A DNA stretch of 64,000 bases from Leucobacter soli (lineage in GTDB: Bacteria > Actinomycetota > Actinomycetes > Actinomycetales > Microbacteriaceae). The stretch is from assembly GCF_910593785.1 (NCBI RefSeq), contig NZ_CAJVAP010000001.1, positions 1-64,000 of the forward strand. The letters run 5' to 3'. Numbering within the stretch: position 1 is the first letter of the stretch; every line of letters begins with the position of its first letter. Made by a program: the position numbers and the translations under genes. The notes under the pieces are model-generated. The model saw nothing but the letters and a program-made list of their open reading frames with translations. It made no database searches and was not told the origin of the DNA. Shown here one piece after another: positions 1 through 64,000 of the stretch.

Positions 1-861
1 GCTCACCGCCCCGTCCCACCCCCGCCCGCGGCGACGAGGCCAACAGCGACGAGGTCCGCGGCGGCATCGGTGACGAAGCCCGTGGCGAAAGCTGAAGCCG
101 AGCCTGCAGCGGCGCCTCCACACGCACCGGCGCGCATCCCCGGCCGTCGCCGCGCCCGGCTCGGGGCGTTCCTCACCGCCGCCGCTTCCGTGAGCATCCT
201 CGGCCTGACCGCACTCGGCGTCGCGCAGTCGCTCGAAGCCCCGGATCCCGGATCCGACGCCGCTCCCCCGGTGTCCGCCGCTCCTGCGATCCCGGTCGCC
301 TCGGGAGACCCGGTCGCCGATCAGGCGGGTGGGCCGGATACCGCCCCGGCGGGCCCGCGAGAGCAGGAGCCGGTCGCCGTGCCGGAGCTGATCGGCCTCT
401 CCCTGGCAGAGGCGACGGCGCTGCTCGAGGAGCTGGGATTGCGTCTCGGGGAGGTCGAGAGCGCGCACGGCACGGACCCGCAGGGCACGGTGCTTGCGGG
501 CAGCAGGCGCGCAGGCGCCGCGGTCGAACCCGGCAGCACGGTGTCGCTGACCGTCGCATCAGGACTCAACCTCGTGCCGGACGTCATCGGGATGCGCGGC
601 GATGAGGCGAGGGTGGTGCTCGAGGCCGCCGGGTTCCTCACCGAGAGCACTTCCGAGGACGGCACCATGGGCGGTGACGGCAGCGAGCACGACACCATCG
701 ACTGGTCGGGTACCGTGCATGCCTCGACGCCCCGGCCTGGCTCGCCGCTCGCGCTCGGATCCGCCGTCATGCTCACGCTCGAACCGCCGATCGCACCGGG
801 CGGGGACGCGGACCCGGGAACGCCGGGCCAAGAGTGGTCGCGCCCGGTTACCGGCCCGTGA
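1..861 (+). CDS. PASTA-domain membrane protein, C-terminal part (probable Ser/Thr kinase)
   Basis: The frame is open from the left window edge, so the true start is probably outside; a GTG at 70 is the first internal candidate. The visible part has a Pro/Ala/Thr-rich linker, a basic stretch (GRRRAR), one membrane helix (about residues 31-52 counted from 70), another low-complexity linker, and two PASTA-like repeats (about 104-165 and 168-238) with the V-P-x-(L/V)-I-G opening. PASTA repeats outside one membrane helix are typical of the external part of PknB-type kinases that bind peptidoglycan fragments. No kinase domain is visible, so the kinase identity is inferred. It converges on pstB with a 4-nt gap. 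A stand-alone PASTA protein starting at 70 remains possible. Confidence 0.7.
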   Translation, partial: AHRPVPPPPAATRPTATRSAAASVTKPVAKAEAEPAAAPPHAPARIPGRRRARLGAFLTAAASVSILGLTALGVAQSLEAPDPGSDAAPPVSAAPAIPVASGDPVADQAGGPDTAPAGPREQEPVAVPELIGLSLAEATALLEELGLRLGEVESAHGTDPQGTVLAGSRRAGAAVEPGSTVSLTVASGLNLVPDVIGMRGDEARVVLEAAGFLTESTSEDGTMGGDGSEHDTIDWSGTVHASTPRPGSPLALGSAVMLTLEPPIAPGGDADPGTPGQEWSRPVTGP

Positions 862-865
862 CCCG

Positions 866-1846
866 CTACCCGAACCGGCCCTGCACGTAGTCCGCGGTCC
901 GCTGATCCTCCGGGTTGCCGAACAGCTTCGACGTCGGGCCGGCCTCGACGATCACCCCGGGGGTACCCGCTGATGCGAGGAAGAACGCGCAGTGGTCGGA
1001 GACGCGTTGCGCCTGCTGCATGTTGTGCGTGACGATCACGATCGTCACCTCGCGCTGCAGCTCTGCCATGGTCTCCTCGATGACCCGCGTCGACGTCGGA
1101 TCGAGGGCCGAGCACGGCTCATCCATCAGCAGCACCTTCGGCTTCACCGCGAGCGAGCGCGCGATGCACAGGCGCTGCTGCTGCCCGCCGGAGAGGCCGG
1201 CGCCGGGCTGGCGCAGGCGATCCTTGACCTCGTTCCAGAGCCCGGCCTTGGTGAGGCACTCCTCGACGAGGTCGTCCTTCACCGACTTCTTCGCCTTGAT
1301 CCCGGTGAGCGCGAGCCCGGCGAGCACATTCTCCGAGATCGACATGGCGGGAAAGGGATTGGGCTTCTGGAACACCATGCCGATGTGCTTGCGCGCGTCG
1401 GTCACGCGGAGCTCGGGGTCGTAGACGTCGATGCCGTCGAACAGCACCTCGCCGGCCAGCGCGGCGGACGGCACGAGTTCGTGCATACGGTTCAGGATTC
1501 GCAGGAATGTCGACTTGCCGCATCCCGAGGGCCCGATCAGCGCGGTCACGCGGTTCGGCTGCATGACGAGGTCGATCCGATCGAGCACCTTCCGGTCGCC
1601 GAACCAGGCGGATACGCTGCGCGCCTCGAGGGCGGCCGCCGGGCGGTCCACGGAGATCTCGAGTTCACCGGGCCGAATGCTCGCAGCGCCGAGCAGCGGG
1701 ACCTCCGGCGCCTCCAGGACCGGCGGGAGCAGCTGGGTCAGCCCGTCAGGCGGGGACAGGGGCGGCAGTGCCGCTCCCCCGCCGTTCGGGCTCGCCGGCG
1801 GCAGCGTCAGCTCGGCCGTCTCGTTGTCGTCGATCGAGAGTGTCAC
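866..1846 (-). CDS. pstB: Phosphate ABC transporter ATP-binding protein PstB
   Basis: Cytoplasmic ATPase of the PstSCAB phosphate importer. Walker A GPSGCGKST lies at about residues 105-113, followed by the Q-loop (FQKPNPFP), ABC signature (LSGGQQQR), Walker B with DEP (LLMDEPCSALDP) and switch histidine (IVTHN). NPFP after the Q-loop is characteristic of PstB. The protein has 326 residues against about 250-260 usual; the extra is a Pro/Ala/Leu-rich N-terminal extension of roughly 65-70 residues before the ABC fold. The start is GTG with AAGGAAG about 7 nt upstream. Unusually, three binding-protein genes and a sortase-like gene separate it from its permease genes. Identity is firm. Confidence 0.96.
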   Translation of the reverse strand: MTLSIDDNETAELTLPPASPNGGGAALPPLSPPDGLTQLLPPVLEAPEVPLLGAASIRPGELEISVDRPAAALEARSVSAWFGDRKVLDRIDLVMQPNRVTALIGPSGCGKSTFLRILNRMHELVPSAALAGEVLFDGIDVYDPELRVTDARKHIGMVFQKPNPFPAMSISENVLAGLALTGIKAKKSVKDDLVEECLTKAGLWNEVKDRLRQPGAGLSGGQQQRLCIARSLAVKPKVLLMDEPCSALDPTSTRVIEETMAELQREVTIVIVTHNMQQAQRVSDHCAFFLASAGTPGVIVEAGPTSKLFGNPEDQRTADYVQGRFG

Positions 1847-1902
1847 GAGAGTCTTCCTTTCTCGTCCGGCCGATGCCGGGTCGATGCGGATCGTGCCGCG
1901 GA

Positions 1903-2877
1903 TCAGAGTGTGTTGGGGAGCAGGATCATCGCCTGGACCGATGCGGTCGTGGCGAGGAGGAGCAGGATGGGGAACCCGACGAGCCAGGCCTGCCAGCGCC
2001 CCCAGTAGTGGACGCCCAGCACGGCCAGCACCGCGGTGGCGAGGACGCCGATCAAGGCGAGCACGAGCCAGGGGACGGCGCTCGGGTCGCCGGCGAGCGT
2101 CTGCTCCTCGGCGCTGAGCGTCGCGTTCGCCACCACCTGGTTGGGGGTGACGAACGGCTCGGAGGTGAGGCTGGCGTCCACGCGGACGACGGATCCCGAG
2201 AAGTAGGGAATCGGGGCGTGCGTGCTGACCAGGGTCAGGCGGCCGGACCCCGCGGGCATCGCCTCCGGGAGGGGGTCGCCGCCCCGGCGCACGTCGGTCA
2301 CGGTGTACGTGCTCGTGCCTTGGCCGGTCGTCGCGGTGATGGTGTCGCCGATCTGCAGCGCGAGGAGACCCCCGAACGGAGCGCCGAACGCCGAGGATCG
2401 ACCCACGATCACGCTCGCGCCGGCTTGGCCGGGGAGGACGGCGTCTCGGCGGAGGCCCGGACCGGATGCGGTCACGTCGGAGGTCGTACCGGCGAAGACC
2501 ACCTCGTTCTCGAGCCCGAGGCCGGGCACGTTCAGGAGTGCGACCGGGGTGCCGGGCGCGATCGCGAGGTCATCGGGGCCGATCTGGCCCACGGGGGCCG
2601 TGCCGTTCGCGAGGTCGTAGCGGAACCCCTCGAACGCGACCTGCTGGTCCCGCAGATGCTTGACCGGAAGTACGAGCACGACCTGCAGGACGAAGACGAC
2701 GAGGACCATGCCGATGGCGACCAGTACGCTGCCCCAGTAGCGGTAGCGGTCGAGCTCATCCATCGCCGGGATGGCCGCGGTCAATGAGATCCGGGGGGAA
2801 TACGGGACCCGGAACTCCTCTTCCGGCCGCTTCTTCGGGCTGGGAGGCGCTCCGGGCGTCGGGGATGTCGTCGTCAT
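1903..2877 (-). CDS. Sortase-like membrane protein lacking catalytic residues
   Basis: 324 residues: cytoplasmic N-terminus, one membrane helix (about 47-70), an extracellular sortase-like beta domain (about 100-235), and two C-terminal helices (about 262-285 and 293-318). The fold call rests on sortase landmarks in order: the segment VIVGRSSAFGAPF aligns with the class D/E pattern V-I-x-G-H-x-x-x-x-G-A-P-F, then L-x-x-G-D-x-I, then RLTLVSTHAP where L-T-L-V-T-C is expected. Thus the catalytic His is Arg and the catalytic Cys is Thr, and the late Arg is not where expected. I infer an inactive sortase homologue with a structural or binding role. It lies between a PstS-like gene and pstB, 56 nt before pstB. 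No LPXTG substrate was noticed nearby. Confidence 0.68.
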   Translation of the reverse strand: MTTTSPTPGAPPSPKKRPEEEFRVPYSPRISLTAAIPAMDELDRYRYWGSVLVAIGMVLVVFVLQVVLVLPVKHLRDQQVAFEGFRYDLANGTAPVGQIGPDDLAIAPGTPVALLNVPGLGLENEVVFAGTTSDVTASGPGLRRDAVLPGQAGASVIVGRSSAFGAPFGGLLALQIGDTITATTGQGTSTYTVTDVRRGGDPLPEAMPAGSGRLTLVSTHAPIPYFSGSVVRVDASLTSEPFVTPNQVVANATLSAEEQTLAGDPSAVPWLVLALIGVLATAVLAVLGVHYWGRWQAWLVGFPILLLLATTASVQAMILLPNTL

Positions 2878-2934
2878 GTGCTCTCTCGGGAAACGCCCCG
2901 GCGCATCCCCTCTCGACGGGGACTGCGCCAGGGC

Positions 2935-2969
2935 GATTCGCGCCGGCCCGCTGGGAGCCGGCGCGAATC
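2935..2969 (-). terminator. Perfect 13-bp hairpin after the third PstS-like gene
   Basis: GATTCGCGCCGGC (2935-2947) and its exact reverse complement (2957-2969) flank a 9-nt loop. The hairpin begins 13 nt past the stop of the PstS/Ig-like gene and ends upstream of the sortase-like gene. No T-run follows, so it may be a Rho-type or partial terminator, or an mRNA-stabilising stem that sets a high ratio of secreted protein to the downstream genes. Confidence 0.6.
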
Positions 2970-2982
2970 CGGTTATCTGGGG

Positions 2983-5019
2983 TTACCGCTTCACCTTGAA
3001 GCTGGTCTTGCCGGTGGCGGACTTGAAGTTGCCATCGCTCTTGAACGAGACCGTCACCTTGTGGGTGCCGCTCTTCACCTTCTTGATGCTGACCGTCGCC
3101 TTGCCGCTGCTGTTGAGCTTCACGTTCTTCTTGATGGTCTTCTTGCCATCCTTGATCGTGACGGTGCCCTTGGCGTTCAGCTTGGAGTTGGTGCTGACGG
3201 TGACCTTCACCTTGGCGGTCTTGCCGGCCTTGAGGGTCTTGATCTTCGCGATCTTGACCTTGGCGCTGGCCTTGTTCACCGTGAAGGAGACCGACTTCGA
3301 CGCCGAACCGGCGACTGCGGACGAGCCGGCGTAGGTCGCAGTGATCCGGTGGGTGCCTGCGGCGAGCTTCGACGAGAGCTTCAGGGAGGCCTTGCCACTC
3401 TTCACCGTGGCGCTGCCGAGGGTCTTCGAGCCGTCCTTGAAGGTGACCTTGCCGGTCGCGGTGCCGGCCGAGGCCTTCACCGTCGCGGTGACGGTCGCCG
3501 CCGAGCCGTAGGTGCGGTTCGAGATCTTCGACACGGTCGTGGTCGACGACTGTGCGGTGACGACGAGGGACTTGGCCGCGTCCGTCGTCTCCGAGTAGGC
3601 GACGCCGCTGAGCGCCGGCACGAAGTTCGCGATCACCGAGAGCGAGGCCGGGGCGGTCGGGGTGTATGCGACGGTCGCGCTGGTCTGACCGGCCGGGATC
3701 TCGACCGAGGTCAGCTCCTTGCCCGACTCGATCGCGCCGTCGTAGAAGGTGACGGTGCCGCCCTGGTCCCCGGTCGAGGTGACCGTGGCGCCGAGGGTGA
3801 CGGCCGCACCAGCGGCGGCGTTCGCAGGGACATCGATCGAGACCGACGAGGGCGAAGCCGCGTAGTCGGTGCGCGAGATGTCGCCGCAGGCGTTGGCGCC
3901 CGAGGCGGCGGTCAGCGCGGCGAAGCCGTAGCGCTCGATGGTGTCGGTCGCCTCGCAGACCTCGGAGTCGGTGCCCACGAAGGCGCGGTAGGTCTCAGAG
4001 GCCTCATCCTCGGCCTCGAGGCTCGGGATGATGTTGTAGACGAGGCGGGTGAAGGTCGAGTTGAACGCCGCGTTCAGCTTGTACGAGGTGCCGCTGCCGG
4101 TCGTGGGCGCGGTGCCGCCGATGAGGTTGATCTTCGCGCCGCTGCGGACGTCGGCGACGCCCTCCGCGCCGTTGGCCTGGGCGACCCACTGCGCGACCGA
4201 GTACGGCACGAGTGCGGCCTTCTGCTGGTCGGGCGTGCCCGAGGTGAACGGCGCGCCGCTGTTCTCCTGCACGTCGGCGCCCGAGAAGTCCTTCGCGACG
4301 TTGGCGCCGAGGTTCCCGTTGACGTTCGAGGTCACATCGCCCTCGTTCAGGCCGACCTTGCCGATCCAGAAGCTGCGGGTGCCCGAGCCGGCCTGAGGCA
4401 GCCAGGTGGTGATCTGCACGTAGCCGGCGCCTGCGGTCGCGCTGAGCTGCCCCGCCTCGTTCACGTACCGGAGGTTGCCCTTGTAGATGTCGGTGAGCTG
4501 CGCCTGCGTCAGGTCGCTCGGGATCCAGCTGTTCGCGGAGGTCGCGTACGAGACCGCGTCCGTGGCGAACGGGACGTAGGTGAGCACGCCGCCCTCGACC
4601 TGCGCGCCGGGGCCGGAGGAGCTGCGGGCGTACTGGATCTGGCCGGCTGCGACGTCGGTGGTCACCGACCGGGTACCGCCCGTGAAGGTGGCGACGTTCG
4701 CGTTGCCGGTCTGGCCGATCGCCACACGCAGCAGGTCGCGGCCGGCGCCGGAGCCGTTGGCGCGCGGGATCGCGACGCCGTCGGCCTTCGTCACGACGGT
4801 CGCACTCGCACCGGTCGCGTCGTAGGAGGCCAGCAGGCTGCCGGGGATGTCCGCCGCCAGGCCGTTCATCACGAACTGGGTGGTGTCGGATCCGAGCCCC
4901 GCGAGGGCGCCGAAGCTGCCGCTCGCCGGATCCGCGTGCGCCGGGGAGATCGCGGTGCCGGCGATGAGCACCGCGCAACCCAGTCCGACCCCGAACTTCG
5001 CGAAGGACTTGACCTTCAT
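2983..5019 (-). CDS. Secreted PstS-like protein with C-terminal Ig-like repeats
   Basis: The start chosen is ATG 5019, preceded by GGAGGA with good spacing; an in-frame ATG at 5064 lacks this. The 678-residue product has a Sec signal peptide (MKVKSFAKFGVG..., cleavage near AHA-D). Next is a PstS-like periplasmic-binding region of about 370 residues containing LTDIYKGNLRYVNE, comparable to the 'I-F-x-G-x-I-x-x-W' part of PstS. The last 270 residues are Ig-like modules, increasingly Lys/Ser/Thr-rich (VTFKDGSKTLG, VTIKDGKKTIK). There is no membrane anchor or LPXTG, so it is likely exported and cell-wall-associated through the basic repeats (inference). A PHO-box promoter upstream suggests induction by phosphate starvation. 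Phosphate binding itself is not demonstrated. Confidence 0.78.
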   Translation of the reverse strand: MKVKSFAKFGVGLGCAVLIAGTAISPAHADPASGSFGALAGLGSDTTQFVMNGLAADIPGSLLASYDATGASATVVTKADGVAIPRANGSGAGRDLLRVAIGQTGNANVATFTGGTRSVTTDVAAGQIQYARSSSGPGAQVEGGVLTYVPFATDAVSYATSANSWIPSDLTQAQLTDIYKGNLRYVNEAGQLSATAGAGYVQITTWLPQAGSGTRSFWIGKVGLNEGDVTSNVNGNLGANVAKDFSGADVQENSGAPFTSGTPDQQKAALVPYSVAQWVAQANGAEGVADVRSGAKINLIGGTAPTTGSGTSYKLNAAFNSTFTRLVYNIIPSLEAEDEASETYRAFVGTDSEVCEATDTIERYGFAALTAASGANACGDISRTDYAASPSSVSIDVPANAAAGAAVTLGATVTSTGDQGGTVTFYDGAIESGKELTSVEIPAGQTSATVAYTPTAPASLSVIANFVPALSGVAYSETTDAAKSLVVTAQSSTTTVSKISNRTYGSAATVTATVKASAGTATGKVTFKDGSKTLGSATVKSGKASLKLSSKLAAGTHRITATYAGSSAVAGSASKSVSFTVNKASAKVKIAKIKTLKAGKTAKVKVTVSTNSKLNAKGTVTIKDGKKTIKKNVKLNSSGKATVSIKKVKSGTHKVTVSFKSDGNFKSATGKTSFKVKR

Positions 5020-5086
5020 GTGTGTTCCTCCAAAAGGTGTGGATATCAGCTGCCGCGGACGCACCTGAACGATCGCAGCGGTCCCC

Positions 5087-5163
5087 AGACTAGGAAGCCC
5101 GGGGGAACGGGAGAGTGGTACCGGGTGAAGCGCGGGCGAACAACCGGCGGTCGGAAGGTGAAC
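5087..5163 (-). promoter_or_regulatory. PHO box and -10 element for the third PstS-like gene
   Basis: On the minus strand four consecutive 11-nt units run GTTCACCTTCC, GACCGCCGGTT, GTTCGCCCGCG, CTTCACCCGGT (5163 down to 5120). Units 1, 3 and 4 match the actinobacterial PhoP direct-repeat pattern G(G/T)TCAYYYR(G/C)G closely. A -10-like TAGTCT follows at 5092-5087, placing the box over the -35 region, as in PhoP-activated promoters. The promoter would be internal to the pst locus. Confidence 0.6.
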
Positions 5164-5179
5164 GAGTGCGACGCGGCGT

Positions 5180-7690
5180 TCAGATCTTCGTCGGTCGGCC
5201 CTTTGCGCCCTTGCGCATCAGGAGCGATCCGCCGAGCAGCGCCGGCACGCCCAATGCCGCCGAGATGCCGAGGGCGACGCCGCGGGCGCCCGCCGTCTCG
5301 TGGTCGGTGACCCCTTCGTGCAGCCCCGGGCCCGACGCCTCCGGCTCGTCCGCGCCCGGTGCATCGGGCGAATCGATCGGCTCGCCGAGCGCGTCGTCGT
5401 CGGATCCGGTCTCGGTGTCCGGATCCGCCTCGGGTTCCGCTTCCGGCTCCGGCTCGGAGGCCTTCTCGTCGGGGCATTCCTTCGCCACCGCCTTCGCGTC
5501 GCGCAACAGGGCCGAGAGCTTCTTGACCACGGAGATCTGCTCCCCCGACAGCGGGACGTAGCCGACGGGAAGCCGCCCGACCTCGTGTCCGACGATCTGC
5601 CCGATACCGCTCAAATGGTCGAGCAGGCTCGCATACCCGTCGCGCGTGCGGGCGTCCGCCGAGCAGAGGGCGATGGCCGCATGCGTGACGGTCGCGAGCG
5701 GATAGGCGTCGAGCGTGCGCGCCTGCGGATCGGGGACCTTCGCGACCTTGGAGGTCTCGCTGGCGGTGAACCCGCCGATCGCGGCGGTGATGGACTCGTC
5801 CGTCGGCGCCACCGCCTGCCCCGCTCCGTTCACGATCTTCGCCATGTTGAGGCCGTAGCGCTCCGCCGAGCTGCGCGTCGTGACGGCGAGTTCGAAGCGC
5901 TTCCCGGGCAGCTGCGCGCCGCCCGAGACGTACTGGGCAGGGGTCCGGGTCGGATCCCAGACGAACTTCGCACCGGCGTCGCCTCGAGCCGCCCGATAGG
6001 CGGATTCGGCGAAGTCCTGGGCGTAGGGCCGGAGATCGAGCGTCCCGTAGCCCGGCGCGCCGAGGGCGGCATCGGCGCCGACGACGGTGAGGTCGGCCTT
6101 CGGGAAGCTGTTGATCGACGCGTCCGACACGATCGCGAGTCCCTGGTAGACCGGGTTGATCCGCATGCCCCAGTCGTCGGCCCGCCCCTCGAGGAAGCCC
6201 GCGGCCTGCGGGTCCGCCTTGATCCAGTCCCACACCTGGGCGATGTCGTCCGAGGATCCGAAGCTGACGATGAGGCCTTCAGGAGTGGCCGAGGTCTGGA
6301 ACTCGGCGAACTCCGGGTTCAACTCGGTGAACTCCGGATCGCGCACGATCGTGTACGGGTTCTCCGTCAGCGGGCTCGTCGAGCCGCCTCCGGGAACGTC
6401 GACGCGGTACGACTGGGTGAGGAGCTTGGCGACGAGCCGAGCGTTGAGGGTGAGGTTCGTGACCGGCGTGCCGTTCCGATCCTCCCGACTGCTGCCGCTC
6501 CGGAAGTCCCGATCGATGTTGTAGCCGAACACGATCGCGTTCTGGGCGATCGGAGCGTACTCCACCTTGGTCGATCCCTGCTGCGCCTTCGTCAGCGGAT
6601 CGGCGACCGCGGCGAAGCTCGACGACCCGCTCGACGCGGAGAGCAGCTGGCCGCGGGACTCGTCGTCGCCGAGCTGCGAGTAGCCGAGCGTCGTCCCCTG
6701 CGGGCAGATCGCGGCCTGGTACGAGGTCATCGCCTCGGTGAACTCTTCGTTGCCCACGATCCGGACCTCCTGCGACCCGATCGTGCAGCTCGCGGTGGTG
6801 GGGGTGAACGACATCGGGAACACCATCCGGTTGTCCCACGCCGATTGCGAGAGCGGCGAACCCGTCAGCCGGCCGTCCTGATTGGCCGTCGCCGGCTGCC
6901 CGGTGGTATTGCTCTCGCCGCGGGGGACGACGACGAGCCAGCAGGATCGGATCCCCCCGTCGGGCAGGCTCGCGCCGCAGCCGAGGTGCGGCGCCGAGAG
7001 CGAGCTCTGCAGCTGGAAGACGGAGAGGCCCGAGCCGTCGGACCCGGTGCGCACCGCATCGACCTCGTTCGTCGACGCCGCCGTGAAGTAGGTGGTGGTG
7101 TCGAACACGCGCTCGCCGCTCACCGGGAGGAACGGCACCGCATAGCTCCGCGCGTTCGGACGCGACGGGTTCGTCGGCAGGCGATAGACGTCGTCGTCGT
7201 AGCTCTGCTTCGGATCCGAGCCGCGCGAGCTGAGACTGCGCGAGGCGGCGCCGGTCCCGAGCAGCGCGTTGAGACTCGCGGTCGAGGCGCCGAATTGGCA
7301 CTGCTCGGGGGCGGGCCCGCTCTCCGCGTCGTCGCCCCAGCACTGCATGATCTGCAGGTAGTTGGTCGCGAAGTCGCCCTGCGAGGTCGCCTTCGCACCG
7401 GTCCACGAGACGACGACGCCCTGATCGCTGAGGTGCTCGGACTGGGAGACGCCGACCTCGAGATCCTCGAACACCGCGTAGTCGGGGTCCTCCGGGTCCC
7501 GTTCCCCGGCCAGGCCCCCGTCGGCCCACTTCTGCACGATGGCGGAGGTCTCCTCGGCCGCGGAGGCCGAGCTCCCGGCTCCGATCAGGCTGAAGCCGCT
7601 GACCGCGCCGACGGCGCCGAGCACGACCCCCACGATCAGGAGCCCGGCTCCGATCCTCCGGTACGCCGCCGAATGATCCTGCGCGTTCAT
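5180..7690 (-). CDS. Large membrane-anchored PstS-like substrate-binding protein
   Basis: 836 residues. An N-terminal membrane/signal segment (AGLLIVGVVLGAVGAVSGFSLIG) is followed by a long extracellular region with PstS-like stretches, an acidic E/P/D/A-rich linker near 750-800 and a C-terminal membrane helix (VALGISAALGVPALLGGSLLM) with a short basic tail. It is about twice the size of a normal PstS. ATG 7690 overlaps the pstS stop by ATGA, so the pair is probably translationally coupled, and its position in the pst operon supports a role in phosphate capture at the cell surface. Several internal Cys residues suggest disulfides. Ligand and function are inferred from context and weak similarity; it could instead be a structural partner of PstS. 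Confidence 0.62.
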   Translation of the reverse strand: MNAQDHSAAYRRIGAGLLIVGVVLGAVGAVSGFSLIGAGSSASAAEETSAIVQKWADGGLAGERDPEDPDYAVFEDLEVGVSQSEHLSDQGVVVSWTGAKATSQGDFATNYLQIMQCWGDDAESGPAPEQCQFGASTASLNALLGTGAASRSLSSRGSDPKQSYDDDVYRLPTNPSRPNARSYAVPFLPVSGERVFDTTTYFTAASTNEVDAVRTGSDGSGLSVFQLQSSLSAPHLGCGASLPDGGIRSCWLVVVPRGESNTTGQPATANQDGRLTGSPLSQSAWDNRMVFPMSFTPTTASCTIGSQEVRIVGNEEFTEAMTSYQAAICPQGTTLGYSQLGDDESRGQLLSASSGSSSFAAVADPLTKAQQGSTKVEYAPIAQNAIVFGYNIDRDFRSGSSREDRNGTPVTNLTLNARLVAKLLTQSYRVDVPGGGSTSPLTENPYTIVRDPEFTELNPEFAEFQTSATPEGLIVSFGSSDDIAQVWDWIKADPQAAGFLEGRADDWGMRINPVYQGLAIVSDASINSFPKADLTVVGADAALGAPGYGTLDLRPYAQDFAESAYRAARGDAGAKFVWDPTRTPAQYVSGGAQLPGKRFELAVTTRSSAERYGLNMAKIVNGAGQAVAPTDESITAAIGGFTASETSKVAKVPDPQARTLDAYPLATVTHAAIALCSADARTRDGYASLLDHLSGIGQIVGHEVGRLPVGYVPLSGEQISVVKKLSALLRDAKAVAKECPDEKASEPEPEAEPEADPDTETGSDDDALGEPIDSPDAPGADEPEASGPGLHEGVTDHETAGARGVALGISAALGVPALLGGSLLMRKGAKGRPTKI

Positions 7691-9354
7691 GCCCGCCTCC
7701 GTTCGCGCACCAGTCGGGCCGCCATCGGCGGCACCAGGACGACCGAGGCGAGCAGCGCTATCGCGACAGCCGCGATCGTCTGCTCCGCGCCCCAGCCGGT
7801 CTCCGCGTCCACGGACACCGGAGCGGCCACGACGTTGCTGCATATCCCCGTGTCCTGATCGCAGACGATCGGCCCGCCGCCCTCGGTCGCACCGAGGAGG
7901 GTCACGCCGCCGGCTCCCCCGGCCGAGTCGAGTGCCCCGGGCTCTCCGCCCGCCGCGGAATCGTCTCCGCTGCCCGGACCGCCGCCGCTGCCCGAACCGC
8001 TTCCGCCGGTCGAACCGCCGGAGCTGCCCGGGTTCGTCGTGCCGGTGGCACCGCCGGTCCCCTGGGCGCATTGCTCGTCCGCGCCCTTCTTGTCGCAGGC
8101 GTCGGGCATGGGGGCCTGCGTGGCCAGCGTGTTCGTCCCGTCGGAGGAGAACGTCGGATTGTTGCACTTCTTGATGTCGATGCTCTGCGTCTTGACGCCC
8201 GGGATCCGCTTGACCTGGGCCAGACCGGCCTTCACCAGGTTGATCGGCAGCGGCGAGTAGCCGAGCGCGTCCGCCTGCTGCTGCCCCTCGCAGAGGAAGT
8301 AGTAGGAGAAGGCGCCGAGCGTCTCGCCCTTGCTCTGCGTGAAGCCGCTCTGCGTGGAGGTCGGGATGATCAGGTAGCTGTACGAGGAGAGCGGGTACGT
8401 CCGGGCATCGGAGTTGCGGTAGACGCCTTTCAGCTTCTGCGTCAGATACTGGTCTGAGCCCTTGTCGGTGTTGATCTTCGCGCCGAGCAGGCCGACGGCG
8501 ACGTTGGACGCCGTGGGTTCCACGTAGTACCCGGAGCGGTTGAGCACCTTCGCGACCGGGTAGCCGCTCTTGAGCGCGTACGAGTACTCGACGTAGGTGA
8601 TCGTGCCGATGTTGGCGGTCTGCGCGACGTAGCCGGCGACGCCCTGCGACCCCGCCTGCCCGACGAAGCCCTTGCCGTCGACGATCGGGAAGTTCGACGT
8701 CTGGCCGCACTTGCCCGATCGCCCGGCCTGCGTGCAGTAGGCGTTCCAGGTCGACGACTGCTCGGAAGCCATCCAGGCGGTGAACTGGGCGGTGGAGCCC
8801 GAACCGTCCGATCGGACGACCGGCACGATCGCGCGGTTGGGCAGGCTCAGGCTCGGGTTGTCGGCGGCGATGTCCTTGTGATTCCACTTGGTGATCGCAC
8901 CGGTGAAGATCTTGGCGAGCACCGGGCCTGAGAGCCGCAGGTTCGTGACGCGCTTGCCGCCGATCTGCAGGTTGTACATGAACGCCGTGCCACCGGCCAC
9001 GACGGGCATGTACGCGTACCCGCGCGAGGGCGGCGTGTCGACGACCCCGGCGTCGGTGAGCCCGTACGGGATCTCGGACACCGCGAAGTCCACGGTGCCG
9101 GATTTGAACTGGTTCCGGCCGTCGGAGGAGCCGCTGCTCGCGTAGTTGATCTTCATGCCGTACTGCTGCACGTTGCGTCGCCACTGGTCGATCGCGTTCG
9201 CGCTCCAGGTGGACCCCGCGCCGTTCACCGGCACGTAGTCGGCGGCGCTCGCGGCCGTGGCGGTGACCGTGACCGTGGCCGGCACGAGGATGCCCGCACC
9301 GAGGATGACGGCCAGGATCAGCCCGCCCCATCGCCGATTCGTCCGTCTGTTCAC
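7687..9354 (-). CDS. pstS: Phosphate-binding protein PstS, C-terminally membrane-anchored
   Basis: 555 residues from GTG 9354, preceded by AGGAGAG; the start overlaps the pstA stop as GTGA. A signal peptide (LILAVILGAGILVPATVTV, ending ASA-A) leads into a classic PstS domain: VNGAGSTWSANAIDQW, the SSGSSDGRNQF phosphate-loop region, DFAVSEIPY, IFTGAITKWNHKDI and VRSDGSGSTAQFT. After residue about 430 comes a Gly/Ser-rich linker and then a C-terminal helix (TIAAVAIALLASVVLVPPMA) with a basic tail. Many actinobacterial PstS proteins are lipoproteins; this one is instead anchored from the C-terminus. It should deliver phosphate to PstCA. Identity is firm. Confidence 0.93.
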   Translation of the reverse strand: MNRRTNRRWGGLILAVILGAGILVPATVTVTATAASAADYVPVNGAGSTWSANAIDQWRRNVQQYGMKINYASSGSSDGRNQFKSGTVDFAVSEIPYGLTDAGVVDTPPSRGYAYMPVVAGGTAFMYNLQIGGKRVTNLRLSGPVLAKIFTGAITKWNHKDIAADNPSLSLPNRAIVPVVRSDGSGSTAQFTAWMASEQSSTWNAYCTQAGRSGKCGQTSNFPIVDGKGFVGQAGSQGVAGYVAQTANIGTITYVEYSYALKSGYPVAKVLNRSGYYVEPTASNVAVGLLGAKINTDKGSDQYLTQKLKGVYRNSDARTYPLSSYSYLIIPTSTQSGFTQSKGETLGAFSYYFLCEGQQQADALGYSPLPINLVKAGLAQVKRIPGVKTQSIDIKKCNNPTFSSDGTNTLATQAPMPDACDKKGADEQCAQGTGGATGTTNPGSSGGSTGGSGSGSGGGPGSGDDSAAGGEPGALDSAGGAGGVTLLGATEGGGPIVCDQDTGICSNVVAAPVSVDAETGWGAEQTIAAVAIALLASVVLVPPMAARLVRERRRA

Positions 9355-10724
9355 TGCGCTCTCCTGTCTTGGTCCACGTCGCCCCGCGCCGCCGGTGCGG
9401 CGTGCCTGGCACGTGCGGTTCTGGGCGCTGCCGCGGGTGACTGCGCAGCACGCCGTTCGCGCCGTGTCGTGAGGGCGCTCCATCCGCGCGACGCACCGCG
9501 CAGGAACCGCTCCCGCGATTCCTGACGCCGCGCCCGCGACTTCACGTCCTGGCGCCCGATGATGCGCGCGATCACGAAGAGGAGCACCACGAGCGCGAGC
9601 AGGACCACCGCGGTCCCGAAGCCGCGGGCGATCATCGCCGGCTCGGGCGACTTCACGAACTCGAAGATCGCGAGCGGGAGGGAGACCATCGGCCCGTTCA
9701 TCGGGTTCAGGTTCAGCGACGCCGTGAACCCCGAGGTGAGCAGCACGGGAGACGTCTCGCCGATCCCGCGCGCCGTCGCGAGGATGATCGACGTCGTCAG
9801 TCCCGAGCGGGCGGTCGGCAGGACGACCCGGCTCACGGTCTGCCACTGGGTCGCGCCGAGGCCGATCGACGCCTCCTTGAGGGTCGAGGGCACGAGCCGC
9901 AGCACCACGTCGGACGAGCGGATCATGATCGGCAGCATCATGATGCTGATCGCGATCGACGCGGCCATGCCCGATTTGTCCATGCCGAGGATCAGGATGA
10001 ACGTCGCGTAGACGAAGAGTCCGGCGACGATCGACGGCAGCGCCGTCATGGCTTCGACGATGGTGCGCACGAACCGGGCGAACGGGCCCGGGATCTCGGT
10101 GAGGAATACCGCGGTGACGAGCCCCAGCGGCACGGTGATCGCGAGGGCGATCCCGATCTGGATCAGGGTGCCGACGATGGCGTGCTGCACGCCGCCCATG
10201 GTGAGCGGGTCGAGGGGCCCGGTGGACGACATGTCCTCGAGGTAGAGGTTGAGATGCGGCAGGGCCTCGGCGCCCCGGATCACGGTGAAGGTGACGACGA
10301 AGATCAGGACGATCACGACGCCGCAGGCCAGGATGTAGACGACGGCCTCGAGGACGCGGTCGAGGACGGTCTCGAGGTCGCCGTCGACCCACGTGAGCAC
10401 GGCGTAGAAGAGGAGGAAGGAGATGATGGCGATCGCGACGAACCCGTAGAATCCGCCGAACGGGGCGAGCGTGGTGAAGATCAGCGTCGTGGCGCAGAGC
10501 GCCGCCGCGATCGCACCGGTGACGGTGAGCAGATCCCCGACGCGGATCGGATGCAGCAGCCGCCGGGGCTCCTCGTCGGCGGGGGCCGGGCGCGCCTCCG
10601 GGGCGGCCGTCGGCTGCTCGCCGAGCGCGTCGGCTTCGGCCTCGGCGGGAGCCTCGGCAGCGTCGGTCTCGAGCTCCTCGGGCGGGTCGATGACCGCGGT
10701 GGTCGTCAGTGTCGCATCGGCCAT
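9351..10724 (-). CDS. pstA: Phosphate ABC transporter permease PstA
   Basis: Inner-membrane permease pairing with PstC. The 457-residue protein is much longer than the usual ~290: an Ala/Glu/Pro-rich N-terminal extension (about 1-55), two extra helices (about 65-110), then the conserved BPD_transp_1 permease with six helices and the coupling-loop motif EASIGLGATQWQTVSRVVLP, and GIGETSPVLL typical of PstA. A basic Ala/Arg-rich tail of about 50 residues ends the protein. ATG 10724 shares one base with the pstC stop (TGATG), and its own stop overlaps the pstS GTG, so pstC-pstA-pstS are tightly coupled. Confidence 0.93.
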   Translation of the reverse strand: MADATLTTTAVIDPPEELETDAAEAPAEAEADALGEQPTAAPEARPAPADEEPRRLLHPIRVGDLLTVTGAIAAALCATTLIFTTLAPFGGFYGFVAIAIISFLLFYAVLTWVDGDLETVLDRVLEAVVYILACGVVIVLIFVVTFTVIRGAEALPHLNLYLEDMSSTGPLDPLTMGGVQHAIVGTLIQIGIALAITVPLGLVTAVFLTEIPGPFARFVRTIVEAMTALPSIVAGLFVYATFILILGMDKSGMAASIAISIMMLPIMIRSSDVVLRLVPSTLKEASIGLGATQWQTVSRVVLPTARSGLTTSIILATARGIGETSPVLLTSGFTASLNLNPMNGPMVSLPLAIFEFVKSPEPAMIARGFGTAVVLLALVVLLFVIARIIGRQDVKSRARRQESRERFLRGASRGWSALTTRRERRAAQSPAAAPRTARARHAAPAARGDVDQDRRAQ

Positions 10725-11737
10725 CAGTTATCGGCTCCCGAGCGCGAGCGGCCCACGATGGTGGACGCGACGAAGTTGACGACGAGCGTCAGCAGGAAGA
10801 GGGCCAGCCCCGCGGCCATGAGCGCCGACATGCCGGCGGCCGAGGCCTCGCCGTAGCGCAAGGCGATGAGCGACGAGACCGAGCTCGTGCCGTTCTGCAG
10901 GATGTGCGGCTGGATGACGAACACCGGCGAGATGATCATGTAGACGGCGATGGTCTCGCCGAGCGCACGGCCGAGGCCCAGCATCGAACCGCCGATGATG
11001 CCGCCCGCGCCGTAGGGCAGGACGACGGATCGGATCATGCCCCACCGGGTGCTGCCGAGCGCCAGCGCTCCCTCCCGCTCCCCGCCGGGGGCCTGCGAGA
11101 ACACCTCGCGCATGATCGACGTCATGATCGGCGTGATCATCGCGGCCACGACGAGGCCCGCGATGAACGTGGAGGAGGTGAACACCGTGATCGAGCTCAG
11201 CGGGTCCGCCGGGTCGAAGCCGTCCACGGCGAAGAGCGGGAACCAGCCGAACGCGGTCGCCAGCCACTTGGCGACGTCCGTGATGGTTCCCTGCAGGAAG
11301 AAGACGCCCCAGAGCCCGAAGACGACGGACGGGATCGCGGCCATCAGGTCGACCAGTGTCACGAGCGCTTTGCGGAGGAACTCCGGGCAGTACTCGCTGA
11401 TGAAGAGCGCGGTGGCGAGCGAGACCGGAAGCGCCACGATGATCGCGACGAGAGCGATCAGGATCGTGCCGACCAGCACCGCGGCGATGCCGAAACGACC
11501 GGCCCCGCCGTCCGGGTCCCACTCCACGACGGTGAAGAACGAGATGCCCGACACGCTGAGCGCCTGCCAGGCGCGCGCCAGCAGGAAGACGCCCACGCTG
11601 GACATGATGACGAGCACGGCGACGCCGCCGCCGCGCGAGACTCCCCGGAATACGCGGTCGGCCAGGGAGCGCGACGTGCCAATCGCGCGTGGGGACTCGA
11701 CAGTCACCTGCAAATGAACCTTCTCGAACAGCTCCAT
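10724..11737 (-). CDS. pstC: Phosphate ABC transporter permease PstC
   Basis: First gene of the pst operon. It has 337 residues and six or more membrane helices, with the PstC hallmarks AIPSVVFGLWGVFFL and EGALALGSTRWGMIRSVVLP (EAA coupling loop) and GRALGETIAVYMI. The ATG at 11737 lacks a clear Shine-Dalgarno; a GTG at 11707 has AGAAGG 11 nt upstream and is a serious alternative start that would remove ten residues. Divergent from aceE. A PHO-box-like array lies upstream, consistent with PhoP control. Confidence 0.93.
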   Translation of the reverse strand: MELFEKVHLQVTVESPRAIGTSRSLADRVFRGVSRGGGVAVLVIMSSVGVFLLARAWQALSVSGISFFTVVEWDPDGGAGRFGIAAVLVGTILIALVAIIVALPVSLATALFISEYCPEFLRKALVTLVDLMAAIPSVVFGLWGVFFLQGTITDVAKWLATAFGWFPLFAVDGFDPADPLSSITVFTSSTFIAGLVVAAMITPIMTSIMREVFSQAPGGEREGALALGSTRWGMIRSVVLPYGAGGIIGGSMLGLGRALGETIAVYMIISPVFVIQPHILQNGTSSVSSLIALRYGEASAAGMSALMAAGLALFLLTLVVNFVASTIVGRSRSGADN

Positions 11738-11755
11738 GTCGGGGAGACCGGATAC

Positions 11756-11826
11756 GTTTTACGACTCCCACAGCGTGGCTGGTCCGATCGAATGGACGAT
11801 GGCGTCCAGGTGAACCGCTGCTGAAT
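11756..11826 (-). promoter_or_regulatory. Candidate PHO box and -10 for the pst operon
   Basis: On the minus strand four 11-nt units from 11826 down to 11783 read ATTCAGCAGCG, GTTCACCTGGA, CGCCATCGTCC, ATTCGATCGGA. The second matches the PhoP half-site well, the first and fourth partly, the third poorly. TAAAAC at 11761-11756 could be the -10. The site is weaker than the one before the third PstS-like gene, but position and 11-nt phasing agree. Confidence 0.45.
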
Positions 11827-11916
11827 TCTCGCGCGGACGGCCGGCCCGCATGCACGAGGCGGGCCTCTGCACAGTCGACCGGCGAACTTGTGGACATCCG
11901 ACACCAGATCCCGGCG

Positions 11917-12022
11917 CATGTCTGTGCATGTCTGCGCTTTTCGATAGTGTTTAGGCGGTGCGCTCACCGGCGCGCCGTCGCGCGTCGCCTGATCCCGGCG
12001 ATTGCGCATCGTCTTGAAGGAG
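11917..12022 (+). promoter_or_regulatory. aceE upstream region: direct repeat, -10-like element and RBS
   Basis: GCATGTCTG occurs twice in tandem (11917-11925 and 11927-11935), a possible regulator site. TAGTGT at 11945-11950 is a plausible -10. AAGGAG at 12017-12022 is the Shine-Dalgarno; it lies 1 nt from an ATG at 12024 but 7 nt from the in-frame GTG at 12030, which therefore is the likelier start. The rest of 11738-12029 holds only the divergent pst promoter. Confidence 0.4.
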
Positions 12023-12029
12023 CATGCAC

Positions 12030-14777
<2,748 letters not shown>

Positions 14778-14800
14778 CGGGCGCGCCGGACGGGGCATCG

Positions 14801-15997
14801 ATGGAACAATCCAAGGAGCGCGAGCTCAGCTGGCTGCGAACGATCGCAGGCGAACTCGCCACGCTGACGATCACCCGACTGGACGAGACGCTGCCCTGGT
14901 ACGGCGACATGCCGCCGGGGCGGCGCAGCGCCGTCGGCCTCGTCGCGCAGACCGGGATCAGTTCGTTCATCCAGTGGTACGACGATCCGAGCGCGACGCC
15001 GTGGATCGCGAGCGACGTGTTCAGCTCGGCTCCGCGCGAGCTGCTGCGCAGCATCAGCCTTCAGGAGACGCTGCAGCTGATCCGCGTCGTCGTCTCGGTC
15101 GTCGAGGAGCGGGTCGCCCCGCGCAGCGAGGAGCTCCGCGAGGCGATCCTGCACTACTCGCGCGACGTGGCCTTCGCCGCAGCCGATGTCTACGCCCGCG
15201 CCGCCGAGGCCCGTGGGCTGTGGGACGCCCGCCTCGAGGCGCTCGTCGTCGACTCGATCCTCACCGGGGAGAGCGACGACGAGCTGCCCAGCAGGATCGC
15301 CGCACTCGGCTGGCACGGCACGGGCGAGGCGACGGTGCTGGTCGGCACCTCCGAGCGCACGGTCGACGTGGATCAGATCCGGCGCACGGCCCGCCATGCG
15401 GGTGCGGATGTGCTCGTGGGCCTGCAGGGCACCCGCCTGGTCCTGGTGCTCGGCCGGGTCGAGCTCGAGCCCAAGGAGCCGGGCGGCACCGTGCCGGAGC
15501 CGATCCCGTTCATCGAGATCGCGGGGAGGCTCGCGGAGTTCTTCTCCGACGGACCGCTGGTGCTCGGGCCGAAGGTGGAGAACCTGGTCGCCGCGTCCCG
15601 GAGCGCTCGCGCTGCGCTCGCGGGAATCGCGGTCGCCAAGTCCTGGCGTGCCGCGACGCGGCCGGTCGATGCCGACGAGCTGCTCCCCGAGCGCGCGCTC
15701 GCCGGCGACGGCCTCGCCCGCCGCACCCTGATCGAGCAGATCTACGAGCCGCTCAGCCAGCAGTCGGGCGAACTCATGGAGACGCTCTGGTGCTATCTCG
15801 ACAACGGCCGCTCGCTCGAGGCGACGGCCCGCGAGCTGTTCGTCCACCCCAACACCGTGCGCTACCGGTTGAAGAAGGTGAGCGAGATCATCGGCTGGAA
15901 TGCGACCGGTGCGCGTGAGGCGCTGATCCTGCAGGCCGCCCTGATCGTCGGCTCTATCGCCCAGCACGGACGGCGCAAGGCGCCGTCCAAAAAGTAA
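14801..15997 (+). CDS. fasR: PucR/CdaR-type transcriptional regulator FasR of fatty acid synthesis
   Basis: 398 residues. The C-terminal helix-turn-helix of the PucR family is clear (SLEATARELFVHPNTVRYRL, about 350-370); the preceding region is a GGDEF-like/CdaR fold with no recognisable catalytic motif. Position immediately before fabD-fabH-acpP-fabF and after aceE is the arrangement seen for FasR (SCO2386) in Streptomyces, an activator of the fabDHPF operon, so function is inferred from family plus synteny. ATG 14801 begins MEQSKERELSW; the upstream Shine-Dalgarno is weak. The gene ends with APSKK, and the sequence after the stop repeats this ending twice in degenerate form (see 15974-16107). 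Confidence 0.82.
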   Translation: MEQSKERELSWLRTIAGELATLTITRLDETLPWYGDMPPGRRSAVGLVAQTGISSFIQWYDDPSATPWIASDVFSSAPRELLRSISLQETLQLIRVVVSVVEERVAPRSEELREAILHYSRDVAFAAADVYARAAEARGLWDARLEALVVDSILTGESDDELPSRIAALGWHGTGEATVLVGTSERTVDVDQIRRTARHAGADVLVGLQGTRLVLVLGRVELEPKEPGGTVPEPIPFIEIAGRLAEFFSDGPLVLGPKVENLVAASRSARAALAGIAVAKSWRAATRPVDADELLPERALAGDGLARRTLIEQIYEPLSQQSGELMETLWCYLDNGRSLEATARELFVHPNTVRYRLKKVSEIIGWNATGAREALILQAALIVGSIAQHGRRKAPSKK

Positions 15998-16107
15998 GCG
16001 ACTCGCTCCGCACACGGAGCGGGCCGGCCTCCCGAGATCGCGCAAGGCGCCGAACAAGAAATAGGCGGCGCGAGCCGTCCAGCCGGAAGCAGCCGGACGA
16101 GAAATAG
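15974..16107 (+). repeat. Three degenerate copies of the fasR 3' end
   Basis: The last codons of fasR (CGC AAG GCG CCG TCC AAA AAG TAA, 15974-15997) recur at 16041-16064 with five changes over 27 nt, encoding R-K-A-P-N-K-K-stop. A third copy at 16087-16107 reads K-Q-P-D-E-K-stop. The unrelated spacers make the starts 67 and 43 nt apart. Whether the copies are decayed duplications or functional is unknown. Confidence 0.55.
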
Positions 16108-16173
16108 AGGGTTCCCACAACGATTTTCGGCTTTTCTCGGCATGTATATGCAGTTCGGAGCCGCTGAATCTGA

Positions 16174-16189
16174 GAAACTGTATGGCGTG
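16174..16189 (+). promoter_or_regulatory. Possible leaderless promoter of fabD
   Basis: GAAACT (16174-16179) lies 7 nt before the GTG at 16187. The same -10-to-start spacing (GATACT or TTTACT, 6 nt, GTG) occurs at mpg and the ROK gene in this window, and no Shine-Dalgarno is present here, so transcription may begin at or near the start codon. FasR would be expected to bind just upstream (16108-16170). Confidence 0.3.
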
Positions 16190-17107
16190 ATTGTTGTCGC
16201 ATGCCCCGGTCAGGGCTCCCAAACCCCAGGTTTCCTCTCCGAATGGCTCGAGGACAACGGAGCGCGAGACTTCCTCGGGCTCGCCTCCGAGCGGGCCGGG
16301 ATCGATCTCCTGGCGCACGGCACGACGAGCGACGCCGACACCATCCGCGACACGAAGGTCGCGCAGCCCTTGATCGTCGCCGCGAGCCTGCTCGCCTGGC
16401 GCGCGCTGAGCGCGCGAGCCTCGCTCGACGCGGTCGGTGTGGCCGGGCACTCGGTCGGCGAGTTCGCCGCCGCCGCCGCGAGCGGCGTGCTCAGCGAGGA
16501 CGATGCGCTCGAGCTGGTCGGCGTGCGCGGTCGCGCGATGGCGGAGGCCGCCACCCGCGAGCCGACAGGCATGAGCGCCGTCGTCGGGGGTGTCGAGACG
16601 GATGTGCTCGCCAAGATCGAGGCGCACGGGCTCACGCCCGCGAACCGCAACGGCGGCGGGCAGATAGTCGCGGCGGGCGCCCTCGATGCACTGGCCGCGC
16701 TCGCGGAGGACGCCCCGCGCGGCGCCCGCGTGATCCAGCTGCAGGTCGCCGGGGCCTTCCACACCTCGTACATGGCGAGCGCCGTCCCCGTGCTGCGGGA
16801 GGCGGCGTCCCGCACGACTGCGCAGGATCCGACCCACCGCCTCTGGACGAACGCCGATGGTTCCGAGGTCACGAGCGGCAGCCGCTACGTCGAGCTGCTC
16901 GTCTCGCAGATCGCGAACCCTGTCCGCTGGGACGCCTGCATGGAGGGCTTCCGGTCCGCCGGCATCACCGGCCTCATCGAGCTCACCCCGGCAGGCGCGC
17001 TCAGCGGGATCGCGAAGCGCGCGCTCAAGGGCGTGCCGACCGTGGCCGTGAAGACCCCGGCCGATCTCGACGCCGCCATCGAGCTGATCGACGGCGCAGC
17101 CGCCTGA
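16187..17107 (+). CDS. fabD: Malonyl-CoA:ACP transacylase
   Basis: Transfers malonyl from CoA to ACP to supply type II fatty acid synthesis. With GTG 16187 as start the product (306 residues) begins MIVVACPGQGSQTPGF, the normal FabD N-terminus; an upstream ATG at 16142 would add 15 unlike residues. The catalytic nucleophile is in GHSVGE (Ser89) with the partner His in VAGAFHTSYM (His192). The oxyanion glutamine is in GQGSQ. First gene of the fab operon, 19 nt before fabH; FasR probably activates it. Confidence 0.95.
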   Translation: MIVVACPGQGSQTPGFLSEWLEDNGARDFLGLASERAGIDLLAHGTTSDADTIRDTKVAQPLIVAASLLAWRALSARASLDAVGVAGHSVGEFAAAAASGVLSEDDALELVGVRGRAMAEAATREPTGMSAVVGGVETDVLAKIEAHGLTPANRNGGGQIVAAGALDALAALAEDAPRGARVIQLQVAGAFHTSYMASAVPVLREAASRTTAQDPTHRLWTNADGSEVTSGSRYVELLVSQIANPVRWDACMEGFRSAGITGLIELTPAGALSGIAKRALKGVPTVAVKTPADLDAAIELIDGAAA

Positions 17108-17126
17108 CCCGAGAGGATCGCATTCC

Positions 17127-18131
17127 ATGAGCAAGCTGGCGCAGATCACCGGACCCGCGCACACGAGAATCCTCTCCGTCGGCGCAGCCCGCGGCGACCT
17201 CGACGTGCCCAATGACGACCTGATCGGCCCGATCGATTCCTCCGACGAGTGGATCCGTCAGCGCACCGGCATCATCCAGCGCCGGCGCGCCAGCGAATCC
17301 GTCGGAGCAGTGGATCTCGCCGTGGCCGCGGGCGAAGAGGCGATCGCGCGGTCGAGTCTCGACCGTTCGGAGATCGACGGCGTGATCATCTCGACCATCT
17401 CGAACGTGGCGGTGACCCCGTCGATGGCGTCGCTCGCCGCGTACCGGCTCGGCCTCGCACCCGCAGCGGCGTTCGACATCTCGGCGGCCTGCGCCGGTTA
17501 CGTCTACGGCGTCGGGCAGGCCGATGCGCTCGTCCGCTCGGGCGTCTGCAAGAACGTGCTCGTGATCGGCGCCGAGAAGCTCTCGGACCTCGTCGATCCG
17601 ACCGATCGCTCGATCTCGTTCCTGCTCGGCGACGGCGCCGGCGCCGTGGTGGTCGGTGCGAGCGATCACGCCGGAATCGGGCCGACGATCTGGGGCTCCG
17701 ACGGCGAGAAGTGGGATGCGATCCGCATGACGACCTCGTTCGAGGAGTACCGGAACAATCCCGGAGAGGTTCCCTGGCCCACGCTGCGACAGGACGGGCA
17801 GACCGTGTTCCGCTGGGCCGTCTGGGAGATGGCGAAGGCCGCACGCCGCACGCTCGAGGCCTCGGGCATCGAGCCGGGCGACCTCGCCGCGTTCATCCCG
17901 CATCAGGCCAACATGCGCATCATCGACGAGTTCGCGAAGCAGCTGAAGCTCCCCGACTCCGTCGTGATCGCCCGAGACATCGAGATGCAGGGCAACACGT
18001 CGGCCGCTTCGGTGCCGCTCGCGATGCACGCACTGCTCGAGGAGCGGCCGGAGCTCTCCGGCGGACTCGCACTGCAGATCGGCTTCGGCGCCGGCCTCGT
18101 CTACGGCGCGCAGGTAGTCGAGCTCCCCTGA
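17127..18131 (+). CDS. fabH: 3-oxoacyl-ACP synthase III
   Basis: Initiates fatty acid synthesis by condensing an acyl-CoA starter with malonyl-ACP. 334 residues with the full catalytic triad: Cys122 in ISAACAGYVYG, His259 in FIPHQANMR and Asn290 in GNTSAAS; FLLGDGAGAVVV is also diagnostic. In Microbacteriaceae the enzyme presumably favours branched starters (family knowledge; not visible in sequence). GAGAGGA stands about 9 nt before the ATG. Co-transcribed with fabD and acpP. Confidence 0.95.
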   Translation: MSKLAQITGPAHTRILSVGAARGDLDVPNDDLIGPIDSSDEWIRQRTGIIQRRRASESVGAVDLAVAAGEEAIARSSLDRSEIDGVIISTISNVAVTPSMASLAAYRLGLAPAAAFDISAACAGYVYGVGQADALVRSGVCKNVLVIGAEKLSDLVDPTDRSISFLLGDGAGAVVVGASDHAGIGPTIWGSDGEKWDAIRMTTSFEEYRNNPGEVPWPTLRQDGQTVFRWAVWEMAKAARRTLEASGIEPGDLAAFIPHQANMRIIDEFAKQLKLPDSVVIARDIEMQGNTSAASVPLAMHALLEERPELSGGLALQIGFGAGLVYGAQVVELP

Positions 18132-18223
18132 TCGGCGCACCGCGCGGAAACCCTCACCGGACTGCGCACCGCAGCACACTAGACTCACTGACGATCACGA
18201 CCATTCACCCTAAGGAGAAACAC

Positions 18224-18472
18224 ATGGCATACAGCAACGACGAGATCCTCGCCGGCCTGGCCGAGCTCATCAACGACGAGACCGGGATCGCGGCCGACGT
18301 CGTCGCCCTCGACAAGTCGTTCACCGATGACCTCGACATCGACTCGATCTCGATGATGACCATCGTCGTGAACGCCGAGGAGAAGTTCGACGTGAAGATC
18401 CCCGACGAGGAGGTCAAGAACCTCAAGACCGTCGGCGACGCCGTCAGCTTCATCGCCGGCGCGCAGGAGTAA
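18224..18472 (+). CDS. acpP: Acyl carrier protein
   Basis: 82-residue acidic ACP. The 4'-phosphopantetheine attachment serine is Ser41 in DLDIDSISMM, where the usual D-S-L is D-S-I; helix 2 and the acidic EEVKNLKTV follow as in other ACPs. A strong Shine-Dalgarno (AAGGAGA) precedes the ATG, fitting the high expression of ACP. It lies 92 nt after fabH and is followed by two hairpins before fabF. Confidence 0.96.
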   Translation: MAYSNDEILAGLAELINDETGIAADVVALDKSFTDDLDIDSISMMTIVVNAEEKFDVKIPDEEVKNLKTVGDAVSFIAGAQE

Positions 18473-18473
18473 C

Positions 18474-18517
18474 GGCACCTCGAGGGGGTGCCGCTCCCCG
18501 AGCCCGTCAACGGGTTC
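18474..18517 (+). terminator. Two hairpins between acpP and fabF
   Basis: GGCACC (18474-18479) pairs with GGTGCC (18487-18492), and GAGCCCGT (18500-18507) pairs with ACGGGTTC (18510-18517) with one G-T pair. No T-run follows. They may partially terminate or stabilise the acpP message, which would favour more ACP than FabF. Confidence 0.45.
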
Positions 18518-18607
18518 GGCACCTTCCCTCATCGCCGCCAGCAGATTCCGGGGCGCATCCGCGCCCCGGCCCCGAACGCATCCCAGGACACCAGCGGAGC
18601 CCCACTC

Positions 18608-19849
18608 ATGACGAAGAAGATTGTCGTAACCGGCATCGGCGCCTCCACGCCCATCGGCGGCACAGCCCCCGAGAGCTGGAGCTCCCTCCTCGCCGGCGAG
18701 TCCGGTATCCACTCGCTCGAGAACAACTGGGCCGAGCAGTACGGCCTGGCCGTGAACTTCGCGGGCAAGGCGAAGGTCCACCCCGACGAGGTCCTGGAGC
18801 GCCCGGTCGCGAAGCGGCTCGATCCCTCCAGCCAGTTCGCGCTCGTGGCCGCGCTCGAGGCGATCGCCGATGCGGGCAACCCCGACGTGCCCGCGGAGCG
18901 CTTCGGCGTCGACTGGGCCACCGGGATCGGCGGCCTCTGGTCGCTGCTCGACGCCTGGGACACGCTCCGCGAGAAGGGCCCGCGCCGCGTGATGCCGCTC
19001 ACGGTCCCCATGCTCATGCCGAACGCGCCCTCGGCGGCCATCTCGATGCATCTCGAGGCTCGCGCCTACGCACGCACCGTCGCCTCCGCCTGCGCCTCGA
19101 GCACCGAGGCCGTCGTCAACGCCTACGAGCACCTGCAGGCCGGCCTGGCGGACGTCGTCATCGCCGGCGGCTCGGAGGCCGCGATCCACCCGATCACGCT
19201 CGCGGCGTTCAATTCGGCGCAGGCGCTCTCCAAGCGCAACGACTCCCCCGAATCGGCTTCCCGCCCCTACAACATCGACCGCGACGGCTTCGTCATGGGC
19301 GAGGGCGCGGCAGCCCTGGTGCTGGAGACAGAGGAGCACGCGCTCGCCCGCGGAGCGAAGATCTACGCCGAGATCGCGGGCGGCGGCGTGACCGCCGACG
19401 CCTACCACATCACGGCGAACGACCCCGAGGGTCGCGGCGCCATCCGCGCCGTGGAGCTGGCGCTCGGCGCGGCCGGAGCGAGTGCCGACGAGGTCACCCA
19501 CATCAACGCCCACGCGACTTCGACTCCGGTCGGCGACGTCAACGAGTTCGTCGCCCTGCAGAAGGTCTTCGGCGATCGCGTCCGCGACATCCCCGTCTCC
19601 GCGACGAAGGCGGCGACCGGGCACCTGCTCGGCGGAACGGGCGCTCTCGAGGCCCTCTTCACCGTGCTCGCGGTGAAGGAGCGGGTCGCTCCCCCGACCA
19701 TCAATCTCGTCGATCAGGATCCCGAGATCCCGTTCAGCGCTTCGAGCCGGCCGGTGCCACTGGGCGACGGCCCGCAGCTCGCGATCTCGAACTCGTTCGG
19801 GTTCGGGGGCCACAACGCCGTCGTCGCGGTCCGCTCCTACGATCAGTAG
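18608..19849 (+). CDS. fabF: 3-oxoacyl-ACP synthase II
   Basis: Elongating condensing enzyme of fatty acid synthesis, 413 residues. The Cys-His-His triad is complete: Cys162 in ASACASST, His302 in NAHATSTPVGD, and His339 in ATGHLLGGTG; the C-terminal SFGFGGHN loop is present. The start ATG 18608 gives MTKKIVVTGIGAST. Last gene of the fab operon; converges on DUF3145 with 55 nt between stops. Confidence 0.95.
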   Translation: MTKKIVVTGIGASTPIGGTAPESWSSLLAGESGIHSLENNWAEQYGLAVNFAGKAKVHPDEVLERPVAKRLDPSSQFALVAALEAIADAGNPDVPAERFGVDWATGIGGLWSLLDAWDTLREKGPRRVMPLTVPMLMPNAPSAAISMHLEARAYARTVASACASSTEAVVNAYEHLQAGLADVVIAGGSEAAIHPITLAAFNSAQALSKRNDSPESASRPYNIDRDGFVMGEGAAALVLETEEHALARGAKIYAEIAGGGVTADAYHITANDPEGRGAIRAVELALGAAGASADEVTHINAHATSTPVGDVNEFVALQKVFGDRVRDIPVSATKAATGHLLGGTGALEALFTVLAVKERVAPPTINLVDQDPEIPFSASSRPVPLGDGPQLAISNSFGFGGHNAVVAVRSYDQ

Positions 19850-19904
19850 CCGCTGAGTCGGGGACTGCCGCCGAGTCCGGGCACCATTCGGGGTTCGGCG
19901 CAGC

Positions 19905-20429
19905 CTATCCCGCGTTGAGCCGCGGCAGGGCGAAGATCGTCGCGTCGCCGACCTCGGCCTGCCGGTAGGGTTCGAGTTCCTCGTCCCAAGCCTCTCCGAG
20001 GGCGAGACGAAGCTCGCGCGCGAGGCGCTCCGCATCGCCGGCGGCTCCGACGATCGCCGCACGAACGGCGTCCTCGGTGAGCACACCGTTCCCGGCACTG
20101 TCGGTCTGCATGTGGAAGATGCCGAGCGTGGGCGCGTGCATCCATCGCCCGCCGTCGCTGATGCCGGTCTGGTCCTCGGTGATCTCGAACCTGAGCTCGT
20201 GCCATCCGAACAGCGACGAGGCGACCGCTGCACCGGTGCCGACCGGTCCGTGCCAGGACGCCTCGGCGCGGAGCATGTCGGGCAGCAACGGCTGCGGCGA
20301 CCAGTCGAGCTTCACGACGGTGCCGATCCGGCTCGCGAGCGCCCACTCGACGTGGGAGGTGAGGCCCTTCGGGCAGGAGTGCACCACGAGCACCCCCGAG
20401 GCACCCGCTCGGGCCGCTATCGACGTCAT
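19905..20429 (-). CDS. DUF3145 family protein
   Basis: 174 residues matching the actinobacterial DUF3145 family in length and in its N-terminal V-L-V-V-H-S-(C/A)-P-x-G pattern (GVLVVHSCPKGLTSHVEWAL) and central W-H-E-L-R-F-E-(I/V)-T-E. The family lies next to fabF in many Actinobacteria, as here, although its biochemical role is not known. No signal peptide or membrane helix. GGGGAGA lies about 7 nt before the ATG. Encoded opposite the fab operon. Confidence 0.85.
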   Translation of the reverse strand: MTSIAARAGASGVLVVHSCPKGLTSHVEWALASRIGTVVKLDWSPQPLLPDMLRAEASWHGPVGTGAAVASSLFGWHELRFEITEDQTGISDGGRWMHAPTLGIFHMQTDSAGNGVLTEDAVRAAIVGAAGDAERLARELRLALGEAWDEELEPYRQAEVGDATIFALPRLNAG

Positions 20430-20566
20430 AACGGTCTCCCCTCGATTCGGAACGTCTTCCCCAACGTCGAATCCCGGGATCGGTGCGAGGCACCGCCGTC
20501 AGTCCAAGAGTGCCACGAAACCCGCCGCGGCGCAAAGCCCTGCGGGAGAACAACGGGGAAACGTTC

Positions 20567-20582
20567 AGGCGAGTACTCGCCT
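20567..20582 (-). terminator. Palindromic hairpin after the VOC gene
   Basis: AGGCGAGTACTCGCCT is a perfect 16-nt palindrome 17 nt past the stop of the VOC protein gene; on RNA it folds as a 6-bp stem with a GUAC loop. No T-run follows. The remainder of 20430-20598 shows nothing else. Confidence 0.4.
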
Positions 20583-20598
20583 CGCGCGCCTCGCCCGG

Positions 20599-21054
20599 TC
20601 AGCCCGCCGCGCAGAACTCGTTCCCCTCGGGGTCCCGCATCACCCACCAACGGCCGGCCGGGCCCTGGTCGATCCATTCGATGCGCTCCGCCCCGAGGGA
20701 CTCCAGCCGGTCCACCAGCGCGTCGAGTCCGCCTTCGCCCGCGTGGACGTCGAGGTGCAACCGGTTCTTCACGCTCTTCGGCTCCGGCACCTCCTGGAAG
20801 AGGAACCTCCTCCCCTGGCCGGTTCCGCTCACCTCGTCGTACGCGTCATCCGGATGCCGGATCGCGGCGAGCCCGCGGAAGCGGCGTGTGCCACCGTGCT
20901 CCAGGGTCAGGGCTTCGGGCAGCTGCCCGGCGGCGAGGAGCTGTTCGACCAGCATCCCGGGATCCTCGACCGTGTACTCGAGGGCCGCGGCCCAGAAGTC
21001 GGCGAGCGCGTGCGGATCGCGGCAATCGATGACGAGCTTCCAATGCAGGGCCAT
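20599..21054 (-). CDS. VOC (glyoxalase-like) family protein
   Basis: 151 residues with two halves of the vicinal-oxygen-chelate fold. The N-terminal half has the glyoxalase-like opening W-K-L-V-I-D-C-x-D-P-x-x-L-A-x-F-W; the C-terminal half contains NRLHLDVHAGEGG, a metal-ligand-like His, and MRDPEGNEFC with the characteristic D-P-E-G-N-E-F. This matches the single-chain actinobacterial subgroup usually annotated as VOC family protein. Substrate unknown. Monocistronic, between DUF3145 and a tRNA. Confidence 0.85.
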   Translation of the reverse strand: MALHWKLVIDCRDPHALADFWAAALEYTVEDPGMLVEQLLAAGQLPEALTLEHGGTRRFRGLAAIRHPDDAYDEVSGTGQGRRFLFQEVPEPKSVKNRLHLDVHAGEGGLDALVDRLESLGAERIEWIDQGPAGRWWVMRDPEGNEFCAAG

Positions 21055-21100
21055 GCTCCATCGTAACGCTCGGCTTCGCGGGCCTGCTTCGGGTATGCGG

Positions 21101-21174
21101 TGGGGCGTGCGGGGCTTGAACCCGCGACCGACGGATTATGAGTCCGCTGCTCTAACCGGCTGAGCTAACGCCCC
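21101..21174 (-). tRNA. tRNA with CAT anticodon (Ile2 type, or elongator Met)
   Basis: A 74-nt cloverleaf: acceptor GGGGCGT/ACGCCCC, D-arm GCTC...GAGC, anticodon stem GCGGA/TCCGT with loop CTCATAA (anticodon at 21138-21140), variable loop CGGTC, T-arm GCGGG-TTCAAGC-CCCGC and discriminator A. The CCA end is not encoded. Features such as AGAGCAG before the anticodon stem and CGGTCG after it resemble the lysidine-modified tRNA-Ile(CAU) of E. coli and Bacillus more than their elongator tRNA-Met, but this cannot be settled by eye. Confidence 0.93.
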
Positions 21175-21180
21175 GAGGCG

Positions 21181-21200
21181 ACTGCTCCAGCCTAGTGGAC
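21181..21200 (-). promoter_or_regulatory. tRNA promoter segment
   Basis: On the minus strand GTCCACTAGGCTGGAGCAGT precedes the tRNA; TAGGCT (21194-21189) is a plausible -10 at the right distance. The same 20 nt, with one change (TGGGCT), precedes the second tRNA copy at 24174-24193. Confidence 0.45.
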
Positions 21201-21338
21201 GAACCGACCCTCGAATTTGACCTCTCCGCCCGATGGCGTACTGTTCGAGTGACCGGATCAGCGAGGATCCGGCCACCGGACGAGTCGCGGTTACCCGTGC
21301 GCTCGTCCGATCGATCCGAAAGCGGCAGGTGACAGGTC

Positions 21339-22469
21339 ATGCTCTCAATAGGAATCTTCGGGCAGTCGTCCTTGGAGAACGAGTACCGGCTCCCGATCCA
21401 TCCGAGCCACTTCCAGCGGATCCCCGCAGACGTCGCGGCCTCCCTCTTCATCGAGACCGGCTACGGCGACAAGTTCGACGTCTCCGACGACGAGCTGACT
21501 CCGTATGTCGGGGGCGTTCTCGGGAGGGCCGAGTTGATCGAGCGCTGCGATGTGATCCTGGTGCCCAAGATGCAGCCGGAAGATCTCGCCTCGCTCCGCG
21601 ACGGGCAGACGGTCTGGGGCTGGCCGCACTGCGTGCAGGACGTCGAGATCGCGCAGCTGGCGATCGACAAGAAGCTCACGCTGATCGCCTTCGAGGCGAT
21701 GAACCACTGGAACGGCGACGGCAGCTTCGGCCTGCACGTCTTCCACAAGAACAACGAGATCGCGGGCTACGCCTCGATCATCCACAGCCTGGAACTCATG
21801 GGGGCCACCGGCACCTACGGCCGCAAGCTGACGGCGGCGGTGATCGGCTTCGGCGCGACCGCCCGCGGCGCCGTGACCGCCCTGAACGCGAACGGGGTCC
21901 ACGAGGTGAGGGTGCTGACGATGCGCAGCGTCGCCGCGGTCGCGGCGCCGATCCACTCCGCGCAGATGGTGCAGATCGACCACGAAGAGGAGTACAGCTT
22001 CGCGATCACGGAAGATGAGGGCAGGGTCGAGCTCGCCTCGTACCTGGCCGAGAGCGACATCGTGGTGAACTGCACGCTGCAGAACCCGGAGGATCCGCTC
22101 ATCTATCTGACGGACGAGGATCTGCATGCCTTCCGGCCCGGATCGCTCATCGTCGACGTCTCCTGCGATGCGGGCATGGGCTTCAGCTGGGCGAAGCCCA
22201 CGACGTTCGAGGACCCGATGTTCGAGGTCGGCAATCGCGTGCACTACTACGCCGTCGATCACACGCCCTCCCTGCTCTGGAACTCGGCCACCTGGGAGGT
22301 CAGCGAGGCGCTCATCCCCTACCTCGAGACGGTGATCGCCGGGCCGAAGGCCTGGCAGGCCGACGACACCATTCGCAAGGCCGTAGAGATTCAGAACGGG
22401 ATCGTGCGCAACGAGGCGGTGCTCAGGTTCCAGGGGCGGGAGAGCGAGTACCCGTACCGGCGCCGCTGA
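21339..22469 (+). CDS. N5-(carboxyethyl)ornithine synthase-like oxidoreductase
   Basis: 376 residues of the alanine dehydrogenase/PNT family. The pattern agrees with N5-(carboxyethyl)ornithine synthase of Lactococcus: ENEYRLPIHP at the N-terminus, VPKMQPEDLASL, WGWPHCVQD, NNEIAGYASIIHS, a nucleotide-binding glycine region near GFGATARGAV, DVSCDAGMGF, and YAVDHTPSLLWNSATWEVSEALIPYLE. Known members reductively condense pyruvate with the ornithine or lysine side-chain amine using NADPH. AGGTGA lies upstream of the ATG. A 7-bp inverted repeat (21253-21272) sits in its leader. Its position next to a tRNA and a decayed mpg copy suggests a rearranged locus. Physiological substrate is inferred only from the family. 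Confidence 0.78.
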   Translation: MLSIGIFGQSSLENEYRLPIHPSHFQRIPADVAASLFIETGYGDKFDVSDDELTPYVGGVLGRAELIERCDVILVPKMQPEDLASLRDGQTVWGWPHCVQDVEIAQLAIDKKLTLIAFEAMNHWNGDGSFGLHVFHKNNEIAGYASIIHSLELMGATGTYGRKLTAAVIGFGATARGAVTALNANGVHEVRVLTMRSVAAVAAPIHSAQMVQIDHEEEYSFAITEDEGRVELASYLAESDIVVNCTLQNPEDPLIYLTDEDLHAFRPGSLIVDVSCDAGMGFSWAKPTTFEDPMFEVGNRVHYYAVDHTPSLLWNSATWEVSEALIPYLETVIAGPKAWQADDTIRKAVEIQNGIVRNEAVLRFQGRESEYPYRRR

Positions 22470-22502
22470 GGCGCCCCGCGAGCACCGCGCCGGACGAGCT
22501 GG

Positions 22503-22607
22503 GATACTGGTGCGGTGAGCCGCGAACTGTTGTTCTTCGACCCTGCGCTGCAGGTCGCTCCGCGGCTGCTCGGGGCGACGCTCACCGTGACGGGCGCGGA
22601 CGGCGAC
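22503..22607 (+). pseudogene. 5' remnant of a second mpg (3-methyladenine DNA glycosylase) gene
   Basis: The -10-like GATACT, 6-nt spacer and GTG start at 22515, and about 31 codons (MSRELLFFDPALQVAPRLLG...) are clearly homologous to the intact mpg start at 26862-26960. After roughly codon 31 the similarity stops and the catalytic region is absent. Protein identity over the remnant is only about 60 percent, so the copy is old. The promoter appears preserved, so a short peptide could still be made. Confidence 0.7.
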
Positions 22608-22948
22608 CAGCCTCGTGCTCGGCGCGCACTCGGCCGGATGCGCGGAGCGGACGAGAAACGACGCGTCTCGGCGGGTCGTTCTGGCGGCGCAACCCGGTTC
22701 TCTGCTGCGAACGCGCTCTGGGCCGTCAGCTATCCGGTGACCTTACCCGAGGCACGAGACAGGATCGGTGACCGCATCGACTCGCGGGCGATCGGATCGG
22801 ACGGCACCGTCGTGGGCATGGGGCATCCTGGACCCACGGTTCCGTCGGGAGCGCGAACCCCATCGACGCCCTCGGCGACACCGCCGGTACGGCCAGGGCT
22901 TCGACGGATTATGATGCCCGGGGTCACTTCGTCGCCCGGCATTACGCG
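22608..22948 (+). other. Non-coding stretch, possible terminator of the following minus-strand gene
   Basis: No convincing gene was found. Reading frames run through it but have no recognisable protein pattern and continue into antisense of the next gene. Near its right end an imperfect 8-bp inverted repeat (ATGCCCGG at 22914-22921, CCCGGCAT at 22935-22942) lies just past the stop of the Ig-like protein gene and may be its terminator. The rest is probably decayed mpg sequence or junction DNA. Confidence 0.4.
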
Positions 22949-23917
22949 TTACTTCGCGCGAACGAGCAGGGTCTTGGCAGCGCTCGATTCGGCGGTCATC
23001 GTGGAACTGCCGTGGAAGCGCACTGTGATCCGATGAACGCCCGGGCGTTTGATCTTGGGCAGCACGACGGAGAGCTTGCCCTTGCGGTACCCGCGCATGG
23101 TAACGGTCTTGAGCGTCTTCTTCCCGTCGCGGATCGTGATCTTGCCGCTCGGCTTCTCGACTCCCGCTGCCTTGACCCGAATGATCGCTCTCACGTTCTC
23201 ACTCGATTTCGCCCGCTTCTTCGACAGGGTGATGGAGGTCTTGGTGAGCGCTTTCTTCACCGTGTACTTCACGGTCTTCACGGTCGGTGCGGCACCGGGT
23301 GCGCTCGGTCTGAAGGTGGCGACGATTGTCCGCTTGCCCACCTTGAGCTTGGCGGGCAGCACGAAGTCGATGGGGTCTGACCAGACGGCATCCTCACGAT
23401 ACTTCGCGCTGAGCTGCTTCCCGTCGACCGAGAGCGAGACCATGCCGAGCGTGGTAGCCGGATCGAACGAGACTGTGGCCAGTTCTGACCGGCCATAGCG
23501 TTGCGCCGAACGGGAGAACGAGACGTTCACCGCGAGCGTCGACGGCTGCTCGGTCAACACGAATCTCGGTTCGGACTCCGACCCTCCGCAGCTCGCACGG
23601 ATCCCGATCTGCACACCGTTCGGCCAAAGGCCGTCGAGCGCCAGCGAGTATGCGAAGCTCCCATCGGGCTGGGACGCGGTGAACTCATACTTGTAGGGCG
23701 AGCCCGTCGTCTGCCAGAAATAGAGTTCGACCGGGCTCGACGCGGGGCAGCCGGCGCCCGCGATCTCCAACGTCCCATCGACCGGCAGGGTGCTTGGCCC
23801 GACCTCCAGGCTCACCGCCGCGTGCGCCGCAGTAGGAACGCTCAGCGAGCCCGCGACGAGCAGGAGCGTTGTAAGCGCAGAAACACCGATCCTCTTCAGG
23901 TTTCGTCTCTGAGCCAC
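22949..23917 (-). CDS. Secreted Ig-like repeat protein
   Basis: 322 residues with a signal peptide (basic RRNLKR, hydrophobic VSALTTLLLVAGSLSV, cleavage near AHA-A). A beta-rich domain with two cysteines (about 58 and 110) is followed by two Lys-rich Ig-like modules containing ITIRDGKKTLKTV and GVHRITVRFHGSS, patterns also found in the repeats of the third PstS-like protein at 2983-5019. No anchor motif. Probably exported and held at the wall by basic repeats (inference). Function unknown. It lies between the mpg remnant and the degenerate tRNA copy, so it is probably acquired or rearranged material. Confidence 0.7.
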   Translation of the reverse strand: MAQRRNLKRIGVSALTTLLLVAGSLSVPTAAHAAVSLEVGPSTLPVDGTLEIAGAGCPASSPVELYFWQTTGSPYKYEFTASQPDGSFAYSLALDGLWPNGVQIGIRASCGGSESEPRFVLTEQPSTLAVNVSFSRSAQRYGRSELATVSFDPATTLGMVSLSVDGKQLSAKYREDAVWSDPIDFVLPAKLKVGKRTIVATFRPSAPGAAPTVKTVKYTVKKALTKTSITLSKKRAKSSENVRAIIRVKAAGVEKPSGKITIRDGKKTLKTVTMRGYRKGKLSVVLPKIKRPGVHRITVRFHGSSTMTAESSAAKTLLVRAK

Positions 23918-24093
23918 GGGATTCCTCTCGATAGCGTCATTGTCTTGCGCGGTTTCGTGAAACTGCTAGACACGCTAGCCGAAGCTGCTCGCAAACTCCA
24001 CGATTGCGCTTCAACCTCAGAGGGGTCGGTAAGCGGCACGTGCCCGCTTCAGCGCGTCGCGAGTATCGGCAGGCATGTCACACGGACAGGGAA

Positions 24094-24193
24094 AGTGGGG
24101 CGTGCGGGCTTGAACCCGCGACCGACGGATTATGAGTCCGCTGCTCTAACCGGCTGAGCTAACGCCCCCGACAACTGCTCCAGCCCAGTGGAC
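24094..24193 (-). repeat. Second copy of the tRNA/promoter segment
   Basis: This segment repeats 21099-21200: the tRNA, the short spacer and a 20-nt promoter block. Differences include loss of one nucleotide in the T-loop and a change of the -10 from TAGGCT to TGGGCT. Both copies lie on the minus strand, and both are followed on the right by an mpg-type gene (remnant at 22515, intact at 26874). Confidence 0.7.
24096..24168 (-). tRNA. Second CAT-anticodon tRNA copy, probably degenerate
   Basis: Identical to the tRNA at 21101-21174 except for a missing nucleotide: the T-stem GCGGG/CCCGC is intact but the T-loop is TTCAAG (6 nt) instead of TTCAAGC (7 nt). A 7-nt T-loop is nearly universal because of the D-loop/T-loop contacts, so folding should be impaired. 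The promoter -10 is also altered. I infer a pseudo-tRNA, but expression was not testable. Confidence 0.65.
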
Positions 24194-24420
24194 TCAGCGG
24201 ATGTCTCTCGCCTAGGCGGACTATTGAGCAAGGGGCTTCGTTCGTCGACCGGCTGAACTTCGAGGCACTGCTTCAGAGTTCCCCCTCAGCAGCTCGCTAG
24301 GGGCAGCAAATCGACCGTGGTTGCCGACTCAGTCAATGCGAAGCTACGGTTGTTCAGAAGCAATGGACTCGAAATGCTGGTTCAAGCTTCGCCCCGTTCC
24401 GAGTAAGAGAAGAGCCCCCT

Positions 24421-25509
24421 GTGCCGCCTTTCACCAACGCAGCCCTCAGCGGACTGAAGCCGGTTCTCAAGACTGGTTTCGCTGCATGTATCACTGCGGC
24501 GATGATTTGCGGATATGTGGCTCCAGCGCATGCGACGACTTCGGAGAGCTCGGTTCCCTCGGACCGTATCAAGGTCACGGGATCCGTTCTCGACGCCGAG
24601 GGAGAACCTGTCGACGGGATGGACGTCTCGCTGTACCGAATTCGTCCCGCTCGCGAAAAGGCGAAATCTCTGGACAAGGGCGACACTCTGATCTCGAGCA
24701 CCCGCACTGGCTCGGACGGAAGCTATGCCTTCAGCAAGAAGGTGTCCAAGACCGGCGCAAGGTACGCCGTCCTCTTTCTCGTCGACACCGCCGCAGCCAA
24801 GCAGGGCTACTATTCGTCCTGGGCCAGGCAGCCGGGTTCATGGGAGTCACTCGTAGTTCCGACGAACGGGGACACTCTCTACTACTGGGGCATCGATGCC
24901 GCCCCCGGCTCCTCCTTCCGCCTGGACCCTGGGAATGCCTACGCGCTCGGCAACAGCAGGCTACGGCTCGGTGGAAGAATTTCCGGAACGCTCGATTGCC
25001 CTGGTGCCGCATCCAACACCGGACATGCCGTGGTCGAAGGCGCTTCCGCCTCCGTCCGCGGGATCAGCGGAAGGTTCAGTGTTCCATCGAGCGGTGCGGT
25101 GAAGCCGAAGTTCAGCGTTCCAGCTGGAAACTACTACCTTTCGAGCAGCTTGAAGAAGTGCGGCTACGGCAAAGACCCTAGCGACGGGTACAGCGCCAAC
25201 ACGCTGGTGAAGGTGAAAAGCGCCGAGACGACTCACGTTTCAGTCACGAAGCGTCCGGTCAAGGCAATCAAGAATCCGAAGATCGTCGGCAAAGTGAAAG
25301 CAGGCAAAACGGTTCGCATCCGCGCCACCTGGCCGGCCGAGACCAGAGTCAAATACTGGTATTACGACGGTGGTGGCTGGAAGAAGTTCTCACCGCAGAA
25401 ACTCAGAGTTCCGAAGCGTTTGAAGGGCAAGACGCTCAAGATCGTTGTTCGCAGCGAACGCTCCGGACACTTCGCAGGAGTAACGCGCCTGCAGGCAAGA
25501 GTCCGATAG
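24421..25509 (+). CDS. Secreted protein with carboxypeptidase-regulatory-like domain
   Basis: 362 residues from GTG 24421 (AGAGAAGAG upstream). A signal peptide (FAACITAAMICGYVAPAHA-T) precedes a beta-sandwich region resembling CarboxypepD_reg/SdrD-B modules (VTGSVLDAEGEPVDGMDVSLY, about 52-75, and SDGSYAFS) and then a second such region. The C-terminal 85 residues form a basic repeat of a kind common in Microbacteriaceae exported proteins (KNPKIVGKVKAGKTVRI ... VKYWYYDGGGWKKF). No catalytic motif or anchor was seen. Base composition is somewhat less GC-rich than neighbours, suggesting transfer. Function unknown; adhesion or wall binding is plausible. Confidence 0.65.
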   Translation: MPPFTNAALSGLKPVLKTGFAACITAAMICGYVAPAHATTSESSVPSDRIKVTGSVLDAEGEPVDGMDVSLYRIRPAREKAKSLDKGDTLISSTRTGSDGSYAFSKKVSKTGARYAVLFLVDTAAAKQGYYSSWARQPGSWESLVVPTNGDTLYYWGIDAAPGSSFRLDPGNAYALGNSRLRLGGRISGTLDCPGAASNTGHAVVEGASASVRGISGRFSVPSSGAVKPKFSVPAGNYYLSSSLKKCGYGKDPSDGYSANTLVKVKSAETTHVSVTKRPVKAIKNPKIVGKVKAGKTVRIRATWPAETRVKYWYYDGGGWKKFSPQKLRVPKRLKGKTLKIVVRSERSGHFAGVTRLQARVR

Positions 25510-25550
25510 CCCCGGTGCTTCAGGACGCTGCAGAAGCGTTCGGACAGGGC

Positions 25551-26714
25551 TCAGGCCCGCCGGTACTGCGCCACCATAGGGCAGTCGAAGGGATCCCTCG
25601 CCGCGAGGCCGACGCGATTCAGGTATCGGATCACGATGGCGTACGACTCTCCGAGCGACGTCTCCGTATACGGAACGTCGTTCGCCTTGCAGAAGTCGCG
25701 GACGACCTCCCTGGTCTTGGCGAGGTGGGGGCGCGCCATGCTCGGGAACAGGTGATGCTCGATCTGGTAGTTCAGGCCGCCCATGAGCCAGGTCGCCCAC
25801 CAGCCGCCGCGGATGTTGCGCGAAGTGCGGACCTGCTTGGAGAAGAAGTCCAGGCGCTCCTCCGGCGCGATCACCGGCATCCCCTTGTGGTTGGGGGCGA
25901 ACGACGCCCCCATGTACACGCCGAACACCGCGAGCATCACGCCGAGGAACGCCGCAGCCTTCCCGAGCGGGAGCAGGAGAAGGATCGGAGTGAGCAGGAG
26001 CGCGAACCTGAGCGCGAGCATCCCGAGTTCCGCCCAGCGGCCCTTGACCGGGCCACGGCTGCAGAGGTGCGCGAAGCCCTGTGCGTGCAGATTGAGCCCC
26101 TCGAGCGTGAGTAGCGGGAAGAACAACCATCCCTGTCGCCGGGTGATGGCCCGGCGCAGGCCTCGGGCCTCGCTCGCGTCTGCTTCGAGGAAGGAGATGG
26201 TGTCGACCTCAATGTCGGGATCCTTGCCGACGCGGTTCGGGTTGGCGTGATGCCGGCTGTGCTTCGAATCCCACCACGAATAGCTCATCCCGACGAAAGC
26301 CACCAGCACGCGGGCGAGCCGGTCGTTCGCGGGCCCCGAGGCCAGGATCTGCCGGTGAGCGGCCTCATGGCCGAGGAAGGCGACCTGCGTGAAGAGGATG
26401 CCGAGGGCCGCGGCGATGAGCAGCTGGTACCAGCTGTCCCCGAACAGGATGAACCCGGCGATGGCACCGCCGAAGCCGAGCAGGAGCACCGCGCCCACGC
26501 TCGCGTAGAACCACGGAGCACGGCGCAGGAGCCCGCTCTCCTGGATCACCCGCGAGATCTGCGTGTAGGCGCGCGCGATCGGCGGGAAGTCCGCCTTGCG
26601 CGCGTAGGTCTGACGGAGGGGACCGAGGGTGCTGACGTTCGCAGCGGAGGAAGAGGAGATCTGAGCGTCGTTTCGTCGGCCACGCGCCTGTCGGCGGCAG
26701 TGGAGTGAAGCCAA
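25551..26714 (-). CDS. Membrane fatty acid desaturase
   Basis: 387 residues with the three histidine boxes of membrane di-iron desaturases: HEAAH (about 114), HSRHH (about 151) and QIEHH (about 315), the last being the front-end/acyl-lipid type. There are hydrophobic pairs around 70-110 and 215-255. It should introduce a double bond into membrane acyl chains using electrons from ferredoxin or a reductase encoded elsewhere. No cytochrome b5 domain. The N-terminal 25 residues are basic and poorly patterned, so the true start may be internal. Located between two mpg-related genes, away from the fab operon. Confidence 0.87.
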   Translation of the reverse strand: MASLHCRRQARGRRNDAQISSSSAANVSTLGPLRQTYARKADFPPIARAYTQISRVIQESGLLRRAPWFYASVGAVLLLGFGGAIAGFILFGDSWYQLLIAAALGILFTQVAFLGHEAAHRQILASGPANDRLARVLVAFVGMSYSWWDSKHSRHHANPNRVGKDPDIEVDTISFLEADASEARGLRRAITRRQGWLFFPLLTLEGLNLHAQGFAHLCSRGPVKGRWAELGMLALRFALLLTPILLLLPLGKAAAFLGVMLAVFGVYMGASFAPNHKGMPVIAPEERLDFFSKQVRTSRNIRGGWWATWLMGGLNYQIEHHLFPSMARPHLAKTREVVRDFCKANDVPYTETSLGESYAIVIRYLNRVGLAARDPFDCPMVAQYRRA

Positions 26715-26861
26715 GGGCGGACGCCGATCGCTTCTCCCAACGCTACGCTACGACCCATTCCGGATCCTGGACATGCCGGTCGGGCCGGTGTATTGCCAGG
26801 TTCGTCGCACGCCCGTCGGCACGATCGCTCATGAAGGCGCGATCGCGTCGAGAGACCTTGA

Positions 26862-26876
26862 GATACTGGTCCGGTG
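26862..26876 (+). promoter_or_regulatory. Leaderless-type promoter of mpg
   Basis: GATACT (26862-26867) is followed by 6 nt and the GTG start at 26874, with no Shine-Dalgarno. The element and spacing are preserved at the mpg remnant (22503-22517), which supports the start choice and a leaderless message. Confidence 0.45.
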
Positions 26877-27551
26877 AGTCGCGAACTGTTCTTCGATCAC
26901 GCGCTGGAGGTGGCGCCGCAGCTGCTCGGCGCGCACCTCGCCGTGCTCGGCGACGACGGCGCGGTACGGATCCGCATCACCGAGGTCGAGGCCTACCACG
27001 GCGTCGGCACGCCGGGGCCCTACGACGGGGGCTCGCACTCGCGCAGCCGGCGGACCGAGCGCAACGCCTCTATGTTCGGCCCGCCAGGGCACGCCTACGT
27101 CTATCTGAGCCACGGGATCCACTTCGCCCTCAACCTCGTCTGCTCCCCCGAGGCCATCGCCTCCGGGGTGCTGATCCGCTCGGGCGAGGTGATCGCCGGT
27201 GAGGGGATCGCCCGGCGTCGGCGGGAGGCGAAGCGGGCCGCCGCCGCGCACGGCCGCGAGGCGCCGCCGATCCCCCGCGCCTCGCTGGCCCGCGGACCCG
27301 GGAACCTTGCGACCGCGCTCGGCATCACCCGTCCGGAGCACGACGGACTCGATCTCTTCGCCGCACCGTTCGAGTTCGTCGCCGGGGCGAACGATGCACC
27401 GACCGCCGTTCCCAGCCCGAGCGTCGCGCACGGGCCGCGCGTCGGCGTCAGCGGCGAGTTCGGCGGCCCGGCGTTCCCCTGGCGGTTCTGGATCGCCGGG
27501 GATCCGACCGTCTCGGCCTATCGGCCGGGCAGGAACGTGCCGGGCCGATAG
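26874..27551 (+). CDS. 3-methyladenine DNA glycosylase (AAG/MPG family)
   Basis: Base-excision enzyme that removes alkylated purines. 225 residues, normal for bacterial MPG. Signature segments: ITEVEAYHG with the catalytic Glu (about 41), then DGGSHSRSRRTERNASMFGPPGHAYVYLS split around residues 52-80, GVLIRSGEVI, and RGPGNLATALGI. The GTG start is supported by the conserved upstream -10. It converges on the DMT transporter gene with a 1-nt gap. An eroded paralogue start lies at 22515. Confidence 0.93.
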   Translation: MSRELFFDHALEVAPQLLGAHLAVLGDDGAVRIRITEVEAYHGVGTPGPYDGGSHSRSRRTERNASMFGPPGHAYVYLSHGIHFALNLVCSPEAIASGVLIRSGEVIAGEGIARRRREAKRAAAAHGREAPPIPRASLARGPGNLATALGITRPEHDGLDLFAAPFEFVAGANDAPTAVPSPSVAHGPRVGVSGEFGGPAFPWRFWIAGDPTVSAYRPGRNVPGR

Positions 27552-27552
27552 C

Positions 27553-28542
27553 TCAGGCGACCGTCGGTGCTTTGCCCGCGTCCGGATCGCCGTCGAGCAC
27601 GGACTGGCCGGTCTGCGGATGGAATCGTGCCAGCCCGATCACGCCGACCACGGCGATCGCGCCGGAAACGATGAAGCTGACGACGGCCCAGACCGGCGCC
27701 CCGGCGGCCTCGTGCAGCACGACGATGCCGATCAGTACCGCGATGAGGGGGTCGATCACGGTGAGCCCTGCGACGACCAGATCGGGAGGGCCCGAGGAGT
27801 ACGCGTTCTGCACGAACACCATGCCGACCAGTGCGCCGAGCAGCAGAGCCGCGACGCAGGCCCAGGTGAGCCATTCGAACTCGCCCTGCTGCAGACGCCC
27901 GATCACGGCCTTCGCGAACGTCGCGACGAAGCCGTAGAGCACACCGGCGCCGACGATGTAGATGAGGGCGATGGCCCGGTGCCGCACGAGCAGGAAGGTG
28001 ACGATCGCGGCGGCGAAGACCGCGCCGAAGAGGATCAGGATCGTCAGGAGCTTCTGGTCGGTCACCGGGCGGTCGGCCGCGGTGAACGCCGCGATCGTGA
28101 CGAACACGACGATGCCGGCGACGCACATCGCGATCGAGGTCTTCGCCCGTTTCCCGAGCCGCACCCCGCTGAGCCTGGAGTTCAGGACCGAGGTGATCAC
28201 GAGCCCCACCACGCCGATCGGTTGCACCACGATCAGCGGCGAGAGCGCGAGCGAGCCGAGCTGGAACACGACGGCGAGGCCGAGCATCAGCGTGCCGATG
28301 ACCCAGGACGGGCGGCGGAGCATGTTGAGGACGTGCCGGAGCGACAGCCCGGAACCGGCGCTCAGCCCCACGATCCGCTCGACCTTGTTGAGCCCGCGCG
28401 ACTGGTACTGCGCACCGAACGCGAGGAACACGGCGCCGATGAGCGCGACGGGAATGCCCCAGAACTGCTTGGGGTCGAGCGATACCGCCTCTCCCAGCGC
28501 CTCGAAGGGCGAGGGCGCTGCGGCGAGCAGGATCGGGATCAC
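27553..28542 (-). CDS. DMT-superfamily (NIPA/EamA-like) membrane protein
   Basis: 329 residues with about nine or ten hydrophobic helices and a short charged C-terminal tail. The order of helices and segments FLAFGAQYQSRG, VVQPIGVVGLV and TVIDPLIAVLIGIVVLHE resemble the DMT family members related to NIPA magnesium transporters that are common in Actinobacteria. The substrate cannot be read from sequence. It precedes, on the same strand, nothing obviously linked; the two-component genes lie upstream with a 64-nt gap. Confidence 0.75.
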   Translation of the reverse strand: MIPILLAAAPSPFEALGEAVSLDPKQFWGIPVALIGAVFLAFGAQYQSRGLNKVERIVGLSAGSGLSLRHVLNMLRRPSWVIGTLMLGLAVVFQLGSLALSPLIVVQPIGVVGLVITSVLNSRLSGVRLGKRAKTSIAMCVAGIVVFVTIAAFTAADRPVTDQKLLTILILFGAVFAAAIVTFLLVRHRAIALIYIVGAGVLYGFVATFAKAVIGRLQQGEFEWLTWACVAALLLGALVGMVFVQNAYSSGPPDLVVAGLTVIDPLIAVLIGIVVLHEAAGAPVWAVVSFIVSGAIAVVGVIGLARFHPQTGQSVLDGDPDAGKAPTVA

Positions 28543-28581
28543 CCTCCAACGCTACCTGCTCGCGGCGGATGCGGACCGCCT

Positions 28582-28594
28582 CACCCCGGGGGTG
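28582..28594 (-). terminator. Short GC hairpin after the response regulator gene
   Basis: CACCCC (28582-28587) and GGGGTG (28589-28594) form a short inverted repeat with one central G, 12 nt past the response regulator stop. A weak candidate. Confidence 0.25.
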
Positions 28595-28606
28595 TTCGAG
28601 TTTCGT

Positions 28607-29164
28607 TCACTCGCCCGGAGCGAGCAGCCCGCACTCGTAGGCGAGGATCACGAGCTGGGCGCGATCGTGCGCGTGCGTCTTGCCCATGATCCGGTTGACG
28701 TGCGTCTTGGCCGTGTGCGGCGAGATGAAGAGATCCTCGGCGAGCACGTAGCGGGTGATGAGCCCGCGGGTCGCCATCGGCGAGAGCAGCGCCTCCCCCG
28801 CGTGCACGGCCTGGACGGCGCGCGCGATCTCCTCGGGTTCGGCGCCCTTGCCGATGAACCCGCTCGCGCCCGCCCGCAGCGCCGCGACGACGACGTCGTC
28901 CTCCTCGAAGGTGGTCAGCACGAGGACCCGTGTGCCCGTCAGCTCCGGATCGGCGCATATCTCCGCAGTGGCGCGGATCCCGTCGATCCCGGGCATACGG
29001 ATGTCCATCAGCACGATGTCTGGTCGCAGCCTCGCGGCGAGCTCGATCGCCGCGGCCCCGTCGGCGGCCTGACCGACCACGGATATCCCCTCGTGGGTGG
29101 CGAGGATGTCGGAGACGGCCTGCCGGATGAGCGCCTGGTCGTCGACGATGAGGACCGTGGTCAT
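28607..29164 (-). CDS. NarL-family response regulator with truncated HTH domain
   Basis: 185 residues, against about 210-225 usual. The receiver domain is complete: acidic pair in LIVDDQ, phospho-acceptor Asp54 in IVLMDIRMPG, Thr in VLVLTTFEEDD and Lys in GFIGKG. The LuxR-type output domain is not: after MATRGLITRYV the sequence jumps to LAEDLFISPHTAKTHVNRIM, so the usual linker and the L-T-x-R-E-x-E-V-L first half are missing, about 35-40 residues. The recognition helix region remains but its supporting helices are lost. The deletion is in frame. It follows the histidine kinase with a 7-nt gap. DNA binding is doubtful. Confidence 0.85.
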   Translation of the reverse strand: MTTVLIVDDQALIRQAVSDILATHEGISVVGQAADGAAAIELAARLRPDIVLMDIRMPGIDGIRATAEICADPELTGTRVLVLTTFEEDDVVVAALRAGASGFIGKGAEPEEIARAVQAVHAGEALLSPMATRGLITRYVLAEDLFISPHTAKTHVNRIMGKTHAHDRAQLVILAYECGLLAPGE

Positions 29165-29171
29165 GGGGCGA

Positions 29172-30470
29172 TCATTCCTCCTCCGCGGCCTGCCGGATCG
29201 GCAGGTGCACTTCGAGCACGTACTCGGAGCCGGAACGACCGGCCGAGACCGTGCCCTGCAGCACGGCGACTCGTTCGCGGATGCCGGTCAGGCCGAGCCA
29301 GGCGCTCGGCGCCGGATCACCGGCGATGCCGGTATCCGCCACGAGATTCGTAACGCGCACCAGGATGTCGTCGGGCTCGACCGCGAGCCGCAGGGCCGCG
29401 CTCCCGCCGCTGCCGTGCTTGTGCGCGTTCGTCAGCGCTTCCTGCACCACCCGATAGGCGGCGCTTCCGGTGGCGCCGCCGACCCGATCGAGGTTTCCGT
29501 GCACCTCCACCGAGATGTCCAGACCGGCGTCGCGCATCCGGCCGAGCAGCGCGTCGAGCCCGTCGAGGCCCTGCCGAGGCGGCGCCGCACCCGTGTTCCC
29601 GGCGTCTCGCAGGTAGCGCAGCAGGTCGCCGATCTCGGTCAACGCCTCGCGGGCCGCGCTGCGGATCGTGCCGAGCGCCTCCTCCGCACGGACGGGATGC
29701 GCCGACATGTGCCCCGACGCCACGCCGGCGTGCAGGTTGATCACCGAGAGCTGATGCGCGACCGTGTCGTGCAGCTCTCGCGCGATCCTCAACCGCTCGT
29801 CCGAGACCCGGCGCTGCGCCTCGGCCTCCCGTGTGCGCTCGGCGCGCTCGGCGCGCTCCTCGACTGCGGCCAGGTATTCGCGGCGGGATCTCGCGCCATC
29901 GCCGAGCGCGGCGGCGACGAACAGCGCGGCGCCGATGCGCACGTCGAACGAGATACGGCCCATCTCGAAGAGGCTGAGCAGGATCGTCGCACCGCCGGCC
30001 GTGCCGACGATCGCGAAAGCGAGGCGGCGCGGCACCCGCTCGGCGAGGGCGTAGGCGGCGACGGTCGCGGCGATGCCGGGGCCGAGCCCGGGGACGCCCA
30101 GCAGGGCTGCGGCGAAGAAGCAGATCAACGCGGCGATAAAGACGGCGAGCGGCCACCTGCGGCGGAAGAACATGAGCGCGGCGGTGAACGCGGTGAACCC
30201 GAGGCCGAGCAGCTGCAGCGCGACGAAGGGGCGGAGACCCGACGGCAGCGGCGGTCGGCCGGGGCCGCCGAACGCGTCTCCGTTACCGAACGCATCTCCG
30301 CCGCCGAAGCCGAGACCGACTCCGAAGCCGAAGAGCAGTCCGCCTCCGAGCAGTACGACCGCCGCCGCCAGGATGTCGCCGAGCCACGCGCGCCGACGGC
30401 TGCGATCGGGCGGAGCCGCCGGTTCAGCGAGCGCGGCCGGGCCCTCCGCGGCGTCCCGTCGAGCAATCAT
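29172..30470 (-). CDS. NarL-type sensor histidine kinase
   Basis: 432 residues from ATG 30470 (GGAAG 9 nt upstream); an ATG at 30533 would add a poorly protein-like N-terminus. An N-terminal membrane part has four to six helices with a Gly/Phe-rich loop (FGGGDAFGNGDAFGGPG). Then comes a coiled, Arg/Glu-rich linker, the HisKA_3 phosphorylation site IARELHDTVAHQLSV, and a HATPase_c domain with VVQEALTNAHKHG (N box) and GLTGIRERVAVLQG (G box). It partners the adjacent response regulator, whose DNA-binding domain is damaged. Signal unknown. Confidence 0.88.
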   Translation of the reverse strand: MIARRDAAEGPAALAEPAAPPDRSRRRAWLGDILAAAVVLLGGGLLFGFGVGLGFGGGDAFGNGDAFGGPGRPPLPSGLRPFVALQLLGLGFTAFTAALMFFRRRWPLAVFIAALICFFAAALLGVPGLGPGIAATVAAYALAERVPRRLAFAIVGTAGGATILLSLFEMGRISFDVRIGAALFVAAALGDGARSRREYLAAVEERAERAERTREAEAQRRVSDERLRIARELHDTVAHQLSVINLHAGVASGHMSAHPVRAEEALGTIRSAAREALTEIGDLLRYLRDAGNTGAAPPRQGLDGLDALLGRMRDAGLDISVEVHGNLDRVGGATGSAAYRVVQEALTNAHKHGSGGSAALRLAVEPDDILVRVTNLVADTGIAGDPAPSAWLGLTGIRERVAVLQGTVSAGRSGSEYVLEVHLPIRQAAEEE

Positions 30471-30537
30471 GCGCCCATTCTTCCGGGAATCCCAATGGAC
30501 CTCGTCACCCCAGCGCAGTATCGCCGGGCGCATCGGC

Positions 30538-31437
30538 TCAGCCTTCGCGGATCAGCTCCACGAGCCGGCCCGCGGCGCGAGGCACCTCGTCGTTGACGAT
30601 GACCGCGTCGAATTCGTCGGCGGCCGCCAGTTCGACCTTCGCGGTCTCGAGGCGCCGCGCACGCTCCTCCTCGCCCTCGGTTCCTCTTCCGACCAGCCGG
30701 TTCACGAGCTCATCCCAGCTCGGCGGCGCGAGGAAGACGAGCCGCGCCTCGGGCATGCTGGCCCGCACCTGACGGGCGCCCTGCAGGTCGATCTCGAGCA
30801 GGATGGATTCCCCGCGTCGACCCGCTTCGACGACGGGACCGCGCGGGGTGCCGTAGCGGTACGAGTTGTGGACGGTGGCCCATTCCAGCAGCTCGTCAGC
30901 GGCGAGCATCCGGTCGAAGGTCTCGTCGTCGACGAAGTAGTAGTGGGTGCCGTGCACCTCGCCCGGCCGCGGGGCGCGGGTCGTCACTGAGACGGAGTGC
31001 CCGATCTCCGGGAAGTGCTCGCGCACGTACGCGGCGACGGTCCCCTTGCCCACGGCGGTGGGACCGGCGAGCACGGTCAGCCGCCGGGCGCCGGGCTCGG
31101 CACCCGCTCCGAGGCGCGCGCGCACGAACTCCACGAGCCTGTCCCGCTGGCGTCCGCCGAGTCCGCCGAGGCGCTTGCGCGGCGAGATCTGCAGCTGCTC
31201 CAGGGTCCGCAGCGTCTTCACCTCCCCGAAGGAGGGGAAGGTCTGCAGGAACTCGGTGACGCGGAGCGAGAAGGCCGGCGACTCCGGGTCGAGCGACTCC
31301 TCGAGCGTCCGCAGGGGTGAGAGCTCGCCCTCCCGCAACCGTCGCTTCACATCGGCCCGCGCACGACGCGCGGCGATCGCGGCGCGGTTGGCGGCGACTC
31401 TGTCGACCTCGGGCATCGTCCGCTGCTGCTTGTTCAT
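30538..31437 (-). CDS. gmk: Fusion of actinobacterial integration host factor with guanylate kinase
   Basis: 299 residues, about 100 longer than a normal Gmk. Residues about 15-105 match the actinobacterial IHF (mIHF) family: [18 protein letters not shown], then [35 protein letters not shown]. Residues 115-299 are guanylate kinase, which phosphorylates GMP to GDP: P-loop [40 protein letters not shown], and VFLAPPS. In many Actinobacteria mihF and gmk are adjacent separate genes; here they are one frame with no internal stop. It follows pyrF by 60 nt and has a -10-like TACATT just before its ATG. The IHF part could bind DNA while tethered to an enzyme. Confidence 0.93.
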
Positions 31438-31445
31438 CGCCCTCT

Positions 31446-31451
31446 AATGTA
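31446..31451 (-). promoter_or_regulatory. -10-like element for the IHF-gmk fusion gene
   Basis: TACATT on the minus strand ends 8 nt before the ATG at 31437; AGAGGG overlaps the remaining spacer. This fits a short-leader or leaderless promoter that would give gmk independent expression after the pyr operon. Confidence 0.35.
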
Positions 31452-31497
31452 CTGCGTCGGGCGGGCCCTCGGCACCCCGGGAGGCGGAGGATCCCGC

Positions 31498-32366
31498 CTA
31501 GTCGGCCAGCGCGGCGGAGATCGCCTCCGCACGGGTGCGCACGCGTTCCGCCAGGCCCGCTGATCCGCCCGAGAGAATGCTGCGCGACTCGTTCGCGAGC
31601 AGTGCGCCGCCGAGGCGCCCGAAGATCGTCCCCGCGTCCTCGATCCTGGCTCCCTGCGCCCCGAAGCCGGGGGCGAGCACGGGCAGCGCCGGCGCCACGA
31701 GCTCCGCCGCGGGCTCCCCCGCGGTCTCGATGCCGAACGTCGCGAGGTCGAGGGTCGCGCCCAGCACCACGCCGACCGAACCCACCGCCTCGTCGCCGAA
31801 CGCAGCGGCGTTGAACGCCTCGGCATCCGCCACCATCGCCGCGGCGAGGGTGCTCCCGTCGGCACGGCGAGCGGCCTGCACCTCCCGCGCCTCCGGGTTG
31901 GAGGTCGCCGCGAGCACGAAAAGGCCCTTCCCGTGGTCCCGCACGTACGGGAACGCACCCGAGAGCGTGCCGAAGCCCATGTAGGCGGCCACGGTCATCG
32001 CGTCGACCTCGAGCGGCGAGCCCGGGGCGAGCCAGGCGTCCGCGTAGGCGGCGAACGTCGAGCCGATGTCACCGCGCTTCACGTCGCCGACGACGAGCAG
32101 ACCGGCGGCGCGCGCGTCGGCGAGCACCCGCTCGAGCGCGAGGAAGCCGGCGGAGCCGAAGCGCTCGAAGAACGAGATCTGCGGCTTCACGCACGCGGCG
32201 ATCCCGGCGGACGCGGCGACGACCTCGCGTCCCATCCGTTCAGCGCCGGCCGCGTCGTCCGCCAGCCCCCACTCGGCGAGCAGCGGCGCATGCGGGTCGA
32301 TGCCGGCGCAGAGGTGCCGCCCGGCGGAGAACTCCTCCGCCAGGCGGGCACCGAAGCTGCGCACCG

Positions 32367-32370
<4 letters not shown>
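31498..32370 (-). CDS. pyrF: Orotidine-5'-phosphate decarboxylase
   Basis: Last step of UMP synthesis. 290 residues, the longer type-2 PyrF typical of Actinobacteria. Substrate and catalytic residues appear in [24 protein letters not shown] and the D-x-K-x-x-D motif of [23 protein letters not shown] near the C-terminus binds phosphate. ATG 32370 overlaps the carB stop as ATGA. Last gene of the coupled pyr run. Confidence 0.95.
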
Positions 32371-35701
<3,331 letters not shown>

Positions 35702-35702
<1 letters not shown>

Positions 35703-36904
35703 TAGCTGGCGTCTCCCGTGCTGGTCTGGTTGGCGGCGCGATCCTTCACGAGAGAACGGAAGCGATCGAAGAGGTAGAAGGCGTCGTGCGGCCCGGCGGC
35801 CGCCTCGGGGTGGTACTGGACCGAGAACGCCGGGATGTCGAGGCATTCGAGGCCCTCGACCACCTGGTCGTTGAGGCTGTAGTGGCTGACCTGGACGCGA
35901 CCGAGGCCCTCGGGAGAGTCGACCTCGCCCTCGATCGGCACGTCGACGGCGAAGCCGTGGTTCTGCGCGGTGATCTCGACGCGCCCCGTGCGCTTGTCGA
36001 GCACCGGCTGGTTGATGCCCCGGTGCCCGAAGGGCAGCTTGTAGGTGCTGAAGCCGAGCGCGCGACCGAGCAGCTGGTTGCCGAAGCAGATGCCGAAGTA
36101 CGGAATCCCGTCGCGCAGCAGCTCGCGCAGCACGGCGACCTGCGCGTCCGAGGCGGCCGGATCGCCCGGGCCGTTCGAGTAGAAAAGGGAGTCCGGGGCG
36201 AGCTCGCGGATCTCCTCGAGCGAGGTGGACGCCGGCAGCACGGTGACGTCGAAGCCGTGCTCCGAGAGGTACTGCACGGTGGCCCGCTTGATGCCGAGGT
36301 CGAGGACGGCGATGGAGCCGACGCGCTCCACATCCCCCGTCGCGGGCACCGTGTACCGCTCGGGCGTCGTCACCTCGTTCGACAGGTTCTTGCCGCTCAT
36401 GCCCTCCTGGTCGCGGACGAGCGCGAGCTGCGCCTCGGCGTCGAGCTCGAGGGCGTCGCCCGAGAAGACGCCCGCCCGCATCGCGCCGGCCGAGCGGATG
36501 TGCTTGGTGATCGCCCGGGTGTCGACTCCCGAGATGCCCACCACGCCGTCGCCCGCGAGATCCTCGTCGAGCGAGCGCTCGGCGCGGAAGTTCGAGACGC
36601 GACGCGCGGGATCGCGCACGACGAACCCGGACACCCAGATCTTGCGCGACTCCATGTCGGTGTCGTTGACCCCGGTGTTGCCGATATGCGGCGCCGTCAT
36701 CAGGACGATCTGGCCGGCGTAGGAGGGGTCGGTGAGCGTTTCCTGGTAGCCGGTCATGCCGGTCGAGAACACGACCTCGCCGAGCGTCTGCCCGGTCGCA
36801 CCGTAGGCGCGACCGGTGTAGCGGGTGCCGTCCTCGAGGACGAGCACGGCGGCGCCGTGCGGCACGGCGCTCGCGGGCGGTGCGGTGACTGGAGTGCTGA
36901 TCAT
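35702..36904 (-). CDS. carA: Carbamoyl-phosphate synthase small (glutaminase) subunit
   Basis: Hydrolyses glutamine and channels ammonia to CarB. 400 residues. The N-terminal CPSase_sm_chain domain has [12 protein letters not shown] and [16 protein letters not shown]; the class I glutamine amidotransferase has the nucleophile Cys273 in [11 protein letters not shown] and the His/Glu pair in [16 protein letters not shown] 36904 overlaps the stop of the upstream PH-like gene (ATGA). Part of the coupled pyr operon. Confidence 0.97.
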
Positions 36905-37464
36905 TTCTCGTCCTCCTGAGACGGGGCGGTCGGTGTGGTCTGGGGGCGCGGCGCGGCGTCCGTATCGGGCTCGGAGCCGGTGCCGGCGACGCGGTCGACC
37001 GCCGCGGCGAAGCGCACCTGGTCGGCTCGGTCCGTGAAGCGGAAGCTGGATTCGAGCTCGCGGCCGTCGGCGCTCCAGCGGAGCAGTGCGAGTCCGCCGG
37101 ACTCGACCGCCTTGCCGGCCCGGCGGCCGGCGGTTCCGTAGCCCAGGATCTGGTCTGCGGCGAAATGCACCGGCGCCTCGCCGACGACTTCGAGCGTGAC
37201 GCCGTCGGTGCGGACCGTCAGGCAGGCGTAGCCGCGATACCGCAGGCCGGGGATCGAGACCCGCGCGAGGGGGTCGTCGGCCGGGGTCGTCGAGACGTAG
37301 AGCACGCGCTCCGCGAACGAGGCCAGCACCTCGCCGGCCGGGGCCGACTCGGCCGTGCGCACGCCGGAGTCCCTGCGCGCCCGCGCCCGCCAGGCGAGCC
37401 ACATCCCGAGCAGCGCCAGCACGACGACGGCGATGACGATCAGGGTGAAGAGCGGTCGGTTCAT
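36901..37464 (-). CDS. PH-like domain membrane protein of the pyr operon
   Basis: 187 residues: one N-terminal membrane helix ([21 protein letters not shown]), a short basic stretch, then a compact beta-rich domain to about residue 160 and a low-complexity acidic/Pro tail. A membrane protein of this kind between pyrC and carA recurs in Actinobacteria and is usually called PH-like domain protein; its role in pyrimidine synthesis is not established. Both ends overlap neighbours by ATGA, so its production is coupled to PyrC and CarA. Confidence 0.72.
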
Positions 37465-38879
37465 CGGGCGCCTCCCTGCCCTGCTGCGGTCGGGGTCGGA
37501 ACCCGCTGCGCCGCCGCGGCGCGCGCGACCGTCTCGGCGTCGACCGGGCTGTCCCCCTCGAACGTCGGATAGCCGTGGCGCAGCGTGAGGGCGACGCGGC
37601 CGGGCAGTTCCATGCCGAGGAACGGCGAGTTCCCGCTGCGGCCGTGCAGGCGGCCGAGGTCGAAGACGCTCGTCCCGGCCGGGTCGACGAGCACGAGGTC
37701 GGCGACCTGCCCGGCGTCGAGCGATGCCGGGTGACCCTCGAGCCGCCCGATCTCCGCGGGAACGTGCGAGAGCAGCCGCTCGAGCTCCGCCCAGCTCGTG
37801 TGCCCTTCGTTCACGAGGGCGAGCAGCGCGATCGGCAGCGCGGATTCGAGGCCCACCATGCCGAAGGCGGCCGCGTCCCACTCGCATTCCTTGGCCTCGG
37901 AGGGATGCGGTGCGTGGTCGGTCGCGATGATGTCGATGATGCCCTCGGCGACGGCCGCGCGCAGGGCGCGCACGTCCTCGTCGCGGCGCAGCGGCGGGTT
38001 CACCTTGTAGCGGGCGTCGTAGCTGCGAGCCAGCTCCTCGGTCAGGATCAGGTGGTGCGGGGTCACCTCGGCCGTCACCTGCACGCCGCGGGCCTTCGCC
38101 CAGCGCACGACCTCGACCGATCCCGCGGTCGAGAGGTGGCAGATGTGGAGGCGGGCGCCGATGTGCTCGGCGAGCAGCACGTCGCGGGCGATGATCGACT
38201 CCTCGGCGACCGCGGGCCAGCCCTTGAGCCCGAGCTCGCTCGAGAGCGCGCCCTCGTTCATCTGCGACCCCTCGGTGAGGCGGGGATCCTGCGCGTGCTG
38301 GGCGATCACGCCGTCGAAGGTCTTCACGTACTCGAGCGCGCGGCGCATGAGCAGCGGATCGTGCACGCACTTGCCGTCGTCGCTGAAGACGCGGACCGCG
38401 GCGCGCGACTGGGCCATCGCCCCGATCTCGCTCAGCCGCTCCCCCGAGAGATCCTCCGTTACCGCGCCGATCGGACGCACAGTGGCGTAGCCTGCCGCGT
38501 CGCCCAGTGCCTGCACCTGTTCGACGACGCCGGCGGTATCCTGCACCGGCATGGTGTTGGCCATCGCGAACACGGTGGTGAAGCCTCCCGCGGCGGCGGC
38601 GCGCGTGCCGGTCAGCACCGTCTCGCTCTGCTCGAAGCCGGGCTCGCGCAGGTGGGTGTGGAGATCCACCAGGCCCGTCATGGCGATCAGGCCGTCGGCC
38701 TCGATCACGCGCTCGCCGTCGTTCGCCTGAAGTCCGCCCTCAGCGTGGGCCTTGCGCTCAACGATGCGGCCATCGGCGATCCGCAGATCGACCGGGCCGG
38801 CAGCGGCGGGATCCTGCCCGCGCTCGGTGAGTTCCGCCGCGATCCTCGCGCCGCGGATGAGGATTCCGGGGTTGCTCAT
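37461..38879 (-). CDS. pyrC: Dihydroorotase
   Basis: Cyclises carbamoyl aspartate to dihydroorotate. 472 residues, amidohydrolase class I type. Zinc ligands are in [11 protein letters not shown] (about 71-81); further conserved segments are [22 protein letters not shown] and IATDHAPH (catalytic Asp). The length is slightly above the usual 430 owing to the charged N-terminal stretch and a Ala/Gln/Pro tail. Starts 38879, overlapping the pyrB stop by ATGA. Confidence 0.96.
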
Positions 38880-39841
38880 GCTTGTGTCTCTCTTTCACCG
38901 CTCAGGAGCAGATACAGGGCCGCCATGCGCACGGAGACGCCGTTCGCGACCTGCTCCAGCACCGTGGAGCGTTCGCTGTCGGCCGCGGCCGACGAGATCT
39001 CGAGGCCGCGATTCATCGGGCCGGGGTGCATGACGATAGTGCGTTCGGGCAGTGCGGCGAGGCGCCCGTCGTCGAGACCCCAGTTGCGCGCGTACTCGCG
39101 CTCGTTCGGGAAGAAGGCGGCGTGCATCCGCTCGCTCTGGATGCGGAGCATCATCACGACGTCGGGCGCGTCCTCGCGCAGCGCCTCGTCGAGCGAGTGC
39201 CGCACGGTCACCGGCCAGGTCCGTGCGCCGTAGGGCTGCAGGGTCTCGGGCGCGACGAAGGTCACGTGCGCACCGAGCGTCGTGAGCAGCCACAGGTTGC
39301 TGCGCGCCACGCGCGAGTGCGCCAGATCCCCGACGATGACCGCGCTCACGCCGTCGAGGTCGCGGCCCCGGCTGCCTGCAAGGTCCTCACCGAACAGCCG
39401 CCGGCGCATCGTGAAGGCGTCGAGCAGCGCCTGCGTGGGATGCTCGTGAGTGCCGTCGCCGGCGTTCAGCACGCCCGCATCGATCCAGCCGCTGCTCGCG
39501 AGGCGCGCGGGGGCGCCGGAGCCCGGGTGCCGGATCACGACCCCGTCGGCGCCGATCGCCTGCAGGGTCTGAGCGGTGTCCTTGAGCGACTCGCCCTTGC
39601 TGACGGAGGATCCCTTCGCGCTGAAGTTGATCACGTCGGCGCTCAAGCGCTTGGCGGCCGCCTCGAAGGAGATGCGCGTGCGGGTGCTGTCCTCGTAGAA
39701 GAGGTTGACCACGGTCTTGCCGCGCAGCGTGGGCAGCTTCTTCACCTCGCGCTGCTGGGTGGCCGCCATGTCCTCGGCGGTGTCGAGGATGCGCAGGGCG
39801 TCGTCCTTCGCGAGCGTGCGCGTGTCGAGCAGGTGCCTCAT
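38876..39841 (-). CDS. pyrB: Aspartate carbamoyltransferase catalytic subunit
   Basis: Condenses carbamoyl phosphate with aspartate. 321 residues. Carbamoyl-phosphate binding motif [11 protein letters not shown] (about 50-60), [13 protein letters not shown] loop, [10 protein letters not shown], and [11 protein letters not shown] near the C-terminus. No regulatory pyrI was found, as is usual outside enterobacteria. ATG 39841 overlaps the pyrR stop (ATGA). Confidence 0.96.
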
Positions 39842-40398
39842 GCGCCGGCCCCCGCGCTCGAATCGGCCAGCGCGCTGATCGCGACCTCGTCGACGCCGTC
39901 GATCTCCTCGAGTCGCAGCGAGATGCGCTCGTTCTTGGCGCTCGGCAGGTTCTTGCCGATGTAGTCGGCCCGGATCGGCAGTTCGCGATGGCCGCGGTCG
40001 ATCAGTGCGGCGAGTCGCACCGCCCTCGGGCGGCCGTGGTCGTTCAGCGCGTCGAGCGCCGCGCGCACCGTGCGGCCGGAGTAGAGCACGTCGTCGACGA
40101 GCACCACGGTCGCGCCGTCGATGCCTTCGACCGGCATCTCGGTGGGCTGAGACGGGCGGGTGGGGTTGTGGGCGAGATCGTCGCGGTACATCGTGATGTC
40201 GAGCTGATACGCCGGGATGTCGACGCCCTCGATCCGGGAGATGTTGGCTGCGATCCGCCTCGCGAGCAGAGAGCCCCGGGTCGGGATGCCGACGAGCACC
40301 AGGCCCTCGGCGCCTTTGTTCGCCTCGATGATCTCGTGCGATATGCGGGTGAGAGCCCGCGCGATCTCAGTGCTTTCGAGCACGATGCGCGCTGTCAA
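39838..40398 (-). CDS. pyrR: Bifunctional pyr operon regulator / uracil phosphoribosyltransferase
   Basis: 186 residues of the PRTase fold. The PRPP motif is [15 protein letters not shown] (about 98-112); [11 protein letters not shown] and DITMYRDD are typical of PyrR. It senses UMP/PRPP and binds pyr mRNA. The start is an unusual TTG at 40398 with a strong GGAAGGGGG upstream. A CNGNGA-type hairpin, the known PyrR RNA target, ends directly before that Shine-Dalgarno, suggesting feedback control of translation initiation of its own operon. Confidence 0.94.
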
Positions 40399-40415
40399 TC
40401 CACCGCCCCCCTTCC

Positions 40416-40431
40416 GCGCCTCACCGGACGC
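40416..40431 (-). promoter_or_regulatory. PyrR-binding RNA hairpin before the pyrR Shine-Dalgarno
   Basis: The minus strand reads GCGTC-CGGTGA-GGCGC: a 5-bp stem (one G-U pair) with the hexaloop CGGUGA, matching the C-N-G-N-G-A loop and the U-C-C-N-G-N-G-A-G-G-C core known for PyrR sites. The Shine-Dalgarno GGAAGGGGG (40415-40407) starts right after the stem. No terminator/antiterminator pair was seen, so translational repression is more likely than attenuation. Confidence 0.65.
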
Positions 40432-40458
40432 CGTTAAAGAAGTGCTGTTTCAACCTGT

Positions 40459-40590
40459 TCAGTCTAGCGCATCGGCGGGGACCTCCGGCTCCGCATGCAG
40501 CGCGCCGAGCGGGAAGAAGACCAGGAATGCCACGAGCACGATCATCGCGGCGATGGTCGCCTGCACCCATGCAGAGCAGGACGGGCCCAC
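40459..40590 (-). CDS. Small single-helix membrane protein (43 aa), hypothetical
   Basis: A GTG at 40590 opens 43 codons: a short polar N-terminus, one long hydrophobic helix (ATIAAMIVLVAFLVFFPLGA) and an acidic tail (EPEVPADALD). GAGAAAGG abuts the GTG, so spacing is poor. The stop lies inside the pyrR promoter -10. The clear helix and placement between nusB and pyrR favour a real gene, but the evidence is thin and no family was recognised. Confidence 0.42.
   Translation of the reverse strand: MGPSCSAWVQATIAAMIVLVAFLVFFPLGALHAEPEVPADALD
40461..40466 (-). promoter_or_regulatory. -10 element of the pyrR operon
   Basis: TAGACT on the minus strand, identical to the -10 proposed for efp. Transcription from about 40454 would give a leader of roughly 55 nt that contains the PyrR hairpin. 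A matching -35 was not obvious. Confidence 0.45.
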
Positions 40591-40639
40591 CTTTCTCGCT
40601 CGCCTCTCGATCTGGCAGACTTCTCGCCTCGAGCCTCGG

Positions 40640-41056
40640 TCACGCCCCCGCGTGCAGCGCGATCTTGCCCAGCACCCCGTTCACGAAGCGCGCCGAATCA
40701 TCGGTCGAGTACTCCTTGGCGAGTTCCACCGCCTCATCGATGGCGACGGCCGTCGGCACCTCGGGGTTGTGCAGGACCTCCCAGGCGCTGAGCCGCAGCA
40801 GGGCTCGGTCGACGTTCGGCATCCGATCCAGCGTCCACCCCTGCGCGTAGCTCGCGATCAGCTCGTCGATCTCGTCGCGGTGATCCGCGACACCATCGAC
40901 GATCTCGCGCGCGTACAGCCACGAGGCCATGCGATCAGGCTCTCCTGCAGCCCGCTTCGCCTCGGCCTCGACGATGGCCTCGAGCCTCTCGCCGCGCACG
41001 TCGGCCTGGAAGAGCATGTCGAGCGCGCGCTTGCGCGCCTTCGTACGTGCAGACAT
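40640..41056 (-). CDS. nusB: Transcription antitermination factor NusB
   Basis: 138 residues, all-helical NusB fold. N-terminal ARTKARKRALDMLFQAD with the Arg-rich RNA-binding start, YAREIVDGV, NVDRALLRLSAWEVL, and the C-terminal AVAIDEAVELAKEYSTDDSARFVNGVLGKI (cited across its length) are diagnostic. With NusE it binds boxA RNA during rRNA transcription. It follows efp by 17 nt on the same strand, a conserved order. Confidence 0.95.
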   Translation of the reverse strand: MSARTKARKRALDMLFQADVRGERLEAIVEAEAKRAAGEPDRMASWLYAREIVDGVADHRDEIDELIASYAQGWTLDRMPNVDRALLRLSAWEVLHNPEVPTAVAIDEAVELAKEYSTDDSARFVNGVLGKIALHAGA

Positions 41057-41073
41057 TCAGTGTGCCGCGGCGC

Positions 41074-41637
41074 TCAGTCGTTGACGCGGCCGAGGTAGTC
41101 GCCCGTCCGCGTGTCGACCTTGACCCTGGTGCCGGTCTCGAGGAACAGCGGCACCTGGATCTCGGCGCCGGTCTCGACGGTCGCGGGCTTCGTGCCGCCG
41201 GTCGACCGGTCGCCCTGCAGACCGGGCTCCGTGTAGGTGATCTCGAGCACGACGCTCGCGGGCAGTTCGATGTAGAGCGGCTCGCCCTCGTGCAGCGCGA
41301 TCTGCACGTCCTGGTTCTCGAGCATGAACTTCGAGGAGTCGCCCACGACGGCGCCCGAGACGGTCAGCTGGTCGTAGTCGCTCTTGTCCATGAAGACGAA
41401 GTCGGCGCCGTCCTGGTAGAGGTACTGGAAGTCGCGGCGGTCGACCGTGGCGGTCTCGATCTTCGCGCCCGCGTTGTAGGTCTTGTCGATGATCTTGCCC
41501 GAGACGACGTTCTTCTGCTTGGTGCGCACGAACGCACCGCCCTTGCCCGGCTTCACGTGCTGGAACTCGACCACGCTCCAGAGCTGGCCGGCCTCCTTGA
41601 TGACGGTGCCGTTCTTGATGTCGTTCGAGGTTGCCAT
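41074..41637 (-). CDS. efp: Translation elongation factor P
   Basis: 187 residues, three beta-barrel domains. It relieves ribosome stalling at polyproline. ATG 41637 (GGAGAA upstream) gives [10 protein letters not shown]; the domain I loop is [10 protein letters not shown], with Lys at the tip, the residue that is modified in some bacteria. The C-terminal signature [10 protein letters not shown]...[11 protein letters not shown] is present in the form [20 protein letters not shown]. Upstream is a clear TAGACT -10. Heads the efp-nusB unit. Confidence 0.96.
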
Positions 41638-41689
41638 ACGAGCTGTTCTCCGAGTTCTTCGAGGTGCGAGCGCGAAATCGCGCCGATCC

Positions 41690-41695
41690 AGTCTA
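41690..41695 (-). promoter_or_regulatory. -10 element of efp-nusB
   Basis: TAGACT on the minus strand about 53 nt before the efp ATG, matching the pyrR -10 exactly. The leader contains a GCGCGA/TCGCGC inverted repeat near 41667-41682. Confidence 0.42.
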
Positions 41696-41751
41696 CATGG
41701 ACGCATGATCCGTGAATCCGGACTCTATCTCATACCTCCGCCTAGGGTTCG

Positions 41752-41757
41752 TACAAT
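41752..41757 (+). promoter_or_regulatory. -10 element of the thioesterase gene
   Basis: TACAAT, a near-consensus -10, lies 39 nt before the ATG at 41797; AGGA precedes the start by about 8 nt. No clear -35 was found. Confidence 0.4.
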
Positions 41758-41796
41758 CGGCATGCGCGCTCGTCCCGCCGCTCCTAGGATCACCCC

Positions 41797-42360
41797 ATGC
41801 ATATGCTCGTACGCACGCTGTGGCACTTCTTCTTCGTCGGAACGCGCGGGCCGCGGCTCCGCCTCGAGGCGGTCTCGCGCTCCCGCTTCCGGGTCTGGCC
41901 CACCGACCTCGACGCGCTCCGCCACATGAACAACGGGAAGTACCTCTCGATCATGGACGTCGCCCGCTTCGATCTGATCCAGCGCACCGGCGTGCTGCGG
42001 ACCTTCAAGCAGGAGGGCTGGTACCCGGTCGTCGTCGGGCAGACCATCTCCTACCGCAAATCGCTAAACCCGTGGCAGCGATTCTGGATCGAGTCGAGGA
42101 TCCTCGGCTTCGACGACCAGGCCGTGTACGTGGAGCAGCGCTTCGTGCGGCCCGATGCTCAGCGCCGCCCTGAAGTCCACGCGCGCGCGATCGTTCGGGC
42201 GAGGATCCTCCGCCGCACCGGGGGCGTCGTCCGCGTCGACGAGCTCATCGAGAAGGTCGGCGCGGATCGGTCCGACTTCCACGTCCCCGACGAGATCCTG
42301 GCGTGGGCAGGGGCCACGCGGCTTCCCTCCACCCGCGAGGACGCCACGAGCATCTGGTGA
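41797..42360 (+). CDS. Acyl-CoA thioesterase-like hotdog protein
   Basis: 187 residues. The 4HBT-like hotdog pattern is visible: RFRVWPTDLDALRHMNNGKYL (about 30-50), where D-x-x-x-H-x-N-N is the usual active-site region, then DVARFDLIQR and a beta strand run to about 150. Members act on acyl-CoA or acyl-ACP thioesters; the substrate is not known. Possible alternative ATG two codons downstream. First gene of the accessory block on the efp side. Confidence 0.8.
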   Translation: MHMLVRTLWHFFFVGTRGPRLRLEAVSRSRFRVWPTDLDALRHMNNGKYLSIMDVARFDLIQRTGVLRTFKQEGWYPVVVGQTISYRKSLNPWQRFWIESRILGFDDQAVYVEQRFVRPDAQRRPEVHARAIVRARILRRTGGVVRVDELIEKVGADRSDFHVPDEILAWAGATRLPSTREDATSIW

Positions 42361-42384
42361 TCGGCGGATCGGTGCGGCCGGGGA

Positions 42385-43338
42385 TCATGCGCGCGGCGAG
42401 CGTGCGCCGAGGTGCGGGCCCTGGCTTCCGATCTCCCGAGCGGTGATCCGTATCGACCCGGCGTCGTAGACGTGACGAGCCGCGAGACGCCCCTCGGCGA
42501 GCATTCCGGCGAGCCAGGTGAAACTGCCCCGCCCGTCGCCGCCGTCCAGTGGCGCCTCCCCTTCGATCGCGCGCATCAGCTGCAGCATGAGCATCTCCGG
42601 CAGCGTCGCGTGCGGAGCGCTGTGCGTGAAGTTGAGACCGAGGGTCTCGGGTTCGGGCGACGCCGGGATCAGGCGAAGCGTCCACACCGCACCCGTGGCG
42701 GTGTTCTGCGCGACAGGGACCTGACCGCCGGGATCCGACGGTGCGAGATCGAGCAGGCCGAACTCCCTGGCGACCTCGGCGGCGAGCACGAGCGGACCGG
42801 GATCCGCCGCGAACGGGCTGCCCGGCCGCAGCGATGCCGCACGGAATGCCGCCTGCCAGGCCTCGGCGCCGAGCCCGTGAGGAGCCGGCACCGGTGCGAG
42901 CGCGGGATCCGCCTCGAGCAGCTCGGCCAGGCGGGCCAGGTCGACGCCCGACGCGGCGAAGCTCTCCGGCTCCGGCAGTGCGAGGCCGGGAACCTCGAAG
43001 CACTCCCGCACGATCACGCCGACCGTGAGGAACGCGCGTTCGAGACGGGAGCCGCCGGCGCGGCCGGACAGCTCCGCGAGTCCGGCCCCCGCGAACCTCT
43101 CGGCGGCTTCCGCGTCGAGCCGCGTGTCGAAGGCGGCGCTCGGCGCTGCGCCGAAACCCGTGGCGCGCTCGAGAGCCGCGTCCAGGCTCGCCGCGAGCGC
43201 CGGGAAGAGGGCACGGCTCAGCCGCAGCCGATCGCGCTCCCGCGATGACTCGTCGCCGAGGACCGCAGTGCTCGCGCTGCCTCCGCCGTCAGAGCTGTCT
43301 CCGCTGCCAGCGCTGCCTGCACCGCCCGACCCGCTCAT
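42385..43338 (-). CDS. Unknown protein linked to VWA/MoxR genes
   Basis: 317 residues from ATG 43338, preceded by GGAGGA at ideal spacing. A GTG at 43416 overlaps the VWA stop as GTGA and is an alternative that would add 26 residues. The first 25 residues are Gly/Ser-rich; the rest is Ala/Leu/Glu-rich, mostly helical, ending in a more structured part (GAVWTLRLIPASPEPETLG and AARHVYDAGSIRITAREI). No signal peptide, membrane helix or known motif was recognised. Its position downstream of the VWA gene suggests it is a third component of the MoxR-VWA system, perhaps the substrate or an adaptor. Confidence 0.62.
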   Translation of the reverse strand: MSGSGGAGSAGSGDSSDGGGSASTAVLGDESSRERDRLRLSRALFPALAASLDAALERATGFGAAPSAAFDTRLDAEAAERFAGAGLAELSGRAGGSRLERAFLTVGVIVRECFEVPGLALPEPESFAASGVDLARLAELLEADPALAPVPAPHGLGAEAWQAAFRAASLRPGSPFAADPGPLVLAAEVAREFGLLDLAPSDPGGQVPVAQNTATGAVWTLRLIPASPEPETLGLNFTHSAPHATLPEMLMLQLMRAIEGEAPLDGGDGRGSFTWLAGMLAEGRLAARHVYDAGSIRITAREIGSQGPHLGARSPRA

Positions 43339-43412
43339 GGCCGCTCCTCCGTTCTCCGACCGGTTGAACCTCCCCGACCGGTCCGACCGTCGCCCGTCAC
43401 CTTCACCGTAGC

Positions 43413-45386
43413 TCACGGCAGTTCGTCCTCCACCAGCGCCTGGAGCGCCGCAGCGATCTCGCGCGGGTCCTCGAGACGCCGGCTCGTCGGCGCATAGCGC
43501 TGAACGACCTCATCGCTGCCGATCCCGATGCCGTGCACGCGCGCGCCTGCCCGCCGCAGGCGTCGGAGCTCGTGGGCAGCGGCCGCGGCGTCGTTCGTGC
43601 CGCCGTCGCCGATGAGGATCACGATCCGTCGCCGCTCGAGGCCGTCGCCCGCGGGAGCGGGCCGGCCGCGCCCGATCCCGAGCTGCCCGGCCGCCGCGGC
43701 GAGCGCGGCGGCGTCGTTCGTCGCGCCCCGAGGCGCACGGATCGCGGCGTGCAGTGCGCGCCGCACCGCGTCGTCGACTCCGCCGGAGAGCGGCTTGACG
43801 ACATGAGCCTCCGCGTCGAAGACGATCAGGGCGGTGCGGATGTCCAGCTCCAACGAGGTTCTCGCCCGCGCCTCGGCATGGGCGACATCCCGCTCGACGC
43901 CGGCGAGGGCCTCGAGCATGATCAGCGCGGCGTCGGCAGCGCATTCCGCGGGCCGGCCGCTCATCGATGCCGAACGGTCGATGAGCAGCACGTAGTCGGT
44001 GCTGCCCGCGCGACGCGCACGGCGCGGAAGCGCCTCACGCCGACGATACGCGTTCGGCCGGACCGCACCGGCCAGCGACTCCGCCACCGCGTCGGCCAGG
44101 GACTCCCGCGCCAGTTCGTCGCCCTCCGGCTCGGCGCTGCGCCCCATGCGCGGATGCCGCGCCACCCGCTCGGCGATCACCCGCGCCCACACCTCCCGCA
44201 TGCGCTCGATGGGCGCGGCGAGGGCGTCCGCACGCTCGCGATAGGTCGCGAGCGCGGTCCGCCCGGCCGCCACGGCAGCGGTGCCGGGTGCGAGCGCATT
44301 CGGATCGCTGCGGGGATTCCCATCCGGCATCTCCGCCGGATCCATCACGGCGTCGAGCATCGCCCCTTCCGCGGGCATCGGCGTGGCGAGGATCTTCTCC
44401 ACGAACGCCGCGTGCTCGGCTGCGAAGAGATCCGCGCCTTCGGCCGTATCGCGTCCCTCGCCGGTTCGCGCCCGGTCGCTCTCGCCGGCAGCGGGCGTCG
44501 AGTCGTCCGCGGATCCGCTCTCCTCGGCACCCGTCTCCTCAGCGCCGGTGTCATCGGCACCGGGCTGATCGCCGGGTCCGTCCGCCGCATCGTCCGAGTC
44601 GGGTCCCGCATCCGCGCCGAGCCCCAGTCCGGATTCGCCGGTCGCGTCCTCCTCGACGTCCGCCGAACCCCGGCGTTCGTCCGTGAGGCCGCGCTCACGG
44701 GCATCGAGATCGAGCAGGCGCTCGTAGGGCGGGAGCAGCAGCGCGAGCGCGCGAGCGAAGCGCTGCAGCGGCGTGTAGGCCGGATCCGGTGCGAGCACCC
44801 GCCGCAGCGGATCCGGAACCCGCGTCGAGCTCCCGAACTGCTCGGCGAGCGCGCGCCACTCGGCAGCCACAGCGCTATCCACGGCGGCATCCACGGCGCC
44901 GACTTCTGCAGCGATGCCGTCCGAGGCCGGTCCGGCGCGCAGGATCAGAACGACCCACTGCAGGTGCCGCGGCAGCTCCCCCGGGCTCTCCGGCAGACTG
45001 CGGTGCAGCGCCGCGGCGAGGGGACCGCGCACGGCCGGGAGTGCCGTCAGCAGTTCGGCGGCGCACTGCAGGCGCAGCACGGTCTCGAGCAGCGGCTCGG
45101 CCGCTGGCATCGCCCGCCCGAGCGTCCGCCGGCGCCGCGCCCGCTCGGGTGCCTCACGCGCGGTGCGCACCCCCTCCCAGACCTGGAGCAGGGCGAGCGC
45201 GACGGACTCGGCCTCGCTGTGCCCGCGCGCGGCGTACCAGCCGAGCCCCACCCGGAGTCCGTCGAGGTCGATCCCCCACTCCGCGTCGTCCGTCACGATC
45301 AGCGGGACGCCGAGCACCGATCCGACGGCGTCCAGCTGCGCGCGCAGCCCGATGCCACCGCTACCGACAACGCCGCTCATGACCAC
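43413..45386 (-). CDS. VWA-domain protein, partner of MoxR-like ATPase
   Basis: 657 residues. The C-terminal von Willebrand A domain (about 460-640) has a MIDAS motif DRSASMSG near the start of the fold (YVLLIDRSASM), a Thr in GATNDAA and Asp in LIGDGGTND. A strongly acidic Asp/Glu/Gly/Ser linker (about 235-320) separates it from an Ala-rich helical N-terminal half. No membrane helix. VWA proteins paired with MoxR ATPases act as metal-dependent adaptors in complex assembly or cofactor insertion (CoxE/CobT-like). Divergent from the MoxR gene by 45 nt, so the two can share one control region. Confidence 0.85.
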   Translation of the reverse strand: MVMSGVVGSGGIGLRAQLDAVGSVLGVPLIVTDDAEWGIDLDGLRVGLGWYAARGHSEAESVALALLQVWEGVRTAREAPERARRRRTLGRAMPAAEPLLETVLRLQCAAELLTALPAVRGPLAAALHRSLPESPGELPRHLQWVVLILRAGPASDGIAAEVGAVDAAVDSAVAAEWRALAEQFGSSTRVPDPLRRVLAPDPAYTPLQRFARALALLLPPYERLLDLDARERGLTDERRGSADVEEDATGESGLGLGADAGPDSDDAADGPGDQPGADDTGAEETGAEESGSADDSTPAAGESDRARTGEGRDTAEGADLFAAEHAAFVEKILATPMPAEGAMLDAVMDPAEMPDGNPRSDPNALAPGTAAVAAGRTALATYRERADALAAPIERMREVWARVIAERVARHPRMGRSAEPEGDELARESLADAVAESLAGAVRPNAYRRREALPRRARRAGSTDYVLLIDRSASMSGRPAECAADAALIMLEALAGVERDVAHAEARARTSLELDIRTALIVFDAEAHVVKPLSGGVDDAVRRALHAAIRAPRGATNDAAALAAAAGQLGIGRGRPAPAGDGLERRRIVILIGDGGTNDAAAAAHELRRLRRAGARVHGIGIGSDEVVQRYAPTSRRLEDPREIAAALQALVEDELP

Positions 45387-45431
45387 ACCCTATCCCCGGG
45401 GCGTCGAACGCCTGCGTGCTACCGTGGCGGC

Positions 45432-46886
45432 ATGCTGCCCTTCGACGTCGACCCCGTCCTGCGCGAGGCGCATGGCCTCCGCGCGGAGCGCCTGCGGGTG
45501 CGCCGGGCGCTCGCCGCGGATCGCGCCCGGGGCGCCGACGCCGCAGTGCTGCAGGACGGCGAGCAGGATCTCGCGGCGCTCGACGCCATGCTCTCCGCAT
45601 TGATGCTGGGCGAGCTCGCCCCGGGCACGGCCGGACGGCAGCAGGCCGACGCGCTGCTGGACGCGCGGGCGAGGCGGCTGCGGACGGCGGTGGCCGCACG
45701 ATCCGCCGAACTGCATGCGACCGAGCTGCGGCGCCGGGCCGCCGCCGTCCCGGAGGAGGCGGCGGCGAGCGGCCGACAGACGACCGAGGCCGAGGAGCTG
45801 CGCGCGCACGATCTGCGGCGGCTCGCCGATGAACGGAGCGGTGCACTGCTCCGGGAGTCCGGGCTCGACACCCCGGAGGACCGCGACGACGTGCTCGAGG
45901 CGCTGGGGACCATGCGGATCCGCGAGGCCCGCACCCAGCTGCGGACCGGCCTGCTGCTCACCGCGCAGATGCGCGGGATCATCGCCGAGGCGCTCCCTTC
46001 GCTGCTGCGCGGAGAGCCGGTCCTGCTCGTCGGCGAGACCGGCGGTGCCAAGACCGCGCTCGCCGAGCATCTCTCGCTGCACGGCATCGGTGCGGAGCCC
46101 GAGCTGGTCTCCGGCTACGGCGACATCACCGGCGCCCAGCTGATCGGCACCCATGAGCTGCGCGCCGAGGGCGGCGCGCCCGTGAGCGCATTCGTCCCGG
46201 GACCGCTGCTGCGCGCCATGACGGAGGGCCGGCCGTTGATCCTCGACGAGATCAACGCGATGCCGCCGGAGTTCCTGAAGCGGCTCAACCGTATCCTTCA
46301 GCTGCGACCGGGCGACGCATTCGGCGTCCAGGAGGATGCGGGGCGGCGGGTCCGGCTCGCGCCCGGCTTCGCCGTCATCGCGACGGCGAACGAGCAGACC
46401 CCGCACCGCTATCGCGGCCTCGACCGCTTGAGCGCCGAGCTCATCAACCGCTTCGGCGCGAATGCGTACCGGGTGCACTACCCCGACACCGGGCGCGACT
46501 ACACCGAGTTCCCGAGCGAGAACGCGCTCCTCGCGACCGCTGCGGCGGCGGACGCGCACGGCGAGCTGCCCCGGGGACTCGGCGCCGACGCGATCGAGCG
46601 CGTGGCCCGCGCGGCGTTCATCAGTCAGCAGGTGTTCTCCGGCGAGCACGGCGCGGGCTTCCGCGAGTACGTGAGCACGGAGCGCGAGATCGACGGTCGG
46701 CCCGGGCTCGAGGAATCGGTGCTCGCCCCGCGCACGCTCGTCGCGATCCTGCAGAAGGTCAGCGGCAGCGCAGGTGCGATCACGCTCGATCTCGCGCTGT
46801 CCCGCTTCGTGGAGGGGATCATGCACCGGGAGGATCGGCGCGTGCTCGCGATGATCCTCGAGGGTCAGGGGTTCCGGATCGGCTGA
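45432..46886 (+). CDS. MoxR-like AAA+ ATPase
   Basis: 484 residues. An N-terminal ~170-residue helical extension (Ala/Arg/Glu-rich) precedes the AAA_5-type module: Walker A GETGGAKTAL (about 201-210), SGYGDITGAQLIGTHEL, Walker B RPLILDEINAMPPEFL, sensor-1 FAVIATANEQ and an Arg finger near RFGANAYR. The long N-terminal part is unusual for standard MoxR (about 320 residues). It faces the VWA gene across 45 nt. Together they likely form a chaperone-like remodelling pair; the client is unknown. Confidence 0.85.
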   Translation: MLPFDVDPVLREAHGLRAERLRVRRALAADRARGADAAVLQDGEQDLAALDAMLSALMLGELAPGTAGRQQADALLDARARRLRTAVAARSAELHATELRRRAAAVPEEAAASGRQTTEAEELRAHDLRRLADERSGALLRESGLDTPEDRDDVLEALGTMRIREARTQLRTGLLLTAQMRGIIAEALPSLLRGEPVLLVGETGGAKTALAEHLSLHGIGAEPELVSGYGDITGAQLIGTHELRAEGGAPVSAFVPGPLLRAMTEGRPLILDEINAMPPEFLKRLNRILQLRPGDAFGVQEDAGRRVRLAPGFAVIATANEQTPHRYRGLDRLSAELINRFGANAYRVHYPDTGRDYTEFPSENALLATAAAADAHGELPRGLGADAIERVARAAFISQQVFSGEHGAGFREYVSTEREIDGRPGLEESVLAPRTLVAILQKVSGSAGAITLDLALSRFVEGIMHREDRRVLAMILEGQGFRIG

Positions 46887-46942
46887 CCGGCCTCGCGAAC
46901 CATCGTGTGCTCACGCGCGAACGCACGGGTGATCGTCCTCGC

Positions 46943-47959
46943 CTACTGGTTCGAGAACGCCGCATCGAAGGAGGAGTCCGGGCGCTTCCAGAGCAGCGAA
47001 CGGATGCGCCCCACCGCCTCGGCCGCGCCGTGCAGGCGGTCCATGCCCGCGTCCTCCCACTCGATCGAGATGGGTCCTGCGTAGCCGATGGATCCGAGTG
47101 CGCGGAAGGCGTCCTCCCAGTGGGTGTCGCCGTGGCCGGTGGAGACGAAGTCCCAGCCCCGGCGGGGGTCGCCCCACGGCAGGTGCGAGCCGAGTACCCC
47201 CGCGCGCCCGGTCTGCGGGCGCAGGCGCGTGTCCTTGCAGTCGACGTGGCAGATGCGATCCGCGAAGTCGACGATGAAGCCGATCGGGTCGATGCCCTGC
47301 CAGACGAGGTGGCTCGGATCCCAGTTGAGTCCGAACGCGTGCCGATGATCGATCGCCTCGAGTGCCCGCACCGTGGTCCAGTAGTCGTAGGCGATCTCGG
47401 AGGGGTGCACCTCGTGCGCGTAGCGCACGCCCTCGCCGTCGAACACGTCGAGGATCGGGTTCCACCTCCTCGCGAAGTCCTCGTATCCCTCATCGATCAC
47501 CGCGGCGGGCACCGGCGGGAACATCGCCACATAGGGCCAGATCTTCGAGCCGGTGAACCCCGTGACCACATCCGCCCCCAGCTTGCGGGCGACGCGCGCC
47601 GCACGCTGCATGTCCTCGGCCGCGCGCTGCCGCACGCCCTCGGGCTCGCCGTCCCCCCAGACGTAGGGGCGCACGATGGCCCGGTGCCTGAAGTCGATCG
47701 GGTCGTCGCAGACCGCCTGCCCCGCGAGGTGGTTGGAGATCGCCCATACCTTCAGGCCGTGGCGGTCGAGGACCTCGAGGCGGGAGCGGAGATAGGCGTC
47801 GTCCTCGTCGGCCCGCGCGAGGTCGAGATGGTCGCCGGAGGCCGCGATCTCGAGGCCGTCGTAGCCCCAGTCGGCGGCGAGCCGTGCCACCTCCTCGAAG
47901 GGCAGGTCCGCCCACTGGCCGGTGAACAGGGTAACGGGGTGGGATGCCTCGTGCGTCAT
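46943..47959 (-). CDS. Sugar phosphate isomerase/epimerase family protein (AP endonuclease 2 fold)
   Basis: 338 residues of the xylose-isomerase-like TIM barrel. Metal and acid/base residues are visible in YAHEVHPSEIAYD, GLNWDPSHLVWQG, CHVDCKDTRL and SIEWEDAGMDRL, the expected Glu/Asp/His/Glu set. The size and pattern resemble inosose isomerase/dehydratase-type enzymes of sugar or inositol catabolism. Start ATG 47959 overlaps the stop of the upstream epimerase (ATGA). Last gene of the sugar operon; the substrate is inferred to be a sugar taken up by the adjacent ABC importer. Confidence 0.83.
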   Translation of the reverse strand: MTHEASHPVTLFTGQWADLPFEEVARLAADWGYDGLEIAASGDHLDLARADEDDAYLRSRLEVLDRHGLKVWAISNHLAGQAVCDDPIDFRHRAIVRPYVWGDGEPEGVRQRAAEDMQRAARVARKLGADVVTGFTGSKIWPYVAMFPPVPAAVIDEGYEDFARRWNPILDVFDGEGVRYAHEVHPSEIAYDYWTTVRALEAIDHRHAFGLNWDPSHLVWQGIDPIGFIVDFADRICHVDCKDTRLRPQTGRAGVLGSHLPWGDPRRGWDFVSTGHGDTHWEDAFRALGSIGYAGPISIEWEDAGMDRLHGAAEAVGRIRSLLWKRPDSSFDAAFSNQ

Positions 47960-48822
47960 GACTGGTCGCTCCTTCGCTGCTGCAGATCGGTGAGGGAATC
48001 GAATGTGATGCGGGCGAGCTCGTCCTGGCTCTCGGCGAGCGGTCGCCAGATCGACGCCGCCGTCGCAATCGTGTCGTTGTCGCCCGTGAAGCTCTCGAGC
48101 GTGAGCGGACCGGCGTAGCCGATCTCGTCGAGCGCATCGAGAAACGCTTCCCAGTCGATGTGATCGGGGCCGACCGGCCCACGGTCGTTGCCGCAGACCT
48201 GCACCACCTCGACATATGGGGCGGCTGCCCGGATCGCTGCCGCGGGCGAGCGCTCCTCGATGTTCAGGTGGTAGGCGTCGAGCGCGATCCCCACTCCCGC
48301 CCCGAGCAACGGGCCCAGCGCGTCGAGCGCCTGTTCGACCGTGTTGATCAGGCTCGTCTCGTAGCGGTTCAGCGGCTCGATGGCGAGCGTCACCCCGCGC
48401 TCCGCGGCGTAGTCGGCCACCGGGCGCAGCGCGGCCTGCAGCGCGGCGATCGCGGCGGCGCGCTGCCCGGCGTCCATGCGCCAGACTCGCCCCGTGCGGG
48501 CGGTGAAGGGGCCGGCGACCGTCGGCGAGGCGAGTCGCACGGCGACATCGACGCAGTGCCGCAGATAGTCCTGCGTGGGTTCGCGCAGCGCGTCGTCCAG
48601 CAGATCCCTGCCGGGGCCCATCGCGCCGACCACGCGCGCGCCCATGCCCAGTTCCCCCAGCCGCTCGGCGGCGAGCTCGGGCGACCAGTCGCCCGGCGAC
48701 TCGACCGGCAGCTCGAGCAGCTCGTAGCCGATCCCGCGCGCGCGATGCGCGATCTCGAACAGTGCCTCGTCGTCGAGCGGCGACACCCAGACCCAGGTGT
48801 TCACGCCGAGCTGTCGCTGCAT
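47956..48822 (-). CDS. D-psicose/tagatose 3-epimerase-like protein
   Basis: 288 residues from ATG 48822 (AAGGAGA upstream); upstream frames to 48897 are not protein-like. TIM barrel with metal ligands in AIEPLNRYE, ALDAYHLN and LTLESFTGD; the N-terminus LGVNTWVWVSPL resembles ketose 3-epimerases. These enzymes interconvert keto-sugars at C3. Coupled by ATGA to the second isomerase gene. A large hairpin separates it from the binding protein gene upstream. Confidence 0.82.
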   Translation of the reverse strand: MQRQLGVNTWVWVSPLDDEALFEIAHRARGIGYELLELPVESPGDWSPELAAERLGELGMGARVVGAMGPGRDLLDDALREPTQDYLRHCVDVAVRLASPTVAGPFTARTGRVWRMDAGQRAAAIAALQAALRPVADYAAERGVTLAIEPLNRYETSLINTVEQALDALGPLLGAGVGIALDAYHLNIEERSPAAAIRAAAPYVEVVQVCGNDRGPVGPDHIDWEAFLDALDEIGYAGPLTLESFTGDNDTIATAASIWRPLAESQDELARITFDSLTDLQQRRSDQS

Positions 48823-48864
48823 GCTTCTCCTTCGTCCTACTGCTGTGCTGCGCCGTGCACGGCG

Positions 48865-48937
48865 TTGAACGAGCGAGGCGAACCGAAGCATCGACACCGG
48901 GGCTCCGGGGTCTGCTTCGGCTCGCTCGCTCGCTCAA
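48865..48937 (-). terminator. Large imperfect hairpin between binding protein and epimerase genes
   Basis: About 25 bp of inverted complementarity (arms 48865-48890 and 48913-48937, TTGAACGAGCGAGG... against ...CTCGCTCGCTCAA) around a 22-nt loop. It lies 35 nt past the binding protein stop. The right arm contains a CTCG/CGCT tetranucleotide run. It likely reduces read-through or protects the upstream message, keeping binding protein levels high. Confidence 0.55.
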
Positions 48938-48971
48938 CCGGCAAGGCGTTCAGCTCCTCCGACGGCGTGGA

Positions 48972-50186
48972 TCAGGGAATGATCCGATCCTGCCAGACCT
49001 GCGGATAGCCCGGAAGGTTCTCGCCGCCGAACTTCGCGTAGTGGCCGTCGGGCATGCCCTCGTTGCGCTCGAGGTACTCGTCGAGTTCATCGACGGTGAT
49101 GGGGCTCTGCGGGAGCACCCACTCCGACGGCACCTCCTCGCCCGCGAAGATCTTCTGCATCGCGAGCAGCGGGGTGCGCCACTGGAAGTTCGAGTAGACG
49201 GGTGCGAGCCCGGTGAGCCCAGTGTCCTTCCACTTGCGCAGGAAGCTCAGCTCGTCCTCGCCGGTCATCACCGGGTAGTCCTTGCCGGCATCCTCGAAGG
49301 CTTCGATCGCGGCCACTGCACCGTCGCCGGCGTCCATCCAGACGCCCTGCACGTCGCCCTTGGCCAGCTCATCCGAGATGATCTTCTTGATCTCGGCCGG
49401 GTCGGCGCCCGTGAAGTAGTCGACGGCCTCGATACCGGCCTCGCCGAACAGCTTCTCGGCCGCGGCCCAGCGCTGCTCGAGCACGTCGACGCCCGGCAGG
49501 ATGCGCAGCGCCACGACCTTGTCGCCCTCATTCAGGTGGTCGATCAGGAACTCGGCCGTGTCGATGCCCCAGGCGAAGCCGCCTATCGGGTGGATGAAGG
49601 TCACCGCGCAGTCGGTCTGCACGCCGCGGTCGAAGACCACCACCGGTTTCCCGGTGTCGCATGCCCGCTCGACGGCCGGGGTCATCGCCGCGGTCGAGTT
49701 CGGCGAGATGACGAAGCCGTCGCATTCGCCCTCGGCGATGAAGTAGTCGATGTCCGCGATCTGGGTGTCATCGCTGTCCTTCGCATCGCGGGTCTCCATC
49801 GAGGAGAACGTGCCGTCGTCCTGCAGCACCTTCAGCTGCTCGTTCATGGTGATCCAGCCGGTCTGCCGCCACGGGTTCGAGATCGAGGCGTTGGCGAAGC
49901 AGAGCTTCTTCGCCCCCTCCGAGGCGTACTCCGAGGTGTCGCGCATCTCGGCGTTGATGGTCTGCAGATAGGGCTGATCGTCCGGACCCTCCGGCGTGAC
50001 CGAGCGCTCGGCGTACTGCTTGTCGAAGAGCGCCTGGTCGAACCACTCACCCGAGCTCTCGGGGGTCTCCTCGGAGGTGTCCGGCCCCGGTGGGGCCTCC
50101 ACCGACGGGTCGGTCGTGCATCCCGCGAGCAGGATCAACGACGCCGCGCCGACGAGGCTCGTCATGATCCTCAATGATCGTTTCAT
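48972..50186 (-). CDS. Sugar ABC transporter substrate-binding lipoprotein
   Basis: 404 residues. A lipoprotein signal with lipobox LLAGC (Cys about 23) is followed by an acidic/Pro linker and a periplasmic-binding type 1 (RbsB/LacI-like) domain: KKLCFANASISNPWRQT, DGFVISPNSTAAM, GKPVVVFDRGV, VQGVWMDAGDGAVAA. It should capture a monosaccharide at the cell surface. ATG 50186 has AAGGAGAA at good spacing and overlaps the permease stop by ATGA. Ligand unknown. Confidence 0.88.
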   Translation of the reverse strand: MKRSLRIMTSLVGAASLILLAGCTTDPSVEAPPGPDTSEETPESSGEWFDQALFDKQYAERSVTPEGPDDQPYLQTINAEMRDTSEYASEGAKKLCFANASISNPWRQTGWITMNEQLKVLQDDGTFSSMETRDAKDSDDTQIADIDYFIAEGECDGFVISPNSTAAMTPAVERACDTGKPVVVFDRGVQTDCAVTFIHPIGGFAWGIDTAEFLIDHLNEGDKVVALRILPGVDVLEQRWAAAEKLFGEAGIEAVDYFTGADPAEIKKIISDELAKGDVQGVWMDAGDGAVAAIEAFEDAGKDYPVMTGEDELSFLRKWKDTGLTGLAPVYSNFQWRTPLLAMQKIFAGEEVPSEWVLPQSPITVDELDEYLERNEGMPDGHYAKFGGENLPGYPQVWQDRIIP

Positions 50187-51304
50187 GATCGGTTCTCCTT
50201 CGTGTGTTCGCCCCGCGCGGCAACGGCGCCGACGGGATCGAGTGGCGGGACGACCCCCGCCGGTTCTAGCCCGGTGGCCCCGGGTGGTCCGTCGGTCCCC
50301 GTCGCGAGCCCCCGGCGCCGGATGGCACCGAACACGACGCCGGAGTATGCCACGGCCGCGATGATGATCGCGCCCTGGATCGCGTCGCGCATCGTGGAGG
50401 GGACCGCTGTGAAGTTCAGCAGAGTGAAGAGCGTCTCGAGGGCGAACGCCCCGGCGAGGGCGCCCCAGACCGTTCCGCGGCCGCCGCCGAGCACCACGCC
50501 GCCGAGCACCACTGCGGTGATCGCGGTGAACTCGTAGCCGCGACCGACCGAGGGGTGCACACCTGCGTATCCGACGAGCAGCACACCTGCCACCGTCGCG
50601 CACAGCGAGGAGATGACGAATGCCGCCGTCTTCGTGCGCCACACGGACGCACCCGCGAAGGCGCCTGCGGCTGGATTGTCGCCGATCGCGATGAGCGTAC
50701 GCCCGAACGGGCGACGCGAGAGCCACGCCGCGATCGCCACCGCGACGGCCAGCGTCACGACCGCCCACGGCAGCATGCCGATCACCGGGAGCCCCGTGAT
50801 GCCGCCGCGACCGATCTGGCGGAACGAGTCAGCCGGGTTGCCCGTCGCGGCGCCGCCCGTCCACCACATCACGCCGCCGTAGAGTGCCAGCATCATGCCG
50901 AGCGTGACGATGAACGACGGCACCTTGAGCAGGGTCGTCACGAGGCCGTTCACGACGCCGACGAAGGCGCCGAGCAGGATCAGCAGGAGCAGCACCGGCA
51001 GCGCCTTCTCGTCGTCCTGCCCGATGAGGGTGCCCGCGAGCACCACCTGGGTGGTCACGAGCGACCCCTGGGAAAGGTCGAACTCACCGCTCACGATGAC
51101 GAAGTACTGGCCGATCGCGACGACGGCGATCGGGGCGACGCGCTGAATGTAGCGGACGAGCTGGCCGGGCTCCGCGAAGGACGGATTGAGCACCGTGACG
51201 ACGACCAGCAGCACGACGAGCAGCAGGTAGACGGCGCCGCGCGGGCTCACCAGCGTGCGGATGAAGCGGGCGAATCCGCCCGTACTGCTCCGGGTCGCAC
51301 TCAT
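50183..51304 (-). CDS. Sugar ABC transporter permease (RbsC-like), second
   Basis: 373 residues with about eight to ten helices. BPD_transp_2 features: GQYFVIVSGEFDLSQGSLV (where ribose permeases have I-x-x-G-x-x-D-L-S-V-G), FIVTLGMMLALYGG, and FEFTAI..VVLGGVVLGGGRG in the form GYEFTAITAVVLGGVVLGGG. A Pro/Gly-rich cytoplasmic tail of about 45 residues follows. Forms a heterodimer with the upstream permease, since genes overlap by ATGA on both sides. Confidence 0.9.
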   Translation of the reverse strand: MSATRSSTGGFARFIRTLVSPRGAVYLLLVVLLVVVTVLNPSFAEPGQLVRYIQRVAPIAVVAIGQYFVIVSGEFDLSQGSLVTTQVVLAGTLIGQDDEKALPVLLLLILLGAFVGVVNGLVTTLLKVPSFIVTLGMMLALYGGVMWWTGGAATGNPADSFRQIGRGGITGLPVIGMLPWAVVTLAVAVAIAAWLSRRPFGRTLIAIGDNPAAGAFAGASVWRTKTAAFVISSLCATVAGVLLVGYAGVHPSVGRGYEFTAITAVVLGGVVLGGGRGTVWGALAGAFALETLFTLLNFTAVPSTMRDAIQGAIIIAAVAYSGVVFGAIRRRGLATGTDGPPGATGLEPAGVVPPLDPVGAVAARGEHTKENRS

Positions 51305-52398
51305 CGCGCACCCCCTTCGCTCGCGGTCTCGACGGGCACGGCGTCTGCGGGCACGGCGCCTGAGGGCACGGCGCCTGAGGGCACGGCGTCTACGGGCACG
51401 GTGCCGACACCCGTGCGGGTGAAGCGCTCGCGGCGGGCGACGAGGCGCCGCCGCGAATAGACGGCGACCGCGATCACGATGACGGCACCGCGCACCACGT
51501 CCTTGAGGAACGGATTGACCTGCAGCACGCTCATGAGGTTGTCGAGCACCGCGAAGATCGCGACGCCGCCGATCGTGCCCCAGATCGATCCCCGACCGCC
51601 TGCCAGCAGCGTGCCGCCGAGCACGACCGCGGCGATAGAGAGGAGGTCGTAGCCGCCCTGCACGCCCACGGTCGGACTGCCGACGCCGAGACGGCTCGCG
51701 AGCAGCAGGCCCGCGACACCCGCGAACATCGAGCAGAGCACGTGGGCCCAGATGAGCGGACGCCGCGTGCGCACGCCCGAAAGACGCGCGACCTCGGCGT
51801 TGCCGCCGACCGCGAACAGATGGTGCCCGAAGCCGCCGCGGGCGAGGAGGAACGCCACCGCAGCGGCCAGCGCGAGCATCACGATCGTCGAGACCGGCAC
51901 GGGGCCGATCCCCGTGGCGCCGAAGAGCTGGAACTCCCGGGGCACCGCACCGGCGGTGCCCCGGTAATTGGTGTCGAGATACCCTTTGAGGATCAGGCCG
52001 ACGCCCAGCGTGGTCACGAAGCCGTGCACCTTGAGGAATGTCACGATGGCGCCGTTCGCGAGGCCGATCAGTGCGGCGACGCCGAGCGCGAGCAGCACAG
52101 CCGGAACGATCATGCCCGGCCGACCGTTCATCGTCTGCGCCGCGATCAGGCTGGTCAGGCTCACCACGTAGGGCACCGAGAGGTCGAGGGATCCGCCCAG
52201 GATCACGAGGGTCTGGCCGATGGCGACGAAGCCGAGCACGCTCATTCCCGTGAGAATGTCGCGGATGCTGCCCGGGCTGAACAGGTTTCGCCCGGCCGTC
52301 GCGACGAGCACGGCGCTCAGCGCGAGCACCACGATCAGGGCGAGGTAGACGATCACGGTCGTGTCGAGCCCGCGCAGTCGTGCGGCCAGTGCGGTCAT
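51301..52398 (-). CDS. Sugar ABC transporter permease (RbsC-like), first
   Basis: 365 residues, about ten helices. GQTLVILGGSLDLSVPYVV matches the RbsC loop, followed by VTTLGVGLILKGYLD and LSIAAVVLGGTLLAGGRGS. The C-terminal tail carries a pentapeptide repeat (V-P-x-x-A), encoded by a 15-nt tandem repeat. ATG 52398 overlaps the ATPase stop. Transports the same unknown sugar as the partner permease. Confidence 0.9.
   Translation of the reverse strand: MTALAARLRGLDTTVIVYLALIVVLALSAVLVATAGRNLFSPGSIRDILTGMSVLGFVAIGQTLVILGGSLDLSVPYVVSLTSLIAAQTMNGRPGMIVPAVLLALGVAALIGLANGAIVTFLKVHGFVTTLGVGLILKGYLDTNYRGTAGAVPREFQLFGATGIGPVPVSTIVMLALAAAVAFLLARGGFGHHLFAVGGNAEVARLSGVRTRRPLIWAHVLCSMFAGVAGLLLASRLGVGSPTVGVQGGYDLLSIAAVVLGGTLLAGGRGSIWGTIGGVAIFAVLDNLMSVLQVNPFLKDVVRGAVIVIAVAVYSRRRLVARRERFTRTGVGTVPVDAVPSGAVPSGAVPADAVPVETASEGGAR
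51334..51408 (-). repeat. 15-bp tandem repeat, five copies, in permease C-terminus
   Basis: Five contiguous 15-nt units of the form GGGCACGGCGYCTGM (plus strand). Units 2 and 3 are identical and the fifth is the most divergent. In frame they encode V-P-x-x-A steps in the cytoplasmic tail, so copy-number change would alter tail length without a frameshift. Confidence 0.75.
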
Positions 52399-53945
52399 CG
52401 TGCTCCCCCCTCCGTCTCGGCTGCACCCGTCGCGAGCGCCAGCACCGTCTCCTCGGACGAGTCCGCAGGCAGCTCGCCGGCGATGCGCCCGTCGCGCATG
52501 ACGATGATCCGATCCGCCATGCCGATCACCTCGGGCAGTTCGCTCGAGACGAAGAGGATCGCCACCCCTCGCCTCGCCAACTCGCGGATGAGCCGGTACA
52601 CCGCCACCTTCGCCCCCACGTCGATCCCGCGGGTCGGCTCGTCGAGCAGCACCACCCTGGGCGCGGTCGCGAGCCACTTCGCGAGCACCACCTTCTGCTG
52701 GTTGCCTCCGGAGAGCGCCTGCACCTCCTGGCTCGGACCCCGGCTCACGAGTTCGAGCGCGGTGAAGACTCCGGGAATCTCGGCGCGCTTCGATCGGGTG
52801 CGGCCGGGGAAGACGCTGCGGATCGCGAGCAGCGCGTTGTCGAGGATCGACTGGTTCAGCGCGAGGCCTGTGCGCTTCCGATCCTCGGTGACCAGCGCTA
52901 TGCCGCGCCGCACGGCCTGCCGCGGCTGCCGGATCGGCCGCGCGACCCCGTCGAGACGCAGTTCGCCGCGAGTGAAGGGCGCGGCGCCGAACATCGCCTC
53001 GACGAGCTCGGTGCGGCCCGACCCCTGGAGGCCGGATACGCCCACGACCTCCCCCGCGCGCACCTGCAGATCGATGCTGTCGAGCTGCGCGTTGCCCCCG
53101 CCGCGCACCTCGACGACCGCGTCGCCGATCTCGGTGCCGGGCTCGGGGCGCGGGAAGTAGGCGCTGATGGGGCGGCCGACCATGCGCCGCACGAGCGTCG
53201 CCTGGTCGAGCTCGGCCGCAGGCCCGGTGGAGACGAGAGCTCCATCCTTCAGCACGGTGATGGTGTCGCACAGTTCGAAGATCTCCTTCAACCGGTGCGA
53301 GACGTAGAGGATCGCGACGCCGCGATCCTGCAGCCGCCGAACCACGCGGTAGAGGATCGACACCTCGTGATCCGCGAGCGCCGCCGTGGGCTCGTCCATC
53401 GAGATGACCCGGGCGTCGACGGAGAGCGCCTTCACGATCTCGACGATCTGCTGCTCGGCGACGGTGAGCCCGCCCACCGTCGCGTCGGGGGATATCCCCG
53501 AGACGCCGAGATCGGCGAGCAGCTCAGCGGTCGAGCGCCGCATCGCCGCGATGTCGACGAGGCCGAAGCGCCGGGGTTCCCGGCCCAGGAACACGTTCTG
53601 GGCGACCGTGCGGTCGGCCAGCAGGTTGAACTCCTGGAACACCGTCGCCACGCCGGCCCGCGCGGCCTCGACGGGGTGGCCGAAATCCACCGACTCGCCG
53701 TCGAGGCGAACGTCGCCGTCATCGCGACGGTACACGCCCGCGATGATCTTCATGAGCGTCGACTTGCCCGCGCCGTTCTCGCCGACGAGGCCGTGCACGG
53801 TGCCCGGCACGAGCTCGAGCGATACGCCGTGCAGCACCTCGACGCCGAAGAACTGCTTGTGCACGTCGAGAGCGGAGAGCACGGGGATCCCGGAGCCCGG
53901 CACCGTCTCCATGGGTGCCTCGGCAGCCGAATGGACGTCGTTCAC
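52395..53945 (-). CDS. Sugar ABC transporter ATP-binding protein (MglA/RbsA-like)
   Basis: 516 residues with two ABC modules. The first has a full Walker A (GENGAGKSTL, about 56-65), Q-loop FQEFNLLAD and Walker B ISMDEPTAAL. The second has the degenerate Walker A (GLQGSGRTEL) typical of this class, signature LSGGNQQK and LLDEPTRGIDVGAK. GTG 53945 overlaps the oxidoreductase stop as GTGA. It powers the two RbsC-like permeases. Confidence 0.92.
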   Translation of the reverse strand: MNDVHSAAEAPMETVPGSGIPVLSALDVHKQFFGVEVLHGVSLELVPGTVHGLVGENGAGKSTLMKIIAGVYRRDDGDVRLDGESVDFGHPVEAARAGVATVFQEFNLLADRTVAQNVFLGREPRRFGLVDIAAMRRSTAELLADLGVSGISPDATVGGLTVAEQQIVEIVKALSVDARVISMDEPTAALADHEVSILYRVVRRLQDRGVAILYVSHRLKEIFELCDTITVLKDGALVSTGPAAELDQATLVRRMVGRPISAYFPRPEPGTEIGDAVVEVRGGGNAQLDSIDLQVRAGEVVGVSGLQGSGRTELVEAMFGAAPFTRGELRLDGVARPIRQPRQAVRRGIALVTEDRKRTGLALNQSILDNALLAIRSVFPGRTRSKRAEIPGVFTALELVSRGPSQEVQALSGGNQQKVVLAKWLATAPRVVLLDEPTRGIDVGAKVAVYRLIRELARRGVAILFVSSELPEVIGMADRIIVMRDGRIAGELPADSSEETVLALATGAAETEGGAR

Positions 53946-55042
53946 GCCTCCCCCACCTCCACCCAGCGGCCGTCTCGGGCCGACTCGAGCACGGCGTCGG
54001 TGATCAGCACCGCCCGCGCGCCGTCGGCGAAGGTCGGCACGCCGTCTCGGTGCTCCCCCGCAGCCGCGGCGTACACGTCGGCGACGAAGGCGTTGAACGC
54101 GTCCTGATAGCCCTGCGGATGCCCCGCCGGCAGCGAGCACATCCGCGCGGCGTCGGCGGAGAGACTTGCAGGATCGCGGCGGAGCAGCATGGAGTGGCCG
54201 CGTCTGCCCACCCACAGGCGCTCGGGATCCTCCTGTTCGAAGCGCAGGCTCTCCCGCGACCCGGCGATCTCGAGCACCAGCCCGTTCTTCCGCCCCGGGG
54301 CGACCTGCGAGACGAGCAGTGCACCGATGCCGCCGCCCGCGAGTTCGAGGGTCAGCGCGACCGCGTCCTCGGTGTCGACGGGCTGACCGCCGCGCTCCGA
54401 GTGCACCGTGCGCGTCGTCGCGACGAGCCGAGTGATGCGATCGCCGCTGACGAACTCGACGAGGTCGACGAGGTGGGATCCGATGTCGGCGAACGCCCGG
54501 GAGGGCCCGCCCGATCCGGCGCCGACGCGCCAGTTGTCGTCGGCTGCGTCGAGCAGCCAATCCTGCAGATACTGGCCGGCGATCGTCAGCACGGCTCCGG
54601 CCTCTCCGGAGGAGATGCGAGCACGGGCCTCGCGCACCATCGGGTGATAGCGGTAGACGAAAGGCACCGCGCCGAAGAGACCGGAGGCCTCGACCTCGGA
54701 CGCGAGTCCGAGCGCCTCCGCCGCGCTCGTCGCGAGCGGCTTCTCGCAGATGACGTGCGAACCCGCGCGCAGCGCCGAGCGCGCGTATTCCATGTGGTTG
54801 CGATTGGGCGTGCAGACATGCACGAACGGCAGCCCCTCGGCGAGAAGCTCGTCCGCGGTCAGTGCCCGGGCGTAGCCGAGGGCTGCGGCGGCCTCCGCTG
54901 CGCGCACCGGAGAGGACGAGGCGATCGCATCGAGCTCCGCTCCGGCCGCGCGCGCGGCGCGCGTGTGCGTGCGCGCCATGAAACCAGCGCCGAGCATACC
55001 GATTCGCGGAAGCCGGGAAGACGTCATCGTCTGCGGGGACAT
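53942..55042 (-). CDS. Gfo/Idh/MocA family oxidoreductase
   Basis: 366 residues. The NAD(P)-binding Rossmann motif GMLGAGFMARTH begins at about 15, the EKP motif (HVICEKPLA) at about 98, and the C-terminal GFO_IDH_MocA domain contains the usual ADIGSHLVDLVEFV with His. Such enzymes oxidise sugars or inositols at one hydroxyl. First gene of the sugar operon; AGGAG is only 1 nt from ATG 55042, while ATG 55027 has long spacing, so the start is uncertain. Divergent from the ROK gene. Confidence 0.88.
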   Translation of the reverse strand: MSPQTMTSSRLPRIGMLGAGFMARTHTRAARAAGAELDAIASSSPVRAAEAAAALGYARALTADELLAEGLPFVHVCTPNRNHMEYARSALRAGSHVICEKPLATSAAEALGLASEVEASGLFGAVPFVYRYHPMVREARARISSGEAGAVLTIAGQYLQDWLLDAADDNWRVGAGSGGPSRAFADIGSHLVDLVEFVSGDRITRLVATTRTVHSERGGQPVDTEDAVALTLELAGGGIGALLVSQVAPGRKNGLVLEIAGSRESLRFEQEDPERLWVGRRGHSMLLRRDPASLSADAARMCSLPAGHPQGYQDAFNAFVADVYAAAAGEHRDGVPTFADGARAVLITDAVLESARDGRWVEVGEA

Positions 55043-55136
55043 GCTCCTATTGTGTTCCTCGACGGCACGCTTTTGTTAGTTAACTTTCATAAGCAATCAA
55101 ACTGTTACCAACTTTCATCTGTGATTTACTGAAAGT
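55043..55136. promoter_or_regulatory. Divergent promoter/operator region of the sugar operon and ROK gene
   Basis: AACTTTCAT occurs as direct repeats at 55082-55090 and 55110-55118 (28-nt period), and ACTTTCA (55111-55117) is inverted as TGAAAGT (55130-55136). On the minus strand TTGATT-N16-TAACAA could be the operon promoter, with one copy of the motif between -35 and -10. On the plus strand TTTACT (55125-55130), 6 nt from the GTG, fits a leaderless ROK promoter that overlaps the inverted repeat. This fits repression by the ROK protein of both directions. Confidence 0.55.
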
Positions 55137-56324
55137 GTGATTCTGCCTCCTCCGCTGAACGGCTCAGCCATCTCGACGGCGGGCGGGCTCCTCCAGCTCC
55201 TACGAGACGGACGACCCCGCACGCGGGCCAAGCTCGCGCAGATGACCGGGCTCTCCCGCCCCACGATCACGCAGCGCATCGACCAGTTGCTCGAGCTCGG
55301 CCTCATCGCCCCCGTCGAAGACGCGGCGTCGACCGGCGGTCGCCCCTCATCGCAGATCGCCTTCAATCCCCGGGCCAGGGTGGTGCTCGCGGCAGATCTC
55401 GGAGCGCTGCACACCCGCGTCGCCGTCACCGATCTCGACGGCGTGCTGCTCGCCGAGGCGTCCTCCCCGCACGACATCGCCGAGGGCCCGGAGGCTGCGA
55501 TCGACTGGATCCTGCAGTCGGCGAAGTCGCTGCTCCCCGATCTCGACTACCTCCCGGAGCAGATCGCAGGGATCGGGATCGGCGTTCCCGGCCCCGTGGA
55601 GTTCTCGACGGGTCGCCCCATCAACCCGCCCATCATGCCCGGGTGGGATCGCTTCGACATCCCCTCCGCCATCCGCACTCAGATCGATGCGCCCGTGCTC
55701 GTCGACAACGATGTCAACATCATGGCGCTGGGCGAGCTCAGCACCTCCTGGCCGGACGTCACCGACCTCATCTTCGTCAAGGTCGCCACGGGAATCGGCG
55801 CCGGCGTCATCTCGGGCGGCACCCTCCGCCGCGGGGCGAACGGCGCCGCCGGCGACATCGGGCACGTCGCCCTCGCTCGCGCCGCTGACACGCCGTGCCC
55901 CTGCGGCAACCGCGGCTGCATCGAGGCGGTGGCCTCCGGTCGCGCCCTCGCCCGCGCACTCAGCACGCCGGAACGACAGCTCAAGCGTCCGAGCGAGGTC
56001 GTCGCACTCGCGAAGAGCGGCGATGTCGAAGCGATCCAAGCCATACGGCAGGCCGGACGCGACATCGGCGAAGTGCTCACCTCCTGCGTGAGCCTGATGA
56101 ACCCGTCGACCATCGTGATCGGCGGCACCATGGCGCAGGCGGCCGAGCACCTCGTCGCCGGCGTGCGCGAGGTCGTCTACGCCCGGTCGATCCCGCTCTC
56201 CACCGAGCACCTCACGATCGCCCCGTCTCGCGCCGCCGCCAACGCGGCGATCCTCGGAGCCGCGCAGCTGGCGATCGATACGGCACTGTCTCCGGAGCGG
56301 ATCGCAGCCGCGCTCAGCGGCTGA
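55137..56324 (+). CDS. ROK family transcriptional regulator
   Basis: 395 residues. N-terminal winged HTH ([20 protein letters not shown], about 31-50, then [17 protein letters not shown]) followed by a ROK sugar-kinase-like domain: [43 protein letters not shown], and the zinc-binding [10 protein letters not shown] (about 259-268). It is expected to bind a sugar and release operators upstream of the divergent transport operon. GTG start at 55137 without Shine-Dalgarno, probably leaderless. Confidence 0.9.
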
Positions 56325-56334
56325 GCAGGCCGGC

Positions 56335-56892
56335 TCACCCCAGCACCCGGTAGAGCCGATCCGCGGCCTCGATCACGGCGGGGTGCTCGGCGGTCAGCGA
56401 TTGGATGCCCACGAGCCGGAGCCCGGCGGGCGGCTGCCCGTCCCGCCCCCAGAGCAGTACCGAGACCTCGCTGGGCAGCTGGCTCGACCACCACGAGAGG
56501 CCGGCGCGATCCTCGCCGTGCGAGGCGAAGATGCGCCGGGCCAGCTCCTGGGTGACGCCGGGATCCTGCACCACCACGCGGCTCGGCGCGACGCCCAGTT
56601 CCAGCAGCGTCTCCGCGTCGTCGAGGTCGAGCAGCTCGGCACCCGAGAATTCGAACTCCGCGATGGCGCGCGCCTGACCCGTGGCGGTCAGGAAGACCTC
56701 GGGGATCCATCGGCGCTTGCTGTAGAAGCTCTCCGCGACGGCCCCTGCCGCGCTCCGGGAGAAGTACCACGAGTCGTAGAGGTCGGAGTTGTCCCAGCGG
56801 CCATGCAGCTGGGGTCGCGGCAGGTACGTCCAGTGACCCGGTCGGCCCCGGCGGGCGCCGGGTGATCGCGGATAGCAGCGGAAGAGACGCAT
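56335..56892 (-). CDS. RES-domain toxin
   Basis: 185 residues from ATG 56892 (GAGGA 5-6 nt upstream; another ATG at 56904). It carries the RES pattern: an early Arg (GRWDNSDLYDSWYFSRS), alternating hydrophobics with Glu in GAVAESFYS, and a later Ser-rich segment (LSWWSSQLPSEV). RES toxins such as MbcT degrade NAD+. It is directly downstream of an Xre/DUF2384-type antitoxin, 31 nt after its stop, giving the usual antitoxin-toxin order. The match is to a divergent family, so the call is moderate on its own but strengthened by the pairing. Confidence 0.75.
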   Translation of the reverse strand: MRLFRCYPRSPGARRGRPGHWTYLPRPQLHGRWDNSDLYDSWYFSRSAAGAVAESFYSKRRWIPEVFLTATGQARAIAEFEFSGAELLDLDDAETLLELGVAPSRVVVQDPGVTQELARRIFASHGEDRAGLSWWSSQLPSEVSVLLWGRDGQPPAGLRLVGIQSLTAEHPAVIEAADRLYRVLG

Positions 56893-56923
56893 GCGGGTCC
56901 TCATCGCCGGGGCGCGCCCGCGC

Positions 56924-57277
56924 TCAGGCGTAGGCGCCCTCGTCCTCCGCGTCGATCGCGCCGATCACCTCGGCGATGCGGCCGAGCTTGATGCATTCGC
57001 GGGGCGTGGATCCGCGCAGGAACTGGTTTGGCGAGTCGAGCCAGATCGGCACGACCTTCTCGTGCATGGTCGCTTCGGCGCGCGCCACGATGTAGGCGAA
57101 GTCCATGATGGTGCGGGCGGACTCCGCGGAGGGGGTCTGGACGCCCTGCTTCCACCGGGTGACCTGGGAGGGTCGCACGCCGATGAGGTCGGCCAGCAGC
57201 GCGCCGTTGCCGGCCGCCTGCAGCAGCATGCGGAATCCATCGCCGTAAGCGGTGCCGGGCAGGGTCGCGGTGCTCAT
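56924..57277 (-). CDS. Xre/MbcA/ParS-like antitoxin
   Basis: 117 residues. The N-terminal part has an HTH (LLADLIGVRPSQVTRWKQGV, about 27-46) and the C-terminal part the toxin-binding DUF2384-like region (MDFAYIVARAEATMHEK ... WLDSPNQFLRGSTPRE), where members typically have W-L-x-x-x-N-x-x-L-x-G-x-x-P. This is the standard partner of RES toxins and probably represses the operon. Confidence 0.85.
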   Translation of the reverse strand: MSTATLPGTAYGDGFRMLLQAAGNGALLADLIGVRPSQVTRWKQGVQTPSAESARTIMDFAYIVARAEATMHEKVVPIWLDSPNQFLRGSTPRECIKLGRIAEVIGAIDAEDEGAYA

Positions 57278-57299
57278 GTCTCCATCATACGCGCAATCC

Positions 57300-58754
57300 T
57301 CAGATTGCGCGATCCCGCCACGCTTCGCCGAGTCGACGGATCCCCTCCCTGAGGATCGGCTCGGGAGCGGTGAACGGGATCCGAATACGGGCATCGCTCG
57401 CCGCAGAGACCGAGAACGCCGCGCTCCCGGCCACGGAGACCCCTCGGATCGCGGCGAGACGGACGAACTCGTCGGCGGAGCCCTCAGGCAGCCGGGCCCA
57501 CAGCGAGAGCCCGCCTCGCGGCGGCACGTAGCTCCAATCGGGCAGGTGCTCGGCGAGCAGTCCCCGAAGGAGGTCCAGCATTCGGGCATGCCGCTCGCTG
57601 ATCTCCCGGCGCAGCGGCTCCGCCCGGTCGAGGAAGTCCAGCGCGAGCAGCTGGGTCGGCACGCTCGTGAACAGGTCGGCGACCTGCCGTGTTCCCCGCA
57701 ACCGTCGCACGAGCACGGGATCGGCGCGCAGCCATCCGACCCGCAGACCTGCCCACGCCCATTTCGAGACGGATTCCACGACGATGACGGGAGCGTCCGC
57801 CCTGAGCGAGGCCAGGGTCGGCGGAACGACTCCGTCGAAGGCGATCGGCGCCAGCACGCGGTCCTCGAGCACGGGGACGCCGTACTCGGCGGAGAGCCCG
57901 GCGAGGCGAGATCTGGCGTCGGCCGGCATCCGCGTGCCCGTCGGGTTCTGATGGTGCGGGTTGACCGCCACCAGCACGGGGCGCATCCTCGCCATCGCCA
58001 GCTCGAGTGCGGTGAGATCGAGCCCGTCAGGACCCACGGGGAGGCCGACCACGATGCCGCCCCGTCTTCGCACCACATCGGAGAGTCCCGGCCAGGTGAC
58101 CTCCTCGACCAGCACGACATCGCCCGGCGACACCAGCTCGTCCACCAGGAGGTACAGAGCGGCCTGCGCACCGTTCGTGACGAGGATCTGCTCCGGCGTG
58201 GTCGGCGTACCCTCGTCGGTGAGCTGCTGGGCGATGCGGGCTCGGAGGATGGGCAACCCCGCCGGATCGGTTTCGGAGAGCAGCGACGCGTGGAGGGCCG
58301 GCTCATGCTCCTTCACCAGCCCGACCGCGAGTTCGGACATCTGCGGCACGCCTCGGAGGAGGTCGATCGAGGAGGGCAGCGCCGAGAAGAGCGCCTCGGT
58401 GCTTCCCTGTCGCGGTGCCCGATGCGTCGCCGGACGAAGCCCAGCTCCCGTCACGCTCGTGCCGCTCCCCTGCCGCCGCTCGACGGCACCCCGCTCCGTC
58501 AGCGCACCGTAGGCGGAGACGACCGTGCCGCGCGAGACAGACACCGCCGAGGCGAGTGCGCGCTCGGCAGGCAAGCGGTCTCCCGGGCGAAGCTCACCGC
58601 CCTCGATGAGGGCCGAGATCGCCCGGGCGAGACGATCGGCCAACGTGCCTTCGCTCTGGGTCCAGCGCCCCAGCCGGGCCACCAGGCGATCCGCCGAGAC
58701 GAAGGCCGATCCATGGTCCACCAGACGACTATTGGCACTTTCTCCCTGTCCCAT
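57300..58754 (-). CDS. MocR-type regulator: GntR HTH fused to aminotransferase-like domain
   Basis: 484 residues. N-terminal GntR winged HTH (about 36-100: LRPGDRLPAERALASAVSVSRGTV in segments) linked to a fold type I aminotransferase domain binding PLP: TNGAQAALYLL, NPHHQNPTGTRM, and the Schiff-base lysine in VVESVSKWAWAGLRVGW. MocR proteins usually sense PLP or an amino compound and control a divergent gene. Here the divergent gene encodes a small His-rich protein, and several GGTCCA/TGGACC sites lie between and within. The target pathway is unknown. Confidence 0.88.
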   Translation of the reverse strand: MGQGESANSRLVDHGSAFVSADRLVARLGRWTQSEGTLADRLARAISALIEGGELRPGDRLPAERALASAVSVSRGTVVSAYGALTERGAVERRQGSGTSVTGAGLRPATHRAPRQGSTEALFSALPSSIDLLRGVPQMSELAVGLVKEHEPALHASLLSETDPAGLPILRARIAQQLTDEGTPTTPEQILVTNGAQAALYLLVDELVSPGDVVLVEEVTWPGLSDVVRRRGGIVVGLPVGPDGLDLTALELAMARMRPVLVAVNPHHQNPTGTRMPADARSRLAGLSAEYGVPVLEDRVLAPIAFDGVVPPTLASLRADAPVIVVESVSKWAWAGLRVGWLRADPVLVRRLRGTRQVADLFTSVPTQLLALDFLDRAEPLRREISERHARMLDLLRGLLAEHLPDWSYVPPRGGLSLWARLPEGSADEFVRLAAIRGVSVAGSAAFSVSAASDARIRIPFTAPEPILREGIRRLGEAWRDRAI

Positions 58755-58767
58755 ACCTCGAAACTAT

Positions 58768-58833
58768 GGACCAATGAACCCCCTTCACGCCCACAATCGA
58801 TCGTTTTCCGGTCCAATCGATCCGGATTGGACC
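58768..58833. promoter_or_regulatory. MocR-like operator sites
   Basis: A perfect inverted repeat GGTCCAAT (58810-58817) / ATTGGACC (58826-58833) with an 8-nt spacer, plus GGACCAAT at 58768-58775 and TGGTCCA in the MocR 5' coding region near 58711. GGTCCA/TGGACC half-sites are common in MocR operators. The inverted repeat is inside the proposed His-rich gene, so control could be by a roadblock or the true start could be downstream. Confidence 0.5.
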
Positions 58834-59160
58834 ATCGACGAGTTCCTGTTCCAGCTCGCCGCCGGCGACTGCCCCGACGAAGACCTGATCCCCGAGCTGC
58901 GCCGGCTCGAGGCCGCGATGGGCCGCGCAGCGGGCTCGGCTGCACATCACGCGGCAGTGCATCACTCGGCGGTGCATCATGCAGCAGCGCATCGCTCGAG
59001 CGCGCGCACCGCGATCGCGCTCACCCGGTCCATTGCGATGCTGAGGCTCGTGACACCGAGGCTGCGCGCTGTGCCTCTCGGAGAGCTGCTCGGCGAGGCG
59101 CCCGCCGAGCTACCGGAATCGGCCTCCCGCGAACCGTCGATCTACGCCGCGATCTCCTGA
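58774..59160 (+). CDS. Small His-rich protein divergent from MocR, unknown
   Basis: 128 residues from ATG 58774. N-terminal 50 residues look like a folded segment (DPDWTIDEFLFQLAAGDCPDEDL), followed by a His/Ala/Val stretch with HH pairs every four to five residues (AAHHAAVHHSAVHHAAAH, about 69-86), then a hydrophobic-basic C-terminus. The His spacing suggests metal binding (inference). Ends overlapping aroB by 19 nt tail to tail. No family recognised; coding status is moderate. Confidence 0.5.
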   Translation: MNPLHAHNRSFSGPIDPDWTIDEFLFQLAAGDCPDEDLIPELRRLEAAMGRAAGSAAHHAAVHHSAVHHAAAHRSSARTAIALTRSIAMLRLVTPRLRAVPLGELLGEAPAELPESASREPSIYAAIS

Positions 59161-60260
59161 TACGCGAACTGCAGCACCGATTCGTCCACACCCGCCAGCA
59201 CCCGCGGCTTCGCGATCTCGTCGAGCACGATGAAACGCAGCATCCCCGCGCGCGCCTTCTTGTCCCGCTGCATCGTGGCGAGCAGGCCCGGCCACCGCTC
59301 GGCCGGGTAGCTCAGCGGCAGGCCGAGCAGCGAGAGCACACGACGATGCCGTTCCACGGCCGCGTCCGAGAGCGCGCCCGCCATGCGCCCGAGCTCCGCC
59401 GCATACATCATGCCGATCGAGATCGCCACGCCATGACGCCACTGGTAGCGCTCGGCATGCTCGATCGCGTGGCCGAGCGTGTGCCCGTAGTTCAAGATCT
59501 CGCGCAGCCCGCCCTCGCGGAAGTCCTCGCTGACGACCCGCGCCTTCACGCCGATCGAGAGCTCGACGAGCCGCAGGAACTCGGGCGTCGTCGGATCGGT
59601 GGCCCGGTCCACGTCGCGCTCGATGGTGTCGAGGATCTCGGGTTCGGCGATGAAACCGTACTTCGCGACCTCGGCGAACCCGGCAAGGATCTCGTTCTTC
59701 GGCAGCGTGCGCAGCAGGTCGGTGTCGCAGATCACCGCGTGCGGCGCGTAGAAGGACCCGACGAGGTTCTTGCCCTCGGCCGTGTTGATGCCGGTCTTGC
59801 CGCCGACGGCCGCGTCGACCATGCCGAGCACAGTGGTCGGCATCTGCACCAGCTTCACCCCACGCAGCCAGGTGGCCGCGACGAAACCGGCGAGATCGGT
59901 CACCGCCCCGCCGCCGAGGCCGACGATCGCATCGCTGCGCGTGAAGTCGGCCTGGCCGAGGATCTGCCAGCAGAACGCGGCCACCTCGACCCGCTTCGCG
60001 GCCTCGGCGTCGGGAACCTCTGCCAGCAGCACCTGCGCGTAGTGCCGCTGCAGCTCGGTCCGCAACTCGTCCGCGAGGCGCCCCACCGTCGGCGTGTGCA
60101 CGATCAGCACCTTGTTCACCCGGTCCCCGAGCTCGGCGGCGACCTCGCCCAGCAGGCCGCGACCCACCGAGATCTCGTATTCCCCCGCACCGGTGACCCG
60201 GATCCGCGTCGGCGCTTCGCCGCGCCCCTCGCGAGACGCCCCGTGAGATTCCGTGCCCAT
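59142..60260 (-). CDS. aroB: 3-dehydroquinate synthase
   Basis: Second step of the shikimate pathway, NAD- and Zn-dependent. 372 residues. NAD-binding GLGGGAVTDLAGFVAATW (about 114-131), substrate segment PTTVLGMVDAAVGGKTGIN, zinc ligands in AEVAKYG and NYGHTLGHAIEH. It follows aroK with a 3-nt gap. The family start near MGTESHG is reasonable. Confidence 0.96.
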   Translation of the reverse strand: MGTESHGASREGRGEAPTRIRVTGAGEYEISVGRGLLGEVAAELGDRVNKVLIVHTPTVGRLADELRTELQRHYAQVLLAEVPDAEAAKRVEVAAFCWQILGQADFTRSDAIVGLGGGAVTDLAGFVAATWLRGVKLVQMPTTVLGMVDAAVGGKTGINTAEGKNLVGSFYAPHAVICDTDLLRTLPKNEILAGFAEVAKYGFIAEPEILDTIERDVDRATDPTTPEFLRLVELSIGVKARVVSEDFREGGLREILNYGHTLGHAIEHAERYQWRHGVAISIGMMYAAELGRMAGALSDAAVERHRRVLSLLGLPLSYPAERWPGLLATMQRDKKARAGMLRFIVLDEIAKPRVLAGVDESVLQFAYQEIAA

Positions 60261-60263
60261 GCT

Positions 60264-61040
60264 CTACTCCGTGTCCGTGTCCATCCCGCGGCTCGCCGCG
60301 GTGCTCGTGTTGGGTTCATCCCCGGCCGTGCGCTGCCGCCGGCCCTGGCCGCGCATCCAGCCGGCCACACGGCGGGCGAGCTGCTCCTTGCTCCCCCGAT
60401 CCGTGCGGAAGGTCACATCGGCCACCTCGTCGTAGAGGGGGCGCCGTACCTCGAGGATGCGCCCCCAGGCGTCGGGATCATCCCGCAGGAGCGGACGTCG
60501 GCTCAGGTTCGCGGTGCGCAGCACGGCGGCCTGCGTGGTCATGAGGAGCACGACCGGGTGCCCGCGCAGCAGCTCCCGCGTCGCCTCCGCGAGCACCGCG
60601 CCGCCGCCGAGCGCGACGATCCGAGACCCCGGGCGGGCGAGCTCCGCGGCGATGATCTCCGCCTCGATGCGCCGGAACTCCGGTTCGCCCTTCTCGGCGA
60701 AGAAGTCGGTGATGGCGCCGTGCTCGCGGACGAACACCGCATCGGTGTCGACGAAGGGGATGCCGAGGTCCTTCGCCACTTTGCGGCCGAGGCTCGTCTT
60801 CCCCGCGGCCATCGGACCGACGAGGACCACCGCGCGATCCGGGAGGCGCCCCGCACGACGGCGCGAACGCCGTCGCTTGGACCGCGCCTTCGACTTGGAT
60901 TCGCCGGATCCCGGTCCACCGCTGTCCGTCAGGCGGATCGGCTGGGTCGAGAGCGGGTGCTTCGGCGGCGCCGGCACGGGGCCCCGGTCGGAGTCCTGGC
61001 CCGCACCCCCGCCCGGCGCACCGCCCTCGGACCCGTTCAC
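60264..61040 (-). CDS. aroK: Shikimate kinase with extended N-terminus
   Basis: 258 residues against about 170 usual. The kinase core starts near residue 70: P-loop [15 protein letters not shown]-x-D in VDTDAVF, shikimate-binding GEPEFRRIE and ALGGGAV, lid RRPLL. The N-terminal 68 residues are low complexity with a very basic cluster ([16 protein letters not shown]), and the C-terminus is also disordered. GTG 61040 overlaps the aroC stop (GTGA), which supports translation of the whole extension. Confidence 0.92.
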
Positions 61041-62233
61041 GACTCGACGACGGTCGCGAGGGTGTCGGGGATCTCGGCGAGGTAGCTCTCGAGATTGCGG
61101 CGCGTCTCGGCGACGCTGTCGCCGCCGAACTTCTCGACCGCCGCGTCGGCGAGCACGAGCGCGACCATCGCCTCGGCCACCACGCCGGCGGCCGGCACTG
61201 CGGAGACGTCGCTGCGCTGGTGATGAGCCTTCGCCTCTTCGCCGCTCGCGACGTCGATCGTCGGCAGCGCATTGGGCACCGTCGCGATCGGCTTCATCCC
61301 GGCGCGCACGCGCAGAACCTGCCCGGTCGTCATACCGCCCTCGAGACCGCCGGCCCGGCCGGTCTCGCGGACGATCCTGCCATCGGCGACGTGCAGCTCG
61401 TCGTGCGCGGCGGAGCCGCGGCGGCGCGTGGTCTCGAAGCCGTCGCCGACCTCCACCGCTTTGATCGCCTGGATGCCCATGAGCGCTCCGGCGAGACGCG
61501 AGTCGAGGCGGCGGTCCCAGTGCACGTAGGATCCGAGCCCGGGCGGAAGCCCGTAGGCGAGCACCTCGACGATGCCGCCGACCGTATCGCCGGACCGCTT
61601 GGTCTCGTCGACCTCAGCGACCATTCGCGCGCTGGTCTCGGCGTCGAAGCAGCGCAGGGGATCCGCGTCGAGCGCGGCGACGTCCTCGGGGCGCGGGAGC
61701 GCGCCGCCCGGCGGCACCGCGACCTCCCCGATGGAGACGGTGTGGCTCACGAGCCGGATCCCGAGCTCCGCGAGGAAGGCCCGGGCGATCGCACCGAGCG
61801 CCACGCGCGCCGCGGTCTCGCGCGCACTGGCGCGCTCGAGCACGGGGCGCGCCTCGTCGAAACCGTACTTCTGCATGCCCGTAAGGTCGGCGTGACCGGG
61901 ACGGGGGCGCGTCAGGGCGGCTCCACGACCGCGGGAGCGCTCCCCGAGCTCGACCGGCTCGGCGCTCATCACCTCGACCCACTTGGGCCATTCGGTGTTG
62001 CCCACGCGGATCGCGATCGGCCCCCCGATCGTGCGGCCGTGCACCACCCCGCCCGAGAAGTGCAGCTCGTCCTGCTCGAACTTCATCCGCGAACCCCGGC
62101 CGTAACCGAGCTTGCGGCGCGCGAGGTCCTCGCGCACACCCTCCAACGAGACCGGTACGCCCGCGGGCATCCCCTCGAGCACGGCAATGAGTTCTGGGCC
62201 GTGGGATTCCCCGGCCGTGAGCCAACGAAGCAT
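61037..62233 (-). CDS. aroC: Chorismate synthase
   Basis: Makes chorismate from EPSP using reduced FMN. 398 residues. Diagnostic segments: [17 protein letters not shown] at the N-terminus, [38 protein letters not shown] and [19 protein letters not shown] stands 7 nt upstream of ATG 62233. Between aroE and aroK in the order usual for Actinobacteria. Confidence 0.97.
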
Positions 62234-62280
62234 AAGGTCTATCCTCCCACATGCTCCGACCTGCTCCGGCGCGGGCGCCG

Positions 62281-62297
62281 CGCGAGCACCGCTCGCG
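62281..62297 (-). terminator. Short hairpin between aroE and aroC
   Basis: CGCGAGC and GCTCGCG (7-bp arms, ACC loop) lie 14 nt beyond the aroE stop and 47 nt before the aroC ATG. Possibly a partial terminator or a leader structure; no T-run. Confidence 0.3.
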
Positions 62298-62311
62298 TAT
62301 CGGTCCGCGTA

Positions 62312-63211
62312 TCAGGCCGCGACGGCGGCGCGCATGGCGGCCAGCACCTCGGCCTCGCGATCGAGCGGCCGATCGGGATCCCCGCCGACGAAGATCCGGA
62401 TCTGCAGCAATGCCTGGTGCAGGAGCATCCCGAGCCCGCTGTGAGCCACCCCGCCGGCGGCGCGCCAGCGCTCGGCGAGCGGTGAGGGCCACGGATCGTA
62501 GGCCACGTCGAAGAGCGGGACCCGCAGCAGCGCCTCGGGCAGCCGGATCTCGCGCCCGACCGGTCCGGGAAGCGCGGAGACGACCAGGGTCGGAACGCCG
62601 TGCCGCGGATCGACCCGCGCCTCGGGCAGTGCGAGGTGCTCCGTGTGCGGGAGCACCGTCCCCGAGACGTGGAGCGCCTCGGGCGATCCCGGCTCGCGCG
62701 TCTCGCCGAAGCGGACCACCAGGTCGCTCACCGCCGAGGCGTTGCGCGCAACAACCTCGACGTGCCGTGCCCCGAGTCGGCGCACCGCGAGCACGGCCGA
62801 GACCGCCGTCGCGCCGGATCCGAGCACGATCGTGCTCGTGGCGTCGAGATCCGCTTCCCCGATCGCGGCGGCCAGGCCCCCGACGTCGGTGTTGAAACCC
62901 GCCCAGCGATCGCCGATCACCCGGAGCAGCGTGTTCACGACGCCGCTCTCCTCGGCCACGGGATCGAGCACCGCGGCAAGCCGACGCGCCTCCTCCTTGA
63001 GGGGCATCGTCAGCGAGAGTCCGCGCCATTCCTCGCCGCGCTCGACGAGCCAGCCCTCCAGGCGATCCTCCGCGCACTCGACGGCCTCGTACTCCCAGGG
63101 CAGGCCGAGCGCGCCGTAGGCCGCGAGGTGGAGCCGCGGTGAGCGCGAGTGCCCGATCGGCGAGCCGAGCACGGCGAGACGCGCGGGCCCGGGAACGGCG
63201 ACGTCAGTCAC
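62312..63211 (-). CDS. aroE: Shikimate dehydrogenase
   Basis: 299 residues from GTG 63211, which overlaps the mltG stop by 8 nt; an upstream ATG at 63277 would add 22 unlike residues. LAVLGSPIGHSRSPRLH binds shikimate, the catalytic Lys is in LTMPLKEEA, NTDVGGLA and the NADP-binding GSGATAVSAV follow, then HSGLGMLLHQA near the C-terminus. NADP-dependent reduction of dehydroshikimate. Confidence 0.94.
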   Translation of the reverse strand: MTDVAVPGPARLAVLGSPIGHSRSPRLHLAAYGALGLPWEYEAVECAEDRLEGWLVERGEEWRGLSLTMPLKEEARRLAAVLDPVAEESGVVNTLLRVIGDRWAGFNTDVGGLAAAIGEADLDATSTIVLGSGATAVSAVLAVRRLGARHVEVVARNASAVSDLVVRFGETREPGSPEALHVSGTVLPHTEHLALPEARVDPRHGVPTLVVSALPGPVGREIRLPEALLRVPLFDVAYDPWPSPLAERWRAAGGVAHSGLGMLLHQALLQIRIFVGGDPDRPLDREAEVLAAMRAAVAA

Positions 63212-64000
63212 AACGCGTCCCACCCTCGTCCCGGTGCGTCGTGCACCACTCGGCGAGGCGCTGCACGGCGACCTCATGCTCCTCCACGGTGTTCGAGAAG
63301 ACCGTCTCCCCCGTTTCGAGGTTCACCGGCATGAAGAACAGCCACTCGCCATCGGCGGGGTTCACCGCGGCGTCGATCGCCACGTCTCCCGGCAGGCCGA
63401 CCGGCCCGATCGGCAGGCCCGGATTCGCGTAGGTGTTGTACTCGTTCGACGCGTCCGCGCGCTCCTCGTCCGTCGTCCAGACCGTGTGGGTGTTGCCGGT
63501 GCCGTAGGCCACGGTCGCATCCGACTGCAGATTCATGCCGATATCGAGGCGGTTGAGGAACACCCGCGAGATCTTCGGGAAGTCGTCGAGGTCCGAACCG
63601 GCCTCGCGCTGCACGATCGAGGCGAGCGTGAGCACCTCCCAGGCCTCCTTCTTCTTCACGCCGTGCTCGTCGAGCGCCTGGAACATGCGATCCACCATCT
63701 TCTGGACCACGGTCTCGGCGGTATCCGTCGGCTCGAAGGTGTAGGTCGCCGGGAAGAGGAAGCCCTCGATCGAGGGGAACTTCTTCGGCACGCCGTAGTC
63801 CGAAGGCTTCTTCACCGCCTTCTTGAACTGCTTCATCGAGATCCCGGTGACTTCGGAGACGCGCTCCAGCGCGTCCATCGCGGCCATGCCCTCGGGCACG
63901 GTCACGGTCAATTGCACCTCGTTGTCGGGATCCTGCAGCGCGTCGAGTGCGGCCTGCGCGCTCATCCCCTTGCGCAGCGCGAACGAGCCGGGATGGAACT
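63204..64000 (-). CDS. mltG: Endolytic transglycosylase MltG, C-terminal part
   Basis: The frame is open past the right window edge (FHPGSFALRKGMSAQ... read through 63963-64000), so the start is outside. The YceG/MltG domain is clear: SIEGFLFPATYTF, ASIVQREAG with the catalytic Glu, FLNRLDIGMNLQSDATV, and SNEYNTYANPGLPIGPVGLPG (given in part). It cleaves nascent glycan strands in the membrane and sets their length. Usual neighbour of aroE in Actinobacteria. Confidence 0.95.
   Translation of the reverse strand, partial: FHPGSFALRKGMSAQAALDALQDPDNEVQLTVTVPEGMAAMDALERVSEVTGISMKQFKKAVKKPSDYGVPKKFPSIEGFLFPATYTFEPTDTAETVVQKMVDRMFQALDEHGVKKKEAWEVLTLASIVQREAGSDLDDFPKISRVFLNRLDIGMNLQSDATVAYGTGNTHTVWTTDEERADASNEYNTYANPGLPIGPVGLPGDVAIDAAVNPADGEWLFFMPVNLETGETVFSNTVEEHEVAVQRLAEWCTTHRDEGGTRCD

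Follow-up and report, generated by a model that had tools for sequence, protein, structure and literature searches.

Introduction

The closest described systems to the locus reported here are the PstSCAB phosphate importers as known from E. coli and Streptomyces, whose four core proteins are represented by the families TIGR00975 (PstS), TIGR02138 (PstC), TIGR00974 (PstA) and TIGR00972 (PstB). Mycobacterium tuberculosis, with its multiple Pst operons, likewise combines several periplasmic binding proteins (PBPs) with more than a single Pst system in a cell. Its PstS1 and PstS3 are separate lipoproteins of simple make-up, and we know of no M. tuberculosis PstS that is a bitopic PBP or an Ig fusion or that has a sortase-like partner. 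Two further groups are of relevance, namely the class E sortases (PF04203, NF033747; solved structures 5uus and 5go5) and the WxL/WxLIP surface systems (PF13731, PF06030), the latter originating from low-GC Gram-positive bacteria. A 2021 review of actinomycete phosphate transport covers, in its accessible part, PstSCAB, Pit, the several pst copies of M. tuberculosis (two to four) and PhnCDE of M. smegmatis, and that part contains nothing like the present locus (PMC7866108). A 37-kDa secreted PstS is given in a table in the accessible part of another publication (PMC7839047). No description of this locus was found in the open-licence literature among the matches listed.

Results and Discussion

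The window, which is the whole analysed stretch of 64,000 nucleotides from Leucobacter soli (contig NZ_CAJVAP010000001.1), carries the locus at 11737-866. According to the gene models of the window it consists of seven genes on one strand in the order pstC-pstA-pstS-BIG-IG-SRT-pstB:

11737-10724, minus strand: pstC, permease; TIGR02138 260.7 bits, cut-off 196.45 (NCBIfam equivalog)
10724-9351, minus strand: pstA, permease; TIGR00974 217.7 bits, cut-off 193.45 (NCBIfam equivalog)
9354-7687, minus strand: pstS; TIGR00975 215.3 bits, cut-off 205 (NCBIfam equivalog); PF12849
7690-5180, minus strand: BIG, 836 aa; predicted PstS fold (AlphaFold/Foldseek, hhalign, invariant columns)
5019-2983, minus strand: IG, 678 aa; signal peptide, predicted PstS-like domain, three Ig-like domains
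2877-1903, minus strand: SRT, predicted pseudo-sortase; Pfam Sortase match
1846-866, minus strand: pstB, ATPase; TIGR00972 345.3 bits, cut-off 343.2 (NCBIfam equivalog)

The core of a Pst importer is complete, as PstC, PstA, PstB and PstS each score above the respective NCBIfam equivalog cut-off. PstA has long extensions at both termini (the TIGR00974 match covers 124-391 of 457 aa) and PstB an N-terminal one of about 70 aa (TIGR00972 match 73-326). Overlaps of 4 nt exist between pstA and pstS and between pstS and BIG, and gaps of 160, 105 and 56 nt follow between BIG and IG, IG and SRT, and SRT and pstB. As in PstSCAB, PstS retains the phosphate-site motif, with R181 present in 35/36 and S185 and G186 in 36/36 of the locus PstS sequences, where the residues relevant for phosphate are presumably those of E. 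coli PstS; at the same site Glu replaces the usual Asp in 32/36. Unlike PstSCAB, the locus shows the order C-A-S-x-x-x-B with three additional exported or membrane proteins, its PstC belongs to a separate clade, and its PstS has a Sec-type signal without lipobox but a C-terminal hydrophobic segment followed by an Arg-rich tail.

The original prediction had pointed to the unusual gene order with pstB only at the end. This position is correct, and it is the norm for this type of locus and no local rearrangement; a locally scrambled pst operon was therefore rejected, as the same order recurs in relatives. Among 111 loci (gene models from a codon-usage script), which were found via BIG or SRT so that co-location is counted around these seeds, pstC-pstA-pstS directly precede BIG in 99 and IG directly follows BIG in 102; this count comes after removal of six duplicate loci with at least two left (L124 = L074, L126 = L072) and leaves out L098, L101 and, for lack of a BIG label, L096 and L097. 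SRT adjoins pstB in 96 of the 97 loci showing both, each sought among the next eight genes downstream. From the remaining 14 loci ten break off where the sequence stretch ends or close to it, L094 and L095 are rearranged, L066 is included there only for an ATPase on the opposite strand, and L153 lacks SRT though its contig continues. The loci come from several orders of Actinomycetota, many of the carriers being related bacteria of the soil, showing that the locus type recurs across this phylum with conserved order; random variation of the neighbours, named beforehand as a refuting outcome, was not seen.

Its distribution is patchy, with 48/199 genomes of the family and 3/54 of the own genus carrying the locus. 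In an empty-site comparison within the genus aceE was present in 21/21 genomes, and the neighbouring gene at 70-861 gave at most 45 bits outside its own genome. Across 396 genomes the 11 with an SRT match above 70 bits (a line set after inspecting the list, the next match being 58 bits) are the same 11 with the best BIG matches; in genome G497 SRT and BIG are on separate contigs.

Between IG and SRT the number of genes varies from 0 to 4 across loci. These inserted genes have a hydrophobic N-terminus in 89/99 cases vs 222/763 in the comparison set, and a scan of 97 of the 99 (the two left out are both from L169) identified WxLIP in 19/97 and WxL in 4/97 at E 1e-3, with best E-values of 1.1e-9 and 1.5e-6, respectively. 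The profile of one group of inserted genes matched solved WxLIP with only E 0.11. In the window's own locus, a Pfam scan of all seven proteins revealed neither WxL nor WxLIP domains.

A separate plain pstSCAB is present in the same genome (contig C6), and a plain-type PstC occurs additionally in 34/38 genomes. The other 4/38 have a single PstC match, so the system of the locus may serve alone there. In a tree with 33 hand-chosen locus PstCs and 21 plain-type PstCs, three rows of which have long branches, both types separate at 100/99 support and in 100% of the bootstraps; thus the locus PstC group stands apart from plain-type PstC, which in this unrooted tree is one side of the branch and not necessarily a clade.

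To take up the proteins between PstS and PstB, the following domains were delimited:

6775-5471, minus strand: predicted PstS-fold domain of BIG, about residues 306-740, approximate bounds
about 3856-4932, minus strand: predicted PstS-like domain of IG, from profile comparisons
about 2986-3855, minus strand: three Ig-like domains of IG, from Big_3_5 matches

BIG consists of an N-terminal helix, an extra Cys-containing domain, the PstS-fold domain and a C-terminal helix. Its predicted model (pLDDT 87.5) places the terminal helices at residues 4-33 and 800-830, in agreement with the PstS-like protein with membrane segments at both ends that had been proposed, and points clearly to the type II PBP fold of PstS: Foldseek matches 1-30 are all phosphate-binding proteins, PstS structures are matched at 5e-13 (TMt 0.65-0.77 for ranks 1-20), and PstS3 4lvq and PstS1 1pc3 are among the best. 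The profile comparison with PstS agrees (hhalign E 2.6e-14), while by sequence BIG stays far below the PstS cut-off (TIGR00975, 29.7 vs 205 bits) and PF12849 matches only 3/59 BIG proteins. With positions mapped by profile alignment, the Ser-Gly-Ser/Thr phosphate loop falls into a gap of the alignment to PstS, and residue 479 at the position of the phosphate-site Arg is Arg in 5/59. The idea that BIG is simply a third receptor for phosphate was rejected because of these two losses.

IG appears to be a distant PstS-like domain with PBP fold joined to three Ig domains. The PBP-type domain matched PBPs from the PDB at E 2.4e-6 and PstS by hhalign at E 1.6e-7; PF12849 was found in 14/26 members of the family, the IG of the window not being one of them, and a Foldseek search with the whole IG model listed Ig-type and other non-PBP proteins and no PBP within the top 50. 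Together with the signal peptide and the three Big_3_5 stretches this bears out the predicted secreted PstS-like protein with Ig repeats, and a PBP fold, set beforehand as the check for both the large and the Ig-fused protein, was found for BIG by structure prediction and for IG by profiles. At the phosphate site of IG S212 and G213 are conserved in 52/52 and T214 in 50/52, and the Arg position is Pro in 50/52. The assumption of three PstS-type proteins goes too far: the full phosphate motif is kept by PstS only, and due to their altered phosphate-site positions BIG and IG may not bind phosphate at all.

SRT reaches 37.7 bits with Pfam Sortase PF04203 (cut-off 26.6) and 54.3 bits with the class E sortase family NF033747 (cut-off 160). 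By eye it is composed of an N-terminal TM segment, the sortase domain shared with class E sortases and two C-terminal TM segments, ending with LLPNTL. Unlike class E sortases it has lost all three catalytic positions: the protein of the window contains no Cys at all and has Arg in place of the catalytic His, and among 102 distinct homologues none retains the catalytic Cys (0/102) or His (0/102; Arg 101, Lys 1) and one the catalytic Arg (1/102). The columns were located with five reference sortases, which had been selected on the basis of their own motifs among 23 loci with sortase matches (L004-L007, L043-L061), the Arg column being set by its place after the Cys column. Judged by these residues SRT is a pseudo-sortase, a sortase domain without catalytic residues, which is a stronger outcome than the catalytically dead protein originally claimed, and SRT as an active sortase was rejected. 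As an LPxTG-like motif within the last 60 residues is nearly absent (4/117 BIG, 1/116 PstS, 2/122 IG), LPxTG anchoring of these proteins was rejected as well.

Upstream of pstC and IG and directly 3' of IG three sequence elements were identified:

11826-11809, minus strand: phosphate-box-like 11-nt direct repeat upstream of pstC, 12/14 consensus positions
5141-5124, minus strand: phosphate-box-like 11-nt direct repeat upstream of IG, 12/14 consensus positions
2969-2935, minus strand: perfect 13-bp hairpin just 3' of IG, without U run, resembling a terminator or attenuator

An extra GTTCACC at 5157-5163 is in 11-nt phase with the repeat upstream of IG, and as positive control the box at the plain pstS of the same genome reaches 14/14. 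In the relatives, where the box and hairpin counts contain the same residual duplicate loci as the gene-order count, a score of at least 11 was reached by 43/105 deduplicated pstC upstream regions vs 57/768 other genes, and more weakly by 17/116 IG upstream regions vs the same 57/768; the IG upstream boxes number 19/122, with 11/122 for the best scrambled motif. Most pstC upstream regions are below the threshold. A stem of at least 11 bp follows IG in 54/113 cases vs 66/795 for other genes. As the repeat of the phosphate-box-like motifs is bound in Microlunatus by a DevR-like, oxygen-related regulator, according to the accessible part of that work (PMC6754071), PhoP is not the sole candidate regulator.

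Taken together, the locus probably encodes a second, ancient Pst-type phosphate importer of Actinomycetota that is controlled by phosphate and carries a receptor assembly bound to membrane and wall. Under low phosphate a PhoP-type regulator would activate the operon from the box before pstC, the second box before IG probably being used as well, and the hairpin after IG might lead to an excess of the exported IG over SRT and PstB. PstC, PstA and PstB would import phosphate supplied by PstS, for which the C-terminal helix would take the place of a lipid as membrane anchor. BIG, with its predicted membrane-held PstS fold and without the classic phosphate loop, could act as structural or docking co-receptor, and IG, secreted on its Ig stalk, may catch phosphate or a related anion farther out in the wall. 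SRT might be the scaffold of such a complex, with a sortase fold without catalytic residues keeping PstS, BIG and IG by the permease. The surface phosphate-capture assembly that was originally suggested is plausible and fits the phosphate-box-like motifs and the export-like proteins of sister loci. A more far-reaching version, a phylum-wide relay spanning the wall, is a tentative idea: IG on its Ig stalk, in sister loci alternatively together with WxL/WxLIP partners, would catch phosphate in the outer wall, BIG would pass it on or position PstS, and the pseudo-sortase scaffold would grip the tails of PstS and BIG, which resemble sorting signals, without cutting and dock them to PstCA. To our knowledge this would be the first case of a dead sortase serving in the assembly of a nutrient importer.

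It is rather unlikely that the importer has been re-aimed, with BIG and IG seeing a larger phosphorus compound (phosphate of wall teichoic acid, organophosphate, polyphosphate or phosphonate) that is imported itself or as freed phosphate. The remodelled site of BIG and the altered one of IG would suit this, as would the plain-type PstC already present in most genomes and the exported look of most inserted genes, but PstS retains R181, S185 and G186 nearly without exception, PstC, PstA and PstB are PstCAB equivalogs, and among the matches listed for the seven proteins of the locus there is none to a phosphatase or phosphonate family. Less probable still is a phosphate sensor, in which SRT and the additional PBPs would signal external phosphate to permease or kinase instead of gathering it: a degenerate BIG site and a dead enzyme fold suit signalling parts and Pst takes part in sensing in models covered by the accessible part of the review (PMC7866108), yet no phoU, phoR or phoP is found within the seven-gene locus, and genomes in which its PstC is the only one (4/38) suit an importer. 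That SRT is still a transpeptidase with altered active site, anchoring PstS, BIG or IG covalently, is very improbable, because in spite of the hydrophobic stretch and basic tail of PstS and BIG, which resemble sorting signals, the Cys and His positions are lost in all 102 homologues, the Arg after Cys is kept in one, and LPxTG-like motifs are nearly absent. The varying number of genes between IG and SRT could indicate unrelated surface genes merely residing in the operon, which is hardly credible as the positions of BIG, IG and SRT are unchanged in most of the 111 loci, which span several orders, and the occurrence of SRT goes along with that of BIG over the 396 genomes.

Conclusion

Actinomycetes adjust growth and the production of antibiotics to the supply of phosphate, and a second Pst clade that has conserved receptors of its own would alter the reading of their low-phosphate responses. 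Furthermore, SRT and its homologues represent a putative pseudo-sortase family that is widely conserved and has a clear genetic context, and the locus offers a ready test whether Gram-positive cells collect nutrients inside the wall.

Results and Discussion

In the window, seven contiguous open reading frames, all on the minus strand, run from 11737 to 866 in the order pstC-pstA-pstS-BIG-IG-SRT-pstB, BIG being an 836-residue membrane protein, IG a 678-residue PstS-like protein with Ig-type repeats and SRT a pseudo-sortase. All four core proteins (PstC, PstA, PstS and PstB) score above the cut-off of the matching NCBIfam equivalog; pstS and BIG overlap by 4 nt and gaps of 160, 105 and 56 nt follow between BIG, IG, SRT and pstB. 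The locus PstS has a Sec-type signal but no lipobox, and its C-terminus is made up of a hydrophobic segment plus an Arg-rich tail; the PstS of the ordinary importer encoded elsewhere in this genome (L101, contig C6) does possess a lipobox. PstA (10724-9351) and PstB (1846-866) carry long N-terminal extensions outside the matched core, PstA also a C-terminal one. Downstream of pstB lies a protein (70-861) that looks PASTA-like by eye. In the sister locus L077 a PASTA-type Ser/Thr kinase (14389-16209) directly precedes pstC, and genes of similar size occupy this place in several sister loci.

The original prediction of a phosphate-uptake locus with extra exported proteins and a dead sortase holds, and the arrangement is conserved across relatives. 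Among 111 loci with BIG (six duplicates taken out, at least two remaining), pstC-pstA-pstS directly precedes BIG in 99 and IG directly follows it in 102, and SRT and pstB are adjacent in 96 of the 97 loci with both among the next eight genes. No gene separates IG from SRT in 56 loci, one to four genes do so in 35. In more distant relatives (L094–L097) the parts stay clustered with a sometimes shuffled order, PstS matches being found in the large proteins adjoining SRT in L096 and L097.

BIG relatives occur in 48 of 199 Microbacteriaceae genomes (29 of 85 genera) and in 3 of 54 genomes of the own genus, the other two being divergent (~36%). Scanning a genome collection gave 415 relatives among 455 matching stretches, and the 80 loci retained come from Cellulomonas, Streptomyces, Actinoplanes, Planotetraspora, Jiangella and others. 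Among 396 genomes of the phylum, SRT exceeds 70 bits in 11, and these are also the 11 with the strongest BIG matches. For four of them (G242, G227, G588 and G497) the match to BIG is entirely or largely confined to the C-terminal lobe; a large protein adjoins SRT in the first three, and BIG and SRT are on separate contigs in G497. In genomes without SRT, six weaker BIG matches cover the C-terminal lobe only and may be plain PstS. Streptomyces sp. Ag109_O5-1 (L172 and L178, one contig) and S. olivochromogenes A53 (L131 and L179) have two locus copies, each with a long IG (649–651 aa) in one copy and a short one (321–331 aa) in the other. One locus of this type (L171) is on a contig labelled as a Bifidobacterium breve MAG, whose bin membership looks doubtful.

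In a PstC tree with 33 sequences from the loci and 21 of the plain type, the two types part with 100/99 support, a split recovered by 100% of bootstraps. A further PstC, 31–46% identical to that of the window, is present in 34 of 38 genomes that carry SRT or BIG, and among these a whole plain pstSCAB was seen only for the own genome (L101). A single PstC was found at E 1e-15 in G200, G414, G227 and G497. Three PstC matches each were found in G089, G118, G150 and G183, counted among the genomes with two locus copies.

The structure model of BIG (pLDDT 87.5, pTM 0.83) shows helices at residues 4–33 and 800–830, and its best 30 Foldseek matches in the PDB are all named phosphate-binding proteins (PstS, PhoX, DING and kin; best E 5e-13), with a TM-score by target of up to 0.77 for M. 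tuberculosis PstS3. Sequence profiles agree with this: hhalign aligned BIG columns 309–732 to the locus PstS (E 2.6e-14), and hmmsearch matched PstS1 in the C-terminal lobe only (E 8.2e-11). Single-sequence evidence is weak, with 29.7 bits against TIGR00975 (cut-off 205) and a PF12849 match in 3 of 59 members. Six cysteines are invariant (C117, C131, C238, C250, C302 and C329). A hint at the nature of the N-terminal domain of BIG comes from the large PstS-like protein adjoining SRT in the distant relative L096 (7194-9023), which has an N-terminal neocarzinostatin-like domain (PF00960, 32.2 bits, cut-off 25).

The model of IG (pLDDT 93) is mixed alpha/beta up to about residue 388 and consists of strands only from there to 678. 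Its first part aligns with binding proteins of the phosphate type with solved structures (E 2.4e-6) and with the locus PstS (E 1.6e-7), and PF12849 is found in 14 of 26 members, the IG of the window not being one of these; the second part comprises three Big_3_5 stretches. With the whole model, the best 50 Foldseek matches are Ig-type and other non-PBP proteins.

Binding sites were mapped by profile and motif, without superposed structures, at the positions through which E. coli PstS contacts phosphate. The locus PstS has Arg in 35 and Ser-Gly in 36 of 36 sequences, with the usual Asp replaced by Glu in 32 of 36. IG retains Ser-Gly (52/52) and Thr (50/52), yet has Pro at the Arg position (50/52). 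BIG shows a gap at the Ser-Gly-Ser/Thr loop and Arg in only 5 of 59 members at position 479, beside the conserved S480 (44/59) and D481 (55/59). Taken together, the phosphate motif is full in PstS, altered in IG and degenerate in BIG.

Pfam and solved relatives both identify a sortase domain in SRT. In 102 distinct homologues from these loci the catalytic His is replaced by Arg (101) or Lys (1) and the catalytic Cys by Ala (88), Ser (5), Gly (5) or Thr (4), and the Arg following the Cys is retained once. The C-terminus reads LLPN plus two residues in 26 of 38 homologues, with -PN- retained in 34.

Upstream regions were scored for a box-like motif of two GTTCACC units 11 nt apart, a spacing like that of the Streptomyces phosphate-regulon box, described in an excerpt of PMC7866108 as two 11-nt direct repeats, and of the footprinted GTTCACnnnnnGTTCaC site of Microlunatus phosphate-transport promoters, bound by a DevR-like regulator according to an excerpt of PMC6754071. 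After deduplication, scores of at least 11/14 were reached by 43 of 105 pstC and 17 of 116 IG upstreams vs 57 of 768 other genes. Before deduplication, with counts of 47/112, 19/122 and 59/817, the rank test gave p 5e-17 at pstC and 4e-4 at IG, and BIG, pstS, SRT and pstB scored no differently from other genes. With five scrambled motifs the counts were 0, 5, 3, 13 and 1 of 112 at pstC and up to 11 of 122 at IG, so the putative box signal is firm before pstC and not firm before IG. One scrambled motif, two CTCTACG units with 11-nt spacing, reached at least 11 in 17 of 109 SRT upstreams vs 19 of 817 other genes, perhaps through shared coding sequence or relatedness. In closer relatives (L062–L074, L102–L126) the motif is found at 19 of 31 pstC, 10 of 34 IG and 12 of 184 other genes. 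The window's pstC and IG reach 12 each, and the plain pstS of this genome reaches 14/14. A perfect stem of at least 11 bp follows IG in 54 of 113 cases; the figure is 66 of 795 for other genes, 0 of 107 for pstC and 1 of 109 for pstS. In S. lividans likely terminators lie between pstS and pstC (excerpt of PMC7866108); by analogy, the hairpin after IG could be the same device and make IG the most abundant product.

Genes between IG and SRT have a hydrophobic N-terminus in 89 of 99 cases by a simple hydropathy rule, vs 222 of 763 among the unlabelled genes in other parts of the loci. Among 97 scanned at E 1e-3 we found WxLIP (19), Big_3_5 (17), WxL (4) and a few Ig families. One aligned group matches WxLIP in 14 of 16 members at E 0.01, its profile reaching only E 0.11 against solved WxLIP. 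As IG is short (~330–420 aa) in many loci with intervening genes, the Ig-type repeats may be encoded there by separate genes.

Conclusion

In summary, the window contains a genuine second Pst-type system, conserved among relatives, that combines exported receptor-like proteins with a pseudo-sortase; its ligand, the assembly of its parts into a complex and the role of SRT are inferred. The sister loci suggest one function, reaching into the wall, that is achieved by different means.
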